DNA from: Mitsuaria sp. GD03876
GTDB taxonomy: Bacteria > Pseudomonadota > Gammaproteobacteria > Burkholderiales > Burkholderiaceae_C
Length of the DNA: 64,000 bases
NCBI RefSeq assembly: GCF_029840635.1
Contig: NZ_JAOCCU010000004.1
Span: 124,001-188,000, forward strand
Direction of reading: 5' to 3'
Numbering within the stretch: the stretch's first letter is position 1; each line of letters opens with the position of its first letter. Position numbers and translations under genes: made by a program. The notes under the pieces were generated by a model. The model saw only the letters and a list, made by a program, of their open reading frames with translations, was not told the DNA's origin and searched no databases. Of the stretch, positions 1 to 64,000 are shown one piece after another.

Positions 1-429
1 GACCGCGGCCTGCCGGTGCTGGCGCTGGAGACGCTGCAGGGCCAGCTCGAGGCGCTGTTGCCGGCCGACGCCGAAGCCGCGCGCCATGAACTGCGGTCCA
101 ACCTGCGACAGCTCGAGCGGCCGAAGTCGCTGCTGCGCACGCTGGACGCGATGGTCGCGGTGTACGACCGCGGCGACCTCGCCCGGCTGAACCGCTACAC
201 CGAGTGGTGCGACTGCGTGACCGACGCCGCCGACCGCGCCGCGTTGCAGCGGATCAACGACGGCCGCAATCCGGCGCTGGCCGATCGCATCTCGGAACTG
301 CACCAGCGCGGCCAGTCGCTGCTGGTGGCCGTCGGCGCGATGCACATGACCGGCCCGCAGGCGTTGCAGGCGCTGCTCAAGGCGCGTGGCTTCGAGGTAA
401 CCCTGATGCCGAGATCGGGAACGCGATAG
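1..429 (+). CDS. TraB/GumN family protein, C-terminal part
   Basis: The frame is open from base 1 and ends at the TAG at 427-429, so only about 142 C-terminal residues are present and the start lies outside the window. The stretch AVGAMHMTG followed by QALLKARGFEV matches the family's C-terminal 'vGagHl.G...ll...G..v' signature. Full proteins of this family are usually around 300 residues, often with a signal peptide, and resemble EreA/TiKi-type metal-dependent hydrolases; their role in proteobacteria is mostly unknown. The N-terminal conserved GxxH motif cannot be checked here. Confidence 0.75.
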   Translation, partial: DRGLPVLALETLQGQLEALLPADAEAARHELRSNLRQLERPKSLLRTLDAMVAVYDRGDLARLNRYTEWCDCVTDAADRAALQRINDGRNPALADRISELHQRGQSLLVAVGAMHMTGPQALQALLKARGFEVTLMPRSGTR

Positions 430-505
430 GCCAGATGCGGCACACTGAGCCGCCGCCGATCCGGCGTCCGTCCTTCCCGTTCCCCCTCCTCCGGAGTCCC
501 GCATC

Positions 506-1177
506 TTGGACCCCCTGCCGTCCTTCCTCCAATCGCTGTTCCTGGTGCCGCTGACGCTGCTGCCGATCATCAACCCGGTGGGCGTCGCCCCGATCGTCAT
601 CGGCGCGGCCGGCGGCGACGACAAGGTCCTCAAGCGGCTGTCGCGCCAGGTCGCGATCAACGGCTGGGTGGTGATCATGGTGTCGCTGCTGGTGGGCACC
701 TACGTGCTGGACCTGTTCGGCATCTCGCTGCCGGTGGTGCGCGTGGGCGGCGGCCTGCTGGTGGCCTACAGCGCCTGGGTGATGCTGACCCGCAACGAGA
801 CCGACGACGTGCAGACCGCCGTCGTGCACTCGTCCACCGGCGACATCAGCGAGACCGAGATCGTGCGCCGCAGCTTCTTCCCGATCACCTTCCCGCTGAC
901 CACCGGCCCGGGCTCCATCGCCGCGGCGATCGCGCTGGGCGCGCAGATCCCCAGATCGCCGGTCCCCTACGTGATGGGCGCCGGCATCGCGGCGATCGGC
1001 GCGGCGATCACCGCCGCCGTCGTCTACCTGGTCTACCGCAACGGCGGCCGGCTGCTGATGCGCATGGGCGAGGTGGGCACGCTGGTCATGATGCGGCTGA
1101 TGGCCTTCGTGCTGCTGTGCATCGGCATCCAGATCCTGTGGACCGGCTGGGCCGACCTCAACCACATCCCGACCTGA
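506..1177 (+). CDS. MarC family integral membrane protein
   Basis: This encodes 223 residues with about six hydrophobic segments (roughly 10-30, 45-65, 75-92, 120-140, 150-175 and 190-215). Near the N-terminus is the family hallmark PIINPVGVAPIV, and mid-protein is FFPITFPLTTGPGSIAAAI, the second conserved MarC block. Length is normal for the family. The start is a TTG, chosen because GGAG lies 9 nt upstream (493-496) and the hydrophobic N-terminus follows at once. MarC/YhgN proteins were once linked to multidrug resistance but their substrate is not established. It stands alone between a TraB gene and phaM. Confidence 0.9.
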   Translation: MDPLPSFLQSLFLVPLTLLPIINPVGVAPIVIGAAGGDDKVLKRLSRQVAINGWVVIMVSLLVGTYVLDLFGISLPVVRVGGGLLVAYSAWVMLTRNETDDVQTAVVHSSTGDISETEIVRRSFFPITFPLTTGPGSIAAAIALGAQIPRSPVPYVMGAGIAAIGAAITAAVVYLVYRNGGRLLMRMGEVGTLVMMRLMAFVLLCIGIQILWTGWADLNHIPT

Positions 1178-1268
1178 ACCCGTCACCGCCCGGACGTAGG
1201 ATCGAGACCCCGCGGCCGCCCGTGGGGCAGGGCCCCACGCGCCGCCCGCGGCACACCGAGGAGACACC

Positions 1269-2078
1269 ATGGCGGACACCGACTTCAGCAGATTCGTTCC
1301 CGGCTTCGACTTCCTGCAAGGGCTCATGAAGAACGCCGGCGCGGCGATCCCGGGCTTCACCCAGTGGGTCGCGCCAACGCTGGACCCGCAGGAACTGGAC
1401 AAGCGCATCGACGAGCTGCGCACCGTGCAGTTCTGGCTCGAGCAGAACGCCCGCATGCTGGCCGCGACCATCCAGGCGCTGGAAGTGCAGCGGATGACGC
1501 TGTCCACGCTGCACGCGATGAACGTGCCGATGGCCGACCTCAAGGAGGTCCTGAAGACGCCGACCGCGGGCTGGCCCTCGCCACCGGCGCCGGCGTCCAC
1601 GTCGACCTCCGCGCCGCCCTCGCCTTCGCCTTCGCCTTCCTCCGCGTCCGGGCCCTCGTCCAAAGCGCCAGGCGCGCGGGACCAAGCCCGGGACGGGCAG
1701 GACTCGCGGGACCGGGCCGCCGACGCGGCCGCCAGGTCCACCGAGGCCCGGACCGCCGCGCCTGGCGCGGACAAGCCCGCGGACGCCGGCCCCCGGCCCG
1801 CCGGCGCCGATCCGATGCAGTGGTGGAACGCGCTGACGCAACAATTCACGCAGGTGGCGGCCAACGCGATGAAGACGGCGCAGACCACCGCCACCGCGGC
1901 CACGACGGCGGCGGCGAATGCCACGGCGGCAGCCACCGGCGCGGCGAGACCCTCGGCCAAGTCCGATCCCGCGCCGGCGGCGGCCAAGCGGGCCGCCAAG
2001 ACCGGGAAGCCCGCGCCGAAGCCGGCCGCCAAGGCGGCGCCGGCGCGCAAGACCGCAGCCCGCCGCAAGACCCCCTGA
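1269..2078 (+). CDS. phaM: PhaM-type polyhydroxyalkanoate granule protein
   Basis: This encodes 269 residues. The first ~90 form the conserved PhaM region (FVPGFDFLQGLMKNAG, then a helix with WLEQNARMLAATIQALEVQ). A Ser/Pro/Ala-rich linker follows (about 95-180), then a lysine/alanine/proline-rich histone-H1-like tail ending in KAAPARKTAARRKTP. In Cupriavidus necator PhaM activates PHB synthase PhaC and ties granules to the nucleoid through its basic tail; the same domain order is seen here, so DNA binding by the tail is inferred. A Shine-Dalgarno (GAGGAGAC) precedes the ATG. No phaC, phaA or phaB is in the window, so this protein implies PHB storage genes elsewhere in the genome. Confidence 0.85.
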   Translation: MADTDFSRFVPGFDFLQGLMKNAGAAIPGFTQWVAPTLDPQELDKRIDELRTVQFWLEQNARMLAATIQALEVQRMTLSTLHAMNVPMADLKEVLKTPTAGWPSPPAPASTSTSAPPSPSPSPSSASGPSSKAPGARDQARDGQDSRDRAADAAARSTEARTAAPGADKPADAGPRPAGADPMQWWNALTQQFTQVAANAMKTAQTTATAATTAAANATAAATGAARPSAKSDPAPAAAKRAAKTGKPAPKPAAKAAPARKTAARRKTP

Positions 2079-2106
2079 GCCTCCCGCCTGCCCCCGAGGG
2101 CCGTCC

Positions 2107-3246
2107 ATGCCTCGCTTCATCCAGGCTCACGCCACCCATCCCGATCCCCACATGGCGCTGGCGCTCGTCGGCGCGCAGCTGGAAGGCCAGCGCGACGGCA
2201 TGACGCCCACGCTGGGGTTCCTCTACCTCACGCATCCGTATGTGCCGCAGGCGCAGGCGCTGCTGGACGAGGTCCGCCAGCGCTGGCCCGGTTGCGGCTG
2301 GGTCGGCGCGTCGGCGCTGGCGATCAGCGCCAGCGGCGTCGAGTACTTCGACGAGCCCGCGCTGGTCGTCATGCTGTGCGACCTGCCCGCGCACCAGTGG
2401 CAGGTCTTCTCGGGCGTGCGCCCGCTGTCGTCCGACCGCGAGGCCCGCAGCCTGCTGCTGCAGGCCGACGGCGCCACGCCCGACCTGCAGGACCTGATCG
2501 CCGAGCTCGCCCAGCGCTGCAGCAGCGGCTACCTGTTCGGCGGCCTGGTCAGCGGCGGCGACGACGCGGTGCAGATCGCCGACGGCGTGTTCGAGGGCGG
2601 CCTGTCCGGCCTGGCGCTCGGCCCGGACGTGCGCTGGATCTCGCGCGTCAGCCAGGGCTGCCAGCCGCTGGGCCGCGAGCGCCGCGTCACCGCCTGCGAC
2701 GGCCCGCTCGTCACCGAGCTCGACGGCCAGCCGGCTCTGGACGCGTTGCTCGAGGACCTGAAGCTGCCCGCCTACACCGGCGAATCCGGCTCGCTGCGCC
2801 AGGCGATGCCGCTGTTCCGGCGCACGCTGGTCGGCCTGAACGACGAACCCGGCGCGCGCCGCGAGTACGGGCCCGAGGTGCGCGTGCGTCACCTGGTCGG
2901 CCTGGATCCGGGCCGGCGCGGCATCGCGGTGGCCGAACAGTTGCGCGAAGGCGAGCTGCTGAGCTTCTGCGAGCGCCATCCCGACGCGGCGCGGCGCGAC
3001 CTGGTCCGCATCTGCACCGAGATCCGCGCCGAGGCCGAGGAACGCGGCGCCCGCATGGCCGGCGCGCTGTATTTCAGCTGCACCGGCCGGGGCGGTCCGC
3101 ACTTCGGCGCGCCGTCGGCCGAACTGCAGTGGGTGCAGCACGCGCTGGGCGAGGTGCCGCTGGCCGGTTTCTTCGCCAACGGCGAGATCGCGCATGCGCG
3201 GCTGCATGGCTATACCGGCGTGCTGACAGTGTTCCTGGAATCCTGA
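2107..3246 (+). CDS. FIST domain protein
   Basis: This encodes 379 residues with a FIST N domain (about 25-210, with GCGWVGASALAISASG and SSGYLFGGLVSGG) and a FIST C domain (about 215-365, with GALYFSCTGRGG and PLAGFFANGEIA). FIST modules are thought to sense small ligands, possibly amino acids, and are often attached to signalling proteins; here the protein is just the sensor with no output domain or signal peptide, so it should be cytoplasmic. ATG 2107 is chosen because GAGGG lies upstream and MPRFIQAHATHPDP is the usual FIST N-terminus. Its stop overlaps the next gene's ATG (TGATG), implying translational coupling. Confidence 0.85.
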   Translation: MPRFIQAHATHPDPHMALALVGAQLEGQRDGMTPTLGFLYLTHPYVPQAQALLDEVRQRWPGCGWVGASALAISASGVEYFDEPALVVMLCDLPAHQWQVFSGVRPLSSDREARSLLLQADGATPDLQDLIAELAQRCSSGYLFGGLVSGGDDAVQIADGVFEGGLSGLALGPDVRWISRVSQGCQPLGRERRVTACDGPLVTELDGQPALDALLEDLKLPAYTGESGSLRQAMPLFRRTLVGLNDEPGARREYGPEVRVRHLVGLDPGRRGIAVAEQLREGELLSFCERHPDAARRDLVRICTEIRAEAEERGARMAGALYFSCTGRGGPHFGAPSAELQWVQHALGEVPLAGFFANGEIAHARLHGYTGVLTVFLES

Positions 3247-4172
3247 TGCCGGCGCGTCGCGAGCTGCTGCAGGCCGGCGCGGCCCTCACCCTCGCCAGCG
3301 CCCTCCCCGGCCTGCCCGGCGTGGCCCGGGCGGCGCGCCCCCCGTCGACGTCCGCCGTCCTGCCGCCCGAGCCGACGACGGTCGTGTATCCGCGCCACCT
3401 GCCGCAGCAGGACAGGCAGGTCGACTACTTCATCAGCCTGCTGCATGCGGCGCTGCAGCGCAGCGGCGCGCGCTACGCGCTGGTCCAGACCCAGTCGGAG
3501 ATGGTGCAGAGCCGGGCGCTGCTGGAGATGGCCAGCAACGAACCCGGCGTCGACGTCTTCTGGACGATGACCGACCCGCAGCGCGAGAAGACCTTGCTGC
3601 CGATCCGGGTGCCGCTGGACCGCGGGCTGATCGGCTGGCGGCTGTGCCTGACGCGGGCCGCCGACCGCGACCGCCTGCGCGACGTGCGCGAGCTGCGCGA
3701 CCTGGCCCGGCTGATCGCCGGCCAGATGCACGACTGGCCCGACACCGCGGTGCTGCGCGCCAACGGGCTGCCGGTGCAGGTCAGCACGCATTACCAGGGC
3801 CTGTTCCAGATGCTGTCGCAGGGGCGGTTCGACTACTTCCCGCGCTCGATCTTCGAGATCGACGCCGAACTGACCAGCTTCGCCGACCAGGACCTGATCA
3901 TCGATCCCCACCTGCTGCTGCACTACCCGGCGGCGCTCTACATGTTCGTGCGTCCCGGCCGGCCGCGGCTCGCCGCGGACCTGGCGCGCGGGATGGAGGC
4001 GCTGGTGGCCGACGGTACCTTCGAGCGGCTGTCGCGGCAGCTCTTCGGCGACCTGGTGAAGCGGCACCGCGTCGACCAGCGCCGCGTGCTGCGGCTGCGC
4101 AATCCGCTGCTGCCGGCGGCCACGCCGCTGGAGCGCAAGGCCCTGTGGTGGCCGCTGCCCGGCGCCCGATGA
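3246..4172 (+). CDS. Exported substrate-binding-protein-like protein
   Basis: This encodes 308 residues. The N-terminus has a twin-arginine-like signal (ARRELLQAG, a hydrophobic stretch, then a cleavage-like GVARAA). The mature part resembles the periplasmic bacterial solute-binding fold of polar amino acid transporters (family 3). It includes the block GRFDYFPRSIFEID and C-terminal ALVADGTFERLSRQLFGD, typical of the second lobe of proteins annotated as 'transporter substrate-binding domain'. No permease or ATPase is adjacent. It overlaps the FIST gene by one base, suggesting a two-protein sensing unit of a periplasmic binder plus a cytoplasmic FIST protein (inference). Specific ligand unknown. 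Confidence 0.7.
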   Translation: MPARRELLQAGAALTLASALPGLPGVARAARPPSTSAVLPPEPTTVVYPRHLPQQDRQVDYFISLLHAALQRSGARYALVQTQSEMVQSRALLEMASNEPGVDVFWTMTDPQREKTLLPIRVPLDRGLIGWRLCLTRAADRDRLRDVRELRDLARLIAGQMHDWPDTAVLRANGLPVQVSTHYQGLFQMLSQGRFDYFPRSIFEIDAELTSFADQDLIIDPHLLLHYPAALYMFVRPGRPRLAADLARGMEALVADGTFERLSRQLFGDLVKRHRVDQRRVLRLRNPLLPAATPLERKALWWPLPGAR

Positions 4173-4246
4173 GCACTCCCCCGGAGGCGGGGAATCCCTC
4201 CCCCGCCGGCCCGCGCGCGGTTCAGGCCGCGGTCAGCGCGCGCGGC

Positions 4247-4252
4247 TACAGT
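4247..4252 (+). promoter_or_regulatory. Putative -10 box for leaderless glcD mRNA
   Basis: TACAGT lies exactly 8 nt before the glcD ATG and there is no Shine-Dalgarno. Transcription from such a box would start at or next to the A of the ATG. No convincing -35 box is seen. Confidence 0.45.
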
Positions 4253-4260
4253 TCGACGCC

Positions 4261-5787
4261 ATGACCGCCGTCCTCCCTTCCACCCACGAGCCGTCCGGCG
4301 CTCAGGCCGCCGCGCTGGCCGAGTTCCGCGCCGGACGCCGCGCGCAGCTGGTCCAGGCCCTGCGGGCGGAGCTGCCGGCGCATGCGCTGCTGTGGCAGGA
4401 CGAACAGACGCGGCCCTATGAATGCGACGGCCTGACCGCCTACCGCGAACGGCCGCTCGCGGTGGCGCTGCCGGAGACCGAGGCGCAGGTGGCCGGCGTG
4501 CTGCGGGCCTGCCATGCGCTGGGCGTGCCGGTGGTGGCGCGCGGCGCGGGGACCGGGTTGTCAGGCGGCGCGATGCCGCATGCCGAGGGCCTGACGCTGG
4601 CGCTGGCGAAGTTCAACCGCATCGTCGCGATCGACCCGCTGGCGCGGACCGCGCGGGTGCAGTGCGGCGTGCGCAACCTGGCGATCTCCGAGGCCGCCGC
4701 CGCCCACGGCCTGTACTACGCGCCGGATCCAAGCAGCCAGATCGCCTGCACGATCGGCGGCAACGTCGCGGAGAACTCCGGCGGCGTGCACTGCCTGAAG
4801 TACGGCCTGACGCTGCACAACGTGCTGAAGGTGCGCGGCTTCACGGTCGAGGGCGAGCCGGTCGAGTTCGGCTCCGAGGCGCTGGACGCCGCCGGGCTGG
4901 ACCTGCTGAGCGTGGTCGTCGGCAGCGAGGGCATGCTGGCGGTGGTGACCGAGGTCGTCGTCAAGCTGACGCCCAAGCCGCAGCTGGCGCGCTGCATCAT
5001 GGCCAGCTTCGACGACCTGCGCCGCGCCGGCGACGCGGTGGCCGCGATCATCGCCGCCGGCATCATCCCGGCCGGGCTGGAGATGATGGACAAGCCGATG
5101 ACCGCCGCGGTCGAGGACTTCGTGCACGCCGGCTACGACCTCGAGGCCGAGGCCATCCTGCTGTGCGAGAGCGACGGCACGCCCGAGGAGGTCGAGGAAG
5201 AGATCGGCCGCATGAGCGCGGTGCTGCGCGACAGCGGCGCGACGCGGCTGGAGGTCAGCGAGACCGAGGCGCAGCGGCTGCGCTTCTGGAGCGGCCGCAA
5301 GAACGCGTTCCCGGCCTCGGGCCGGATCAGCCCGGACTACATGTGCATGGACTCGACGATCCCGCGCAAGCGGCTGGCCGACATCCTGCTGGCGATCCAG
5401 GAGATGGAGAAGAAGTACGCGCTGCGCTGCGCCAACGTCTTCCACGCCGGCGACGGCAACCTGCATCCGCTGATCCTGTTCGACGCGAACGATCCCGACC
5501 AGCTGCACCGGTGCGAGCGTTTCGGCGCGGACATCCTGGAGACCAGCGTCGCGATGGGCGGCACGGTGACCGGGGAACACGGCGTCGGCGTGGAGAAGCT
5601 CAACAGCATGTGCGTCCAGTTCTCCCCGGCGGAGCGGGAACGGATGCTGGCCCTGAAGCGGGCCTTCGACCCGCAAGGGCTGCTCAACCCGGGCAAGGTG
5701 ATCCCGACGCTGCAGCGCTGCGCCGAGTACGGCCGCATGCATGTGAAGCGCGGCGCGCTGGCCTTCCCAGAACTGGAGCGATTCTGA
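4261..5787 (+). CDS. glcD: Glycolate oxidase FAD subunit GlcD
   Basis: This 508-residue protein is the FAD-binding catalytic subunit of glycolate oxidase, which oxidises glycolate to glyoxylate and passes electrons to the membrane chain through GlcE and GlcF. The FAD_binding_4 domain is clear (GAGTGLSGGAMP and the PP-loop-like PDPSSQIACTIGGN followed by NSGG). The C-terminal FAD-oxidase domain carries the hallmark histidines in NVFHAGDGNLHP and TGEHGVGVEK. Length matches other GlcD proteins. It is the first gene of glcDEF and its stop overlaps the glcE ATG by one base. No glcC regulator, malate synthase or glycolate permease is adjacent. Confidence 0.95.
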   Translation: MTAVLPSTHEPSGAQAAALAEFRAGRRAQLVQALRAELPAHALLWQDEQTRPYECDGLTAYRERPLAVALPETEAQVAGVLRACHALGVPVVARGAGTGLSGGAMPHAEGLTLALAKFNRIVAIDPLARTARVQCGVRNLAISEAAAAHGLYYAPDPSSQIACTIGGNVAENSGGVHCLKYGLTLHNVLKVRGFTVEGEPVEFGSEALDAAGLDLLSVVVGSEGMLAVVTEVVVKLTPKPQLARCIMASFDDLRRAGDAVAAIIAAGIIPAGLEMMDKPMTAAVEDFVHAGYDLEAEAILLCESDGTPEEVEEEIGRMSAVLRDSGATRLEVSETEAQRLRFWSGRKNAFPASGRISPDYMCMDSTIPRKRLADILLAIQEMEKKYALRCANVFHAGDGNLHPLILFDANDPDQLHRCERFGADILETSVAMGGTVTGEHGVGVEKLNSMCVQFSPAERERMLALKRAFDPQGLLNPGKVIPTLQRCAEYGRMHVKRGALAFPELERF

Positions 5788-6950
5788 TGACGGTGCAAGC
5801 AGGGGACGCGGCCGAGGCGGCCGTCGCGCTCGACGCGACGCAGGCCGCGGCGCTGCGCGAGATCCAGGACCGCATCCGGCAGGGCGCGCCGCTGCGCGTC
5901 GCCGGCCACGGCAGCAAGGATTTCTATGGCGGACCGCTGACGCCCGCGGGCGCGGCCGAGCCGTTGCCGGTGCTGTCGTCGGCGGGATTGAGCGGCGTGC
6001 TGGCCTACGAGCCCAGCGAGCTCTACCTGACCGCGCTGGCCGGCACGCCGCTGGCGGAGGTCGAGGCGCTGCTGGCGCGGCACGGCCAGCACCTGGCCTT
6101 CGAACCGCCGCGCTTCGTCGGCGCGGCCTCGGGCGGCACCGGCACGATCGGCGGCATGGTCGCCACCGGCCTGTCGGGTCCGGCGCGCGCGACCGCCGGC
6201 GCGGTGCGCGACCACGTGCTGGGCCTGTCGATGCTCGACGGCCAGGGGGAGCTGCTGCACTTCGGCGGCACGGTGATGAAGAACGTCGCGGGCTACGACG
6301 TCTCGCGGCTGATGGCCGGCGCGCTCGGCGTGCTGGGGTTCCTCGCGCAGGTGACGGTCAAGGTGCTGCCGGTCCCGGTGGCTTCGGTGACGCTTCGCTT
6401 CGAGGCCGGCCAGGACGACGCGCTGCTGCGGATGAACCAGTGGGGCGGCCAGCCGCTGCCGGTGTCCGCGACGGCATGGTGGGACGGCGCGCTGGTGGTG
6501 CGGTTGTCCGGCGCCGAGGCGGCGGTGGCCGCGGCGGTGCGCAAGCTCGGTGGCGACGCGATCCCGGAGGCGATGGCCGCGCCGTTCTGGCAGGGCCTGC
6601 GCGACCAGAGCGACGAATTCTTCCTCGGCGCGCGGCGCGCGGTGCACGGTGGCGCGGCGATGTGGCGCATCGCGGTGCCGGCGACGACGCCGGCGATGGC
6701 GCTGCACGGCGAGCAGCTGATCGAATGGGGCGGCGCGCAGCGCTGGGTCGTGACGCCGATGGCGCCGGCGCAGTTGCGCGAGACGGTGGCCGCCGCGGGC
6801 GGCCATGCGACGCTGTTCTACGCGAACGACAAGTCGGCGGGCGCCTTCTCGCCGCTGGGCCCGCAGCTGACGCGGATCCACCGGGAACTGAAGCGGCAGT
6901 TCGATCCGGCGGGGATCTTCAATCCCGGCCGGCTCTATCCGGACCTCTGA
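5787..6950 (+). CDS. glcE: Glycolate oxidase FAD-binding subunit GlcE
   Basis: This 387-residue protein is a shorter FAD_binding_4 protein related to GlcD. Visible motifs are GHGSKDFYGGP in the flavin domain, GGTGTIGGMVATGLSGPAR and FGGTVMKNVAGYDVSRL, the latter highly characteristic of GlcE. It ends with FDPAGIFNPGRLYPDL, the shared C-terminal signature of these oxidases. GlcE is required for glycolate oxidase activity together with GlcD and GlcF. ATG 5787 overlaps the glcD stop (TGATG), so translation is probably coupled. Confidence 0.95.
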   Translation: MTVQAGDAAEAAVALDATQAAALREIQDRIRQGAPLRVAGHGSKDFYGGPLTPAGAAEPLPVLSSAGLSGVLAYEPSELYLTALAGTPLAEVEALLARHGQHLAFEPPRFVGAASGGTGTIGGMVATGLSGPARATAGAVRDHVLGLSMLDGQGELLHFGGTVMKNVAGYDVSRLMAGALGVLGFLAQVTVKVLPVPVASVTLRFEAGQDDALLRMNQWGGQPLPVSATAWWDGALVVRLSGAEAAVAAAVRKLGGDAIPEAMAAPFWQGLRDQSDEFFLGARRAVHGGAAMWRIAVPATTPAMALHGEQLIEWGGAQRWVVTPMAPAQLRETVAAAGGHATLFYANDKSAGAFSPLGPQLTRIHRELKRQFDPAGIFNPGRLYPDL

Positions 6951-6995
6951 CCGTCCCCGCCGCACCGCCCGCCCGAACGCCAGCCCGCCTCCACG

Positions 6996-8246
6996 ATGCA
7001 AACCCACCTGGCCCCCGAATTCCAAGACACCCCGGAGGGCCGCACCGCCGAGGCCATCCTGCGCCGCTGCGTGCATTGCGGCTTCTGCACCGCCACCTGC
7101 CCGACCTACCAGCTGCTCGGCGACGAGCTCGACGGTCCCCGCGGCCGCATCTACCTGATCAAGCAGGTGCTCGAGGGCGCCCCCCCCACCGAGGCGACGC
7201 AGCAGCACCTGGACCGCTGCCTGACCTGCCGCAACTGCGAGAGCACCTGCCCGTCGGGCGTTCAGTACGGCCAGTTGGTCGAGATCGGCCGGCAGGTCGT
7301 CGAGGCCAAGGTCGAGCGCCCGCGCGAGGAGCGCCTCAAGCGCTGGCTGCTGAAGGAAGGGCTGACCTCGCCGCTGTTCAAGCCGGCGCTGCGCCTGGGC
7401 CAGGCGCTGCGGCCGCTGGTGCCCGGCGCGCTGAAGGACAAGGTGCCGCCGCGGCCCGACCCGCGCGCGCACCAGTGGCCGCAGCGCGCGCATCCGCGCC
7501 GCGTGCTGATGCTGCTGGGCTGCGTGCAGCCGGCGATGATGCCCAACATCAACGCGGCCACGGCCCGGGTGCTCGATGCCGCGGGCGTCCAGACGCTGGT
7601 CGCCGACGAGGCCGGCTGCTGCGGCGCGATCCGCGCCCACCTGAACGACCACCACGGCGGCCTCGACGACGCGCGCCGCAACATCGACGCCTGGTGGCCG
7701 ATGGTCGACGGCCATGGCGGCGAGGTCGAGGCGATCGTCATGAACGCCTCCGGCTGCGGCGTCCAGGTCAAGGACTACGGACGGCTGCTCGCGCATGACC
7801 CGGACTACGCCGACAAGGCCGCGCGGGTGTCGGCGTTGACGCGCGACCTCAGCGAATACCTGCCGGCGCTGGCCGAGCCCTTGCGCTCGCGGCTCGGCGC
7901 CCCGGCGTCCGGGCGCCGGCCCAAGCTCGCCTACCACCCGCCCTGCACGCTGCAGCATGGCCAGCAGCTGCGCGGCGGCGTCGAGGGCCTGATGCGCGAC
8001 CTGGGCTTCGACATCGCGATCGCGCCGGCCGAGAGCCACCTGTGCTGCGGCTCCGCGGGCACGTACTCGGTGCTGCAACCGATGCTGTCCAAGCAACTGC
8101 GCGACCGCAAGCTCGAGGCGCTCGCGCCGATCGAGGCGGAGGCGATCGTCTCGGCCAACATCGGCTGCATCCAGCACCTGCAATCGGGCACCGGCACGCC
8201 GGTGCGCCACTGGATCGAGGTGCTGGACGAGGCGCTCGGCACCTGA
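6996..8246 (+). CDS. glcF: Glycolate oxidase iron-sulfur subunit GlcF
   Basis: This 416-residue protein carries two 4Fe-4S motifs in its N-terminal third (CVHCGFCTATCP at about 25 and CLTCRNCESTCP at about 75). Two CCG-type cysteine-rich domains follow (GCCGAIRAHLND mid-protein and CCGSAGTYS near the C-terminus), as in heterodisulfide-reductase-like electron carriers. It should pass electrons from GlcDE to the quinone pool. The start is 45 nt after glcE and has no strong Shine-Dalgarno. It is the last gene of the operon. Confidence 0.95.
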   Translation: MQTHLAPEFQDTPEGRTAEAILRRCVHCGFCTATCPTYQLLGDELDGPRGRIYLIKQVLEGAPPTEATQQHLDRCLTCRNCESTCPSGVQYGQLVEIGRQVVEAKVERPREERLKRWLLKEGLTSPLFKPALRLGQALRPLVPGALKDKVPPRPDPRAHQWPQRAHPRRVLMLLGCVQPAMMPNINAATARVLDAAGVQTLVADEAGCCGAIRAHLNDHHGGLDDARRNIDAWWPMVDGHGGEVEAIVMNASGCGVQVKDYGRLLAHDPDYADKAARVSALTRDLSEYLPALAEPLRSRLGAPASGRRPKLAYHPPCTLQHGQQLRGGVEGLMRDLGFDIAIAPAESHLCCGSAGTYSVLQPMLSKQLRDRKLEALAPIEAEAIVSANIGCIQHLQSGTGTPVRHWIEVLDEALGT

Positions 8247-8278
8247 GCGTCGCATCGGCGCATCAGTTCGCATGCAAA

Positions 8279-8315
8279 CCCTTCCCACCTGAGAAGGAGT
8301 TCTCACCTGGAAGGG
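8279..8315 (+). repeat. Hairpin after glcF
   Basis: An imperfect inverted repeat starts 32 nt past the glcF stop. Outer arms are CCCTTCC (8279-8285) and GGAAGGG (8309-8315), inner arms TGAGAA (8290-8295) and TTCTCA (8300-8305), with a GGAG loop and a small internal loop. The two halves also read as near-direct repeats (CACCTGAGAAGGAGTT and CACCTGGAAGGGGTT), so a protein-binding site is possible. It lacks a T tract and is not itself an intrinsic terminator. Confidence 0.5.
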
Positions 8316-8419
8316 GTTGCCAAGGGCAAACCCGGGCATGTCCATTGCCTGCGGCCCGCACAATCGCGCTCAATAACAGGAGGGGAGCGCGTCAAGCGAT
8401 CCAACCAGAAAGCGAAAGA
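8316..8419. other. Intergenic stretch between hairpin and terminator
   Basis: This is part of the 373-base gap between glcF and the next gene. No open frame with coding character is visible. It contains AACAGGAGGGGAGCG (near 8373-8390) and leads directly into a strong terminator, so it could be a short non-coding transcript, but no clear promoter hexamers were found. The rest of the gap (8452-8619) holds nothing I recognise. Confidence 0.25.
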
Positions 8420-8451
8420 GGCCGGTCACCGCGTGGTGACCGGCCTTTTTT
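8420..8451 (+). terminator. Intrinsic terminator
   Basis: A perfect 11-bp stem (GGCCGGTCACC at 8420-8430, GGTGACCGGCC at 8435-8445) with loop GCGT is followed by six T. It lies 174 nt after the glcF stop, so it ends either the glcDEF transcript or a short RNA made from the gap. Confidence 0.9.
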
Positions 8452-8619
8452 CCGTCCCGCGCCGCTGAACGCGCGGGCGCCGGGCGCGGGAGCGCTCAGG
8501 GTTTTCCCGTCGCGCCAGGCGAGCGCCGCGGATCGATGGACGCACCGCTGCGTCGGGTGCGCGCCGATACTGCGCTGTCATATTTCCTTCATCCGGCTTC
8601 CCGCGAAGCCCGATCCGCC

Positions 8620-10329
8620 ATGACCCTGACCCGTCGCACCTGGCTGCTGATGCCCGTCCTGGCCGCGCTGGCCGCCTGCAGCACCCCCTCGACGCCTCCC
8701 TCGACCCCCTCGTCGACCGCCGCCACGCCCTCCGCCGGGGCAACACCTGGCCCCTTCGCGGCGAAGCAGCCGCCCCGGCTGGTGGTCTTCATGGTGGTCG
8801 ACGGGCTGCCGATCCGCCAGGTCCTCGGCTACCGCGACCAGTTGCAGCCCGACGGCTTCCTGCGCTTCCTGGACCGTGGCGCCTGGTTCGCCAACGCGTA
8901 TTACGGCCACGGCTACACGGTGACGGCGGCCGGCCACTCGATCATGCTCAGCGGCGCCTACCCGCAGCGCAGCGGCATCATCGGCAACGAGTGGCGCGAC
9001 CCGGCGACCGGCACCCCGCAATACAACACCGCGGATCCGCGCTACCACTACCTCGGCAACAAGACCGAGCCGCTGGCCGGCACCAGCCCCGAGAACTACA
9101 AGGCCGAGACCGTCGGCGACGTGCTGCGCACGCTGCAGCCGGCGTCCAAGGTGATCGGCATTTCCGGCAAGGACCGCGGCGCGATCCTGCCGGCCGGCCA
9201 CAAGGGCACGGCCTACATGTACATGGGCGGCACCGGCCAATTCGCGTCGTCCACCTATTACATGGACCAGCATCCGGCCTGGGTCGACGCGTTCAACGCG
9301 GCCAAGCCGGCCGACCGCTTCTTCGGCAAGACCTGGGCGCCGATGCTGCCCGAGGCGGCCTACGCGCGCAGCGTGCCGGACGGCCAGCCCTGGCAGGCCA
9401 ACAGCGGCAACGGCAACCGGCTGCCGGCGGTGCTCGGCGCCGGCATGGACGGTCCGGGGCCCCGCTTCTACGGGAACATCCTGCCCTCCCCGTTCGGCGA
9501 CGAGCTGACGCTGGCCTTCGCCCGCGCGGCGGTCGAGGGCGAGCAACTGGGCGCCGGCCAGCGGACCGACATCCTGTCGGTGAGCCTGTCCAGCCATGAC
9601 TACATCAATCACGCGTTCGGGCCGGAATCGCGGCTGTCGCATGACCACTTCCTGCACCTGGACGCCTACCTGCAGGCGTGGTTCCAGTTCCTCGACGCCA
9701 AGGTCGGCCGCGACCGCTACATCGCGGTGCTGACCGCCGACCACGGTTTCACCGACACCCCTGAATGGGCGAAGTCGCAAGGCCGCGACGCGGGCCGGAT
9801 CAATCCGGCGCAGGCGGTCGGCTTCGTCAACGCGGGCCTGGCCAGGCAGTTCGGCGAGGAGCGTTGGGTGACCGGCATGTCCGGCACCGGCTTCATCTTC
9901 AACGAGGCCGCGATCCGGGCGAAGGGGCTCGACGCCGACACCGTCTACGCCGCCGCGCAGGCGCTGGTGGTGCAGGTCGACGGCGTGCAGGCGGCTTTCA
10001 CCCGCGCGCAACTGGCCGGCACCGACACCGCGACGCCCTTCCTCGAGCAGATGCGCAAGTCCTGGTATCCGGGCATCGCCGCGCCGCTGCAGGTGGTGCC
10101 GAAGTCGGGCTGGATGTTCGGATCCCGCATGACCGGCACGACGCACGGCAGTCCGTACGAGGTCGACACCCATGTCCCGCTGCTGACCTGGGGCCCGGGC
10201 TGGGTCGGCCAGGGCCGGATCGAGCAGCGGGTGGAGATCGTCGACCTCGCGCCGACGCTGAGCGCGATCCTGCACATCCCCGTGCCGAAACAGGCCCAGG
10301 GCCGCGTGCTGCCGCTGCCCGCGAAGTAA
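8620..10329 (+). CDS. Alkaline phosphatase superfamily lipoprotein
   Basis: This encodes 569 residues. Start at MTLTRRTWLL is chosen because it opens a lipoprotein signal peptide with lipobox LAAC, followed by a Ser/Thr/Pro-rich linker (about 22-45). The mature part is a PafA-like/type I phosphodiesterase domain: metal ligand Asp in FMVVDGLP, probable Thr nucleophile in YTVTAAGHSIM, SSHDYINHAFGPES, LTADHGF and THGSP as further metal-binding motifs. These make a two-zinc phosphomonoesterase or phosphodiesterase likely, anchored in a membrane and facing the periplasm. Substrate is not evident. It stands alone between a terminator and an ABC exporter gene. Confidence 0.85.
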   Translation: MTLTRRTWLLMPVLAALAACSTPSTPPSTPSSTAATPSAGATPGPFAAKQPPRLVVFMVVDGLPIRQVLGYRDQLQPDGFLRFLDRGAWFANAYYGHGYTVTAAGHSIMLSGAYPQRSGIIGNEWRDPATGTPQYNTADPRYHYLGNKTEPLAGTSPENYKAETVGDVLRTLQPASKVIGISGKDRGAILPAGHKGTAYMYMGGTGQFASSTYYMDQHPAWVDAFNAAKPADRFFGKTWAPMLPEAAYARSVPDGQPWQANSGNGNRLPAVLGAGMDGPGPRFYGNILPSPFGDELTLAFARAAVEGEQLGAGQRTDILSVSLSSHDYINHAFGPESRLSHDHFLHLDAYLQAWFQFLDAKVGRDRYIAVLTADHGFTDTPEWAKSQGRDAGRINPAQAVGFVNAGLARQFGEERWVTGMSGTGFIFNEAAIRAKGLDADTVYAAAQALVVQVDGVQAAFTRAQLAGTDTATPFLEQMRKSWYPGIAAPLQVVPKSGWMFGSRMTGTTHGSPYEVDTHVPLLTWGPGWVGQGRIEQRVEIVDLAPTLSAILHIPVPKQAQGRVLPLPAK

Positions 10330-10450
10330 GCCAGCCGTACGGCGATTCCCCCCATCCAGCGCAAGCGCCCGCCACCGAAGCGGGGGGAAGGTGCGAACGA
10401 CAAACGCCTCCTGTAGGCTGGTCGGTCTCGCAGAAGACAGGGAGTCCGCC

Positions 10451-12379
10451 GTGTTTGGCTGGTTCGAAAAACTCGTCGATCCGTTTCCGCAAAGCCCCGC
10501 GCCTCAGCCGCCGAAGGGCTTTTTCTCGTTCGTCTGGGCCGGCTCGCAAGGCATGCGCGGACTGGTGCTGGTGCTGGTGTTCCTCACCGCCGCGATCGGC
10601 GCGTTCGAGGCGCTGCTGTTCTCGATGCTGGGCTCGGTCGTGGACTGGCTCAGCCAGGTGCCGCCGGCGCAGTGGTGGTCCACGCAGCAGGACAAGCTGC
10701 TGCTGCTGGGCGGCATCCTGCTGGCCAGCCCGCTGCTGATCGCGCTGCAGGCGATGAGCAAGTACCAGGGCCTGTCCAGCAACTTCCCGATGCGGCTGCG
10801 CTGGAACTTCCACCGGCACCTGCTCGCGCAGAGCATGAGCTTCTACCAGGACGAGTTCGCCGGCCGCGTCTCGGCCAAGCTGATGCAGACGGCGCTGGCG
10901 GTGCGCGAATGCTGGCTGATCGTCACCGACATCCTGGTCTTCATCACGATCTACTTCGTGACGATGCTGGGCGTCGTCGGCAGCTTCGACGCGACGCTGC
11001 TGCTCCCGTTCCTGGGCTGGCTGGCCTGCTACGTCGTCGCGCTGACCTACTTCGTGCCGCGCCTGGGCAAGGCCGCCGCCGCGCAGGCCGACGCCCGCAG
11101 CCTGATGACCGGCCGCGTCACCGACGCGTACACCAACATCAGCACCGTCAAGCTGTTCTCGCACTCGAACCGGGAAGCGGGTTTCGCCCGCGGCGCGATG
11201 CAGGACTTCCTGGGCACCGCCTACCGCCAGATGCGGCTGATCAGCGCGTTCGAGATCGTCAACCACGCGCTGTCGATGGGCCTGATCGCCTCGACCGCCG
11301 GCATGACGCTGTGGCTGTGGACGCAGGGCCAGGTCGGCATCGGCGCGGTCGCCGCGGCCACCGCCATGGCGCTGCGCCTGAACGGCATCTCGCACTGGAT
11401 CATGTGGGAGATGGCCAGCCTGTTCGAGAACATCGGCACCGTGCAGGACGGCATCACCACGCTGTCGCGCCCGATCGCGATCCAGGACGCCACCGGCGCC
11501 CGCGCGCTGGACGTCACCCGCGGCGAGGTCCGCTTCGAGCACGTCGACTTCAGCTACGGCGGCCGCAAGACGGTGCTGCACGACCTGTCGCTGACGATCC
11601 GCCCGGGCGAGAAGATCGGCGTGGTGGGCCGCTCCGGCGCCGGCAAGTCGACGCTGGTCAACCTGCTGCTGCGCTTCTACGACATCGACAAGGGCCGCGT
11701 GCTGATCGACGGCCAGGACATCGCCACGGTGACGCAGGACAGCCTCAGACGGCAGGTCGGCATGGTCACGCAGGACACCTCGCTGCTGCACCGCTCGGTG
11801 CGCGACAACCTGATGTACGGCCGCCCCGACGCCACCGAGGACGAGATGCGCGCCGCCGCCCACCGCGCCGAGGCGCAGGACTTCATCGACGGCCTGAGCG
11901 ATCCCAAGGGCCGCCAGGGCTACGACGCCCACGTCGGCGAACGCGGCGTGAAGCTGTCCGGCGGCCAGCGCCAGCGGATCGCGATCGCCCGCGTGATGCT
12001 CAAGGACGCGCCGATCCTGCTGCTGGACGAGGCGACCAGCGCGCTGGACTCCGAGGTCGAGGCCGCGATCCAGCGCAGCCTGTACCGGCTGATGGAAGGC
12101 AAGACGGTGGTGGCGATCGCGCACCGGCTGTCGACGATCGCGGCGATGGACCGGCTGATCGTGATGGACCAGGGACGCATCGTCGAGCAGGGCGACCATG
12201 CCTCGCTGCTGGCCCAGGGCGGCCTGTACGCGAAGCTGTGGACGCACCAGAGCGGCGGTTTCCTGGTCGAGGAAGGCCTGGACGAGGCCCCGGACGGCGC
12301 GGCCGCGCAACAGCCCGGCGGCCGCGGCGCCCAGCGGGCCAGCGACGACCGTGACGTCGTGCACGACGAGGCGGACTGA
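10451..12379 (+). CDS. ABC exporter, fused permease and ATPase
   Basis: This 642-residue half-transporter has a six-helix membrane domain (about 35-320) and a nucleotide-binding domain (about 355-600). Walker A is GRSGAGKST, the signature LSGGQRQRIAIAR, Walker B ILLLDEATSALDSE and the H-loop AIAHRLST, all intact. The fold is of the MsbA/multidrug class and a homodimer is expected. GTG 10451 is chosen because GGAG lies 6 nt upstream (10441-10444) and FGWFEKLVDPFP is a natural N-terminus. A C-terminal extension rich in Gly/Ala/Asp ends the protein. The substrate cannot be inferred from its neighbours. Confidence 0.88.
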   Translation: MFGWFEKLVDPFPQSPAPQPPKGFFSFVWAGSQGMRGLVLVLVFLTAAIGAFEALLFSMLGSVVDWLSQVPPAQWWSTQQDKLLLLGGILLASPLLIALQAMSKYQGLSSNFPMRLRWNFHRHLLAQSMSFYQDEFAGRVSAKLMQTALAVRECWLIVTDILVFITIYFVTMLGVVGSFDATLLLPFLGWLACYVVALTYFVPRLGKAAAAQADARSLMTGRVTDAYTNISTVKLFSHSNREAGFARGAMQDFLGTAYRQMRLISAFEIVNHALSMGLIASTAGMTLWLWTQGQVGIGAVAAATAMALRLNGISHWIMWEMASLFENIGTVQDGITTLSRPIAIQDATGARALDVTRGEVRFEHVDFSYGGRKTVLHDLSLTIRPGEKIGVVGRSGAGKSTLVNLLLRFYDIDKGRVLIDGQDIATVTQDSLRRQVGMVTQDTSLLHRSVRDNLMYGRPDATEDEMRAAAHRAEAQDFIDGLSDPKGRQGYDAHVGERGVKLSGGQRQRIAIARVMLKDAPILLLDEATSALDSEVEAAIQRSLYRLMEGKTVVAIAHRLSTIAAMDRLIVMDQGRIVEQGDHASLLAQGGLYAKLWTHQSGGFLVEEGLDEAPDGAAAQQPGGRGAQRASDDRDVVHDEAD

Positions 12380-12686
12380 GCGCGCCGCTCCCCCCGGGAC
12401 CGGTGTCGCCGGAACAGGGGCGCCGGGGATGGCGCGTTCGGCTCAGCGGCGCTTCCGCGCGCCGCGTCACCTTCGCGAGCAGCATTGCCTGGCAACGATT
12501 TCCACGTAAGCCGGCGCTGACTTTCAGGAGCTGTGACGGACGCCGCACGCCACCCGTTCAAGGGGTTCGGCGGGGTTTCCGGTCGAGGGCTTGTATGAAA
12601 CACTGCGCTGGCAGATCGGACGGGAGCGCCGATCGGCTTGACCGTCCGCCCGAACCAGGGCCACGCGCATCACGAAAGCTGAGCAT
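12380..12686. other. 307-base gap upstream of the HPr-rel-A cassette
   Basis: No coding frame, repeat or terminator is recognisable. The 3' half probably holds the promoter of the downstream cassette, but I found no pair of hexamers at proper spacing and only a weak ribosome site before the ATG at 12687. Confidence 0.3.
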
Positions 12687-13361
12687 ATGGACAACAGCAG
12701 CGACACCACCCCGCAGTCTTCGGCCACCCCGACCCCCGTCGCGGGCTCCGTCGTCTCGCAGCGCCGCCGCCGTTTCATCCAGGCGGGCGTGGTGCCGGTC
12801 GGGCTGACGCTGGCCAGCCGTCCGGCGATGGCCTGGCACTGCAACACGACCTCGGCCTGGGGCTCGGCGATCCTGCGCAATGGCGGCGCCAGCGTGCAGG
12901 CCCGCGCCGACGCGGCGGTGATCAACAACACCGAGTGCTGGTACATCTCCAACTGGTCGGCCAACACCGGCCGGTCGCAGGTGCGCGGCGGCACCTCGCC
13001 CTGGACCTACGTGATCGCGCAGTGGTACTCCGGCAAGTCGCTGACCTACGCGCGCAACAACCTGACGGTGGCCAAGGTGTTCCCGGGCGGCCTGAAGAAC
13101 GTCAGCAGCACCGCCAACGTCTACAACCTGCTGAAGAACGACGCGGGCGGCTACGGCACGATGATGCTGGTGGCGCGCCTGAACACCCTGTTCGCCGGCA
13201 ACAGCGTCGCGCAGTGCGTGCTGTCGTCGACCGGCCAGGACATGCTGGTGCAGATGGCCACGCAAGGCCCGGGCACCTTCAAGCCGGCGAACTCGACCGG
13301 CTCGGCCTGGAGCCAGGCCGACTTCAAGAACTACCTCTACAGCAACTGGCTCGTGGCCTGA
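12687..13361 (+). CDS. Tat-exported small protein of the HPr-rel-A cassette
   Basis: This encodes 224 residues. After ~25 Ser/Thr/Pro-rich residues comes a twin-arginine signal (RRRRFIQAG, hydrophobic segment, cleavage-like SRPAMA near residue 48). The mature part is rich in Asn, Ser, Trp and Tyr, has three cysteines (in AWHCNTT, NTECWY and AQCVLS) and ends in NYLYSNWLVA. I recognise no enzyme motif. Its stop overlaps the start of a PqqD-like gene by one base, and a kinase and nucleotidyltransferase follow. It is therefore the best candidate for the protein modified by that cassette (inference). Tat export would fit a protein that must fold or be modified before leaving the cytoplasm. Confidence 0.75.
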   Translation: MDNSSDTTPQSSATPTPVAGSVVSQRRRRFIQAGVVPVGLTLASRPAMAWHCNTTSAWGSAILRNGGASVQARADAAVINNTECWYISNWSANTGRSQVRGGTSPWTYVIAQWYSGKSLTYARNNLTVAKVFPGGLKNVSSTANVYNLLKNDAGGYGTMMLVARLNTLFAGNSVAQCVLSSTGQDMLVQMATQGPGTFKPANSTGSAWSQADFKNYLYSNWLVA

Positions 13362-13678
13362 TGCCCGCGCCGGCGTGGCGTTGCGCGCAGCCGCTCGCTG
13401 ACGTGCTGCTCGCCTGGGAGGGCGAACAGCACGCGGTCTATTTCGACCCCGCCAGCGGGGACACCCACCTGATCGCCGCGCTCGGCGCGCAGCTGGCCGA
13501 ATGGCTGGCCGCCGAGCCGCTCGACCGCGACCAGTTGCTGCGACGCCTGGCGCGGGACGTCGACTGGGACGAGCCGCCCGCGCCCGACGCGCTGGCCGAG
13601 CTGCTGGACCTGCACCTGACCCGCCTGGCCGAGATCCACCTGCTGAGCGAGGCCCCGGCGGAGGAGTCCGGCGCTTGA
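13361..13678 (+). CDS. PqqD-like protein of the HPr-rel-A system
   Basis: This 105-residue protein has the PqqD/RRE-like layout: an N-terminal beta part (VYFDPASGDTHLIAALGAQLAEWL) and C-terminal helices (LAELLDLHLTRLAEIHLLSE). The family is annotated in genomes as 'HPr-rel-A system PqqD family peptide chaperone'. PqqD and related RRE domains bind precursor peptides and present them to modifying enzymes. ATG 13361 overlaps the previous stop (TGATG), and the gene's own end overlaps the following kinase start by four bases (TTGA), so the three are translationally coupled. Confidence 0.8.
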   Translation: MPAPAWRCAQPLADVLLAWEGEQHAVYFDPASGDTHLIAALGAQLAEWLAAEPLDRDQLLRRLARDVDWDEPPAPDALAELLDLHLTRLAEIHLLSEAPAEESGA

Positions 13679-14589
13679 AGCTCCAGGAGGTCGGTACCGA
13701 GGGGCTGCGGGCCCGGATGCGCGACGGCGGCGTGACGCTGCGGCTGTCGCCGTTCACCGTGCGCGTGCGCTCGGACATTCCCCACCTGGCCGCCGACGTC
13801 GCGGCGATGTACCGCGACTTCGAGCTCGCCACCGACGAGGCCTTCGTCGACTTCCACGTCGCCGTGCTGCGCAGCCCGCACTGGCTGAGCCGGCTGCAGG
13901 GGCGCGCGGAATTCTGGTTCGACGGCCAGCGCTCGTTCACGCCGCTGCCCGCGGCGCAGGCGCTGGCGATGCTCGAGTGGGGCATCAACTGGTGCATCGC
14001 CGCGCACGCGCATCAATTCCTGCTGATCCACGCCGCGGTGCTGGAGCGCGACGGCCGCGCGCTGCTGATGCCGGCGCCGCCGGGGTCGGGCAAGAGCACG
14101 CTGTGCGCCGCGCTGGCGCATCGCGGCTGGCGGCTGCTGTCGGACGAGCTCGGTCTGCTGGACCTGCGCACCGGCCTGGTCCACGGCATGGCGCGGCCGA
14201 TCAACCTGAAGAACGCGTCGATCCCGCTGATCCGGTCCTTCGCACCGGAGGCCGTCTTCAGCGCGTCGATGCCCAATACCTCGAAGGGCACGGTGGCGCT
14301 GGTGCGCGCGCCGCAGGACGCGATCGACGCGCGCCTGGCACCAGCCCGGCCAGCCTGGGTCGTGCTGCCGGCCTGGCGCGCCGACGCGCCGGCCCAACTG
14401 CTGCCGATCGAGCGCGCCCGCGCCTTCATGGACCTGGCCGAGCAATCGTTCAACTACGACGTCCACGGCCAGGCCGGCTTCCAGGCGCTGGGCCGGCTCG
14501 TGGGCGCCTGCGACTGCTTCCGCTTCGAGTACAGCCGGCTGGACGAGGCGCTGGCGCATTTCGACCGCCTGTCGGAGACCGCGCCATGA
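13675..14589 (+). CDS. HprK-related kinase A
   Basis: This encodes 304 residues. The Walker A P-loop APPGSGKST lies near residue 140 and is followed by GWRLLSDELGLLDL, where HPr kinase has its catalytic acidic pair; then comes GMARPINLKNASIPLI. This fits the HprK-like kinases found without the HPr/PTS system. TTG 13675 is chosen as start because a strong GGAGGAG lies 8 nt upstream (13660-13666) and gives the usual family length. Related HprK-like kinases in lasso-peptide clusters phosphorylate a serine of the precursor peptide, so the upstream Tat protein is a candidate substrate (inference). Confidence 0.85.
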   Translation: MKLQEVGTEGLRARMRDGGVTLRLSPFTVRVRSDIPHLAADVAAMYRDFELATDEAFVDFHVAVLRSPHWLSRLQGRAEFWFDGQRSFTPLPAAQALAMLEWGINWCIAAHAHQFLLIHAAVLERDGRALLMPAPPGSGKSTLCAALAHRGWRLLSDELGLLDLRTGLVHGMARPINLKNASIPLIRSFAPEAVFSASMPNTSKGTVALVRAPQDAIDARLAPARPAWVVLPAWRADAPAQLLPIERARAFMDLAEQSFNYDVHGQAGFQALGRLVGACDCFRFEYSRLDEALAHFDRLSETAP

Positions 14590-15719
14590 GCGCCGACCGC
14601 CGCCGGCCGCTGCTGGTGCGGGTGCTGCTGCAGCCCGCCGTCGCCGTCGGGCTGAGCCTGACGGAATGGGACCTGCTGCTGCGCCAGGCGCGGCGCTCGA
14701 ACCTGGCCGGCAAGCTGGCCGAGCAGATGGCCCAGGGCGGCTGGCTCGACACGCTGCCCGAGCCGGTGCGGCCGCACCTGCGCTCGGCGCTGCTGCTGTC
14801 GCGCCGCCAGGTGCAGATGCTGCGGCGCGAGGTCGACCTGCTGCGCCAGACACTGGCCGAGCTGCCGGGCCCGCTGATCCTGCTCAAGGGCGCGGCCTAC
14901 GCGCTGGGCGGCCACGCGCCGGCGCCGGGCCGGATGTTCAGCGACATCGACCTGCTGATCCCGCCCGAGCAGCTGCCGCGCTGCGAGACGACGCTGCTGG
15001 TGCACGGCTGGGATTTCGACGACGGCCTGGACGCCTACGACCAGCGCTACTACCGCGAGTGGATGCACGAGCTGCCGCCGCTGCACCACAAGCGCCGCGG
15101 CACTTCGCTGGACGTGCACCACACGCTGCTGCCGCCGACGGCGCGCACGCCGCTGGACGCGCGCGCGCTGTTCGACGCCCCGCGACCGTTGCCCGACCTG
15201 CCCGGCGTGTTCGTGCTGCCGCCGGAGGACATGCTGCTGCACAGCGCCGCGCACCTGTTCCACGAGGGCGAGTTGCCCAATGGCCTGCGCGACCTGTTCG
15301 ACCTGGACGCGCTGCTGCGCGAGTTCGGCGCGCTCGACGGCTTCTGGCCGCGGCTGACCGCGCGCGCGCGGCGCATCGGCCTGGCCCGGCCGTTGTGGCT
15401 GGCGCTGCGCTACACGCGGATGCTGCTGGACACGCCGTATCCGGACGAACTGCCGGCGGCGCTCGGTCCGCCGCCCGGGCCGGTGGCGCTGCGGCTGCTG
15501 GACGCCTGCTACCGGCGCGCGCTGCGCCCGGCGCACGACAGCTGCCGGCTGCCGGGACACGACCTGGCCGAGGGCGCGCTCTACGTGCGCTCGCACTGGC
15601 TGCGGATGCCCTGGGGCCTGCTCGCGCGGCACCTGGCGCGCAAGGCCTGGGGCCGGATGACGGCGATGCCGGAAGCTCCCAAGGTCGACGTGCCGGGCGC
15701 GGCCCGCGGCGACGGCTGA
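14586..15719 (+). CDS. Nucleotidyltransferase of the HPr-rel-A cassette
   Basis: This encodes 377 residues of the 'uncharacterised nucleotidyltransferase' type. A helical N-terminus (with two amphipathic stretches around 60-95) leads to LLKGAAYALGG and the catalytic-type FSDIDLLIPP (DxD, near residue 120). A third acidic residue is probably in TSLDVHHTLL. The C-terminal half is helical. ATG 14586 overlaps the kinase stop (ATGA). The same kinase/NTase pairing occurs in some lasso-peptide clusters. Whether it transfers nucleotides to the exported protein or acts on a small molecule is unknown. Confidence 0.8.
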   Translation: MSADRRRPLLVRVLLQPAVAVGLSLTEWDLLLRQARRSNLAGKLAEQMAQGGWLDTLPEPVRPHLRSALLLSRRQVQMLRREVDLLRQTLAELPGPLILLKGAAYALGGHAPAPGRMFSDIDLLIPPEQLPRCETTLLVHGWDFDDGLDAYDQRYYREWMHELPPLHHKRRGTSLDVHHTLLPPTARTPLDARALFDAPRPLPDLPGVFVLPPEDMLLHSAAHLFHEGELPNGLRDLFDLDALLREFGALDGFWPRLTARARRIGLARPLWLALRYTRMLLDTPYPDELPAALGPPPGPVALRLLDACYRRALRPAHDSCRLPGHDLAEGALYVRSHWLRMPWGLLARHLARKAWGRMTAMPEAPKVDVPGAARGDG

Positions 15720-15768
15720 GCGGACCACCCCGGGCGCGGCCTTTGCCGCGTCGCCAGGGGCCTTCGCT

Positions 15769-15774
15769 TATGCT
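15769..15774 (+). promoter_or_regulatory. Putative -10 box for leaderless pssA mRNA
   Basis: TATGCT lies exactly 8 nt before the ATG at 15783, with no Shine-Dalgarno in between. Confidence 0.45.
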
Positions 15775-15782
15775 CGCTTCCC

Positions 15783-16400
15783 ATGAATCGACCCAAGCCT
15801 TTCTCCATGATCCGCGAGTTCCATCTGGCGGACTGGTTCACCCTGGGCAACGCCTTCTGCGGGGTGGGCGCGCTGTTCTCGGTGATGACCTACCTGCAGA
15901 CCGGCCTGACGCTTCACCTGTACTACGCCTGCGCGCTGATCCCGGCCGCGCTGGTCTTCGACGTGCTGGACGGCCGCATCGCGCGCTGGCGCCAGAAGAG
16001 CTCGGCGATGGGCCGCGAGCTGGACTCGCTGGCGGACGTGATCTCGTTCGGCGTCGCGCCGGCGGTGATCGCCTACGGCTGCGGCATGCAGGGCCTGTGG
16101 GACCGCATCGTGCTCGGCTTCTTCGTCGCCTGCGGCGTGTCGCGCCTGGCCCGCTACAACATCACCGCCGAGACCCTGTCCGGCGGCGGCGACAAGGTCG
16201 CCTACTTCGAGGGCACGCCGATCCCGACCTCGCTGCTGCTGGTGATCGTGCTGTGGATCGCCGCCTGGCAAGGCGCGACCGGCGAGGCCCTGTGGTTCGG
16301 CTCCGTCAAGCTCGGCGGCTTCACGCTGCATCCGCTGGTGCTGCTGTTCGCGATCTCGGGGTCGCTGATGATCAGCCGGATCCGCATTCCCAAGCTCTGA
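15783..16400 (+). CDS. pssA: CDP-alcohol phosphatidyltransferase (phosphatidylserine synthase)
   Basis: This 205-residue membrane protein carries the CDP-alcohol phosphotransferase motif DG(x)2AR(x)8G(x)3D(x)3D, read as DGRIAR, then MGRELDSLAD, near residues 60-83. It has about six hydrophobic segments. The opening FHLADWFTLGNAFCG and the later FGVAPAVIAYG fit CDP-diacylglycerol-serine O-phosphatidyltransferase, which makes phosphatidylserine at the inner membrane. Other CDP-alcohol substrates cannot be excluded. A -10-like box sits 8 nt upstream of the ATG. It converges with the S41 protease gene, leaving only 18 bases between them. Confidence 0.85.
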   Translation: MNRPKPFSMIREFHLADWFTLGNAFCGVGALFSVMTYLQTGLTLHLYYACALIPAALVFDVLDGRIARWRQKSSAMGRELDSLADVISFGVAPAVIAYGCGMQGLWDRIVLGFFVACGVSRLARYNITAETLSGGGDKVAYFEGTPIPTSLLLVIVLWIAAWQGATGEALWFGSVKLGGFTLHPLVLLFAISGSLMISRIRIPKL

Positions 16401-16418
16401 GATCCGGCCGCTCCGGCC

Positions 16419-18446
16419 TCAGCGAGGCCCGGCCAGGAACATGTTGCCCTCCAGCGGATGGCGCCGCCCGCGCGAGGACCCCGGGCCGCTGCCTCGCATG
16501 ACGCGGTCGGCGCTCGAGGCCGTCGCCTGGCCCGCCTGCTGCACCGGGCACCGGCTGTCGATCCGGTAGCCCAGCGCCGCGGACAGCAGACGCTCCCGGC
16601 TGTCGCCCAGGTCGTGCGCGAGGTCGTCTTCGACCCGGCAGCCCGGCACGCCGGCCACGCCCTGGCCGCCGGGCTCGAAACCATCCGCGTAGTCCGCGAA
16701 GCCCCGGTCGTTGGCGAACATCGAGTCGACGGCGAAGTAGTGGTAGCCGCAGTTGTCCTTGCCGGTGAAACCGAACGGCTTGCCGCAGGTGGTGTCGCCG
16801 ATGAGCACGACCTCCACGCCGATGCCGCGCAGCGTATTGATGAGCGCCTCGCTGGCGGAGCAGGTGTCCTGCTGCGACAGGGCGAACACGCGCCGCAGGT
16901 CCAGCGTCGGCAGCGGCCGGATCGAGCTGCACTGGCCGTCGACCAGGTGGCAGGACGTCGCCATGAACGGCAAGCCGCTCGCGGTGGCCGATGCGGGATC
17001 GTTGGTGAGCAGCTTCGCGAAGGCCTTGCCGGCGGTGGCCGTCGGACCCGCGACCATGTAGGCCAGCTGGTTGGCCAGGTAGACCAGCCCGCCGCCGTTG
17101 AAACGCAGGTCGACGACCAGGTCGCGGATCTTCCGCTCGCGAAAGGTCGTCACCGCCTCGATCAAGGCGGGCTCCGCCGGCGCGATGTGGGCGTTGAAGA
17201 GCAGATACCCCACCGAGGCGCCATCCTCGCCGGTCAACACCTGGTGAAGGGGAACCGGCTTGCGGGTGATCTCCTCGCTGGTCACCGCCACCTGCCGGGG
17301 GACCCCTTGGGTCGAGGTCAGCGTGTAGGACAAGGCCTGCCCCGCCGTCGACGGGGACAGCAGTTCGTCGAGGACGTCCTCGTCGAGCTCGTCGAGGGCC
17401 GTGCCGGCGACGGCGGCCAGGCGGTCGCCGCGCTTCACGCCGGCCCGGTCCGCCGGAGCACCGGGCTCCACGAAGTCGACGCGGATGTCCCGTGGTGGCC
17501 GGTCCGAGCGAACGGCCCAGCGGATGCCGGCGCCCAGGTCACCCTGGCCGCGATCGAAGGCCTCCACCGACTTGGACGTCGCCATGAAGCTGTAGGCGTC
17601 GCGGGCCTTGCCGCTGGCGGTGCGCGCCGGCGTGCGCAACGCCGTGAAGTAGGCCTTCAGGGCGGTGCGCACGGGGCCATCGCTGTGCTTGGCCGCCCCG
17701 GCGTCGACGTCAGGCACCTCGTTCCGCCAGAGATAGACCTCGTCGACACGGGAACGGATCCACTGCTTCTCGGTCGTCAGGCTGCCGGTCCGCTGCGAGG
17801 CCTGTGCCTCGACATTGGCGGGGCTGCATTGCCCGGCGTACGCGCCGCTGGGCATCAGCGCCGGACGTCCGCCGGACGCGCCGGCACCGCTGCCCGTACC
17901 GGCGCCTCCGCCGCCGCCATCGCGTCCATCCCTGCCGTCGCGGCCATCCTTGCCGTTGACGCCATCCTTGCCATCGGCGCCGTCTCTGCCGTCAGCACCG
18001 TGTCTGCCGTCATTGCCGTCGACACCGTCCTTGCCATCCGTGCCGTCGCGTCCATCGCCACCATCGCGACCGTCACGACCGTCTCCCCCATCCCGACCGT
18101 CCTTGCCGTTGGCGCCATCCCGGCCGTTCGCACCGTCCTTGCCGTTCGGCCCGTCACGGCCGTCCGCGCCGTCCCTGCCGTTCGATCCGTTCGTGCCATC
18201 CCGGCCGTTCATGCCGTCCCGGCCGTCGTCGCCGTCCTGCCCATCCCTTCCTTCACGGCCATCCCGGCCGTCCTTGCCATCCTTGCCATCCTTGCCATCC
18301 TTGCCATCCTTGCCGTCCCGCCCGGCGATCACCGTCGGCTCCGCGGTGCCGGTATCGTGGCAGGCCTGCAGCGCCATCGCGCCCATCGCGCACGCCGCGA
18401 CGATCGACAGCCGGCGCGCGCGGCGCCCCATCGAGAGTTCCCTCAT
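16419..18446 (-). CDS. S41 protease lipoprotein with collagen-like stalk
   Basis: This encodes 675 residues. The start at MRELSMGRR is supported by GGAAGGGA just upstream. A lipoprotein signal with lipobox LQAC (Cys near residue 29) leads directly into 45 consecutive Gly-X-Y triplets (nt 17919-18323; X mostly K/R, Y mostly D/N). After a Gly-rich hinge come an S41-type protease domain with a PDZ-like segment (VEPGAPADRAGVKRGDRL), VDLRFNGGG, the catalytic serine in CSASEALIN and the paired lysine in TCGKPFGF. It should be an outer-membrane-anchored, periplasmic or surface C-terminal-processing-type protease on a long rod. The gene after it upstream on the same strand encodes a paralogue lacking the collagen stalk. 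Confidence 0.87.
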   Translation of the reverse strand: MRELSMGRRARRLSIVAACAMGAMALQACHDTGTAEPTVIAGRDGKDGKDGKDGKDGKDGRDGREGRDGQDGDDGRDGMNGRDGTNGSNGRDGADGRDGPNGKDGANGRDGANGKDGRDGGDGRDGRDGGDGRDGTDGKDGVDGNDGRHGADGRDGADGKDGVNGKDGRDGRDGRDGGGGGAGTGSGAGASGGRPALMPSGAYAGQCSPANVEAQASQRTGSLTTEKQWIRSRVDEVYLWRNEVPDVDAGAAKHSDGPVRTALKAYFTALRTPARTASGKARDAYSFMATSKSVEAFDRGQGDLGAGIRWAVRSDRPPRDIRVDFVEPGAPADRAGVKRGDRLAAVAGTALDELDEDVLDELLSPSTAGQALSYTLTSTQGVPRQVAVTSEEITRKPVPLHQVLTGEDGASVGYLLFNAHIAPAEPALIEAVTTFRERKIRDLVVDLRFNGGGLVYLANQLAYMVAGPTATAGKAFAKLLTNDPASATASGLPFMATSCHLVDGQCSSIRPLPTLDLRRVFALSQQDTCSASEALINTLRGIGVEVVLIGDTTCGKPFGFTGKDNCGYHYFAVDSMFANDRGFADYADGFEPGGQGVAGVPGCRVEDDLAHDLGDSRERLLSAALGYRIDSRCPVQQAGQATASSADRVMRGSGPGSSRGRRHPLEGNMFLAGPR
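17919..18323 (-). repeat. Collagen-like Gly-X-Y repeat region
   Basis: This codes for 45 uninterrupted Gly-X-Y triplets, mainly GKD, GRD, GAN and GAD, with almost no proline. At the 5' end of the block a 9-bp DNA unit (CCATCCTTG on the plus strand) is repeated in tandem around 18270-18310, a likely site of slippage and length change in whole triplet pairs. Confidence 0.95.
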
Positions 18447-18555
18447 TCGATCCCTTCCGCCGGAGCCACCGGCCGCGATTGACAAGCGGCGGTGGTCCTT
18501 CGGCGATGCCGCCGGTTCATTCGTGCGACAAGGAGTCCGATGCGTCCGTGCAATG

Positions 18556-18580
18556 AAAAAGGCCGCTCCGAGGAGCGGCC
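18556..18580 (-). terminator. Intrinsic terminator of the second S41 gene
   Basis: Read on the minus strand, GGCCGCTCC and GGAGCGGCC (18572-18580 and 18561-18569) form a 9-bp stem closed by two bases and followed by five T (18556-18560). It lies 42 nt after the stop at 18622, so the two S41 genes are probably separate transcripts. Confidence 0.85.
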
Positions 18581-18621
18581 CTGGCCGGCATCGCGCGCGT
18601 CGTCGCGCGCGCTCGCGGGGG

Positions 18622-20316
18622 TCAGTGGCGTCCGCCGACGATCCGGTTGTTGCGCGCGGCCAGCTTGCGCATCTGCAGCGCCACCGCGTCCTCGCCGACC
18701 GCCCGCGCCGCCGTCGCCCGCGCCATGCCGCTGTCCGAGGCGCGCGCCGCCGGGCAGGTGCCGTTGGCGCGGTATTGCAGCGCCGCGGCCAGCATCGCCT
18801 CGGCGGTGTCGCCCAGCGGGTGCTCGAGGTCGTCCGCCACCTGGCAGCCCTTGATGCCGGTCGCGCCGGTGCCCGCGGGCACGAAGCCGTCCGCGTAGTC
18901 GCCGAAGCCCTTGTTGTTGGTGCCGACGAACTCGATCGGGAAGTAGCTGTTGCCGCAGTTGTCCTTGGCGGTGAAGCCGTACGGCTTGCCGCAGGTGGTG
19001 CCGCCGACCAGCACCACTTCCACGTCCACGCCGCGCAGGCCGTTGATCAGCGCCTCGCTGGCCGAGCAGGTGCCCGACTGCGCCAGCACGAACACGCGCT
19101 TGAGGTTGAGCGCCGGCAGCGGCTGGCGCGACGAGCAGTTGTCGCCCACCAGCAGGCAGGACGTGTCGTAGAACGGGGTCTTGGCGTCGTCGCTGTTGGT
19201 CTGGGCGGTGCGCTTGCTGTTGTAGCGCAGCTGCTCGAAGGTCTTGTTCGCCGTCGGGCCGCTGCCCGCGATCATGTAGGCCAGTTCGCTGGCGATGAAC
19301 AGGTAGCCGCCGCCGTTGTAGCGCAGGTCGACGACCAGGTCGCCGATGTTGGCCGCGCGGAAGGTCTGCATCGCGTTGATGAGCTGCTGCTCGGCCGGCA
19401 GGATGTGGTCGTTGAAAACCAGGTAGCCGACCGTGCCGCCGCCGGCGACCGACAGCACCTGGCTGGTCGGCACCGGCGTCTTGGTCACGTTGCCGGCCGC
19501 CATCGCGACGCCGCGCGACACGCCCGCGGTCGAGCTCAGCACGAAGCTGTGGCTCGATCCGCCGCTGCTCGGGTACAGCGCGGCGTTGAGCACGTTCACG
19601 CCGGCCGTGTCGCCGGCGTCGGCGGAGGTGCCGTCCACGCTCACCAGCGTGTCGCCGCGGCGCACGCCGGCCCGGTCGGCCACGCTGCCGGGCTCGACGA
19701 AGGCGACGCGGATGTTGCGCGGCGGCGTGGCCGACTTCATCGTCCACTCGATGCCGTAGCCGAGCTCCACGCCGCCCTGCGACAGCGCGTTCCACTCGCG
19801 GGTGCTGAGCATGAAGCTGAACTGGTCCTTGCGCTTGCCGCTGGCCGTCGTCTGCGGCGACAGCAAGGCCTCGAAGTAGTTGTTCAGCGCGGTGCCGACA
19901 TCGGTGCCGCTGTAGGGCGCGGCCGCGGCATCGACCGCGGGCACGTCCTCGCGCCACAGGTAGGCCTCGTCGAAGTAAGAACGGATGAAGTTCTTCTCGA
20001 TCGCCAGCGAGCCGGTGCGCGTGTTGACCGGCGCCTCCGGGTTGCCGGCCGCGCACTGGTTGGCGTAGGTCGAGCTGGGCTGCAGCGTCGTGTTGCCAGT
20101 GCCGCCGGTCCCGCCCGTGCCCCCGGTGCCGCCACCGATGACCGAGCCGCCGCCGCCCCCGTTGTTGCCGCCGCCGCCACCGACATTGCCGCCGCTGCCG
20201 CCCAGCACCGGCGTGCCGCTGTCGGCACCGCCGCCGCCGCAGCCGCTCAGCAGCACGGCCCCGATCGCGCCGGCCACGGCCAGGCGCGCCACCCGCAACA
20301 TCGCGGATCGATTCAT
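18622..20316 (-). CDS. S41 protease lipoprotein with Gly-rich linker
   Basis: This encodes 564 residues, a paralogue of the downstream collagen-stalk protease. A lipoprotein signal with lipobox LSGC is followed by ~60 residues of Gly runs with Ser/Asn/Thr. The rest aligns closely with its neighbour: NTRTGSLAIEKNFIRSYFDEAYLWREDVP, the PDZ-like VEPGSVADRAGVRRGDTL, VDLRYNGGG, catalytic serine in CSASEALIN and lysine in TCGKPYGF. Conserved paired cysteines (ANQCAAG, TSCLLVGDNCSS, KGCQV) suggest disulfides in the periplasm. Tandem duplication with exchange of the tether is the simplest explanation. The substrate is unknown. Confidence 0.87.
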   Translation of the reverse strand: MNRSAMLRVARLAVAGAIGAVLLSGCGGGGADSGTPVLGGSGGNVGGGGGNNGGGGGSVIGGGTGGTGGTGGTGNTTLQPSSTYANQCAAGNPEAPVNTRTGSLAIEKNFIRSYFDEAYLWREDVPAVDAAAAPYSGTDVGTALNNYFEALLSPQTTASGKRKDQFSFMLSTREWNALSQGGVELGYGIEWTMKSATPPRNIRVAFVEPGSVADRAGVRRGDTLVSVDGTSADAGDTAGVNVLNAALYPSSGGSSHSFVLSSTAGVSRGVAMAAGNVTKTPVPTSQVLSVAGGGTVGYLVFNDHILPAEQQLINAMQTFRAANIGDLVVDLRYNGGGYLFIASELAYMIAGSGPTANKTFEQLRYNSKRTAQTNSDDAKTPFYDTSCLLVGDNCSSRQPLPALNLKRVFVLAQSGTCSASEALINGLRGVDVEVVLVGGTTCGKPYGFTAKDNCGNSYFPIEFVGTNNKGFGDYADGFVPAGTGATGIKGCQVADDLEHPLGDTAEAMLAAALQYRANGTCPAARASDSGMARATAARAVGEDAVALQMRKLAARNNRIVGGRH

Positions 20317-20436
20317 CGCTTACTCCCTCGAGGGACCCGGTCCCGGTGTTCTTGTCTCGGCGCCGATGTCGTCACGACACGGGCGCCAACCTACGAGGGT
20401 CGATTTATAGCGGGAAACCCGCAGCGGCTGGCGATC

Positions 20437-20760
20437 TCAGGCCAAGGCTTCCGCCTTCAGGGTGACGAGTGACGCGCCCTCGCCACTGGCGAGGATCCGC
20501 CATCCGAACCAGCTGGGCGACACCGGCAGGTCCAGCGTCTGGCCGGGCTCGAGCCAGTGGTCGTCCGGCCACCCGTCGCGGGTGATCCAGGCGCGCCCGC
20601 CATGGACACGCAGTCGCACGGGGCGGCGCACGCGCAGCGCGAGCGGGCTGCCGTCGGTCGGCAGGACCACGGCATCCGGCCCGGGGTCGGGGGCGACACA
20701 GGCCGGCGGCGGCGCGAGCCGGGGCCGGAACGGCAGGTGGAGGCGGAGGAGCGGTTGCAT
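20437..20760 (-). CDS. DUF2917 protein
   Basis: This encodes 107 residues with the DUF2917 core (PLALRVRRPVRLRVHGGRAWITRDG, then DDHWLEPGQTLDLP and ASGEGASLVTL), probably a small cupin-like beta protein. Function of the family is unknown. Start at MQPLLRLHLPF gives the usual length, but the GAGGGA sits very close to it; an upstream in-frame ATG at 20796 is an alternative. It is divergent from a MocR-type regulator gene, which may control it. Confidence 0.7.
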   Translation of the reverse strand: MQPLLRLHLPFRPRLAPPPACVAPDPGPDAVVLPTDGSPLALRVRRPVRLRVHGGRAWITRDGWPDDHWLEPGQTLDLPVSPSWFGWRILASGEGASLVTLKAEALA

Positions 20761-20912
20761 TCCCTCACGATAAAAAGCGGCTGTGTGGCGCTCCATCCAC
20801 AGGCGGCGGCCGACGCGGCGCATACAGCCTGCGCCCGCGCGGCACCTGTGCTGGCCGGCTTGCCGTTCATCTGTATTGGTTACCGCGAGGTGACAACACA
20901 CAGAATCGACGC

Positions 20913-22367
20913 ATGGACACGCCGCAGTTACCGCTGTACATGCAACTCGCCGACCGGATGGCCCGGTCGATCCGCTCCAGCACGCTCAAGCGCGGCGAGC
21001 GATTGCCCTCGGTGCGGGAACTGGCGGCGCAGCACGGCGTGTCGCTGTCCACGGCGGTGCAGGCCTACCGATGGCTGGAGGATGCCCGGCTGATCGAGGC
21101 CCGGCCGCGCTCGGGCTACTTCGTCGCGGCGCGTCCGCCGCGGCTGCCCGAGCCGCAGGTCTCGCGGCCCGACCCGGCCTCGCGGATGGTGCAGCTGGAC
21201 CACCTGGGCGCGCAGGTGATGGCGCTGTCGCAGGACCCCGCCTTCGTCTCCTTCGGCGCGGCCTGCCCGGGGCCGGAGCTGTTCGACGCGGACCGCGTGC
21301 GCCGCGCGATGGCGCGCGCGGTGATGCGCCACCGCGACCTGCTGTGCACCTACCCGATCGGCCCCGGCATGGAGGAGGCGCGGCGGGCCGTCGCGCGCCA
21401 TGCGCTGGGCCTGGGGTGCGTGCTCGATCCGGACGAGGTCGTCATCACCAACAGCTGCATCGAGGCGATCAGCCTGTGCCTGCGCGTCGTGTGCAAGCCC
21501 GGCGACGTGGTGGCGCTCGAATCGCCGACCTATTACGGCTTCCTGGAGATCCTGCAGAGCCTGCACCTGCGCGCGCTGGAGATCCCGACCCATCCGCGGC
21601 ACGGCATGTCGCTGGACGCGCTGCAGCTGGCCTTCGAGACGCAGCAGGTCAAGGCGGTGCTGACGGTGCCGACGTTGTCCAACCCGCTGGGCGCCTGCCT
21701 GCCGGTGCCGGAACGCCGCCGCCTGGCGGCGATGCTGGCGCAGCACGACGTCGCGCTGATCGAGGACGTGCTCTACAACGACCTGGCCGAGCAGGAGGAC
21801 AAGCGCCGCGCGGTGAAGTCCTTCGACACGACGGGGCACGTGATGATCTGCGGCTCGTTCTCCAAGACGATCGCGCCGGGGCTGCGGCTGGGCTGGGTCG
21901 AGGCCGGCCGCTGGGGCCGCGTGCTGCGCCAGACCAAGGCGGTGCAGTCGGGCGCGCAGACCAGCGTGCTGGAGCTGGCGCTGGCGGACCTGCTGACGCA
22001 GGCCGGCGGCGGCGCGGCGCTGCGGCAGCTGCGGGCGACGATCGCGGCGCGGGTCGACGACGCGCGCCGGCTGATCGCCGAGAGCTTCCCCAAGGGCACG
22101 CGGGTGTCCGATCCGGCGGGCGGCTTCATCCTGTGGGTGGAGCTGCCGGAATCGCTCGACGCGGCGCAGCTGTACGAGGCCTGCCTGGCCGAGCACATCG
22201 TCATCGCGCCGGGGCTGATGTTCTCGGCGAGCCCGCGCTTCCGGCACTGCGTGCGGCTGGGCGTCGGCGGCCAGTGGGGACCGGAGCATCCGCGCGCGCT
22301 GCGGCGCATCGGCGCCTTGGCCAAGGCGCTGCTGATGAGCCCGGACAGCGACGAGATCGCGGCCTAG
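20913..22367 (+). CDS. MocR/PdxR-type regulator (GntR HTH fused to aminotransferase)
   Basis: This encodes 484 residues. The N-terminal GntR winged helix (about 5-75: LYMQLADRMARSIRSS, RLPSVRELAAQHGVSLST, GYFV) is joined to a class I aminotransferase-fold domain (about 95-470). The PLP-binding lysine is in GSFSKTIAPGLRLGW near residue 318. MocR proteins use PLP or its aldimines as effector and usually act on a divergent neighbour, which here is the DUF2917 gene. No Shine-Dalgarno precedes the ATG; CAGAAT lies 6 nt before it, so the mRNA may have little or no leader. Confidence 0.9.
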   Translation: MDTPQLPLYMQLADRMARSIRSSTLKRGERLPSVRELAAQHGVSLSTAVQAYRWLEDARLIEARPRSGYFVAARPPRLPEPQVSRPDPASRMVQLDHLGAQVMALSQDPAFVSFGAACPGPELFDADRVRRAMARAVMRHRDLLCTYPIGPGMEEARRAVARHALGLGCVLDPDEVVITNSCIEAISLCLRVVCKPGDVVALESPTYYGFLEILQSLHLRALEIPTHPRHGMSLDALQLAFETQQVKAVLTVPTLSNPLGACLPVPERRRLAAMLAQHDVALIEDVLYNDLAEQEDKRRAVKSFDTTGHVMICGSFSKTIAPGLRLGWVEAGRWGRVLRQTKAVQSGAQTSVLELALADLLTQAGGGAALRQLRATIAARVDDARRLIAESFPKGTRVSDPAGGFILWVELPESLDAAQLYEACLAEHIVIAPGLMFSASPRFRHCVRLGVGGQWGPEHPRALRRIGALAKALLMSPDSDEIAA

Positions 22368-22383
22368 GCCCTCCCGCCCCGGC

Positions 22384-23433
22384 TCATCCCTGCAGCCACT
22401 CGTCGTCCGCGTCCAGGCCCTTGGGCGCCTTCAGCCGCGTCGCGGCGGCCTCGTCCTCGAGCAGCCGCCAGCGCCACCAGTCCGTGGAGACCGCCTTGAT
22501 CAGCGCCGCATGGTGCGCGGCAAGCTTTTCCGGCAAGGGATCGCGGCCTCGACCCTCCAGCCGTTGCGCGAATCCCTGGCCGCGTTCGCCGCCGCCGCCG
22601 AAGCTCATGTGGTCCGCGCCGTCCAGCCACAGCTGCGCCTTGGCGCCGGCGGGCAGCGTGTCGTAGACCGCGCGGCGGTAGCGGCCGTCGCGCTCCTGGC
22701 CGAGCGGGTTGCCGTCCAGGCTGCCGGTCAGGCACAGCATCGGCCGCGTGATGCCCTTGATGCCGCCCGCGAAGTGTCCCGCCGACGGGCTGAACGCGAC
22801 GAAGGCCTTGAAGTGCGATTCCGACAGGTCCGGCGCGCTGCGGGCCTGGAAGTCGCGGCCGGCGACCGCCAGCGTCGTCTGCGCGCCGAAGGAATGGCCC
22901 GACATGCCCAGCGCCTCCGGCCGCACCCGCGCCCAGGGGCCCTGCCCGGCCTTGTGCAGCTTGAGCAGTTGCTCGACGGCGAACTGCACGTCATGGCCGC
23001 GCTCGATCAACTGCTCGGCGCTGGCCGCGGCCTTCACCGCCGGCAGGCCGCCGCGCCAGATCGCCCGGTCGCTGCCCGCGTGCTGCAGGTGCAGCGTCGC
23101 GATGCCGGCCTCGGCCCAGGCCTGCGCCCATTCGGTGCCGGCGTCCAGGCTGCCGCCCAGGCCGTGGGAGAACACCACCAGCGCCACCGGGCGGTCGCCC
23201 TCGGGCAGGCGCAGCCGCCAGGGGATGTCGCGCGAACGGGCCGGGTCGCGCCAGCTGCCTTGCGTGACGCCTTGCGTGACGCCGGGCGTGGACGGCGGCG
23301 CGGACGCCGCCGGCGCGGCCTGCGCGTGGGCGGCCCGCCAGGGCAACGCGCCCAGCGCGGCGGTCAGGGCCGCCGAGCGCAGCAGCGCGCGGCGGGCGGG
23401 GTCGGGGGAGTGGGAAAACGTGGCGGGGTCCAT
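22384..23433 (-). CDS. Exported alpha/beta hydrolase
   Basis: This encodes 349 residues. The start MDPATFSHSPD is followed by a twin-arginine signal (ARRALLRSAALTAALG, cleavage near AHAQA). The hydrolase core shows the oxyanion region VVFSHGLGG, the nucleophile elbow GMSGHSFGAQ (Ser) and DGADHMSFGG (probable catalytic His), similar to dienelactone-hydrolase/PAF-acetylhydrolase-like enzymes. A short direct repeat encodes GVTQGVTQG just after the signal. It converges with the MocR gene. Substrate not evident; probably a periplasmic esterase or lipase-like enzyme. Confidence 0.8.
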   Translation of the reverse strand: MDPATFSHSPDPARRALLRSAALTAALGALPWRAAHAQAAPAASAPPSTPGVTQGVTQGSWRDPARSRDIPWRLRLPEGDRPVALVVFSHGLGGSLDAGTEWAQAWAEAGIATLHLQHAGSDRAIWRGGLPAVKAAASAEQLIERGHDVQFAVEQLLKLHKAGQGPWARVRPEALGMSGHSFGAQTTLAVAGRDFQARSAPDLSESHFKAFVAFSPSAGHFAGGIKGITRPMLCLTGSLDGNPLGQERDGRYRRAVYDTLPAGAKAQLWLDGADHMSFGGGGERGQGFAQRLEGRGRDPLPEKLAAHHAALIKAVSTDWWRWRLLEDEAAATRLKAPKGLDADDEWLQG

Positions 23434-23508
23434 CCGTCGATTCTGCAAAAACGGGCGCCGGCGGCGCCAGCTTTTACCCATCTCCGCGGCGGCCGTCGCC
23501 GGCCGCGC

Positions 23509-24492
23509 TCACGCGGACGAGGCGGGCAGATCCCGTTCCCGCCCCGGCGGCACCGGCTTGAGGCGCAGCGCCCAGCAGACCCCGCCGACCAGCAGCGCGA
23601 CGCCCGCAGCGCCCAGCAGCGGCGGCCATTCGCCTCGATGCAGTTGCGCGTAGGCCAGCGCGGCCAGGGTCTCGAACACGATCAGCTGGCCCACCAGCGC
23701 GGTGGGCAGGCGCTGGCTGGCCTCGTTCCAGCACAGCGTGCCGAGCCAGGACGCGAACAGGCCGATGGCGACCATGAGCCCGACGAAGGGCCAGACGCGC
23801 GGCCCGGCCGGGAAGTCGAAGCCGGCCGGCAGCAGCGGCCAGCCCGCCGCGTCGGCGGCGGCGATCACGACGAAGGCCAGCGCCGCCATCGGCAGCGTGA
23901 CCAGGCCCTGCGCCGTGGCCCAGGCGCGCGGACTGCGGCCGGCGTGGTCGCGCAGCCAGTCGGCGTTGCGGATCGGATACCAGGTCCAGCAGGCCAGCGC
24001 GATCAGCGCCAGGCCCGCGCCCTGCAGGTAGCGGCCCAGCGCCTGCGGCGCCAGCGCTTGCTGCTCCACCTGGTTGACGCAGCCGATGCCCAGCGCGATC
24101 AGCGCCAGCGCCGGGGCCAGGTCGCGCCAGCGGTAGTGGCCGTCGCGCGCGGCGTTGCGCCGGTTGGCGCAGATCGCGATCACCACCGGCAGCGTGCCGA
24201 TGATCATCGTGGGCAGCGGCCCGCCGGCGCGCTGGATCGCCGCGGCCAGCGTCAGGTAATAGAGGAAGTTGCCGATCGCGCTGAGCTTGACCGCGTCCAT
24301 CCAGTCGGCGCGGGTCAGGCGGGCGAGCTCGCGGCGGTCGAACAGCGCCAGCGGCACCGCCAGCAGCCCGAAGGCCAGGTAGCGGCCGGCCATCAGCATG
24401 GCGGCCGGGTACTCCGGCAGCAGCAACGGCGTGACGAACACCAGGCCCCACATCAGGCCGGCGGCGAGCGCGAACAGGAATCCGGACAACAT
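23509..24492 (-). CDS. DMT superfamily transporter (EamA)
   Basis: This encodes 327 residues with about ten hydrophobic helices and two EamA repeats (first opening with FLFALAAGLMWGLVFV, second with WTWYPIRNADWLRD then FASWLGTLCWNEASQRLPTALVGQL). This layout fits drug/metabolite exporters of the inner membrane. The gene lies 20 bases downstream of an AraC regulator on the same strand and is probably in one transcript with it, so the regulator may control efflux of its own ligand (inference). Confidence 0.85.
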   Translation of the reverse strand: MLSGFLFALAAGLMWGLVFVTPLLLPEYPAAMLMAGRYLAFGLLAVPLALFDRRELARLTRADWMDAVKLSAIGNFLYYLTLAAAIQRAGGPLPTMIIGTLPVVIAICANRRNAARDGHYRWRDLAPALALIALGIGCVNQVEQQALAPQALGRYLQGAGLALIALACWTWYPIRNADWLRDHAGRSPRAWATAQGLVTLPMAALAFVVIAAADAAGWPLLPAGFDFPAGPRVWPFVGLMVAIGLFASWLGTLCWNEASQRLPTALVGQLIVFETLAALAYAQLHRGEWPPLLGAAGVALLVGGVCWALRLKPVPPGRERDLPASSA

Positions 24493-24512
24493 CCGCGCAG
24501 TCTCGCGCGCGG

Positions 24513-25340
24513 TCAGGGCCGGCGTCTTGTACCGAGTTGCTGCTGGTAGCGCGCCGGCGTGACGCCGTAGCGGCGCGCGAACGCGCGCGTCAGGTGCGCC
24601 TGGTCGGTCAGGCCGACGGCCGCGGCGACCTGCGCCGGCGCGTGCCCGACGGCGAGCTGGCGCTTGGCCTCGTTCAGCCGCAATGCCATCAGCGCCTGCT
24701 GCGGCGTCGCATGGTGCTGGTCCTTGAAGCTGCGCAAGAAGTGGAACGGGCTCAGCCCCGCGACGGCGGCCAGGCGGGCGGTGTCCAGCGATTCGTCCAG
24801 GTGGGCGCGCATGAACTCGATCACCGGTGCGAAACGCGGCGCGGCGCCGTCGGGCCGGCGCGGCGCGCGATGCGCGTGGCGGCTCAGGCCCTGCACCAGC
24901 GCCAGCAGCGCGCTGTCGAAGGCCAGCGGCTCCCGGGCCTGCCAGAGCGCGGCGATCAGCGCCGCGGCGCGGGTCGCGGCCTCGGCGTCATGGGCGACGG
25001 CGGCGTCGAAGCGCCAGGCCGGTCCGCCGTAGAGCTCGGCCAGCAGCGCCTCGTCGAGGTAGACCATCCGGTAGCCCCAGGCGTCGGCGGTGGCGGCCTC
25101 GCCGGTATGGATGTCCTCGGGGTTCATCAGCATCAGCGTGGCGCGCGGCGCCAGGTGCTCGCCGCCGCGCCAGCGGAAGCGGCCGACGCCCTCGGTGATC
25201 GCGCCCAGGCCGTAGGCCTCGTGCGTATGCGGCTCGAAGCTGTGCCGCAGGATGTGGGCGTGGTACAGCTCGACGCCCGCGCGATGGGCGGGGCGCCGGT
25301 ACGCGGCCTGGTCCTGGGGATGCTCGAACGCCGTGGGCAT
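24513..25340 (-). CDS. AraC family regulator with cupin sensor
   Basis: This encodes 275 residues. The N-terminal AraC_binding cupin is seen in HSFEPHTHEAYGLGAITEG and PEDIHTGEA. The C-terminal double HTH (about 175-270) includes AAVAGLSPFHFLRSFKDQHHATPQQAL and GLTDQAHLTRAFARRYGVTPARYQQ. ATG 25340 is preferred over an ATG ten codons upstream because TAGACT lies exactly 8 nt before it, matching the leaderless pattern seen at other genes. Its neighbour is a DMT exporter that it may regulate. Confidence 0.85.
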   Translation of the reverse strand: MPTAFEHPQDQAAYRRPAHRAGVELYHAHILRHSFEPHTHEAYGLGAITEGVGRFRWRGGEHLAPRATLMLMNPEDIHTGEAATADAWGYRMVYLDEALLAELYGGPAWRFDAAVAHDAEAATRAAALIAALWQAREPLAFDSALLALVQGLSRHAHRAPRRPDGAAPRFAPVIEFMRAHLDESLDTARLAAVAGLSPFHFLRSFKDQHHATPQQALMALRLNEAKRQLAVGHAPAQVAAAVGLTDQAHLTRAFARRYGVTPARYQQQLGTRRRP

Positions 25341-25348
25341 GGGACGCG

Positions 25349-25354
25349 AGTCTA
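25349..25354 (-). promoter_or_regulatory. Putative -10 box for leaderless araC-type mRNA
   Basis: On the minus strand TAGACT lies 8 nt before the ATG at 25340, with no ribosome site. Confidence 0.45.
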
Positions 25355-25422
25355 GGCCCGGCATCCCCACCGGCGCGGCACGAGCCTTCGTGCCTCGGGA
25401 ACCGGGGACGCCGCCGACACCG

Positions 25423-25480
25423 GCAGTCAGTCAGTCAGGCAGGCGGGCAGGCAGGCAGGCGGGCGGTCAGGCACGGCAGG
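25423..25480. repeat. Degenerate tetranucleotide repeat
   Basis: About a dozen copies of CAGT/CAGG/CGGG-type tetranucleotides run between two regulator genes, 25 nt past the stop of the AraC gene at 25505. Such tracts can vary in length by slippage; it is outside any coding frame. Confidence 0.7.
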
Positions 25481-25504
25481 GCCGGCCGGACGCGGCGCCA
25501 CGCT

Positions 25505-26563
25505 TCAAAGCAGCCCCGGCGTCATCCCCGTCCAGCGCTTGAACGAGCGCCGGAAGTTGCTCTTGTCGTTGAAGCCCAGCGAGCGCGCCACCGCCTCGCC
25601 GCGCTGGCCGCGCAGCGTCATCAGGTAGAGCGCGGCATGCGCGCGGACCTGGTCCAGTTGCGCCTGGTGGTGCGTGCCAAGCAGCGCCAGCTGGCGCTTG
25701 AGCGTCGCCGGGCTGATGCCGAAGCGCTGGGCGCTGCGCTCCAGCGACGGCGCGCCGCCGACTTCCGCCAGCAGGTGGTCGTAGAGCGCCGCGAGCTGGC
25801 CGCGCCAGCCGGCTTCCGGATCGGCGCCCTGCGCCAGCGCGCCCAGCGCCATCGCCGGCCGTCCCGCCTGGGCCGCCGGCCAGGGCGCGACCGCCTCGGC
25901 CAACGGCACCCGCATCGCATCGACCTGGCAGCCGAAGCGCAGGTCCGGCCCGAGATAGGCCGCGTGCTGCGACAGCTCGCGCGGCCGGGTGCGATTGAAG
26001 GAGAAGGCCCAGGGCAGCGTCCGGCCGCCGCCGAGCCATTGCGCCATCGCCACCACCGCGCTCATCTGCAGGTCCACCAGCAGCGGCTGCAGCGCCGGCG
26101 GCGCGCCGTTGGCCTCGGTCCAGACCAGCAGCAGCTCGTCGGCGGTCTCCACCAGGCGCGGCGTCAGCAGCGGCGACAGCCGCGCGGACCAGTCGCACAG
26201 CACGCGCAGCGCCTGGCGCAGGTCGGCCGCCTGCTGCAGCGCCTGGCTGGCCAAGCCGTAATGGCCCGGCAGGCTGAGTTGCCCGACGACGAACCCCACG
26301 TCCCGCGCCAGCGGCTGCAACGCCGCCAGCATCGACAGCAGCTGCCGCGGCGACAGCGCCTGCCCCGGCGTCACGCCGCAGCGGCCGAGCCACTCCGGCG
26401 CCTCGATCGCGCGGCTGCGGGCGAACTCGGCCAGCAGCGCGCCCTGGTAGGCCCAGGGGATGAAGGCGTGATCGGCGCCATACCGCGGCGCGGCGCGCGC
26501 CGGCAACGCCTGGCGCAGCGCGGCCAGGGCGTCGTCGGGCGCGCTCGCCGCCGGCAGGCTCAC
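25505..26563 (-). CDS. AraC family regulator, arabinose-binding-domain type
   Basis: This encodes 352 residues. The N-terminal ~250 form the 'AraC ligand-binding' all-alpha/beta type seen in OruR/ArgR-like regulators (e.g. VGQLSLPGHYGLASQALQQAADLRQALRVL). The C-terminal HTH has RFGISPATLKRQLALLGTHHQAQLDQVRAHAA and the strong second helix LGFNDKSNFRRSFKRWTGMTP. Its ATG overlaps the stop of the upstream GGDEF-like gene by four bases, so both are co-transcribed. Target genes are not obvious; the neighbour on the other side is also a regulator. Confidence 0.85.
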   Translation of the reverse strand: MSLPAASAPDDALAALRQALPARAAPRYGADHAFIPWAYQGALLAEFARSRAIEAPEWLGRCGVTPGQALSPRQLLSMLAALQPLARDVGFVVGQLSLPGHYGLASQALQQAADLRQALRVLCDWSARLSPLLTPRLVETADELLLVWTEANGAPPALQPLLVDLQMSAVVAMAQWLGGGRTLPWAFSFNRTRPRELSQHAAYLGPDLRFGCQVDAMRVPLAEAVAPWPAAQAGRPAMALGALAQGADPEAGWRGQLAALYDHLLAEVGGAPSLERSAQRFGISPATLKRQLALLGTHHQAQLDQVRAHAALYLMTLRGQRGEAVARSLGFNDKSNFRRSFKRWTGMTPGLL

Positions 26564-27453
26564 CGCAGCCGCTCCAGCAGGCGCAGCAGCTGCGCCTCGG
26601 CGTCCTCGTCCGGATCCAGCGGCGCGCTGGCCAGCCGCGCGCCCAGCCGGGCGCGGGTGCGGCCGTCGGCGCAGGGGTGCACATGCGCCGACAGCGCCGA
26701 CAGCAGGTCACCCGGCAGCGCGGCATCGGCCTGCGGCAGCAGCGCCACGAAACGGTCGGCGGCGTAGCGGCACAGCAGGTCGCCGCCGCGCAGTTGCAGC
26801 AGCAGCAGCGGGCCGGTGGCCTGCAGCAGGCGGTCGGCCTCGGCCAGCCCGTGCTGGCGCGCCAGCGCCGGCAGGTCCTGCCAGCCCAGCATCGCCAGCG
26901 TCGCCGGCGTGCCCAGCCGCTGTTGGTGGCGGATCTGGTCGAGCAGGTAGGCGCCGTCGCCGAGCTGCGTCAGGCCGTCGATCTGCGCGTGCTCGCGGTA
27001 GCCGCGCTCGCGGCCGGCGCGCAGCGCGTTCAGCGCGAGTTGCTCCTGGCGCCACAGGTGCAGGCCGAAGGTCAGGCCCACCATGCCCACCACATGGCAG
27101 GTCGACTCCATGCCCATCAGCAGCGTGTAGTCGCGCGGCAGCTTCCAGAACTCGTCCATCAGGTCGGCCCAGCCGCCCAGCAGCATCCCCGACAGCCCCA
27201 GGCACAGCCAGGTCGTGACGCGGCCGGCGGGCCGGCTCGCGCGCAGCTGCACCAGCCACAGCGCCAGCATCGCCACGATCGCGGACTCGCTGACGATGTC
27301 GATCCAGCGCCAGACGGCCATCGGCTTGGCCACGGCCCAGTAGCCGAAGGCCCAGGTAATGGCGGCCATCGCCAGCAGCAGCGCATGGCCGAAATGACGC
27401 GAACCCGCCACCGGCGCGAGCACCAGCGGCGGACGAGGCAGCACGAGTTTCAT
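26560..27453 (-). CDS. Membrane protein with degenerate GGDEF domain
   Basis: This encodes 297 residues. About five hydrophobic segments lie within residues 20-140 (e.g. ALLLAMAAITWAFGYWAVA, LCLGLSGMLLGGWADLMDEF). They are followed by a GGDEF-like fold (about 155-290: DGLTQLGDGAYLLDQI, LARQHGLAEADRLLQATG, FVALLPQ). The active-site signature is changed to AADRF, so diguanylate cyclase activity is unlikely. It may be a c-di-GMP-independent or signalling relic. A TAGCAT box lies 8 nt before its ATG, and the AraC-type gene follows with overlap. Confidence 0.75.
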   Translation of the reverse strand: MKLVLPRPPLVLAPVAGSRHFGHALLLAMAAITWAFGYWAVAKPMAVWRWIDIVSESAIVAMLALWLVQLRASRPAGRVTTWLCLGLSGMLLGGWADLMDEFWKLPRDYTLLMGMESTCHVVGMVGLTFGLHLWRQEQLALNALRAGRERGYREHAQIDGLTQLGDGAYLLDQIRHQQRLGTPATLAMLGWQDLPALARQHGLAEADRLLQATGPLLLLQLRGGDLLCRYAADRFVALLPQADAALPGDLLSALSAHVHPCADGRTRARLGARLASAPLDPDEDAEAQLLRLLERLR

Positions 27454-27461
27454 GGCGCGCG

Positions 27462-27467
27462 ATGCTA
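27462..27467 (-). promoter_or_regulatory. Putative -10 box for leaderless transcript of the GGDEF-like/AraC pair
   Basis: TAGCAT (minus strand) lies 8 nt before the ATG at 27453. Confidence 0.45.
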
Positions 27468-27585
27468 GGCAGCCTGTGTGACAGCCGCTGTCACACGCCG
27501 CGACGGGGGTCGGATCGGCTCACGAACGGTTTCGCCGCTTCACTCACCGCCCTCCCGTGGCTTGCCACATCGACCGGAGGGCTCC

Positions 27586-28944
27586 ATGCCAACCCGTTTG
27601 CGATTCCTGACTCCCCTCGCCGCCGCGCTGCTGATGCCGCTGGGCGCGTCCGCCGTCACCGCGATCCCGCCGGACGCGGCGGCCGCCTCGGCGACCTGCG
27701 GCGGCGAGGCCATGCCCACCGACCTGGAACCCCGATTCCATCTGACCTGCGCGCTGGACCAGGGCATCCAGCCCGGCCTGGACACCGACCAGGCGCCGCG
27801 CATCGCGGAGGCGCTCCAGGCGCTGGCCACGCAGGATCCGCCGCGCGGGCTCTTCTTCCCGGCGGGACGCTACGTCGTCGCCCATCCGCTCGCGCTGCGC
27901 ACCGGCAACGTCCTGGTGGGCAGCCGCCTGCGCGGTGGCGCGACGCAGTTCGTCAACCCGGGCGCCCGGACCGTCTCGATCACGAAGGGCTTCCACAGCG
28001 CGAAGCGGATCCTGGTCGAAGGCCTGGTGCTGGACAACATCGCGCTGGCCGTGGCGGGCGACGCGACCGGCGACGACGGATGGGTCGTCCGCTACAACGG
28101 CCTGCGCGCGACGCGCTCGGCCGATCCGCAGATCCTGCTGTCGAGCGGCACGCAGACGGTCCAGGGCAACGTGCTGTGGCGGACCGCCGAGCATCCCGGC
28201 GTGGGCGTGCGCATCGCCGGCGGCGATGGCTCGACGGTGCGGGGCAATCTGATCGGCGCGGCGGCGCCGGCGGCGGGAGACCGCTTCGTCGATGCCCGCA
28301 CGAGGCGCCTGCTGACGACCTTGGCCCAACTGCCGCTGCCCGATGGCCACGCGCCCCCGCCGGCACCCGAGCGCGGGCATTACACGGACGCGATCGCGTC
28401 GGAAGCCGGCCCGACGCAGCTTCGCGTCGAGCGCAACGACGTCGCCCTGAGCGCGTCGACCGCGGCGGCCGGTGACGCCACGCTCCGCCACGCGGCGCTG
28501 TTCATCCGGCCGGATCGGCTGGCGCTGTCCAAGAACCGCTTCTCGGATCCGACGGCGTCGGGCCTGACGCGGGCGACGCTGCAATCGCCGGTCGATGCGC
28601 TGGTCCGCGGCAACGTGATGCGCGGCGTCGACCTGCACATCGACGCCGCGCCCGCGACGCCGGCGACGCCGACCAAACGCACCCGCGTGCGCGGCAACAC
28701 CTTCCTGCAAGCGGTCGCGGAGACCTCGCTGATCGCGACCGGCTGGAGCGACACCGACACGACGCCGAGCGACCTCGCGTTCACCGGCAACACCTTCGTG
28801 CTGGTGCCGCCCGGCACCTGCCTGCTGCGGGCGCCCTTGCCGCCGCTGGGCGATGGCGCCTTCAGCGAATCGGACACCACCGCCGTCGCGCCCAGCGTCT
28901 TGCTGACCTGCGGCCTGGCGCATCGGGAGACGGCGGCGCCCTGA
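27586..28944 (+). CDS. Exported parallel beta-helix protein
   Basis: This encodes 452 residues. ATG 27586 is chosen because GGAGG lies just upstream and a typical signal peptide follows (MPTRLRFLTPLAAALLMPLG, cleavage near ASA). The mature protein has repeated short segments such as GNVLVGSRLRGG, RVRGNTFLQ and LAFTGNTFVLV, as in right-handed beta-helices of pectate-lyase-like proteins, but I see no catalytic motif. A cysteine pair may close the N-terminus (ATCGGE, HLTCAL). Function unknown; a carbohydrate-active or surface role is only inferred from the fold. Confidence 0.6.
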   Translation: MPTRLRFLTPLAAALLMPLGASAVTAIPPDAAAASATCGGEAMPTDLEPRFHLTCALDQGIQPGLDTDQAPRIAEALQALATQDPPRGLFFPAGRYVVAHPLALRTGNVLVGSRLRGGATQFVNPGARTVSITKGFHSAKRILVEGLVLDNIALAVAGDATGDDGWVVRYNGLRATRSADPQILLSSGTQTVQGNVLWRTAEHPGVGVRIAGGDGSTVRGNLIGAAAPAAGDRFVDARTRRLLTTLAQLPLPDGHAPPPAPERGHYTDAIASEAGPTQLRVERNDVALSASTAAAGDATLRHAALFIRPDRLALSKNRFSDPTASGLTRATLQSPVDALVRGNVMRGVDLHIDAAPATPATPTKRTRVRGNTFLQAVAETSLIATGWSDTDTTPSDLAFTGNTFVLVPPGTCLLRAPLPPLGDGAFSESDTTAVAPSVLLTCGLAHRETAAP

Positions 28945-29100
28945 CGCGGCTTTCCGGCCACACGGGGGTCATTCCGGCTCACCGCGCGCCTCGTCCGGAG
29001 CCATCCGCGCCGGGGCGCGCCGAGAATGCCGCGCTGTCACGGACCCGCCATCCGCGGTTCCTAACGTGCGCCGCCATTCGTGACTCACCGGAACCGCCCC

Positions 29101-31695
29101 ATGCGCACGCCGCCCCGCCCCACCCTGCTCGCCCTGTGCCTGTCCAGCCTGTTCGCCGCCACGCCGGCGCTCGCCCAGCAGGCCACCGACGCCAAACCCG
29201 ATCCCAAGGCCGACACCCGGACTGACAACCGGACCGACGCCGCCAAGGACCCGAAGGACGCCAAGGACGCCCGCGCCGACGCCCGCAAGCTCGAGACCGT
29301 CGTGACCGTCGGCCAGGCCGCGGCGCTGCGCTCGGCGCTGGACAAGCAAAGCGCCGCGCAAGGCATCGTCAACGTCGTGCATGCCGACGGCATCGGCCAG
29401 CTGCCCGACAACAACGCCGCCGAGGCGCTGGCCCGCATGCCGGGCGTGTCCGTCGAGCGCGACCAGGGCGAGGGCCGCTTCATCCGCGTGCGCGGCCTGG
29501 GCCCGGACTACAACGCCGTCAACATCAACGGCGCGCTGACGCCGGCCTCCGAGTCCGACCGCCGCGCGCCGGGCCTGGACCTGGTGCCCGCGGGCCTGAT
29601 CCGCTCGCTGGAGGTGCAGAAGACGCTGACGCCGGACCAGGACGCCAACTCGCTGGGCGGCACGGTGACGGTGCGCACGCTCAGCGCCTTCGACCAGCCG
29701 GGCCGGCTGTTCACGCTGGAGCTCGGCGGCAACTACGACGCCAACGCGGGCAAGACCAAGCCGCGCGGCTCGGTCGCCTTCGCCGACCGTTTCGCCGACG
29801 GCAAGCTGGGCGTGGCGGTGGCGCTGTCCGGCGACCAGCGCCGTTTCGCCAGCGACAACGTCGAGACCGGCGGCGACTGGGACGGCGGCAAGCTGGGCAG
29901 CTTCGAGCTGCGCCGCTACACGATCACCCGCGAGCGCCTGGGCGCCGCGCTCAACCTGGACTTCAAGCCCGACGAGGCCTCGCTGGTCTACCTGCGCAGC
30001 TTCAGCAGCCGCTTCACCGACCAGGAGAACCGCCAGTCGATGAAGGTCGCCTTCGACGAGCCGCAGGCCCCCGGCGAGACCGGCGAGGGCACCGTCAGCC
30101 GCGGGCTGAAGGCGCGCAAGGAGATCAACACCTCCAGCGCGGTCGTGCTCGGCACCGAGCTGTCGCGCGGCGACTGGAAGTTCTGGGGCGAAGCCGGCGT
30201 CGGCCGCGCCAGCGAGCGCAAGCCCGACACGCTGGCGTCGTCGGCGTTCGAGGCCGACTTCGCCGGCCTGGGCTACACCGACACCGCCAAGCCGATGCCG
30301 CTCGCGGTCGCCGGCCTGGGCGACGCGTCGAAGTACGTCTTCAACAAGGCCAAGATCGAGAAGAGCTCGGCCACCGACCGCGTGCGCCATGCCAAGGCCG
30401 ACGTGCAGCGCGAGTTCGATGTCGCCGGCTGGGACGTCGATGTCAAGACCGGCCTGAAGGCGACGCGCCGCGACAAGGACAACGAGCAGGAGACCTACGC
30501 CCCGAGCGCCAAGGTGCTGAAGAAGGCGCCGTACAACGTGCCCTCGTCGCAGCTGGGCCTGGGCGGCTACGTCGGCGGCGACGCGGTCGACTACCCGTGG
30601 ACCTCGTTCGGCCCCGGCATCGACGCCGACAAGCTGCGCGGCCTCTACGGCAACCGCGACCTGAACGCGTTCCGCGACGCGGTCGATTCGACGGTCAACG
30701 ACTTCGGCATGAAGGAGCGCACCGACGCCGGTTACCTGCAGGCGACGCTCGAGCAGGGCGGCACGCAATGGCTGGTCGGCGTGCGCCACGAGCGCGTGCG
30801 CTTCACCGCCGACGGCACCGCGTGGAAGGACGGCGTGTTGAGCCCGGTGCACCAGGAGAGCCGGTCGCGCCATTGGCTGCCGGCGCTGCTGCTGCGCCAG
30901 AAGCTCAGCGAGGGCCTGGTGCTGCGCGCGGCGCTGACGCACTCGGTGGTGCGGCCGGCCTTCGGCCAACTGAGCCCCGGCGTGACGGTGGACGGCGACG
31001 AGGCGACGGTCGGCAATCCGACGCTCAAGCCGCTGCGCGCGCGCAACCTGGACCTCGGGCTGGAACAGCGCCTGGGCCGCGACGGCGCACTGTCGGCCTA
31101 CGTGTTCCACAAGAAGATCCGCGACTTCGCGTTCCAGACCGACCTGGCCGGCACGCCGGGCTGGGAGGCCTTCAGCCATGTCGAGTCCTTCGCCAACGGC
31201 GGCGACGCGACGGTGCGCGGCGTCGAGCTGTCCTGGAGCCAGGCGCTGAGCACGCTGCCGGCGCCGTGGAACGGGCTGGTGGTCGGCGCCAACGGCAGCT
31301 TCGTGCGCTCCCGCGCGACGATCGGCGGCTTCGACGACGGCCAGTTCGTCAGCCGCCGGATCGCGCTGCCGAGCCAGTCCAACCGCAGCATCAACCTGAG
31401 CCTGGGCTGGGAGTCGCCGGCCTTCGGCGCGCGCGTCGCGCTGAACCACAAGTCGCCCTACCTGCTGGAGGTCGGCAACGTGCTGGACGCGTCGCAGGAC
31501 CGCAAGGTCGACACGCAGAACCAGGTCGACGCGTCGATGCGCATCCAGCTCACCAAGCAGCTGCAGCTGAACCTGGAGGCGCTGAACCTGGGCAACGAGC
31601 GCTACTACGTCTACCAGGGCAGCAAGGCCTTCAACACGCAGTACGAGCAGTACGGCCGCGCCTACAAGGTGAGCCTGAAGCTGGCGATGTTCTGA
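29101..31695 (+). CDS. TonB-dependent receptor, phytase-linked
   Basis: This encodes 864 residues. The signal peptide MRTPPRPTLLALCLSSLFAA (cleaved near ALAQ) is followed by an Asp/Lys/Thr-rich stretch. The plug domain has QLPDNNAAEALARMPGVSVERDQGEG and FIRVRGLGPDYNAVNING, the class typical of large TonB receptors for sugar-like substrates. The rest is a 22-strand barrel ending in a terminal aromatic (LKLAMF). The phytase gene starts 14 nt after its stop behind a strong GAGGAGG, so they form one operon. Import of phytate or its inositol phosphate products across the outer membrane is the likely role (inference). Confidence 0.88.
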   Translation: MRTPPRPTLLALCLSSLFAATPALAQQATDAKPDPKADTRTDNRTDAAKDPKDAKDARADARKLETVVTVGQAAALRSALDKQSAAQGIVNVVHADGIGQLPDNNAAEALARMPGVSVERDQGEGRFIRVRGLGPDYNAVNINGALTPASESDRRAPGLDLVPAGLIRSLEVQKTLTPDQDANSLGGTVTVRTLSAFDQPGRLFTLELGGNYDANAGKTKPRGSVAFADRFADGKLGVAVALSGDQRRFASDNVETGGDWDGGKLGSFELRRYTITRERLGAALNLDFKPDEASLVYLRSFSSRFTDQENRQSMKVAFDEPQAPGETGEGTVSRGLKARKEINTSSAVVLGTELSRGDWKFWGEAGVGRASERKPDTLASSAFEADFAGLGYTDTAKPMPLAVAGLGDASKYVFNKAKIEKSSATDRVRHAKADVQREFDVAGWDVDVKTGLKATRRDKDNEQETYAPSAKVLKKAPYNVPSSQLGLGGYVGGDAVDYPWTSFGPGIDADKLRGLYGNRDLNAFRDAVDSTVNDFGMKERTDAGYLQATLEQGGTQWLVGVRHERVRFTADGTAWKDGVLSPVHQESRSRHWLPALLLRQKLSEGLVLRAALTHSVVRPAFGQLSPGVTVDGDEATVGNPTLKPLRARNLDLGLEQRLGRDGALSAYVFHKKIRDFAFQTDLAGTPGWEAFSHVESFANGGDATVRGVELSWSQALSTLPAPWNGLVVGANGSFVRSRATIGGFDDGQFVSRRIALPSQSNRSINLSLGWESPAFGARVALNHKSPYLLEVGNVLDASQDRKVDTQNQVDASMRIQLTKQLQLNLEALNLGNERYYVYQGSKAFNTQYEQYGRAYKVSLKLAMF

Positions 31696-31709
31696 GGAGG
31701 ACGCGCGTG

Positions 31710-33407
31710 ATGTCGATGATGAAACACAAGACGATGGCGGCGGCCCTGGCGCTGGCGGCGGCCTTCGGCGCGCAGGCCGCGCCGGTGCTCGAGCTCGGCA
31801 AGGGCGGGCTGAAGCTGCTCGACGCGAAGGGGCAGGCGCTGGATGAATTCGGCGTCCGCGCCAAGCGCTGGGACCGGCGCCAGCTCGCCGACGGCACGAC
31901 GGTGGCGCTGCTGCAGGACGCCGACACCGGCGCGCTGCGGCTGATCGAAGTCCGCGGCGCCCAGTTGCACGAACGCGCGCGCTGGGCCGGACCGGCCTTC
32001 GACGTGGAGGCCGTCTGCCTGTACCTGGAGCCGCGCCAACAGACGCTGCAGGCCTTCCTGCTGGGCAGCGATGGCCTGGCCGAGCAGTGGTTGCTGGTCG
32101 ACCCGCCGGCGGCGCCGGGAGCGGCGACGGGTCGAGCCACGGGCCAGCCGACCGGCTCGAGGCGCGCGCTGGCGACTGGCCAGGCGGCGGGGGCGGTCCA
32201 GCCGGGCCCCGCCGCCGGGCAGGTGCTGCGGCAACTGGCGACGGTGCCGGATGCCAAGGGCTGCACGGTGCGCGACGACGAGGCGACGCTGTTCGTCGCG
32301 GAGGCCGAAGTGGGCCTGTGGGCCTTCGAGGCCGATGCCGAGAGGGCCGGCCGGACCCTGGTCGCGCCGGGCCTGGCGCCGCAGGACATGGCGCTGTGGC
32401 TGGAGGCGCGCGCGCCGCGGCCGCAGCCGGCGATCCCGGTGGCGATGCCGTCGGCGCAGACCGAGCCGGTGCGCGGCGGCGGCGACGCGGCGGACGATCC
32501 GGCGATCTGGGTGCATCCGACGCAGCCGGCCAGGAGCCGGATCCTGGGCACCGACAAGAAGCGCGGCCTGGCGGTCTACGACCTGCAGGGCCGCGAGACG
32601 CAGTTCCTGCCGGTGGGCCGCATCAACAACGTCGACCTGCGCCAGCGCGTGCGCTACGACGGCCGCGACTGGGACCTGGCGGTGGCGACGCAGCGCGACC
32701 GGCACAGCGTGGTGCTGTTCGGCATCGACGGCGCGGGCCGTGTCTCGACGCTGGCGGAGTTGCCGACGGGGCTGGAGGACGTCTACGGCGTCTGCAGCGC
32801 GCGCAATCCGGCGGGCGGACTGGACGTGTTCGTCAACGACAAGGACGGCCGGCTGCTGCAGATGCGCCTGACGCGCCGCGGCGGCGCGTGGTCGGCGGAC
32901 ACGGTGGCCTCGCTGAAGCTGGCGAGCCAGCCCGAGGGCTGCGTGGCCGACGAGGCCGGCCGGCAGTTCTTCGTCGGCGAGGAGAAACGCGGCCTGTGGC
33001 GCGTGGCGTTGGATGCCGACGGCCGGCTGGGTGACCTGTCGCTGATCCTGCCGGTGGGCGAGGTGCTGCATGCCGACGTCGAGGGCATGGCGGTGCACCG
33101 CGGGCCGAAGGGCGCGTGGCTGGTGGTGTCCTCGCAGGGCAACGACAGCTACGTGGTGCTGGACGCGGACGCGCCGCACGCGGTGAAGGGGCGCTTCCGC
33201 GTCGGCCTGAACCCGGCGCGCGGCATCGACGCGGCGTCGGAGACGGACGGGCTGGACGTGACCTCCGCGTCGCTCGGCGGGGAGTACGGCGAAGGCCTGC
33301 TGGTGGTCCAGGACGGCCACAAGCGCTGGCCGATGGGACGGCAGAACTTCAAGCTGGTGCCGTGGGGGGAGGTGGTACGAGTGATCGGGGGTCAATCGGC
33401 TCGATGA
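31710..33407 (+). CDS. 3-phytase, dual-domain beta-propeller
   Basis: This encodes 565 residues with a signal peptide (MAAALALAAAFGAQA). The C-terminal domain (about 245-560) is a beta-propeller phytase: GGGDAADDPAIWVHPTQPA, GTDKKRGLAVYDLQG, NNVDLRQRV, YGVCSA, DVEGMAV and SQGNDSYVVLD carry the acidic calcium- and phosphate-binding residues. The N-terminal domain (about 25-235) looks like an incomplete propeller, as in known dual-domain phytases. A low-complexity Gly/Ala/Thr insert near 120-150 interrupts it. The enzyme should remove phosphate from phytate in the periplasm. GTG 31707 immediately before the ATG is an alternative start. Confidence 0.88.
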   Translation: MSMMKHKTMAAALALAAAFGAQAAPVLELGKGGLKLLDAKGQALDEFGVRAKRWDRRQLADGTTVALLQDADTGALRLIEVRGAQLHERARWAGPAFDVEAVCLYLEPRQQTLQAFLLGSDGLAEQWLLVDPPAAPGAATGRATGQPTGSRRALATGQAAGAVQPGPAAGQVLRQLATVPDAKGCTVRDDEATLFVAEAEVGLWAFEADAERAGRTLVAPGLAPQDMALWLEARAPRPQPAIPVAMPSAQTEPVRGGGDAADDPAIWVHPTQPARSRILGTDKKRGLAVYDLQGRETQFLPVGRINNVDLRQRVRYDGRDWDLAVATQRDRHSVVLFGIDGAGRVSTLAELPTGLEDVYGVCSARNPAGGLDVFVNDKDGRLLQMRLTRRGGAWSADTVASLKLASQPEGCVADEAGRQFFVGEEKRGLWRVALDADGRLGDLSLILPVGEVLHADVEGMAVHRGPKGAWLVVSSQGNDSYVVLDADAPHAVKGRFRVGLNPARGIDAASETDGLDVTSASLGGEYGEGLLVVQDGHKRWPMGRQNFKLVPWGEVVRVIGGQSAR

Positions 33408-33446
33408 TCGAGATCCCGGCATCCAGGCACGGATGTCGGGGTCCAT

Positions 33447-34769
33447 ATGCCATCGCAGATTCTTCAAGCTCACCTTCATTTGCCGGAAGGCGGCCTCCGA
33501 CCTGTTGCGCACCTGACCCGGTGCGAGGACCAATTGCGGGTGATCTTCGACGACGACTACGTCGCCGATCCCATCAGACCCACGTTGTCGTTGTCGTACC
33601 CCTTCGACGCGGAGCCGGCAGACAACGTGCTACCCATGGCGGCCTCCCACTGGCTTGCCCGTGCCGATCGCCATTGGCCCGCCTACTTTAGGAATCTGCT
33701 GCCCGAGGGCTCGAATCGCGTCCGCCTCTCGCGAGTGCGCGAATGCACGGAGGACGATGAGTTCGAACTGCTCGCCGCAGGCGGCCGTGACCTGATCGGA
33801 GCCCTTGAAATCACTCCCGTCGACCCAGGAAGCGCATTGCCAACATGCGTGATGGCAGCCCTCGTCGACTCGGACGCCGGAGGATCGATCGATCCAGTAG
33901 TCCCGCCAATCGACGACGCCGCACTGCTTCCCGGCGTCGTGATCAAGTTCTCCGCGATCCGGGATGGCCGGCGCTACACGGTCAAGCATCGCGGGCAGGC
34001 GGGTTCATACATCCTGAAGTTGCCGACGGCCACGCATCCGGACCTTGTCGAGAACGAGTTCACCGGCTATCGCCTGTGCGCCGCGCTCGGCATCGACTGC
34101 GCGGAGGCGGCCATCGTCCGAAGCGCCGATGTCGACGTGGCCGAGCGGATTCCGTTCGACCGCGTCCTCAGCGTCAAGCGATTCGACCGCGCCGGGATCA
34201 CGCGCGACGACGGCTCGACCGCGTCGCGACGCGTGCACTTCGAGGAGCTGTGCCAGGCGCTCAACCGGCCGCCGATGCGGAAGTACTCGAAGGACCTGCG
34301 CGACTACGCCGCCATGCTGGGCATGCTCCAGGCCTTTTCAGACCGCCGCGTGCGCGACCTCGAGGACTTCATCGCCCGTTTCGTGGCGTTCATCCTCATG
34401 GGCAACTGCGACGCGCATCTGAAGAACTGGGGTTTCGTCTATCCGGACGGGCGGCGTCCCCGACTCGCGCCGGTCTATGACCCGGTCTGCGTCGCCGCGC
34501 TCTTCAAGGCGGACGATCCTCGCTACCTCAGCCACAACCGCGCGGCCGACGCGGCGATCCGCGCCATCGATGAACAGGCGCTGGAAACGATGCTTCGACA
34601 GGCCGCGCTGCCGTCGACGCTGCGCGCCAAGCTGATGCGACGTGCACGCGACACGGTACTTCAGGCACGGGCGCTGTGGCCCGGGATACTCGCGGACGCC
34701 CCGCGGGCCGTGCGGGACACGGTGCTGGCACGGCTCGACGACGGCACCGCCTTGTCAGCGCTGCGGTGA
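33447..34769 (+). CDS. HipA-like serine/threonine kinase toxin
   Basis: This encodes 440 residues. The N-terminal HipA domain (RPTLSLSYPFD, NLLPEGSNR) is followed by a linker and the kinase-like C-domain: GQAGSYILKLP, a lysine-bearing ATP loop; RFDR; and the catalytic/metal motif GNCDAHLKNWGF near 318 with APVYDPV behind it. HipA kinases phosphorylate GltX and cause persistence. The usual upstream partner hipB is missing: only 39 bases separate it from the phytase gene. Base use is a little less GC-rich than neighbours (e.g. TACTTTAGGAAT near 33684), hinting at transfer. The stop overlaps the GNAT gene start. Confidence 0.82.
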   Translation: MPSQILQAHLHLPEGGLRPVAHLTRCEDQLRVIFDDDYVADPIRPTLSLSYPFDAEPADNVLPMAASHWLARADRHWPAYFRNLLPEGSNRVRLSRVRECTEDDEFELLAAGGRDLIGALEITPVDPGSALPTCVMAALVDSDAGGSIDPVVPPIDDAALLPGVVIKFSAIRDGRRYTVKHRGQAGSYILKLPTATHPDLVENEFTGYRLCAALGIDCAEAAIVRSADVDVAERIPFDRVLSVKRFDRAGITRDDGSTASRRVHFEELCQALNRPPMRKYSKDLRDYAAMLGMLQAFSDRRVRDLEDFIARFVAFILMGNCDAHLKNWGFVYPDGRRPRLAPVYDPVCVAALFKADDPRYLSHNRAADAAIRAIDEQALETMLRQAALPSTLRAKLMRRARDTVLQARALWPGILADAPRAVRDTVLARLDDGTALSALR

Positions 34770-35266
34770 ACGCGCCGATCCCCCAGCCCCTCCACGAGCC
34801 CACCTTGAGCAGTCCCGTTCTCGTCCGTCCGATCGCCCCGTCCGACCTCGCCGCCTGGCGGCCGCTCTGGGACGGCTACAACGCCTTCTACGGCCGCGCC
34901 GGGGAGACCGCCCTGCCCGAGGCCGTCACGGCCTCGACCTGGGCGCGTTTCTTCGACGAGCGCGAACCGGTCCACGCCTTCGTCGCCGAGCTCGACGGGC
35001 GCCTCGTCGGGCTGACCCACTACCTGTTCCACCGCAGCACGACCCGCATCGAGGACACCTGCTACCTGCAGGACCTGTTCACCTCGGAGGACGTCCGCGG
35101 CCGCGGCGTCGGGCGCGCGCTGATCGCCGCCGTCACCGACGCGGTGAAGGCCCGCGGCGGCCACCGCCTCTACTGGCAGACGCACACGACCAACGCGCCC
35201 GGCCGCGCGCTGTACGACCGGGTCTCGGAACACAAGGGATTCATCATCTACGGCCAGGACTTCTGA
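34766..35266 (+). CDS. GNAT N-acetyltransferase
   Basis: This encodes 166 residues with the GNAT fold: PVLVRPIAPSDLAAWRPLW at the start, the acetyl-CoA loop DVRGRGVGRALIAAV (about 108-122) and the C-terminal NAPGRALYDRVSEHKGFIIY. GTG 34766 overlaps the hipA stop (GTGA) and is used here; TTG 34805 (LSSPVLVRPI) is an alternative that removes a non-conserved 13-residue lead. Acceptor substrate unknown. Coupling to hipA suggests one transcript. Confidence 0.82.
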   Translation: MNAPIPQPLHEPTLSSPVLVRPIAPSDLAAWRPLWDGYNAFYGRAGETALPEAVTASTWARFFDEREPVHAFVAELDGRLVGLTHYLFHRSTTRIEDTCYLQDLFTSEDVRGRGVGRALIAAVTDAVKARGGHRLYWQTHTTNAPGRALYDRVSEHKGFIIYGQDF

Positions 35267-35299
35267 CCGCGCGGCGCCGGCGTCGCGCCGGCACGGTCC

Positions 35300-36019
35300 T
35301 CAGACCACCCGCCGGCGCAGGTCCTGGCGCGCGCTCTCGGCCAGGTCGGCCCCGCGCACGCCGCCTTCCGGGAAGGACGCCGAGCCCATCTGCAGCCGCA
35401 CGTGCATCGTCGCGGCGTCCACGCCGTACGGGCCGTTGAGCCCCGCCGACAGCCGCTGCTGGACCAGCCGCGCCTCGCTCAGGCCGGCATCCAGCAGCAG
35501 CACCGCGAAGCTGGACTCGCCCACCTGCAGGACCATGTCGGTCCCGCGCACCCGGCTGCGCAGCCGGCGGCCCACCGCCTTCGTCAGCTCCATCCGGGCC
35601 TCGATCACCGCGGCCTGCGCGGCGGCGGCCGCATCGGCGGCCACGGCATCGGCCGCGCCGGGCGCCGCCAGCACGGTCGTCGGACCGGTCGCGGGCTCGG
35701 CCTCCAGCCACAGCACCGACAGCCGTCCGCCGTAGCGGCGGCATTGCGTCAGCTGGCGCGAAATCATGAGGCCGAACTCGGCCAGCGAATCCACCCGCGG
35801 CACCCACAGCGCCGGCGTCGGACGCGGGGGCTTGGCGCGTTGCGAGGTCCCTTCCTCCACGGCGGCGGCGGACGCGACGGTGGCGGGCGACGGGCTCATG
35901 CGCAACGGCTCCAGGCGGATGGACGGGGCACGCCCGCGCGCCGGTCTCGGCGCCTGCGCGGGGTGCGGATGCAGGAATTGGGGGTGAGGACACGACCCGC
36001 TGCTAGCAGCCCGATCCAT
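35300..36019 (-). CDS. Degenerate GGDEF-domain protein
   Basis: This encodes 239 residues. The C-terminal ~160 resemble a GGDEF fold (FGLMISRQLTQCRRYGGRLSVLWLE, GTDMVLQVGESSFAVLLLD, VRLQMGSASFPEGG), but the signature GGDEF reads GESSF, so cyclase activity is unlikely. An Ala-rich insert (about 128-150) breaks the domain. ATG 36019 is chosen because GGGAGG lies 5 nt upstream; ATG 35899, behind GGAG at 9 nt, would give a 199-residue protein without the His/Pro-rich lead. It is divergent from the ECF sigma gene. Confidence 0.65.
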   Translation of the reverse strand: MDRAASSGSCPHPQFLHPHPAQAPRPARGRAPSIRLEPLRMSPSPATVASAAAVEEGTSQRAKPPRPTPALWVPRVDSLAEFGLMISRQLTQCRRYGGRLSVLWLEAEPATGPTTVLAAPGAADAVAADAAAAAQAAVIEARMELTKAVGRRLRSRVRGTDMVLQVGESSFAVLLLDAGLSEARLVQQRLSAGLNGPYGVDAATMHVRLQMGSASFPEGGVRGADLAESARQDLRRRVV

Positions 36020-36202
36020 GCCGGCCTCCCTTGCCACACTGACCAAGCCGTGTCCTCATCTATCTAAAACGGATAACCGGCCGGCCTCCCGACATGCCGA
36101 TCGCAAAAATCTTCTAAGTGGAAACCCTTGGATTGATGTCCGCACCCACTGGTTTGTGTCATCGCTCGCCCGGGCTGGGAGAACAAGGTCACAACACGCC
36201 GC

Positions 36203-36208
36203 TAGAGT
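36203..36208 (+). promoter_or_regulatory. Putative -10 box for leaderless ECF sigma mRNA
   Basis: TAGAGT lies exactly 8 nt before the ATG at 36217. The region upstream (36055-36145) is unusually AT-rich for this DNA and probably holds divergent promoters. Confidence 0.4.
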
Positions 36209-36216
36209 TCCGCTCC

Positions 36217-36771
36217 ATGAAGGACATCACCCAGCTGCTGCAAGAAGCCGGTCAAGGCGACCGGGCCGCCGCCGACCAGGTGGTGGCGCAGCTGTACGGC
36301 GACCTTCAGCGCCTGGCCCGGCAGCGGATCCGGCAGGCCGGGGACCTGACGCTGCTGGACACCACCGCGCTGGTGCACGAGGCCTGGCTGCGGCTGGCCG
36401 GCGCCCAGGGCCAGAACTTCCCGGACCGGCGCCACTTCCTGGCCTACGCCGCGCGCACGATGCGCCATGTGGTCATCGACCTGGTGCGCGCGCGCCAGGC
36501 CGAGCGCCGCGGCGGCGACCAGCGCGACCTGACGCTCAACACCGCCGTGGTCGAGGGCACGCCTCAGTCCGACGAGCACATCCTGCGCGTGCACGAGGCG
36601 CTGGAGGAGCTCGCCACCATCGATCCGCGCCTGGCGCAGGTGGTCGAGATGCGCTACTTCGGCGGCCTGCTCGAGCAGGAAATCGCGGAAGCCCTCGGCG
36701 TCACCGAGCGCACGGTGCAACGGGACTGGCAGAAGGCGAGAATCCTGCTTTCGATGAGCCTCAAGGACTGA
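36217..36771 (+). CDS. ECF-type RNA polymerase sigma factor
   Basis: This encodes 184 residues. Region 2 is seen in LARQRIRQAGD, LLDTTALVHEAWLRLAG and FLAYAARTMRHVVIDLVRARQAERRGG. Region 4 has VVEMRYFGGLLEQEIAEALGVTERTVQRDWQKAR. This is the ECF subgroup usually encoded next to a Ser/Thr kinase rather than an anti-sigma factor; in Vibrio the kinase PknT phosphorylates and activates the sigma EcfP. A kinase gene follows here after 52 nt, so phosphorylation-dependent activation is likely (inference). An in-frame GTG at 36118 is rejected because the conserved sequence starts at MKDITQLLQ. Confidence 0.88.
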   Translation: MKDITQLLQEAGQGDRAAADQVVAQLYGDLQRLARQRIRQAGDLTLLDTTALVHEAWLRLAGAQGQNFPDRRHFLAYAARTMRHVVIDLVRARQAERRGGDQRDLTLNTAVVEGTPQSDEHILRVHEALEELATIDPRLAQVVEMRYFGGLLEQEIAEALGVTERTVQRDWQKARILLSMSLKD

Positions 36772-36823
36772 CCCCCGGGTCGGTGCCGCGGGGTCCGTCT
36801 CCACCGCCACAAGACGCCCACCG

Positions 36824-39538
36824 ATGGACGCACTCGACAAACAGCGCTGGATCGCGCTGAGTCCGCTGCTCGACGAACTGCTGGACCTGGAGGAGCCCGA
36901 TCGCGGCCGCCGCCTCGCGCAGATCCGCGCCGGCGACGCGGCCATGGCCGAGCACCTCGAGGCGCTGCTGGCGCGCGACGCGGTGCTCAACGAGGATCGC
37001 TTCCTGGAACAGCCCGCGGCCGAGGCGCTGCAGGGTCCGACGCCGTCGCCGGTGGCGGCGCTGGACCTGGCCGGCGAGACGCTCGGCCCCTACGTGCTGG
37101 AGCGCGAGCTCGGCCAGGGCGGCATGGGCGCGGTCTGGCTGGCGCGCCGCGCCGACGGCCGCTTCGAGGGCCAGGTGGCGGTCAAGTTCCTGAAGTCGGG
37201 GCTGTTCGGCAAGGGCGACAGCGGCCGCTTCGAGCGCGAGGGCCAGATCCTGGCCCGGCTGTCCGACCCGCACATCGCGCGGCTGCTGGACGCGGGCGTG
37301 CACCACGGCCACCAGCCCTACCTGGTGCTGGAGTACGTCGACGGGCTGCCGATCGACCGCTACTGCCAGGTCAACGGGCTGGACGTCGAGTCGCGGATCA
37401 AGCTCTTCCTGGACGTGCTGTCGGCGGTGGCGCACGCGCACCAGCGGCTGATCCTGCACCGCGACCTGAAGCCGAGCAACATCCTGGTCACGCACGACGG
37501 CCAGGTGAAGCTGCTGGACTTCGGCATCGCCAAGCTGCTCGACGACGCGACCCAGTCCGGCGCGGCGACCGAGTTGACGCAACGCGCCGGCAGCGCCTTC
37601 ACGCCGCAGTACGCGGCGCCGGAGCAGGTGCAGCAGGCCGACGTCACGACGGCCACCGACGTGTACGCGCTGGGCGTGCTGCTGTATCAGATGCTCGGCG
37701 GCCGGCATCCGACGGCGGACGACACGCAGACCCACCTCGACCGGCTGCGCGCCGTGGTGGACCTGGTGCCCAAGCGGCTGTCGGACGTGGCGCGGGACCA
37801 GCTGGACCCGGTGATCGCGCGCCAGGCCAAGCTGCTGCGCGGCGACCTGGACACGATCGTCGGCAAGGCGCTGAAGAAGAAGCCGTCGGAGCGGTATGCC
37901 AACGCCGAGTCGATGGCCGTCGACCTGCGGCACTGGCTGGCGCACGAGCCGATCACGGCGCGGCCGGACACGCGGCTGTACGTGCTGGGACGCTTCGTGC
38001 GGCGGCATCGCTGGAGCGTGGCGGCGAGCAGCGCGGCGGTGATGGTGCTGGTCGGGCTGACCGGAGTGAGCGTGCTGCAGGCGCGGCGCGCGGAACGGGC
38101 GGAACACCAGGCGCAGGAACGCCGGCAACAGGCGGACGACCTGCTGAGCTACATGCTCGGCGAGTTCGCCGACAAGCTGCGGCCGGTCGGGCGGCTGGAG
38201 CTGCTGGACAGCGTGGGCAGCAAGGCGCTGACCTACCTGGCGCAGGACCAGGACGCGACGCCGATGGAACGGCTGCAGCGCGCCAAGGCGCTGACGGTGA
38301 TCGGCGAGGTGCGGGTGTCCAAGCGCAACCTGAAGGAGGCGCTGGAGCCGCTGGAGGCGGCGCGCAAGCTGCTGGAGGGGGCTCCGCCGTCGGGCGAGCT
38401 CGTCGGCGAATGGCGCAAGGCGCAGGGCGCCGCCGCCTTCTGGGTCGGCCACGCCCATTACTACTCGCGCGAGCTCGACAAGGCGACCGAGGCCTGGCTC
38501 GCCTACCGCGATGCCGAGCAGGCCTGGGTCGATGCCCAGCCCAAGAACCGCGAGGCGCTGATCGAGCTCTCCTACGCCTACAACAGCCTGGGCACGGCCC
38601 GGCTCGACGGCGCCGACCTGCGTGGCGCGGCCGAATACTTCCGGCGCTCCATCGAGCTCAAGCGCGAGGGCCTGGCCCTGGGCGACCGGTCCGACAACGC
38701 GGCGCGGATGGACCTCGCGGACAGCCTGAGCTGGCTGGGCAGCGTGACGCTGTGGCAGGGCGACGCCCGGGCCGCGGAGGCGATGTTCTCGGAGGGCGCG
38801 ACGGTGATCTCGGCGGTGCGGGTCGGCGCGCCGAACGAAGGCGCATGGTCCTACCGCGAGGCGATCATGCGGCGCTGGCGCTCCGAGGCGCTGGCGCGCA
38901 TCGGCCGGCTGCCGGAGGCGGTGACGGAGGCGCGGACCTCGGTCGACATGCTGCGCAAGCTGCATGGGCAGGACGCTTCCAACGTCCAGTGGTGGGTCAA
39001 CCTGCTGCTGAGCGAGGCCGGCGCGCTCGACTTCGAATGGCCCCGGCTGAGCCCGGAAGGCCGCGTCGAGCAGGTCGCCGCGCTGCGGACCAAGATCGAG
39101 GAGCTCGCCCGCAGCCAGTCGGCGGGCGTCAAGTCGCGGCTCTCGGAGGTCTGGGCGCGTTGGGCCTGGGTGGCCGCGCGCACGCAGGCCGCCGCCGGTC
39201 ATCCGGCGCTGGCCGCGCAGACGCTGCGCAAGATGGCGGAGGACCAGGCGCAACTGGTGTCCGCGCGGGGCGCGGACCTGCGCTTCGCCTCGGTCTATGG
39301 GGACACCCGGCGCCGGATGATCGTGACGGCGCGGCAGCATGGCCTGCCGCTTCCGACCGATGCCTGCCGGGAGATCAATGACATCACCATGAAGATGCCC
39401 TCCGCAATTGGCGTTCATCTCCAGATCACGCAGGCCTGGGTTGAGGCCCAATCCTGCCTGGGGAGCGGAAATCGCGATGAGGTCCGGCGCGCAGCCGATT
39501 GGGCGGCCGCGCGTCAATCACACGAGTCGACTCCCTGA
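36824..39538 (+). CDS. Membrane Ser/Thr protein kinase with TPR-like C-terminus
   Basis: This encodes 904 residues. A short helical lead (1-80) precedes a complete Hanks-type kinase (about 88-375): LGQGGMGAVWLA, VAVKFLKSG, LHRDLKPSNILV near 212 and LLDFGIAKL near 232. One membrane helix follows (about 397-418), then a long helical region with TPR-like pairs (e.g. EALIELSYAYNSLGTARLDGADLRGAAEYFRRSIELKREG). The kinase lies in the cytoplasm and the TPR part in the periplasm by this topology. It is 52 nt downstream of an ECF sigma gene, its probable target, and 27 nt upstream of a small unknown gene. Confidence 0.9.
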   Translation: MDALDKQRWIALSPLLDELLDLEEPDRGRRLAQIRAGDAAMAEHLEALLARDAVLNEDRFLEQPAAEALQGPTPSPVAALDLAGETLGPYVLERELGQGGMGAVWLARRADGRFEGQVAVKFLKSGLFGKGDSGRFEREGQILARLSDPHIARLLDAGVHHGHQPYLVLEYVDGLPIDRYCQVNGLDVESRIKLFLDVLSAVAHAHQRLILHRDLKPSNILVTHDGQVKLLDFGIAKLLDDATQSGAATELTQRAGSAFTPQYAAPEQVQQADVTTATDVYALGVLLYQMLGGRHPTADDTQTHLDRLRAVVDLVPKRLSDVARDQLDPVIARQAKLLRGDLDTIVGKALKKKPSERYANAESMAVDLRHWLAHEPITARPDTRLYVLGRFVRRHRWSVAASSAAVMVLVGLTGVSVLQARRAERAEHQAQERRQQADDLLSYMLGEFADKLRPVGRLELLDSVGSKALTYLAQDQDATPMERLQRAKALTVIGEVRVSKRNLKEALEPLEAARKLLEGAPPSGELVGEWRKAQGAAAFWVGHAHYYSRELDKATEAWLAYRDAEQAWVDAQPKNREALIELSYAYNSLGTARLDGADLRGAAEYFRRSIELKREGLALGDRSDNAARMDLADSLSWLGSVTLWQGDARAAEAMFSEGATVISAVRVGAPNEGAWSYREAIMRRWRSEALARIGRLPEAVTEARTSVDMLRKLHGQDASNVQWWVNLLLSEAGALDFEWPRLSPEGRVEQVAALRTKIEELARSQSAGVKSRLSEVWARWAWVAARTQAAAGHPALAAQTLRKMAEDQAQLVSARGADLRFASVYGDTRRRMIVTARQHGLPLPTDACREINDITMKMPSAIGVHLQITQAWVEAQSCLGSGNRDEVRRAADWAAARQSHESTP

Positions 39539-39565
39539 CAACGAAACTGCTCAAGGAGAGACCCC

Positions 39566-39952
39566 ATGGCTTACACCATCTACGTGAACGGCTCCGTCAG
39601 CGAAGACGGGAACTTCGCCGACTGCACCTACTGGCAGAACGCCGACATGACCGGCCCGATCATCGGCCCCGAGCTGCGCATCCCGCAGAATGCCGGCGAG
39701 TGCGTCTTCACCCAGGTCGACGATCCGGACCTGCTGCTGATCGGCGCGACGTTCAAGACGATCGGCTCGGCGCCCGGCATGAACGCCAGCAACTTCGCGC
39801 CGGCCAACGACGAGAACTCGGTCAGCTTCTCGATGCCGGCCAACCCCATCACCAAGGGCGTCGTGCTGCTGTTCTCCACGCCCGGCACGGTGCAGAACCT
39901 GTACCCCAGCAGCGACCCGCAGGTCATCAACGACCAGCCGCCGACCTGCTGA
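39566..39952 (+). CDS. Small unknown protein behind the ECF-kinase pair
   Basis: This encodes 128 residues preceded by a strong AAGGAGAG, so it is surely translated and probably in the operon with the kinase. There is no signal peptide, membrane helix or basic region. It is rich in Asn, Asp, Pro and Thr with a beta-like pattern (IYVNGSVSEDGNFADC, TKGVVLLFSTPGTV) and three cysteines, the last being the C-terminal residue. I do not recognise the family. A kinase substrate or output protein is possible. Confidence 0.7.
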   Translation: MAYTIYVNGSVSEDGNFADCTYWQNADMTGPIIGPELRIPQNAGECVFTQVDDPDLLLIGATFKTIGSAPGMNASNFAPANDENSVSFSMPANPITKGVVLLFSTPGTVQNLYPSSDPQVINDQPPTC

Positions 39953-39956
39953 GCGC

Positions 39957-40604
39957 TCAGCGCCTGTCGGCGCCGGGCGCGAGGCTCGGGAGAGCCTCCT
40001 GCGCCATGACCCGTCCCAACCGGGACGGGTTCACCCGCTCCATCACGCGCGCGTCGAGCGCGTATTCCTTCTGCTGCGTGTAGGCCACCGCGCCGATCCG
40101 CACCTGGCTGCCCGCCGCCTGCGGTCCCAGCAGCCCCAGCACCGGATAGACGCGCAGCCGCGCGATCAGCAGGCCCTGTTGGTCGTCCGCGAAGATCGCC
40201 GTCTCCAGCACCTTCGCGCAGCCGCGACGCTGCACCTCGGCGAGCACGCCCTGGAGGTTCCTCGGCACGTCGGTCGCCGCCACCGGCAGCATCAGGTTCA
40301 CCACCGGCAGGCCCGCGGCCACCAGCGGCTCGCGCGCCGCGAGGTTGAAGGCGCCGTTGGCCTCGTCCCAGCGGCGGTTGGCGGCCGGCTCCGCGGGATC
40401 GAAGTTCCGCCCCTGGCCGAACAGCAGCACGCAGGGCTGGCCCGCCTTCGGGGCCGGGGCGGACGAGGGCATCGCGGCGGTCGGATCCATCTGCATCGTC
40501 GATTGCGCCATCGCGCGCGGCGCGATCGCCGTGCCGGCGAGGACGAGCAGCACGACTGCGAGCGCGCGCGAAGGGAATGCCTGACGGCAGTGCGGATTCG
40601 ACAT
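39957..40604 (-). CDS. Exported protein of unknown function
   Basis: This encodes 215 residues with a signal peptide (ALAVVLLVLAGTAIAPRAMA, cleaved near AMAQ). The mature part includes CVLLFGQGRNFDP, RWDEANGAFNLAAREPL, VPRNLQGVLAEVQRRGCAKVLETAIF and two cysteines that could form a disulfide. No enzymatic motif is recognised. ATG 40604 fits a CACAAT box exactly 8 nt upstream. It is divergent from a BamE-like lipoprotein through a symmetrical promoter, so the two are probably expressed together. Confidence 0.65.
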   Translation of the reverse strand: MSNPHCRQAFPSRALAVVLLVLAGTAIAPRAMAQSTMQMDPTAAMPSSAPAPKAGQPCVLLFGQGRNFDPAEPAANRRWDEANGAFNLAAREPLVAAGLPVVNLMLPVAATDVPRNLQGVLAEVQRRGCAKVLETAIFADDQQGLLIARLRVYPVLGLLGPQAAGSQVRIGAVAYTQQKEYALDARVMERVNPSRLGRVMAQEALPSLAPGADRR

Positions 40605-40612
40605 GGGGGCGG

Positions 40613-40641
40613 ATTGTGCGCCGCGACGCTCGCCGCACAAT
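40613..40641. promoter_or_regulatory. Symmetrical divergent promoter
   Basis: ATTGTGCG (40613-40620) and CGCACAAT (40634-40641) form an inverted repeat with a 13-nt spacer. Each arm contains a CACAAT -10-like box pointing outward, 8 nt before the minus-strand ATG (40604) on one side and upstream of the plus-strand gene (40669) on the other. The symmetry could also serve a dimeric regulator. Confidence 0.45.
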
Positions 40642-40668
40642 GGCCGGTCCGACTTCGTGGAGAGCGCG

Positions 40669-41193
40669 ATGCGCGAGTGGACGACCCTGGAGACCCTGTG
40701 CACGGCCACCGTCGCCGTGGTGGCGAGCGTGACGCTGGGCGGCTGCGCGACGCCGGCGCGCGACGAGCGCCTGCGGCCTGGCGCGACGACCGGCGCCGAG
40801 ATCCAGCAGTACTACGGCCCGCCGACGCGCGTCTGGCCCGAGGCCGATGGCGGCCACACGCTGGAGTATGCGACGCAGCCGTTCGGACGCACCTGCTACA
40901 TGGTGCGGCTGGACGCGCAGGACCGCTTCGTCCAGACGGTCGACGGCCTGTCGCCGGCCAGCCGCAACCGCATCGTGCCGGGCATGACGCCGGAGCAGGT
41001 GCTGCGCGTGCTGGGCCGGGAGCGCACGCGGGTGTTCTTCAAGCTCAGCGGCGAGGACGTCTGGGACTGGAACATCGAGCCGGAGATGAACGGCTACCTG
41101 CTGCGCTTCAACGTGCACTTCAAGGACGGCGTGGTGCTCCGCACCTCGCAGAGCGTGGTCTATCCGGACCGGCGGTTTTTCTGGGATGACTGA
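40669..41193 (+). CDS. BamE-like lipoprotein
   Basis: This encodes 174 residues. The start at MREWTTLETL gives a signal peptide with lipobox LGGC (Cys near 26). The mature part has two short repeats of the SmpA/BamE kind (LRPGATTGAEIQQYYGPPTRVWPEADGG and IVPGMTPEQVLRVLGRERTRVFF), each a helix after a 'G.t..ev...lG.P' turn. It is probably anchored in the outer membrane. It need not be the essential BamE itself; its divergent partner is a secreted unknown protein. Confidence 0.75.
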   Translation: MREWTTLETLCTATVAVVASVTLGGCATPARDERLRPGATTGAEIQQYYGPPTRVWPEADGGHTLEYATQPFGRTCYMVRLDAQDRFVQTVDGLSPASRNRIVPGMTPEQVLRVLGRERTRVFFKLSGEDVWDWNIEPEMNGYLLRFNVHFKDGVVLRTSQSVVYPDRRFFWDD

Positions 41194-41328
41194 GCTGTCG
41201 CGCGGTCCCGACATCGACACAGGTTCGAGTCGGTCACGATCTCAAACGAGTCATTGAACCGATCGCCCGTCCTGGCGAGGATTCCCGATCGCGACCCACC
41301 GCGTCGCGCATCGAAAGGAATCGATCGC

Positions 41329-41559
41329 ATGACTTCCATTGAAATCCAGTTGCCCGACGGCTTGGCACGAGAAGCGACCTTGGCTGGCTTGCTCGCCCCG
41401 GGGCGCATCGCCGCAATGCTGTGCCGGCAACTCCAGACCGAAGCGTTCCTTGCTTCCCTGCCAGAAATGAACGCGGCGTTCGAGCCGATGTCCACGCAAG
41501 AAATCCAGGCGGAAATCAATGCAGTCCGAGCAGAGCAACGCCGTTCGGCTCGTACTTGA
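41329..41559 (+). CDS. Antitoxin partner of a PIN toxin
   Basis: This encodes 76 residues: MTSIEIQLPDGLAREATLAGLLAPGRIAAMLCRQLQ at the start, then a helical C-terminus with QEIQAEINAVRAEQRR. This is the layout of small antitoxins that sit before PIN-domain toxins. AAGGA lies 9 nt before the ATG. The toxin gene begins inside it (41-base overlap). Confidence 0.7.
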   Translation: MTSIEIQLPDGLAREATLAGLLAPGRIAAMLCRQLQTEAFLASLPEMNAAFEPMSTQEIQAEINAVRAEQRRSART

Positions 41560-42031
41560 TACCAACACCGTCGTCTCGGCGTTGATCTACTCCGGCCCCG
41601 TCACCCAGTTGGTCAAGCTGGCGACGACCGGCTCCATCGCCGTGACGCTCGTCAGCAGCGTGCTGTTGCTCGCAGAGCTTCGCAGGGTCATCTCCAAGCG
41701 GAAGTTCTCCAAGAAGTTCGCAGAGATCGGCCGAACTGCAGACGACATCTTGGCGGAGTACGAACGAATGTCGACGTTGGTCCTTCCGACCCCCATTCCG
41801 CCAACCGTGTTGCACGACCCGCCCGACGACGTGGTGTTGGCGACCGCTTTCGCATGCCGCGCTCATTTGCTCGTCAGCGGCGACGCGGACCTCTTGCGAC
41901 TCGGGCGCTTCAGGTGCGTGCCGATCGTCACCGCAGCCGCGGCGATCTCCATGCTGGGCGGCCCCCCACTCCGCCGCAGGACACGCCACCGGCCTCCTCC
42001 CAAAGGGGGAACCCCACCGCCCCGGCTGTGA
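41519..42031 (+). CDS. PIN-domain toxin with unusual C-terminal tail
   Basis: This encodes 170 residues. PIN motifs are present: VLDTNTVVSALIY with the first Asp, LLLAELRRVI with the Glu, PPDDVVLATAFACRAHLLVSGDADLL with the further acidic residues. This is the COG1569-type 'putative toxin-antitoxin system toxin', a presumed RNase. Such proteins usually end at about 135-145 residues; here the last ~25 are Pro/Arg-rich (from GGPPLRRRTRHR) and look like read-through into non-coding DNA, so the original stop may have been lost. Confidence 0.8.
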   Translation: MQSEQSNAVRLVLDTNTVVSALIYSGPVTQLVKLATTGSIAVTLVSSVLLLAELRRVISKRKFSKKFAEIGRTADDILAEYERMSTLVLPTPIPPTVLHDPPDDVVLATAFACRAHLLVSGDADLLRLGRFRCVPIVTAAAAISMLGGPPLRRRTRHRPPPKGGTPPPRL

Positions 42032-42124
42032 CGGATTCAATACAGCCCGCACGCTGCCACGGGACTGACAAGCGCCGCGCTTCACCCACTCTTTACACTC
42101 GCGCCCCGAGAGGGAGAGAAGAGG

Positions 42125-44098
42125 ATGTCGAATCAATCCGTCGGCCTGGCGCCCCGCGCCCTGGCCATGGCCATCGACGGCGTGCTGATGGTCGCCGCGA
42201 GCACGCTGCTGATGTGGGCCGTCTACGGCGATCCGGTCGCCAAATGGAACGACCTGCGCCCCGCCACGATCGCGATCCACTGGCTGCTGCCGCTGATCGT
42301 CTGCGTCGTGTTCTGGAGCTGGCAGGGCGCCACGCCCGGCAAGCTCGTCGCCGGGCTCAAGGTCGTCGACGCCCGCAGCGGCAAGCGCCCCTCCCCGCCG
42401 CAGGCCGCCCTGCGCTGGCTCGGCTACCTGGTCTCCACGATCCCGCTGTTCGCCGGCTTCCTGTGGGCCCGCGTCGACGCCGAAGGCCGCACCTGGCATG
42501 ACCGCCTGTCCCGCACCGCCGTGCTGCGCAGCCGCGAGGCCCCCGCCAACGGCGAAGGCCTGCTGATCGGCTACATCGCCAGCCACTGGCGCGGCGAGCA
42601 GGGCCTGGCCCAGAGCTTCTGGATCAACCACGTCCTGCTGACCTGGCCCGTCGCCGCCGGCGTCCAGGGCCTGGTCGCCTGGCTCTCCACCAAGAGCGAC
42701 GGCCTGCAGGGCGTCGCCATCGCGCTGCTGATCGTCTGGCCGCTGCTGATCGTCATCGAGGTCTGGAGCGCCGTCGGCGCCTGGCGCGCGATCCGCCCCT
42801 ACGTCGACGACGGCGGCTCCTACCTGATGGCCGGCCTGGCCCGCCTCGCGCTGGGCCTGTCGCTGCTGCAGATCGCGTTCTCGCTGGCCATCGGCGTCTT
42901 CGCCGAATTCCCCGACCTCTGGAAACTCGCCCGCGGCATCGATCCGATCGGCAACGTGCGCCTGAGCGTCAGCGCCGACGGCCGCACGATGCAGCTCAGC
43001 GGCCCGATCGGCGCGGGCGACGCCAGCCGGCTCGGCGCGCTGCTCGCCACGGCGCCGGCGGTGAAGCTGCTCGAGGTCGCCTCCCCCGGCGGCCGCCTCA
43101 CCGAGGCCGAGCGCATGGTCGCGCTGATCCGCCAGCGCACCCTGGGCACCCGCGCCGTCGGCAACTGCGAAAGCGCCTGCACGCTGGTGTTCCTGGCCGG
43201 CAACCGGCGCCAGATGATGCCGGGCGCGCAACTGGGCTTCCATCGCGCCAGCAGCGGCTCGTTCAACCCGGCCTTCGACGAGATCGCCAATCAGGAACTC
43301 GCCCGCACCTACCGCCGCATGGAGCTGCCCGAGGACTTCATCCGCAAGACGCTCGACACGCCGTCGCGCCGCATGTGGTACCCGGCCGCCGACGACCTGG
43401 TGCGGCACTCGCTGATCCTGCCGCCGCCCAAGACGCTGGACGTCGCGCTGCCCGAGGGCGACAAGCCCGGCCACCACGCGCCGCTGACCGACTACGTCAA
43501 CGCGCTGCGCGCCAGCGACGCGTGGTTCAAGCTCGAGCAGCGCTTCCCCGGCCTGATCGACGAGGCCGCGAGCCGCATGCGCACCGCCCACGTGGCGCTG
43601 GCGGAGTCGGAGCACGCGGTCGACGGCGCGCAGATCGCCGCGCAGGACGTGCTGGCGCCGCGCGTGCGCGAGCTGCTGCTGACGGGCTCGCCGTCGCTGC
43701 GGCGCAGCTACCTGCAGGTGCTGCGCGTGCAGCTGGCCGCCGCGCAGGGGCTGGGCCGCGAGACCTGCCAGTCGTGGCTGTCGGGTTCGCCGGTGCCGCG
43801 CCGGCTGCTGTCGGAGGACGCGATGGCCTGGGAGGCCCGCTGGCTGATCGAGGCCGCCGACGATCCCCCGCCGCTGCGCAACCGCGCGACGACGCCGACG
43901 GCACTGGAGCTCGAGGTGCTGAGCCGCTCGGTCGGATCGACCGCCGCGGGCGCGTTCTCCAAGCTCTGGACCGGCGGGACCGCCGGCGCCGCGCCGATCA
44001 CCTGCGAGCGCGCGGGCCAGGTGCTCGACCAGATCCAGCGCACGCCGGTCGCGCCGCGCGAGCTGGCCGAGCGGATCGTGTTCCAGAACCCGCGCTGA
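42125..44098 (+). CDS. RDD membrane domain fused to ClpP-like periplasmic domain
   Basis: This encodes 657 residues. The first ~140 are an RDD domain (APRALAMAIDGVLMVAAS, GATPGKLVAGLKVVDARSG, TWHDRLSRTAVLR). More membrane helices follow (about 170-270). After them comes a ClpP/crotonase-like domain (about 275-440) with a serine in NCESACTLVFLAGNRR and a histidine in GFHRASSG, as in the COG3904-like predicted periplasmic proteins. The remaining ~200 residues are helical and include C-terminal cysteines. A strong GAGGGAGAGAAGAGG precedes the ATG. A membrane-tethered Ser protease or binding protein is possible; no substrate is known. Confidence 0.75.
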   Translation: MSNQSVGLAPRALAMAIDGVLMVAASTLLMWAVYGDPVAKWNDLRPATIAIHWLLPLIVCVVFWSWQGATPGKLVAGLKVVDARSGKRPSPPQAALRWLGYLVSTIPLFAGFLWARVDAEGRTWHDRLSRTAVLRSREAPANGEGLLIGYIASHWRGEQGLAQSFWINHVLLTWPVAAGVQGLVAWLSTKSDGLQGVAIALLIVWPLLIVIEVWSAVGAWRAIRPYVDDGGSYLMAGLARLALGLSLLQIAFSLAIGVFAEFPDLWKLARGIDPIGNVRLSVSADGRTMQLSGPIGAGDASRLGALLATAPAVKLLEVASPGGRLTEAERMVALIRQRTLGTRAVGNCESACTLVFLAGNRRQMMPGAQLGFHRASSGSFNPAFDEIANQELARTYRRMELPEDFIRKTLDTPSRRMWYPAADDLVRHSLILPPPKTLDVALPEGDKPGHHAPLTDYVNALRASDAWFKLEQRFPGLIDEAASRMRTAHVALAESEHAVDGAQIAAQDVLAPRVRELLLTGSPSLRRSYLQVLRVQLAAAQGLGRETCQSWLSGSPVPRRLLSEDAMAWEARWLIEAADDPPPLRNRATTPTALELEVLSRSVGSTAAGAFSKLWTGGTAGAAPITCERAGQVLDQIQRTPVAPRELAERIVFQNPR

Positions 44099-44146
44099 GC
44101 GCGAACCCAGCATCGCACGGTCCTTCATCGGGACCGGAAACGACAA

Positions 44147-44169
44147 GGCCCTCGTCACGAGGGCCTTTT
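44147..44169 (+). terminator. Intrinsic terminator after the RDD gene
   Basis: GGCCCTC and GAGGGCC (44147-44153 and 44159-44165) form a stem around GTCAC and are followed by TTTT, 48 nt after the stop at 44098. Confidence 0.8.
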
Positions 44170-44227
44170 CCTTGGGGCGGATCGGAACGCCGCTTCGTCG
44201 ATGCCGCCGACATCGCCCGGCGCGAGG

Positions 44228-44701
44228 TCAGTCCTCGTCGCCGAGCCCGGCGGCCGCCTTCGCCCGCAAGCGGGTGTGCACGTAGGCGCCCTGCGGGATG
44301 TGCAGCAGGTCGGCGATGCGCCACATCGTGTGGCGCTCGATGTCGCCCAGCTTGCCGTCCGCGTAGGCCACGCCCCACATCAGCTCGACCAGGCGCAGCT
44401 TCCCGGGCATGTCCCAGCGCTCATCGATCGGCGAGGTGAAGGCGAACAGGTCGGATGCGGTGCGGGCGGTGCGCTCGGCCTGCGCGGTGAGCGCGTCGGC
44501 CTCGTCGTCGGCCATGGCGAACAGCTCGGTCAGCGCGCGCCGGACGGCGGCGCGCTCGGGGCCGGCGTGGTCCGCGTCGGCGCGCATCACCTCGACCAGC
44601 AGGACCGCCGCGGCCAGCGGCAGCGACGGCGCGCCGCCCCGCGAACGGAACGCGTCATCCGGCGCCAGCGTGTCGAAAAGGTCGATCAGCGACTTGAACA
44701 T
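44228..44701 (-). CDS. TerB-like protein
   Basis: This encodes 157 residues resembling the TerB tellurite-resistance/co-chaperone fold: LPLAAAVLLVEVMRADADHAGPERAAVRRALTELF, DMPGKLRLVELMWGVAYADGKLGDIERHTMWRIADLLHI. The two conserved acidic helical pairs (D-x-D region and ADGKLGDIE) are intact. Start at MFKSLIDLFDTL gives the usual length. No other ter genes are present, so it is a stand-alone member. It converges with the RDD gene. Confidence 0.85.
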   Translation of the reverse strand: MFKSLIDLFDTLAPDDAFRSRGGAPSLPLAAAVLLVEVMRADADHAGPERAAVRRALTELFAMADDEADALTAQAERTARTASDLFAFTSPIDERWDMPGKLRLVELMWGVAYADGKLGDIERHTMWRIADLLHIPQGAYVHTRLRAKAAAGLGDED

Positions 44702-44800
44702 GCCCCATGGTGGCACTTCCCGCCGGCCGGGCCTTACGGGCGCCTTAAGCCGACCGAACCAAAACCTTTCGGCAAACCACCCGACCTCCCGGCACGCCCG

Positions 44801-44856
44801 CTCCCGCACCGCGGGAGAGGGTTGGGGTGAGGGTCTCCTCTCCCGCGGTGCGGGAG
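44801..44856. repeat. Perfect 20-bp palindromic intergenic repeat
   Basis: CTCCCGCACCGCGGGAGAGG (44801-44820) recurs as its exact complement at 44837-44856, separated by 16 nt (GTTGGGGTGAGGGTCT). Sequences with GGGAGAGGGTTGGGGTGAGGG are familiar from REP-like repeats scattered through proteobacterial genomes. It lies downstream of glpV, so it may also protect or end that transcript. Confidence 0.8.
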
Positions 44857-44893
44857 AGGGAGCCGGGAGAGGGGGCTGCGAGGGGCCAGGCGC

Positions 44894-46630
<1,737 letters not shown>

Positions 46631-46724
46631 GCTTGTCTCCTCTGTCTGTCGAATCTCCCCCTGCATGAGGACGAATCGCGGCTCCGGGGGAACGGGAAGC
46701 CGAATTCCTTGAAGCACGCGGCCG

Positions 46725-47033
46725 TCAGCCCTTGCGCAGGATCAGCGCCAGCACCGCCATCGAGGCGACGAAGCTGATCCAGACGCTGGGCTCGGCCTCC
46801 AGGTGGAACCACTCGGCCATCTTCGCGCCCAGCCCGACGAAGGCCAGGTTGATGTACGCGGCGGTCAGCAACCCGATGAACAGCCGGTCGCCGCGCGTGG
46901 TGCGCATCGGCAGCCAGCCCTTGCGCAGCGTCGTCGGCGACTTGATCTCCCACACCGTCATCCCGATCAGCATCAGCACCACGCAGCTGAAGAAGACCGC
47001 GACCGGCGTCGTCCACACCATCCAATCGAACAT
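46725..47033 (-). CDS. glpU: DUF2160 membrane protein of the glycerol transporter
   Basis: This encodes 102 residues with about three membrane helices (TTPVAVFFSCVVLMLIGMTV, LFIGLLTAAYINLAFVGLG, VWISFVASMAVLALIL). It matches DUF2160 proteins always found in this operon position. Its role in glycerol uptake is not known. GGGAGC lies just before the ATG, 12 nt past the glpQ stop. Confidence 0.85.
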   Translation of the reverse strand: MFDWMVWTTPVAVFFSCVVLMLIGMTVWEIKSPTTLRKGWLPMRTTRGDRLFIGLLTAAYINLAFVGLGAKMAEWFHLEAEPSVWISFVASMAVLALILRKG

Positions 47034-47045
47034 CGCGGCGCTCCC

Positions 47046-47850
47046 TTACACGCGGCCCATCGCGAAACCCTTCGCGATGTAGTGGCGGACAAACCAGATG
47101 ACGATGGCGCCCGGCACGATGGTCAGCGTGCCGGCGGCCGCCAGCGTCGCCCAGTCCATGCCGGAGGCGCTGACCGTGCGCGTCATCGTCGCGACGATCG
47201 GCTTGGCGTTCACGCTGGTCAGCGTGCGCGCCAGCAGCAGCTCCACCCAGCTGAACATGAAGCAGAAGAACGCCGCCACGCCCACGCCGGCCTTGATCAG
47301 CGGCAGGAACACCGTCAGGAAGAAGCGCGGGAAGCTGTAGCCGTCGATGTAGGCGGTCTCGTCGATCTCGCGCGGGATGCCGCTCATGAAGCCTTCCAGG
47401 ATCCACACCGCCAGCGGCACGTTGAACAGCAGGTGCGCCAGCGCCACCGCCAGGTGCGTGTCCATCAGCCCCAGCGTCGTGTAGAGCTGGAAGAACGGCA
47501 GCAGGAACACCGCGGGCGGCGTCATCCGGTTGGTCAGCAGCCAGAAGAAGACGTGCTTGTCGCCCAGGAACGAATAGCGGCTGAACGCGTACGCCGCCGG
47601 CAGCGCCACGCCGATCGAGATCACCGTGTTGATCGCGACGTAGATCAGGCTGTTGATGTAGCCGCCGTACCAGGACGGGTCGGTGAAGATCGTCTTGTAG
47701 CTGGCCAGCGTGAAGTGCTGCGGCCACAGGCTGAAGCTGGACAGGATCTCCTCGTTGCTGCGGAAGCTCATGTTGACCATCCAGTAGATGGGCAGCAGCG
47801 CGAAGAGCAGGTACGCGATCAGGAAGATCGACCGCTTTCTGAAACGGCGC

Positions 47851-47858
<8 letters not shown>
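47046..47858 (-). CDS. glpQ: Glycerol ABC transporter permease GlpQ
   Basis: This encodes 270 residues with six helices and the permease EAA loop EIDETAYIDGYSFPRFFLTVFLPLIKAG near 165-190, as in carbohydrate MalG-type permeases. It pairs with GlpP. GGAGG precedes the ATG, which overlaps the glpP end by 8 bases. In rhizobia this gene is glpQ (unrelated to the phosphodiesterase of the same name in E. coli). Confidence 0.88.
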
Positions 47859-48731
<873 letters not shown>

Positions 48732-48735
<4 letters not shown>

Positions 48736-49883
48736 GCGAGATCCTCCAGCGCGGCGGCGGCCGGGGCCGCGCCGGCGATGAGCCGCTCGTCGGCGCCGTA
48801 GAAGCAGGTGTGGGCGCCCAGCACGCGCAACGCGACCGTCGCGCCGGCGGCCGGCGGCGACATGTGCGGCGACAACCGCGCCTTGAGCGTGTGCGGTCCG
48901 ACCTGGGCGGTGAGCAGCCAGTAGGTGCCGATGTCCTGCACCTGGCCGACGACGCCGGTGACCGTGCCCGGCAATGCCGGCACGCCATCGCTCACGTCGT
49001 CGACGTCCACGTACTCGGGCCGGATGCCCAGCATGAACGGCTCCCCGCGCGACAGCGCCGCGCCGGTGGTCGCGTCGACCGTGCCCGCGACCGGCTGGCC
49101 CGCGACGCTCAGTCCGCCGCCGTCCTCCAGCGCCGCCGGCAGGAAGTTCATGCCGGGCGAGCCGATGAAGTGGCCGACGAAGCGGTGGCTCGGGCGCTCG
49201 AACAGCTCGCCCGCGGTGCCCACCTGGACCGCGCGGCCGCGCGTCATGACGACGATGCGGTCGGCGAAGGTCAGGGCCTCGACCTGGTCGTGGGTGACGT
49301 AGATCAGGGTGAGCTTGAGCTCGTTGTGGATCTGCTTGAGCTTGCGCCGCAGCTGCCACTTCAGATGCGGATCGATGACGGTCAGCGGCTCGTCGAAGAG
49401 CACCGCCGACACGTCCTCCCGCACCAGGCCGCGGCCCAGCGAGATCTTCTGCTTGGCGTCCGCCGACAGGCCCGAGGCGCGCTGGTTCAACTGGCCGTTG
49501 AGCTCCAGCATCTCGGCGATCTTGCCGACGCGCGCCTTGATCCGGTCGGCCGGCACGCCGCGGTTGCGCAGCGGGAAGGCGAGGTTCTCGGCCACGGTCA
49601 TCGTGTCGTAGATGACGGGGAACTGGAACACCTGCGCGATGTTGCGCTGCTGCGGCGTCAGCGCCGTCACGTCGCGGCCGTCGAAGCGCACCGTGCCGTG
49701 CGACGGCTTCAGCAGCCCCGAGACGATGTTGAGCATCGTCGTCTTGCCGCAGCCCGACGGACCGAGCAACGCGTAGGCGCCGCCGTCCTCGAAGCTCATC
49801 TTCAACGGCAGCAGCGCGTAGTCGCCGTCGTCTTTCGGGTCGGCCCGGTAGGCGTGGGCCAGGTCGAGGTCGATGCGGGCCAT
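48732..49883 (-). CDS. glpT: Glycerol ABC transporter ATPase GlpT, degenerate signature
   Basis: This encodes 383 residues, a MalK-type ATPase with an OB-like C-terminal part (about 235-360). Walker A LLGPSGCGKTT, Q-loop VFQFPVIYDTM, Walker B VLFDEPLTVIDP and H-loop YVTHDQVEAL are normal. The ABC signature, usually LSGGQ, reads LSADAKQK, so it should not complete the ATP site of its partner GlpS well. In rhizobia the gene name is glpT (not the glycerol-3-phosphate antiporter). Confidence 0.88.
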
Positions 49884-50953
49884 CAGCGGCCTCCCCGGCG
49901 CTCGGGCGAGCGCGTCAGCAGCCCGGCCGCGTCGAAGACGTGGACATGGGCCGCGTTGAGGTACAGCGTCAGCGGCGCGCCGAGCTGGAAGTCGTGCACG
50001 CCGGTCAGCTGCGCGACCAGCTCGCCGATCTCGGTGCGCGCGTGGACGAAGGTGTCGGAGCCGGAGATCTCGGCCAGCTCGACCTCGCCCTTGAGCGCGA
50101 GGTCGCCGGGCCGCGCCACGACGCGCAGCGCGCTCGCCCGCACGCCGACGGTCACGCCGCCCTGCCCCGGCAGCGCCAGTTCCAGGCCGGGCCGCAACTG
50201 CAGCCGGTCGCCCAGGCCCTGCGCGATCACCAGGTTCATCGGCGGATCGCTGAAGGCGCGCGCGACGCGCAGCGACGCGGGTCGGTGGAAGACCTCGGCG
50301 GTGGGGCCGTACTGCAGCAGCTCGCCGGCGTCCATCACCGCGGTGAAGCCGCCGAGCTGGAGCGCCTCGGCCGGCTCGGTGGTCGCGTAGACCACCGTCG
50401 ATTCGCCGGCGGCGAACAGCTGGCCGAGTTCCTCGCGGAGCTCCTCGCGCAGCTTGTAGTCGAGGTTCACCAGCGGCTCGTCCAGCAGCATCAGCGGCGC
50501 CTGCTTGGCCAGCGCCCGCGCCAGCGCCACGCGCTGCTGCTGGCCGCCGGACAGCTGCGCCGGCAGCTTGTCGAGGTGCATCTCGATGTGCAGCTTGGCG
50601 GCGAGCGCGTCGACGCGGCGGCGGATCGCGTCGCGGTCGAGCTTGCCCCGGAGCTTCAGCGGTGACGCGATGTTGTCGCGCACGCTCATCGACGGGTAGT
50701 TGATGAACTGCTGGTAGACCATCGCGACGTCGCGCTTGCGCACCGGCCAGCCGGTGACGTCGGTGCCGTCGACCAGCACCTGGCCGTCGCTGGGCTTGTC
50801 CAGGCCCGCCATCAGCCGCATCAGCGTCGTCTTGCCGGCCTGCGTCGCGCCCAGCAGCACGGTGACCGCGTTGGGCGCCAGGCGCAGGTCCATCGGGTAC
50901 AGGTGCTGCTGCGCGCCGACCTTGTGGCTCACGCCGCGCAGGCTCAGCTCCAT
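49883..50953 (-). CDS. glpS: Glycerol ABC transporter ATPase GlpS, degenerate H-loop
   Basis: This encodes 356 residues, the second MalK-type ATPase. The signature LSGGQQQRVALARAL and Walker B LMLLDEPLVNLD are normal, but Walker A is atypical (LLGATQAGKTT, still GxxxxGKT) and the H-loop histidine is replaced (YATTEPAEAL). The start MELSLRGV is followed by the standard beta strand. Its stop overlaps the glpT ATG by one base. Together with GlpT it predicts one consensus and one degenerate ATP site (see findings). Confidence 0.88.
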   Translation of the reverse strand: MELSLRGVSHKVGAQQHLYPMDLRLAPNAVTVLLGATQAGKTTLMRLMAGLDKPSDGQVLVDGTDVTGWPVRKRDVAMVYQQFINYPSMSVRDNIASPLKLRGKLDRDAIRRRVDALAAKLHIEMHLDKLPAQLSGGQQQRVALARALAKQAPLMLLDEPLVNLDYKLREELREELGQLFAAGESTVVYATTEPAEALQLGGFTAVMDAGELLQYGPTAEVFHRPASLRVARAFSDPPMNLVIAQGLGDRLQLRPGLELALPGQGGVTVGVRASALRVVARPGDLALKGEVELAEISGSDTFVHARTEIGELVAQLTGVHDFQLGAPLTLYLNAAHVHVFDAAGLLTRSPERRGGR

Positions 50954-51023
50954 GAGCTCGGTTCCATCGTCGTCTCTCTTCGCATGTCGTTCCTGCGTCG
51001 CAGGTCGTTCAGGGGGGGTCGGG

Positions 51024-52652
51024 TCATGCCGCGGCGACCGGCCTGGCCCAGAGGTGCTCGCGCTCGGCGAACCACTGGACCACCGCCATGCGCTGCGCCT
51101 CGGTGAAATGCAGTCCCAGCTTGGAGCGGCGCCACAGCACGTCGTCGGCCGCGCGCGCCCACTCCTCGCGGACCAGGTACTCGAGTTCCGCCTGGTGCAG
51201 GCCCGGGGCAATCTCCGGGCCAAGGTCGTCGAGCCGCTCCGCGCCGCCCAGCACCCGCCCCAGGCGAGCGCCGTAGGCCCGCGCCAGGCGCCGCGCCAGC
51301 GACGGCGGTAGCCAGGGGTGGCGCTGGCCGACGGCGGACAGCAGCCGCTGGAAATCGGTGTCGGGCCGCTGCGGCGCGCCGATCCAGTCGCGCAGGTCGC
51401 CGCCGGGAAGGTGGGCGTGTTCGGTCCAGGCGCGACGGCGGTCACCGAGCAGCTCGCCCAGCAGGTCGGCCGCGTCCTCGGCCAGCTTGCGGAAAGTGGT
51501 GATCTTGCCGCCCCAGACGCTGAGCAGCGGCGCGCCGCCCTCGGCATGCGTCTCCAGCAGGTAGTCGCGGGTGACGGCGGACGGGTCGCCCGAGGCGTCG
51601 TCCAGCAGCGGGCGCACCCCGGCGTAGGTCCAGACGACGTCCGACGGCGTCACCGGCTCGCGGAAATAGCGGCTGGCCTGCTCGCAGAGGTAGGCGATCT
51701 CCCGCTCGTCGATGCGCGCCTTGCCGAAACCCGCCAGCGCGTCGGCCGGCAGTTCCACGTCGGTCGTGCCGATCAGCGTGAAGTCGTCCTCGTAGGGGAT
51801 GGCGAAGATGATCCGCTTGTCCGGGTTCTGGAAGATGTAGGCGTGGTCGTGCTGGAAGCGCTTGCGCACGACGATGTGGCTGCCCTTGACCAGCCGCAGG
51901 CTCTTGGTGGCGAGCGCCTCGCCGCCGGCGGGCCGGGCGACGTCGCGCAGGAAACCCTCGGCCCAGGGGCCGGCGGCGTTGACCAGCGCGCGCGCCTGCA
52001 GCGTGCGTTCGCCGTCGGCGCAGCGCAGCGTCGCGGTCCAGCGGTCGGCATGGCGCTGCGCGCCGGTGACGGTCGTGCGGGTGTGCAGCACCGCGCCGTG
52101 CTCGCGCGCGTCGAGCGCGTTCAGCAGCACCAGCCGCGCGTCGTCGACCCAGCCGTCGGAGTAGACGAAGCCCTTCGTGTACGCGGGCTTGAGCGGCTCG
52201 CCGTACGGCGAGGACCGCAGGTCGACGCCCTCGGAACCGGGCAGCACCTCGCGGCGCGCGAGGTGGTCGTAGAGGAACAACCCGATGCGGATCATCCAGG
52301 CCGGCCGCATCGCCGCGTCGTGCGGCATCACGAAGCGCAGCGGCCACATGATGTGCGGCGCGCTGCGCAGCAGCACCTCGCGTTCCTGCAGCGCCTTGCG
52401 CACCAGCGAGAACTCGTAGTACTCGAGGTAGCGCAGCCCGCCGTGGATCAGCTTGGTCGACGAGGACGAGGTGTGGGCCGCGAAGTCGGAGGCCTCGGCC
52501 AGCACGACCTTCCAGCCGCGGCCGGCGAGGTCGCGCGCGATGCCCGCGCCGTTGATGCCGCCGCCCACGACGAGCACGTCGCACGTCCCCGGGACGCCGG
52601 GCTGGCCCGGCGCGGTCGTCGCGGAAGGATCGAAGGTCGTGGCGGCAGTCAA
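51024..52652 (-). CDS. glpD: Glycerol-3-phosphate dehydrogenase GlpD
   Basis: This encodes 542 residues. The N-terminal FAD motif is DVLVVGGGINGAGIARDLAGRG, followed by TSSSSTKLIHGGLRYLEYYEF; the C-terminal domain has TFRKLAEDAADLL and YLVREEWARAADDVLWRRSKLGLHFTEAQ. This is aerobic membrane-bound GlpD, making dihydroxyacetone phosphate and passing electrons to quinone. Start is a TTG with GGAG 9 nt upstream. It is the first gene of the transporter operon, 70 nt before glpS. Confidence 0.93.
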   Translation of the reverse strand: MTAATTFDPSATTAPGQPGVPGTCDVLVVGGGINGAGIARDLAGRGWKVVLAEASDFAAHTSSSSTKLIHGGLRYLEYYEFSLVRKALQEREVLLRSAPHIMWPLRFVMPHDAAMRPAWMIRIGLFLYDHLARREVLPGSEGVDLRSSPYGEPLKPAYTKGFVYSDGWVDDARLVLLNALDAREHGAVLHTRTTVTGAQRHADRWTATLRCADGERTLQARALVNAAGPWAEGFLRDVARPAGGEALATKSLRLVKGSHIVVRKRFQHDHAYIFQNPDKRIIFAIPYEDDFTLIGTTDVELPADALAGFGKARIDEREIAYLCEQASRYFREPVTPSDVVWTYAGVRPLLDDASGDPSAVTRDYLLETHAEGGAPLLSVWGGKITTFRKLAEDAADLLGELLGDRRRAWTEHAHLPGGDLRDWIGAPQRPDTDFQRLLSAVGQRHPWLPPSLARRLARAYGARLGRVLGGAERLDDLGPEIAPGLHQAELEYLVREEWARAADDVLWRRSKLGLHFTEAQRMAVVQWFAEREHLWARPVAAA

Positions 52653-52817
52653 GGGATGGGTCTCCTGGGCGGCGAATCGGTCGAACGGCCACCCTCGGGT
52701 GGCCGTTCAGAAGTTCGCAATTCTGTTCTTCTTTTTTCTTTTTAGCGCGAATGCGCGCGTTTGAGCCCAGGGTAAACCCGATCATGTGTTCGTTTTGGTT
52801 CCTTTAGCCTGCGCGCC
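52653..52817. promoter_or_regulatory. glpD-glpR divergent control region
   Basis: This 165-base gap holds a perfect 12-bp hairpin, GAACGGCCACCC (52683-52694) and GGGTGGCCGTTC (52697-52708) with loop TC, in the glpD leader. Next to it is a T-rich stretch (about 52719-52745), rare in this GC-rich DNA and probably promoter. TTCG-containing motifs (AAGTTCGCAATTCTGTTC near 52711, TGTTCGTTTTGGTTCC near 52787) may be GlpR sites, as E. coli GlpR boxes contain TTCG half-sites. Confidence 0.5.
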
Positions 52818-53582
52818 ATGAATCCGAACCCCCGTCAGAACGACCTGCTGCAGGAGGTGCGCGCGCATGGATCGGTCAGCGTCGAGGCGCTGGCCGAGAA
52901 GTTCGGCGTCACGCTGCAGACGGTGCGCCGGGACGTGCAGCGGCTGGCCGAGGCCGGGCTGGTGCAGCGCTTCCACGGCGGCGTGCGCGTGCCGTCGTCG
53001 ACGACCGAGAACATCGCCTACCGGCAGCGCCAGGCGATGCAGGCCGACGGCAAGGCGCGCATCGCGCGCGCGATCGCGGCCCGCATTCCCGCGGGCTGCT
53101 CGCTGATCCTGAACCTGGGCACGACCACCGAGGCCGTCGCGCACGCGCTGCTGCACCACAAGGGGCTGCGGGTGATCACGAACAACCTGAACGTCGCGAT
53201 GATCCTGAGCGACAACCCGGACTGCGAGCTGGTGATGGTGGGCGGCTCGGTGCGGCACCGCGACCGCGGCATCGTCGGCGAGGCCGCGGTCGACTTCATC
53301 CGCCAGTTCAAGGTGGACATCGGGCTGATCGGGATCTCCGGCATCGAGTCCGACGGCAGCCTGCGCGACTTCGACTACCGCGAGGTGATGGTGGCGCGGA
53401 CCATCGTCGAGCATTCGCGCGAGGTGTGGGTCGCGGCGGACGCGACGAAATTCAACCGGCCCGCGATGGCCGAGGTCGCCCGATTGCCGCAGATCGACGC
53501 GCTGTTCACCGACGAGCCGCCGCCCGAGCCCTTCCCCGCGCTGATGATCGATGCCGGCGTGGAGCTGGTGGTGGCCGGGTAG
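52818..53582 (+). CDS. glpR: DeoR-family glycerol repressor GlpR
   Basis: This encodes 254 residues. The DeoR HTH is at 1-58 ([38 protein letters not shown]). The sugar-phosphate sensor domain has [39 protein letters not shown] and [11 protein letters not shown]. GlpR binds glycerol-3-phosphate and represses glp genes; it should act on both the divergent glpD operon and the glpK gene 52 nt downstream. Confidence 0.93.
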
Positions 53583-53634
53583 CGGCGCCGCCCGGGCCGG
53601 ACGCCCGCCCCTGACACGACAAGAGCGAGACACC

Positions 53635-55128
<1,494 letters not shown>

Positions 55129-55252
55129 CGCTCGCCCTTCCGGTGGCCCCATTCAAGGGGGCAAGACCTCACCCCTCAATGACTGATTTGGGGAAGTGCG
55201 GGACCGGATCGGCGTCCATAGAGTGGACCGCTTTCCTTTCGGAGCGTCGTCC

Positions 55253-55510
55253 ATGGATCCACATGACCTGGTGAAGACCGGCACGTACAGCGAAGGCCAG
55301 CAGTTGAGCGTGCCGGATGAAGTCCGCGAAATCCTTCGCCTGAAGCCGGGAGACCGCGTCGAGTTCCTGCAGCTTTCGCCACAGGAGTTCCTCATCTACT
55401 CCGGCGAGCACCCGCTGAGCCTGTACGGCATGCTCGGGAAGCCTCGCCGCAAGGTGTCGCTCAAGGACATGAACCGGGCCATCCGTTCACGCGGAGGGCA
55501 CGTCCGATGA
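55253..55510 (+). CDS. vapB: AbrB/MazE-type antitoxin VapB
   Basis: This encodes 85 residues with a swapped-hairpin AbrB domain (GQQLSVPDEVREILRLKPGDRVEFLQLSPQEFLIY) and a basic helical tail that should bind the toxin. The start has GGAG 9 nt upstream. The stop overlaps the vapC ATG by four bases. Confidence 0.85.
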   Translation: MDPHDLVKTGTYSEGQQLSVPDEVREILRLKPGDRVEFLQLSPQEFLIYSGEHPLSLYGMLGKPRRKVSLKDMNRAIRSRGGHVR

Positions 55511-55920
55511 TCGGCATCGACACCAACATCCTCGTCCGGTACTTCGCGGACGATGACGTCGCGCATTCGCCTGTCGCCATGCGCTTCCTGGAATCCCTCA
55601 CGTCATCGAAACGCGGGTACGTTTCGGTTGCCGCGCTCCTGGAATTGAGCTGGGTGCTTGGCCGTTGCTACAAGATCGGCCGGGAAGGCCTCGTGCGGAC
55701 CCTTCAGCACCTGCTCACGGCCAGCCACCTCGAGGTGGAGCGGTGTGCCGAGGTGGCCGACGCGGTCGAACGCTTCCGGCAGGGAAGCGCCGACTTGCCC
55801 GACTACCTGATCGAGCGTCGGTGCAGCAACGCCGGATGTTCCTGCACGATGACATTCGATGCGAGGGCGGCCAAGTCGGCTGGCATGCAACTCGTGTCGC
55901 TACCGGCCGATGCCAGCTAG
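55507..55920 (+). CDS. vapC: PIN-domain toxin VapC
   Basis: This encodes 137 residues. PIN residues: Asp5 in IGIDTNILVRYFADDD, Glu in SVAALLELSWVLG, Asp in SADLPDYLI and Asp in TFDARAAKSAGM. VapC toxins are Mg-dependent RNases, usually cutting tRNA or rRNA, and are held by VapB. A Shine-Dalgarno GGAGGG lies before the ATG. The segment LIERRCSNAGCSCTMTFD differs from the usual LIxxxAxxxGC but remains in frame. Confidence 0.88.
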   Translation: MIGIDTNILVRYFADDDVAHSPVAMRFLESLTSSKRGYVSVAALLELSWVLGRCYKIGREGLVRTLQHLLTASHLEVERCAEVADAVERFRQGSADLPDYLIERRCSNAGCSCTMTFDARAAKSAGMQLVSLPADAS

Positions 55921-55934
55921 CGCCCGCTTTCGAA

Positions 55935-56513
55935 TCAGAACCCCAACGACTCCCCCGCCCCCAGAAGCGTCAGCACCCCCAGCACCGCGAAGATCGCCGC
56001 GGCGATGCCGTGAACCAGCCGCACCGGCAGCTTGTGCGCGAGCTTGTCGCCCACCAGCACCGCCGGCACGTTGGCGATCATCATCCCGAAGGTCGTGCCC
56101 GCCACCACCGGCCACAGATCGTTGAAGCGCGCCGCCAGCGCCACCGTCGCGATCTGCGTCTTGTCGCCCATCTCGGCCAGGAAGAACGCCACGATCGTCG
56201 TGCCCAGGACGCCCATGCGGAACTTGCCGCCGGTTTCCTCCTCGTCGATCTTGTCGGGGATCAGCGTCCACGCCGCCATCGCGATGAAGCCGACACCCAG
56301 CACCCAACGCAGCGTCTGCGCCGACACCTGCGTCGTGATCCAGCTCCCGACCGCGCCCGCACAGGCGTGATTGACCAGCGTCGCGATCAGGATGCCCAGC
56401 ACGATCGGGCCGGGCCGGCGGAAACGCGCGGCCAGGATGAAGGCGAGCAACTGGGTCTTGTCGCCGATCTCGGCGAGGGCCACCAGGCCGGTGGAGATGA
56501 GGAAGGCTTCCAT
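55935..56513 (-). CDS. TMEM165/GDT1-family manganese exporter
   Basis: This encodes 192 residues with six helices in two repeats, each with the family's E-x-G-D-K-T motif: LAEIGDKTQLLAFILAARFR near 14 and LAEMGDKTQIATVALAARFN near 112. Bacterial members export Mn2+ (some Ca2+) across the inner membrane. Upstream sits a yybP-ykoY manganese riboswitch, which makes manganese the substrate here with good confidence. No strong ribosome site is seen before the ATG; the riboswitch hairpin lies 23 nt upstream. Confidence 0.93.
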   Translation of the reverse strand: MEAFLISTGLVALAEIGDKTQLLAFILAARFRRPGPIVLGILIATLVNHACAGAVGSWITTQVSAQTLRWVLGVGFIAMAAWTLIPDKIDEEETGGKFRMGVLGTTIVAFFLAEMGDKTQIATVALAARFNDLWPVVAGTTFGMMIANVPAVLVGDKLAHKLPVRLVHGIAAAIFAVLGVLTLLGAGESLGF

Positions 56514-56536
56514 GGGGAACTCGGCGGCCGGGACGA

Positions 56537-56715
56537 ACCATTGACCATGCCACCGCCGGCCGCAAGTCCGGGGGCATGGTCAAAGGTCTCGCCAGGCTGG
56601 GAACCGGTGGGTTCCTGGCTACCTCGCGCCATGAGCCGAGGCTCAAGTCTGTTGACGCGGGTCTGCTGAATCGGCCCGTCGGGCGACGGGCGGGGTGCAG
56701 CGGCTACTCCCCAAT
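56537..56715 (-). ncRNA. yybP-ykoY manganese riboswitch
   Basis: Read on the minus strand, the leader of the exporter gene contains the hallmark GGGGAGTAGC (56703-56712), then CGTCAACAGACTTG, and finally GGCGAGACC, the conserved elements of the yybP-ykoY aptamer in this order. A 15-bp hairpin with one mismatch follows (arms 56573-56587 and 56537-56551), whose 5' arm overlaps the aptamer's 3' strand and is the likely expression switch. In this class Mn2+ binding turns expression on. The aptamer overlaps the end of the upstream M16 gene, whose TAG stop lies inside GGGGAGTAGC. Confidence 0.93.
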
Positions 56716-58116
56716 GACAGCGCGCATTGTAGTCAGCGCCAGCCCCGGCCAAGCCCGCTGGGCCGGCGCGGGCGGCCCGGCATCGCCCAACAGCAGCAGA
56801 TGCGTGCGGTTGTCGCGCCAGCTGGCCGCCATCAACAGCTGCAGCACCGGCGCGCTGACCGCCTTCACCCGTTGCGGCCATTGCGCGAAGTCGTCGCCCT
56901 CGCCCGCCGCGAGCGCGCTCGCGAGGCCTTCGTCCGGCGCCTCGGCCAACTGGGCCTGCCAGTCGCCCAGCGCCAAGGCCTGCGCCAGGGCCAGGTCGTC
57001 CGGCGTCACCGGCTCGGCCGCGATCAGCGGCAGCTGCTCGCGCAGTTGCGCCAGTTGGTCGGGCACCGCCGTCACCGGCAACGTGACGCTCATCCGCCAG
57101 CACAACGCGCCGCCGAGCGACTCCATCTCGCACTCCCACGGCCACGGCAGCCGTGCCGCCAGGCGCTGCTGCATCAGCGTGCGCGCGAGTTCGCGCAGCG
57201 CCGGCGGCGTGCCGCGCGGCACCGGGGTCTGGACGATCAACCGGCCGCCCTGCCCCTGCGGCAGCGGCAGGAACTGCGCCACCGACGCGACCGGGACCGC
57301 GGAGGCCAGCGCCAAGGCGGGCGTCGGCCCCGGCGGCGCCGCCTTCGGCACGCGCCAGTCGCCCATGAAGTCCTCGGCCAGTCCACGCGCCGCCTGCAGC
57401 GTCAGGTCGCCCGCGAACAGCAGCACCGCGCGTTCCGGCCGCCAGTACTGGCGATGGAACCCCAGCACGTCCTCGCGGCGCAGCCGCTTCAGGCTGGCGG
57501 TCGTCTGCACCGGCTGGGCGCGGCCCCAGAACTGGCGTCTCGCCGCCCACGGCGCCAGCAGCAGCGCATCGGCGCGCCGCAGCACCAGCGCGTCGACGGC
57601 GCGGCTGCGGATGTGCTCCAGCGCCTCGAACGCCAGCAGCGGACGCTGCGTCAGGTCGGCCATCAGGTTGACCGCGTCGTCGCACTGGTCCGGCAGCGCT
57701 TCCAGCGCCAGCTCGGCGGTCGACGGCGTCAGCTCCAGCCGCAGCGGCAGGCCCAGCAGGTCGCCCGCGTAGGCGATGTCGGCCGATTCCATCTCCTCGC
57801 CGTCGCGCTTGGCGCCCTGCGCGAGCATCGACAGCGCCACCTCGGCCAGCCCTTCCTTGCCGGCCGGGTCGCGCAGCCACCCGCCCTCGCCGATCAGCCG
57901 GATCGCGGTTCGCGGCGCGCCGGGGCGCGGCAGCACGACGACGCGCAATCCATTCGGCAGCCGCGTCTGCTCGATCGCCAGCGGCGCGGGCGGCGGTACC
58001 TGCGGCGCCTCCGGCGGGCGATCGAACCCGTCCTGCGCCAACGCCGGCCAGGCCGTCGATCCCGACGCGATCGCCGCGCCGAGCATCCATCCCCGTCGAT
58101 TGAGCACGAGCGTCAT
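56704..58116 (-). CDS. M16-type periplasmic protein lacking the zinc motif (second of pair)
   Basis: This encodes 470 residues with a Tat-like signal (LNRRGWMLGAAIASGSTAWP, cleaved near ALAQ) and a two-lobe M16/insulinase fold (TRLPNGLRVVVLPRPGAPRTAIRLIGEGGWLRDP, FHRQYWRPERAVLLFAGDL). The zinc motif HxxEH is replaced (KEGLAEVALSML), so it is probably not a protease by itself. In bacteria such genes come in pairs with one catalytic subunit, but its partner here is also degenerate. Its ATG overlaps the partner's stop by four bases. Its stop codon lies in the riboswitch core. Confidence 0.85.
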   Translation of the reverse strand: MTLVLNRRGWMLGAAIASGSTAWPALAQDGFDRPPEAPQVPPPAPLAIEQTRLPNGLRVVVLPRPGAPRTAIRLIGEGGWLRDPAGKEGLAEVALSMLAQGAKRDGEEMESADIAYAGDLLGLPLRLELTPSTAELALEALPDQCDDAVNLMADLTQRPLLAFEALEHIRSRAVDALVLRRADALLLAPWAARRQFWGRAQPVQTTASLKRLRREDVLGFHRQYWRPERAVLLFAGDLTLQAARGLAEDFMGDWRVPKAAPPGPTPALALASAVPVASVAQFLPLPQGQGGRLIVQTPVPRGTPPALRELARTLMQQRLAARLPWPWECEMESLGGALCWRMSVTLPVTAVPDQLAQLREQLPLIAAEPVTPDDLALAQALALGDWQAQLAEAPDEGLASALAAGEGDDFAQWPQRVKAVSAPVLQLLMAASWRDNRTHLLLLGDAGPPAPAQRAWPGLALTTMRAVIGE

Positions 58117-59582
58117 GCGGCGACTCCCGCGGCGGCGCCGATGTCGGCCAGCAAGGTCAGCACCGGTGCCTGGACCACCTGCTTGCGCCAGAACTGCTGC
58201 AGCTCCACGCCGGTCAGCTTGACCCACACCGCCATGTCCTTGGCCGGCGCGCCGGCATCGCCCCGCACCGCCCAGGCGGTCCCGAGCGCGCGGGCGAGCC
58301 GGTCGGCGGTCCATTGCGCCGACAGCGTCTCGCGCCGCAGCATCGCCTTGGCCTTGTCGAGTTCCTCATCGGTGACCGGCTCGTCGGCCAGCCGCAGCAC
58401 TTCCTGCTGCAGCGCCTGCGCCAGCGGCGCGGCGGTCTGTCCATGCGCGGCGAGCGCCTGCGCCACCAGCAACCCCGCGTCGCGGTGCTGGTCCAGCCGC
58501 AGGCTGAGCTGATGCGCGAGCGCCTTCTCGTCGACCAGCGTGTCGGTCAACCGGCCCGAGCGTCCGAGGCCCAGCAGCGCCCGCGCCATCTGCCACATCG
58601 GCAGGGACGGATCGTCGGCGCGCGGCACCTGCCAGACCAGCGCCGCCGCCGGCAGGGGCGCCTGCGCGAGCGACAGCTTCAGCGTCTGGTTCTGCGGGCG
58701 GCGGGATTCGCGGAGCTCGCGCGGCTCGGCCGGCATCGGCGGGAGGGACGCGGCCGGGGCGGCCGGAGCCGCCATCGGAGCGGGCGCCACCGCGAGGGCG
58801 GCGGACGCGGGCGACGATGCCGCCGAGCCCGGCATCGGCGGCATCGGCGGCGAAGCGGCGGCCGCCGGCGTCGAGGCCGACCCCGCCACCCCGCCGGAAG
58901 CCGGCATCGACGCCGGGAGCGAGGCGCCGGTCACCGGCATCGGCGGCCGGATCGACCCGAAGTAGTGCATCACCCAGCGCGCGAGCGCGCCTTCGTCGAA
59001 CGCGCCGGTCACCACCAGCAGCGCCCGGTCGCAGCCGAAACGCGCCGCGTGGAAGGCCCGCACCGCGTCGATGTCGAGGTCCTTGAGCTGCTCCGGATCG
59101 CCGAGGGCGCCGCGCTGGTACGGATGCGTCAGGTAGCCATGGCGCTGGACGGCGAGGTCCAGGCGCGCATACGGATTGAGTTGCGGTTCCTGCACCGCCT
59201 GGCGCAGCTGCAGCCGCGCGCTGGCGAGCGTGTCCGGATCCAGCCGCGGATTGCTCATCCGTTCGGCCTCGGCCCACAGCAGGCGTTCGAGCTGATGGGC
59301 CGGGACCACGGTCTGCAGCGCGGCGAAGTCCTCGTCGATCTCGATCCGGCTGCGGCCGCCGGACGCGGCGATCAGGCGATGGAACTGGCCCGGGGCCAGG
59401 TTGCGGCTGGCCCCGGCGACGAGCCGGAGCACCAGGTGCGACAGGCCGCTGCGCCCGGTCGGGTCGTCGCGGCCGCCGCAGCGGTAGACGACGCGCACCG
59501 CGGCCTGCGCGCCCGCGACCGGACGCGCCAGCCAGAGCAGGCCGTTGGGCAGTCGCTGCGGCTCGAGGGACGAGGGACTCAT
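58113..59582 (-). CDS. M16-type protein lacking the zinc motif (first of pair)
   Basis: This encodes 489 residues of the M16 fold (QRLPNGLLWLARPVAGAQAAVRVVYRCGGRDDP, RFGCDRALLVVTGAF). The HxxEH site reads HLVLR within GLSHLVLRLVAG, keeping the first His but losing the Glu and second His. A Pro/Ala/Met-rich insert of ~75 residues (about 220-295) separates the lobes. No signal peptide is evident at MSPSSLEP. The ATG at 59582 has a TAGGAT box 7 nt upstream. Confidence 0.82.
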   Translation of the reverse strand: MSPSSLEPQRLPNGLLWLARPVAGAQAAVRVVYRCGGRDDPTGRSGLSHLVLRLVAGASRNLAPGQFHRLIAASGGRSRIEIDEDFAALQTVVPAHQLERLLWAEAERMSNPRLDPDTLASARLQLRQAVQEPQLNPYARLDLAVQRHGYLTHPYQRGALGDPEQLKDLDIDAVRAFHAARFGCDRALLVVTGAFDEGALARWVMHYFGSIRPPMPVTGASLPASMPASGGVAGSASTPAAAASPPMPPMPGSAASSPASAALAVAPAPMAAPAAPAASLPPMPAEPRELRESRRPQNQTLKLSLAQAPLPAAALVWQVPRADDPSLPMWQMARALLGLGRSGRLTDTLVDEKALAHQLSLRLDQHRDAGLLVAQALAAHGQTAAPLAQALQQEVLRLADEPVTDEELDKAKAMLRRETLSAQWTADRLARALGTAWAVRGDAGAPAKDMAVWVKLTGVELQQFWRKQVVQAPVLTLLADIGAAAGVAA

Positions 59583-59589
59583 GGCCGGC

Positions 59590-59595
59590 ATCCTA
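59590..59595 (-). promoter_or_regulatory. Putative -10 box of the M16 pair
   Basis: TAGGAT (minus strand) lies 7 nt before the ATG at 59582; AGGA in it could alternatively be read as a ribosome site. Confidence 0.35.
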
Positions 59596-59736
59596 GCTGC
59601 CAATCCGCTGTCAGCAGCCGGTCCGCATCATCGGCGCGACAGCGCGACGGGAGCGCCCCGCCCGAACGGGGGGCGTGCCCCGCGCGCAGGGGACAGGCCG
59701 TCCGGCCTGCGTCGTCATGCCTTGGAGGGCCTCGCC

Positions 59737-60123
59737 ATGAAATTCGCCTACACCATCGTCTACGTCGAGGACGTGGCCGCGTCGCTGGAGTTCTTCGAAC
59801 GCGCCTTCGGCCTGAAGCGGCGTTTCCTGCACGACTCCGGCGCCTATGGCGAGCTGGAGACCGGCGCCACCACTCTGTCGTTCGCGCGGCACGACATCGC
59901 GCGCGGCAACCTCGGCCAGGACTACCGCCGCGCCGACGACGGCGGCGCGCCGCTGGGCATCGAGGTCGGCCTGGCCACGCCGGACGTGCCCGCCGCCTAC
60001 GCGCAGGCGCTGACCGCCGGTGCGCAAGGCCTGACCCCGCCGACGACCAAGCCCTGGGGCCAGGTGGTCGCCTACGTGCGCTGCCCGGACGGGACGCTGG
60101 TCGAGATCTGCACGCCGATCTGA
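59737..60123 (+). CDS. VOC family (glyoxalase-like) protein
   Basis: This encodes 128 residues with the VOC fold: KFAYTIVYVEDVAASLEFFERAFGLK, ELETGATTLSFARHD and WGQVVAYVRCPDGTLVEICTPI. Two metal-ligand positions look occupied (Glu near the end in LVEI and His/Glu earlier), so a metal-dependent dioxygenase, isomerase or resistance function is possible. The family is too broad for a substrate. GGAGGG precedes the ATG. It converges with ndh. Confidence 0.85.
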   Translation: MKFAYTIVYVEDVAASLEFFERAFGLKRRFLHDSGAYGELETGATTLSFARHDIARGNLGQDYRRADDGGAPLGIEVGLATPDVPAAYAQALTAGAQGLTPPTTKPWGQVVAYVRCPDGTLVEICTPI

Positions 60124-60169
60124 CGCCCGACGCCGACGCCGACGCCGAGGTCGCGGCCGGCGCCCCGGC

Positions 60170-61477
60170 TCAGGCCTCGTCGCGGCCGCCGGAAGGCGGC
60201 TCCACCACGATGCGGGCGTGGCGCTGGAAGGTGAAGTAGGCCCAGGCCCAGTCGGCGAACACGCGCAGGCGGTTGCGGAACCCGATGAGGAAATAGACGT
60301 GCACGAACAGCCAGAACAGCCAGGCGGCGAACCCGCTGAACTGGATCCGTCCCAGGTCGGCGACCGCCGCCTTGCGGCCGATGGTCGCGAGGTTGCCGTA
60401 GTCCATGTAATGGAATGGGCGCTCCGAGCGGCCCCGCAGCCGCGCCAGGATCTGCCGCGCCGCATGCCGGCCGGCCTGCTTGGCGCCAGGGCTGACGCCG
60501 GGCACCGGCTTGCGGCTGCCGTCCTTCTCGAGGCTGGTCGCCGCGGCCATGTCGCCGACGACGTAGACCTCCGGATGGCCGGGGATGTTCATGTGCTCGT
60601 CGACGATCACCCGGCCGGCGCGATCCAGCGGCACGTCCAGCGTGCGCGCCAGCGGCGACGCGGCCACGCCGGCCGCCCAGACCTTGGTCCGCGAGGCGAT
60701 GCGCTCCGTCCCGCCGTCGGCGGTCTGGAGGTCGACGCCGTCCTCGTCGATGCCGACGACCCGGCAGCCGGTGCGCACCTGCACGCCCAGCCGCTCCAGC
60801 TGCGCCTTGGCCAGTGCCGACTGCGCCGGCTTGAACGCCGCGAGCACCCGGTCCGAGCCCTCGACCAGCAGCACGTGCGCGCGGCTCGGGTCGATGCGGC
60901 GGAACTCGTCGCGCAGCGTGTGGCGCGCGATCTCGGCCAACGTGCCCGCCATCTCGACCCCGGTCGGCCCGCCGCCGATGACGACGAAGTTCAGCCAGGG
61001 TTCGCGGCTGGCGGCGTCGGGCAGCGTCTCGGCGCGCTCGAACGCGCTCAGCAGCCGCGCGCGCAGCTGGAAGGCGTCGGCCAGCGTCTTCAGCCCGGGC
61101 GCGTGGGCCTGCCAGTGGTCGTTGCCGAAGTAACTGTGCGTCGCGCCGGCGGCGACGACCAGGTGGTCGTAGCGCAGGCGCTGGCCGTCGGACAGCACGA
61201 CATCGCGCCGCGCCTTGTCGATGGCGGTGACGTCGGCCATCAGCACCGTCAGGTTGCGCTGGTGGCGCCGCATGTGGCGGATCGGCGAGGCGATCGACGG
61301 CGCCGAGAGCCCCGCCGTCGCGACCTGGTACAGCAGCGGCTGGAACAGGTGGTGGTTGCTGCGGTCGATCAGCGTGATGCGGACCGGTTGGCCGTCGAGG
61401 ACTTTCGTGGCCTCCAGGCCGCCGAAACCACAACCGACGATCACGACATGGGGAAGCGCGGCATCAGGGTCATCCAT
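60170..61477 (-). CDS. ndh: Type II NADH dehydrogenase
   Basis: This encodes 435 residues. FAD motif HVVIVGCGFGGLEATKVL, NAD motif FVVIGGGPTGVEMAG, and VYVVGDMAA near the C-terminal third. The last ~60 residues carry a hydrophobic helix (FAAWLFWLFVHVYFLIGF), as in NDH-2 proteins that sit on the inner membrane and pass electrons to quinone without pumping protons. ATG 61477 is preferred over one three codons upstream because TAGGAT lies 7 nt before it. It is divergent from a WYL regulator. Confidence 0.9.
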   Translation of the reverse strand: MDDPDAALPHVVIVGCGFGGLEATKVLDGQPVRITLIDRSNHHLFQPLLYQVATAGLSAPSIASPIRHMRRHQRNLTVLMADVTAIDKARRDVVLSDGQRLRYDHLVVAAGATHSYFGNDHWQAHAPGLKTLADAFQLRARLLSAFERAETLPDAASREPWLNFVVIGGGPTGVEMAGTLAEIARHTLRDEFRRIDPSRAHVLLVEGSDRVLAAFKPAQSALAKAQLERLGVQVRTGCRVVGIDEDGVDLQTADGGTERIASRTKVWAAGVAASPLARTLDVPLDRAGRVIVDEHMNIPGHPEVYVVGDMAAATSLEKDGSRKPVPGVSPGAKQAGRHAARQILARLRGRSERPFHYMDYGNLATIGRKAAVADLGRIQFSGFAAWLFWLFVHVYFLIGFRNRLRVFADWAWAYFTFQRHARIVVEPPSGGRDEA

Positions 61478-61484
61478 GCGGCAC

Positions 61485-61490
61485 ATCCTA
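61485..61490 (-). promoter_or_regulatory. Putative -10 box of ndh
   Basis: TAGGAT (minus strand) lies 7 nt before the ndh ATG in a 44-base divergent gap. AGGA inside it could also act as a ribosome site. Confidence 0.35.
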
Positions 61491-61521
61491 GCGGGGATGA
61501 CGACCCGGACAGGTCATTCCC

Positions 61522-62232
61522 ATGGCTGACAATGGCCAGATGCGCCGCGCCGACCGCTTGTTCCAAATCGTCCAGCTCATCCGTGGACGCCGCCTCACCA
61601 CCGCCGAGTTCCTCTCGCAGCGGCTGGAGGTGTCGATCCGCACCGTCTATCGCGACGTGGCGGCGCTGCAGCAGCAGGGCGTGCCGATCGACGGCGAGGC
61701 CGGGGTCGGCTACCGGATGCGGGTGGGCTTCGAATTGCCGCCGCTGATGTTCAGCGCCGAGGAAGCCCAGTCGCTGGTCGCCGCGGTGCGGCTCGCGCAG
61801 CCGCAGCTGGACGCGGTGCTCGGCCAGCGCGCGGAGGAGGCGCTCGGGAAGATCCTGGCGGTGCTGCCCGGCGCCGCGCGCGCCGCGGCCGAGAGCCTCA
61901 CCGTCTACGCGCCGCAGCGCGGCCTGGACGACGCCACCCGCGAACGGCTGACCCAGTTGCGCCAGGCGACCGAGTCCCGCACCAAGCTGCGCCTGAACTA
62001 CCTGGACCTGAGCGACCAGACCAGCTCCCGCGTCGTGCGGCCGCTGGCCTGCTTCTTCTGGGGACCGGTGTGGACCTTCTCCGCCTGGTGCGAGCTGCGC
62101 GAGGATTTCCGCAGCTTCCGCGTCGACCGGGTGCAGCAGCTGGAAGTGCTGGAAGAACGCTTCCGGGACGAACCCGGCAAGACGCTGGCCGACCTGCAGC
62201 GCCGCGAGAACGCCCGCGAGAACTGGGCCTGA
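61522..62232 (+). CDS. YafY-type transcription regulator (HTH + WYL)
   Basis: This encodes 236 residues. The N-terminal DeoR-like HTH_11 is RRADRLFQIVQLIRGRRLTTAEFLSQRLEVSIRTVYRDVAAL; the C-terminal WYL domain is seen in RTKLRLNYLDLSDQTSSRVVRPLACFFWGPVWTFSAWCELREDFRSFRVDRV. WYL domains bind ligands or nucleic acid. Its divergent neighbour ndh is a likely target. Confidence 0.88.
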   Translation: MADNGQMRRADRLFQIVQLIRGRRLTTAEFLSQRLEVSIRTVYRDVAALQQQGVPIDGEAGVGYRMRVGFELPPLMFSAEEAQSLVAAVRLAQPQLDAVLGQRAEEALGKILAVLPGAARAAAESLTVYAPQRGLDDATRERLTQLRQATESRTKLRLNYLDLSDQTSSRVVRPLACFFWGPVWTFSAWCELREDFRSFRVDRVQQLEVLEERFRDEPGKTLADLQRRENARENWA

Positions 62233-62374
62233 GCGCCCGCGGCTTGAGCGATCGCAAGCGGCCGGCGCAAATGCGCTGAACCCGCCGCGCGCCGCGCGAT
62301 TGCGCATCGATTGACGATGGACCCGGTCCCGCGCCGGGACGAGCCTGCGCGTCCTTCCACTTCGAGGACGCCCG

Positions 62375-63217
62375 ATGCGCTCGACGCGCTCATCTTTCCA
62401 CCCCACGCCCCGAACCCGGCGCCAGGCCCTCGCGACGGCCGCGGGACTGACGCTGGTCCCCTGGCTGCCGGCCTGCTCCGGCGGCGGCAAGGACGAACCC
62501 GCGCCGCCGGCCCCCACTCCGGCCGACGACGACGCGGTCCTGCTCGGCCGCAGCTACGGCGACGAGCGGCTGATGTCGCGGCAGCTCGATCCGTCGATGG
62601 TCCACCTGGTCGCGCGCGGCCAGGGCACGCCGCACCTGCTGATGCGCGGCAACGCGCCGACCGACGGCGGCCGCTTCGAGTACGACGCGCTGGTCGCGGC
62701 GTTGCGGGAGGCGGCCAGCGGCGCCTGGCCGGAGCGATTCCGGATCGTCGACGTGAGCCTGATGAACGACCTGGTCGAGTCCGACGCGCTCGAGGCCGAG
62801 CGGCGCTTCTGGGCGGCGCATCCAGGGCAAGGCCGGTTCATCCACCACCCGATCTATGGCGCCCTGACCGACCCTGCCGACTACCCCGGGGCGGTGCGGC
62901 GCATGATCGAGCGCTGGCGTGGCCTGGACCGGATGGACGACCTGGTGCGGCAGTTGCAGGACCTGCTGCAGGCGCCGGCGGTCGACGGGGTCGCGGACGT
63001 GGTGTTCGTGCATTGCCGCGCCGGGCGGGACCGCACCGGCCAGGTGATCGCGTCCTACGGCATGCGGCATCTGTCGCGGTCGTACCGAGAGGCGATGCAG
63101 GAGGCGGAGAAGGTCGCCGGCCGCGCGCTGGTGCGCTACAGCCGCTACGGCATCGCCTGGCAGGCGCACAAGCTGGCCGACCGCGAAGGGGTGCCGACGA
63201 TCGGTCCGATTCCCTGA
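62375..63217 (+). CDS. Exported Cys-dependent phosphatase lipoprotein
   Basis: This encodes 280 residues. The N-terminus combines a twin-arginine motif (TRRQALATAAG) with a lipobox (LPAC), so a Tat-exported lipoprotein is likely. The catalytic domain has VFVHCRAGRDRTGQVIASYGM, the Cx5R phosphatase loop with the Cys near 214 and Arg 6 residues later; an upstream segment has HHPIYGAL and ADYPGAVRRMIERW. It could be a tyrosine phosphatase or a PTP-like phytase acting on inositol phosphates. GAGGA precedes the ATG by 6 nt. Confidence 0.8.
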   Translation: MRSTRSSFHPTPRTRRQALATAAGLTLVPWLPACSGGGKDEPAPPAPTPADDDAVLLGRSYGDERLMSRQLDPSMVHLVARGQGTPHLLMRGNAPTDGGRFEYDALVAALREAASGAWPERFRIVDVSLMNDLVESDALEAERRFWAAHPGQGRFIHHPIYGALTDPADYPGAVRRMIERWRGLDRMDDLVRQLQDLLQAPAVDGVADVVFVHCRAGRDRTGQVIASYGMRHLSRSYREAMQEAEKVAGRALVRYSRYGIAWQAHKLADREGVPTIGPIP

Positions 63218-63254
63218 GCGCGCCTCCGCGCGACCGCGGACCGCGGACAGCGCG

Positions 63255-64000
63255 TCAGCGCACCGCGACGCGCGCGGGCAGCGCGGTGGCGCTTGGGCGC
63301 CACCGCAGCAGCGGGGCCTCGATCCAGCGATGGAACGGCACCGCGGCGACATTGCTGAGCGCCCAGGCGGCCACCAGCGCCAGCGGCGCGAGCGCGTCCA
63401 GCATCGGCGCCGGGCTTTCGGCGCGGTGCTCGTAAAGCGCATTGACCAGCAGGCAGACCGGGAAGTGCACCAGGAACAGCGCGTACGCGTGGCGCGCCAG
63501 GGTCTGCACCCCGGCCTGGCCGCGATGCTGGAACCAGGCCGGCATCGCGCCGCCGCGCCACAGCGCGATGACCGCGGCGGTCAGCGCGGCGACCACCAGG
63601 CGCTCGCGGAACTGCAGCGCCAGCGCCGCCACCATCAGCGCGCCCAGCGCGAGCAACCCGGCGCGCCGGGCCGCCGGCGCCCAGCCCTGGCACCAGCACA
63701 GCAGCACGCCCAGGCCGTAGGCGCCGAAGAAATAGATCGCGTAGGCGTCCAGGTCGGCCATGCGGTTGAACTTGAGCAGCGACGCGGCGCACAGCGCGCC
63801 GACGACCGCCGGGGCCATCCACTGCCGGACCGCGCGCCCGAGCGGCAGACAGCGCAGCAGCCACATCACCAGCAGCAGCAGCGCGAACAGCTGGAAATCG
63901 ATCGCCACGTACCAGGCGCCGACGGTGAGCGCCTCCACCGCCATCAGGTCGTGCAGCAGCAGCGCGTGCGCCAGGACCTGCGTCAGGCGGATCTGCGCCG
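63255..64000 (-). CDS. Acyltransferase 3 family membrane protein, C-terminal part
   Basis: The frame is open to the window edge and ends at 63255, so at least 248 C-terminal residues are present and the start is outside. Hydrophobic helices (e.g. FQLFALLLLVMWLLRC, YALFLVHFPVCLLVNAL) and AWYVAIDFQLF, the family's 'W.ISxExQFY' block, identify an OafA/YrhL-type O-acyltransferase of inner membrane, modifying surface or exported sugars. It converges with the phosphatase gene, leaving 37 bases. Confidence 0.8.
   Translation of the reverse strand, partial: AQIRLTQVLAHALLLHDLMAVEALTVGAWYVAIDFQLFALLLLVMWLLRCLPLGRAVRQWMAPAVVGALCAASLLKFNRMADLDAYAIYFFGAYGLGVLLCWCQGWAPAARRAGLLALGALMVAALALQFRERLVVAALTAAVIALWRGGAMPAWFQHRGQAGVQTLARHAYALFLVHFPVCLLVNALYEHRAESPAPMLDALAPLALVAAWALSNVAAVPFHRWIEAPLLRWRPSATALPARVAVR

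Follow-up and report, generated by a model that had tools for sequence, protein, structure and literature searches.

The four overlapping genes at positions 12687–15719 of the window (the whole 64,000-nucleotide stretch of DNA that was analysed) encode an enzyme set that has been named as a family and has no known function, and the question they raise is what these enzymes act on. We propose a concrete candidate substrate, the protein encoded by the first gene (hereafter protein A). A first-pass annotation had read the genes as an HPr-rel-A cassette with end-to-start overlaps and a nucleotidyltransferase as its fourth member, and this description was borne out. All four genes lie on the plus strand, and the junctions between protein A and the PqqD-like protein (TGATG, 13359–13363), the PqqD-like protein and the kinase (TTGA, 13675–13678), and the kinase and the nucleotidyltransferase (ATGA, 14586–14589) were read directly from the sequence, confirming that the genes form a real unit. 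The kinase scored 396.3 bits against TIGR04352 (cut-off 200), the PqqD-like protein, whose gene overlaps the kinase gene, scored 46.8 bits against TIGR04353 (cut-off 35), and the fourth protein scored 189.6 bits against PF14907 (NTP_transf_5; cut-off 31.2). The first two are members of the HPr-rel-A families by these scores.

Table 1 Positions of the genes and motifs of the unit within the window
Feature	Position	Strand	Evidence
Gene for protein A, probable substrate with export signal, 224 aa	12687..13361	+	Sequence; homologue adjoining kinase in 16/16 genus genomes
Signal region of protein A, residues 1–49 (R27-R28, P37, T41-L42, basic R45, A47-M-A49)	12687..12833	+	Sequence; leader profile
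C52-N-T-T-S56-A-W-G-S60 motif directly after the signal, candidate modification site	12840..12866	+	Column conservation
PqqD-like protein, 105 aa	13361..13678	+	TIGR04353 match
HprK-related kinase A, 304 aa, TTG start	13675..14589	+	TIGR04352 match; predicted fold
Kinase catalytic stretch H119 ... K140 ... D157-E158	14029..14148	+	Conserved among 133 kinases
Nucleotidyltransferase-fold protein (NTP_transf_5), 377 aa	14586..15719	+	PF14907 match
Transferase D120-x-D122	14943..14951	+	Conserved among 113 transferases

The structure model of the kinase (pLDDT 93.8) has the PEPCK/HprK fold, and the score against TIGR00679 was only 10.9 bits (cut-off 240), so that it is not an HPr kinase/phosphorylase proper. 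H119, K140, and D157 are present in 133/133 kinases; at the fourth position, 131 of these have Glu and the other 2 have Asp; compared with the lasso-type His-Lys-Asp-Asp set, three residues agree and the fourth is a conservative change. In the transferase, D120, D122, and D176 are kept in 113/113 sequences. Judged by sequence, the catalytic residues of both enzymes are intact. A toxin–antitoxin reading of the transferase was rejected, as AbiEii gave just 13.6 bits, below its cut-off. The PqqD-like protein was not found by profile in 18 of the 132 loci, some of these loci being truncated or divergent. Kinases of the HprK type have regulatory roles elsewhere, and the kinase might accordingly phosphorylate protein A (or the PqqD-like protein) solely to time export, leaving the mature protein unmodified outside the cell. 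The presence of PrsT and the PEP-CTERM promoter element with the cassette in many genomes of the order (see below) also speaks for such a switch. We nevertheless consider it very unlikely, because it leaves unexplained both the transferase, which is present in the fetched stretch of 113/135 loci (some flanks being short), and a natural fusion of kinase and transferase into a single protein in one relative (L133).

The pairing of protein A with the kinase was surveyed in 300 genomes of the order, 50 with a kinase above the cut-off and 250 others, using a profile built on the twin-arginine leader. At the strict level (E ≤ 1.1e-7), the profile matched 42/300 genomes, all among the 50 kinase genomes and none (0/250) among the others, and every one of the 42 matches adjoins the kinase on the same contig and strand; 36 lie upstream, 608–959 bases from the kinase match, and the other 6 lie downstream. 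In the remaining eight kinase genomes, the protein adjoining the kinase has a leader that matches more weakly or was recognised by hand. At a looser threshold (E ≤ 0.01), the profile matched 100/300 genomes. Within the genus, each of 16 genomes, including that of the window, has a homologue of protein A beside the kinase, and a leader protein adjoins the cassette on the same strand in 123/132 cassette loci. Only one genome (G055) gave a protein A match with no listed kinase match; it was weak (2.4e-4), lay outside the leader-profile genomes, and was read as a generic Tat signal. The co-occurrence check proposed in the first-pass annotation thus came out in favour of pairing (42/42). Protein A is probably the partner of the cassette enzymes and their substrate; its export signal and its almost constant position beside the enzyme genes suggest that it is modified before leaving the cell.

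The signal of protein A contains R27-R28-R29-F30, a hydrophobic h-region, a basic c-region residue (R45), and an A-x-A sequence (A47-M-A49), and from these features the protein is predicted to be a twin-arginine export substrate. Among 51 aligned sequences, RR is present in all, and the R45 column is R, K, or H in 40. The structure model has pLDDT below 50 over residues 1–82. No NCBIfam or Pfam family matched protein A at E ≤ 1; none of 33 substrate partners scanned had an NCBIfam match at E ≤ 0.01, and a Pfam scan of the partners gave a single weak Tat-signal match. Protein A was earlier described as a substrate with three cysteines (C52, C84, and C177). Its role as partner is upheld by the co-occurrence, but the trio of cysteines is not shared generally: Cys occupies the C52 column in 49/51 sequences and the C84 column in 40/51, and only C52 is nearly general among substrates of the window type.

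Proteins exported by Tat often fold or receive their load while still in the cytoplasm, which would suit an alternative in which the enzymes build a phosphate- or nucleotide-containing cofactor and attach it to protein A before Tat export, as for redox enzymes, making protein A a redox or binding protein. The conserved C52 is consistent with this, as are known chaperones that stay on a Tat signal until the cofactor has been inserted (PMC3316669). We think it quite improbable, since neither a cofactor-binding fold nor a cofactor-binding family was found and the mature regions are too variable for one cofactor site.

The mature regions differ between substrates, yet serine motifs, which were absent from the first-pass annotation, are kept near one end. 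Among the 51 aligned sequences, the S56 column is Ser in 51 and the S60 column in 50; in a 17-row alignment, C52 and S60 are invariant and S56 is conserved in at least 90%. The motif follows the signal in the window type and is a C-terminal S-C-W-x-S-F in the other type. With patterns that were chosen after the sequences had been seen, the window-type motif was found in 57/60 proteins against 1.2 in shuffles, and the other-type motif in 59/66 proteins against a mean of 7.9 and a maximum of 13 in internal windows. Because the two types bear the motif at opposite ends, a single modification site is not established. A lasso-like C-terminal Ser was also considered for the window protein and rejected, since this protein ends in N-W-L-V-A; in the two clusters of its kind, the C-terminal pattern (0/38 against 3.3 in shuffles; 5/19 against 2.4) was at or below chance.

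These motifs bear on a further alternative, in which the product of the kinase and transferase is a small molecule or a donor of sugar for exopolysaccharide. Protein A would then escape cytoplasmic phosphorylation itself and act in the periplasm as a partner or acceptor, with the PqqD-like protein serving only as its chaperone. Exopolysaccharide genes lie in the flanks of many loci, and over its whole length the kinase model is nearer to PEPCK, a small-molecule enzyme, than to HprK. By contrast, each kinase has one leader protein, the substrate type tracks the kinase tree (4 changes against a shuffled mean of 38), and the serine motifs are conserved in otherwise dissimilar proteins, all of which make this alternative unlikely.

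The genomic setting, which the first-pass annotation did not contain, is the PEP-CTERM/exosortase A system, to which genomic and promoter associations tie the cassette, mainly within the order. XrtA is encoded in 47/50 cassette genomes of the order compared with 26/250 others; the window genome encodes it on a contig other than the window's (G000:C87; 346.8 bits, cut-off 208). PrsT was found in the fetched flanks of 14/48 order loci, in all 14 above the model cut-off. The published PEP-CTERM promoter element consists of a sigma-54 site and an upstream TTTACA (PMC1569441), and this two-part element precedes the substrate gene in 31/117 loci, with 0.2 expected. Within the order, it was found in 25/46 loci (0.10 in shuffles); among other stretches, 3/1954 contained it. 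It was found in 0/13 loci of Roseateles, the window's genus, the window included; positions 12001–12760 of the window contain no TTTACA and no sigma-54 site with three or fewer mismatches. The association weakens beyond the order: the element was found in 2/43 phylum loci, XrtA was above the cut-off in just 19/55 cassette genomes, and of 14 of these genomes tested with a family-wide exosortase model, 2 gave a match. The last two counts rule out an exosortase as a universal partner of the cassette.

The reading that we favour, with moderate confidence, is that the PqqD-like protein holds protein A, a Tat precursor, while the kinase and the transferase modify one of its serines, and that Tat export follows; we infer the biochemical steps (modification, binding, and export) from genes, motifs, pairing, and associations. 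The unit would then be devoted to modifying and exporting a protein, each such cassette having a single substrate. Protein A would be synthesised with its twin-arginine signal and bound by the PqqD-like protein, most likely at the unusually conserved leader, which would keep it in the cytoplasm. The kinase would phosphorylate a serine of the exposed terminal motif, S56 or S60 in the window protein and a serine of the C-terminal S-C-W-x-S-F in the other type; the nucleotidyltransferase-fold enzyme would attach either a sugar or a nucleotide to this phosphoserine, and modified protein A would leave via Tat. Sugar transfer is as well founded as nucleotidylation, because PsmN, a lasso transferase, adds hexoses (PMC9266682). 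In many Burkholderiales, protein A may be produced within the PEP-CTERM (PrsK/PrsR, sigma-54) regulon, and if so its most likely role is in the exopolysaccharide matrix to which exosortase A loci give rise. A bolder version, which we offer tentatively and regard as doubtful, is that the cassettes define a class of Tat-exported phosphoglycoproteins in the PEP-CTERM/exosortase A matrix programme: the PqqD-like chaperone would recognise the signal peptide as its leader, the kinase would make the terminal phosphoserine, the transferase would join a sugar to the phosphate, and the exported protein would be an exopolysaccharide anchor or primer. In either form, the proposal gives the cassette a biological setting and narrows the candidate acceptors to a few serines, points that mass spectrometry can test. 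If the proposal is true, a Tat signal doubles as a modification leader, and the PEP-CTERM/exosortase A matrix system gains, in environmental bacteria, a protein-modification branch that had been missing.

Compared with known systems, the window kinase and PqqD-like protein belong to the HPr-rel-A system of NCBIfam (TIGR04352 and TIGR04353) by curated cut-off, and the substrate partner has no NCBIfam model; a search of the available literature by the system's names found no paper. The cassette shares genomes, often neighbourhoods, and in 25/46 order loci the promoter element with the PEP-CTERM/exosortase A system with PrsK/PrsR/PrsT (PMC1569441), but protein A has no NCBIfam match to the PEP-CTERM sorting domain, the element was not seen in Roseateles, and some cassette genomes have no detected exosortase. 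TorD and DmsD are dedicated cytoplasmic proteins that bind Tat precursor signals, with specificity residing in the hydrophobic part, and are believed to retain the immature precursor (PMC3316669); the PqqD-like protein is proposed to hold protein A similarly, although it is not TorD-like and no redox cofactor is known here. Bufferins and other MNIO-modified peptides are likewise modified precursors bearing an export signal, and the authors speculate that the signal stays hidden by a partner protein for as long as modification is under way; the enzymes and chemistry described there differ, and the signal is Sec rather than Tat (PMC12452194). In lasso peptide tailoring, PadeK and PsmK phosphorylate the C-terminal Ser of the precursor, and PsmN then adds hexoses (PMC9266682). 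The two systems differ in that the unit has neither lasso cyclase nor B2 protease, as first annotated (no such model matched its four proteins or, at E ≤ 1e-5, the five neighbouring proteins of the window that were scanned), that the last acidic kinase residue here is Glu, and that the substrate is a 224-residue protein with a twin-arginine signal and no terminal Ser rather than a short peptide. What the cassette has in common with lasso tailoring (PadeK/ThcoK/SyanK; PsmK with PsmN) is a His-Lys-Asp-acidic kinase paired with a nucleotidyltransferase homologue, and an adjacently encoded ribosomal substrate with a conserved serine near a terminus (PMC9266682). If our proposal is true, lasso-type kinase and transferase chemistry reaches from short peptides to exported proteins.

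The four genes of the unit lie on one strand and are joined by end-to-start overlaps, and GGAGGAG can be read in the sequence immediately 5' of the TTG start of the kinase gene. The enzyme families of this HPr-rel-A cassette (PqqD-like protein, HprK-related kinase A, and NTP_transf_5 transferase) are already named, and protein A, the product of the first gene, matched no listed Pfam or NCBIfam family. The kinase was the only match to itself in its own genome, which is Roseateles/Mitsuaria-like, the closest named kinases having 91% identity to it; assignment as an HPr kinase proper was rejected by NCBIfam comparison. Genes similar to the MsbA-like ABC exporter upstream of the unit also lie upstream at two other loci (L039 and L040), and one of the two adjoining S41-type peptidases carries a long collagen-like G-x-x repeat region.

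Features of the four-gene unit and its surroundings in the window
Feature	Position	Strand	Remark
ABC exporter, MsbA-like	10391-12379	+	upstream of the unit; below the family cut-offs shown
Gene A	12687-13361	+	overlaps the next gene
PqqD-like gene	13361-13678	+	over the curated cut-off of its NCBIfam HPr-rel-A model
Kinase gene	13675-14589	+	over the curated cut-off of its NCBIfam HPr-rel-A model
Transferase gene	14586-15719	+	over the Pfam NTP_transf_5 cut-off
pssA	15783-16400	+	immediately downstream of the unit; barely above its cut-off
S41-type peptidase	16419-18485	-	
S41-type peptidase	18622-20316	-	

The first-pass annotation had counted gene A as part of the unit, and the genus bears this out: 16 of 16 genomes, including its own, carry the kinase, and all 16 have a protein A homologue approximately 1 kb upstream. 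Across the order Burkholderiales, a protein A query matched only 5 of 300 genomes because the mature part diverges fast, and three of the four non-self matches adjoin a kinase; we therefore collected loci via the cassettes and inspected the surroundings of the kinase. The collection comprised 27 loci from a scan of named genomes, 50 of the 300 order genomes (kinase over cut-off), 54 of 55 phylum genomes from outside the order, and one divergent congener; 149 loci less 14 genus duplicates and 3 with a kinase below cut-off gave 132, in which species may recur across collections. A leader protein adjoined the cassette on the same strand at 123 of the 132 loci, among them 10 where it scored low against the profile (6 to 18 bits) and 5 where it was chosen manually; it lay on the opposite strand at one and was absent at eight, two of which are cut by contig ends. 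This protein, of roughly 130-290 residues, precedes the PqqD-like gene in nearly every locus inspected, and in six order genomes it lies downstream of the kinase, beyond the transferase gene. The shared leader consists of R-R, a hydrophobic stretch often containing P-x(2-3)-T-L/V-x-S, and then A-x-A or similar. At two loci with kinases below the TIGR04352 cut-off (L185 and L183), tiny leader-like open frames lie upstream, three of them at L185, which suggests a related system with leader-only peptides.

The co-occurrence with the kinase that the first reading had proposed checking was confirmed genome-wide by searching those 300 order genomes with a profile of 42 twin-arginine leaders (A2) and scoring the best 24 candidates in each. 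At E ≤ 1.1e-7, A2 matched 42 genomes, all among the 50 with the kinase, and every match was on the contig and strand of the kinase; the next match was at 6.4e-6. The remaining eight kinase genomes have a weaker or hand-recognised leader protein adjoining the kinase. At E ≤ 0.01, 100 of the 300 genomes matched, mostly in long open frames, and we took these weaker matches for generic Tat signals. The sensitivity of A2 is not independent because the profile was partly built from the same genomes; the lack of strong matches in the other 250 is an independent result.

All-against-all comparison of 126 distinct substrate proteins gave 22 clusters, which we assigned by eye to two kinds. The window kind comprises 60 proteins, 19 of them in a Roseateles-type cluster, and 57 of the 60 carry C-x(2-4)-S-x3-S right after the signal (1.2 in shuffles), compared with 3 of 66 of the other kind; the patterns of both kinds were picked after inspection and relatives are counted repeatedly, so the figures for either kind indicate strength and are not a clean test. 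In an alignment of 51 window-type proteins, the first motif serine is present in all 51 and the second in 50 (S56 and S60 in protein A), and R, K or H occupies the basic c-region column of the signal (R45) in 40. In the structure model of protein A, residues 1-82, including the serine motif, are disordered (pLDDT <50) and are followed by a helical domain; the model had no match in the PDB. Proteins of the other kind, 66 in 17 clusters, tend to be shorter and usually end in a motif such as S-C-W-T-S-F, T-C-F-A-S-L or A-F-T-S-L, and a fixed C-terminal pattern occurs in 59 of the 66 and in 13 of the 17 clusters (internal windows: mean 7.9, maximum 13). The kinase phylogeny almost splits the two kinds, with 4 changes over 117 rows against a shuffled mean of 38. 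Among 33 substrates sampled across both kinds, no NCBIfam model matched, and Pfam gave one Tat-signal model, weakly and in a single member.

In the order, where the cassette is spread over 17 families, exosortase A (XrtA) exceeded its cut-off in 47 of the 50 genomes with the cassette but in 26 of the other 250 (p 2.7e-32 by Fisher's test, kinship ignored). Both were on one contig in 19 of the 47 and ≤58 kb apart in 15. Among loci with at least 8 kb fetched, PrsT lay in the flank at 14 of 48 order loci, all 14 above the model cut-off (L048 has a truncated PrsT, 311.7 bits against 312.2), and PrsT or an exopolysaccharide gene of the XrtA/PEP-CTERM system was found by similarity at 31 of 111 from all collections. 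Genes confirmed in example flanks are those of amidotransferase TIGR03108, glycosyltransferases TIGR03087/03088, FemAB TIGR03019, and deacetylase TIGR03006. Such neighbours were absent from 11 named Roseateles loci and from the 12-kb stretch examined in the window. Outside the order, XrtA exceeded its cut-off in only 19 of 55 cassette genomes, and 12 of 14 tested had no exosortase family match; exopolysaccharide genes were nonetheless present at several loci without such a match. The cassette may be tied not to the sortase but to exopolysaccharide and its regulon. At six loci (L097, L107, L108, L109, L110, and L161), an asparagine-synthase-like gene similar to XrtA-system amidotransferases precedes the leader gene in the same orientation, and near another cassette an ATPase (L187:942-2126, minus strand) resembles the methylation-associated defence protein MAD3, below cut-off.

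A two-part element 5' of proteobacterial PEP-CTERM genes was reported by Haft and colleagues, who connected it to PrsK/PrsR/PrsT (PMC1569441): a 17-base motif with TTTACA at its end is followed, after about 63 bases, by a sigma-54 site. Allowing ≤2 mismatches within ≤350 bases before the leader, 53 of 117 loci had a sigma-54 site, against 4.6 in dinucleotide shuffles and 6.6 per 117 expected from other stretches (5.6% of 2601); the reverse strand had none. TTTACA, the most frequent hexamer in the region preceding these sites, lay 24-100 bases before 31 of the 53 (shuffles, 1.3). Jointly, the two parts occurred at 31 of 117 loci, whereas shuffles gave 0.10 and other stretches 3 of 1954 (0.18 per 117). 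By group, the joint counts at loci were 25 of 46 in the order, 4 of 15 other named, 2 of 43 in the phylum, and 0 of 13 in Roseateles. Neither part precedes gene A in the window. The scan is independent support for the PEP-CTERM setting, and since the joint element stands at many order loci, the substrate gene in many Burkholderiales looks, from its promoter sequence, like a PEP-CTERM regulon member.

The kinase model (pLDDT 93.8) has a PEPCK/HprK fold, with a better full-length fit to PEPCK chains than to HprK. His119, Lys140, and Asp157 are conserved in 133 of 133 kinases and Glu158 in 131; this set closely resembles the His-Lys-Asp-Asp residues that lasso kinases require (PMC9266682). Transferase residues K101, R116, D120, D122, and D176 are all present in 113 of 113, the gene being missing from the fetched stretch in 22 of 135 loci. 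At L133:1444-3561, in a source genome with 8% contamination, the two enzymes form one natural 706-residue fusion, which suggests that they share one target.

In the open literature, outside which most subscription papers lie, we found no mention of HPr-rel-A, TIGR04352, TIGR04353, HprK-rel-A or HprK-related kinase A, and no account of the substrate family or its motifs, of the kinase-transferase fusion, or of the PEP-CTERM association. By analogy with known systems, the PqqD-like protein would hold the leader of the substrate, the kinase would phosphorylate a terminal serine, the transferase would elaborate the phosphorylated serine, and Tat would export the product; this is the probable mode of action. 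Lasso clusters have the same pairing of a kinase with a nucleotidyltransferase: PadeK and PsmK phosphorylate the C-terminal serine of the lasso precursor, to which PsmN attaches one or two hexoses (PMC9266682). The PqqD-like protein can be modelled on two precedents, the chaperones that hold Tat signals (PMC3316669) and the partner proteins thought to mask the Sec signals of MNIO peptides (PMC12452194).
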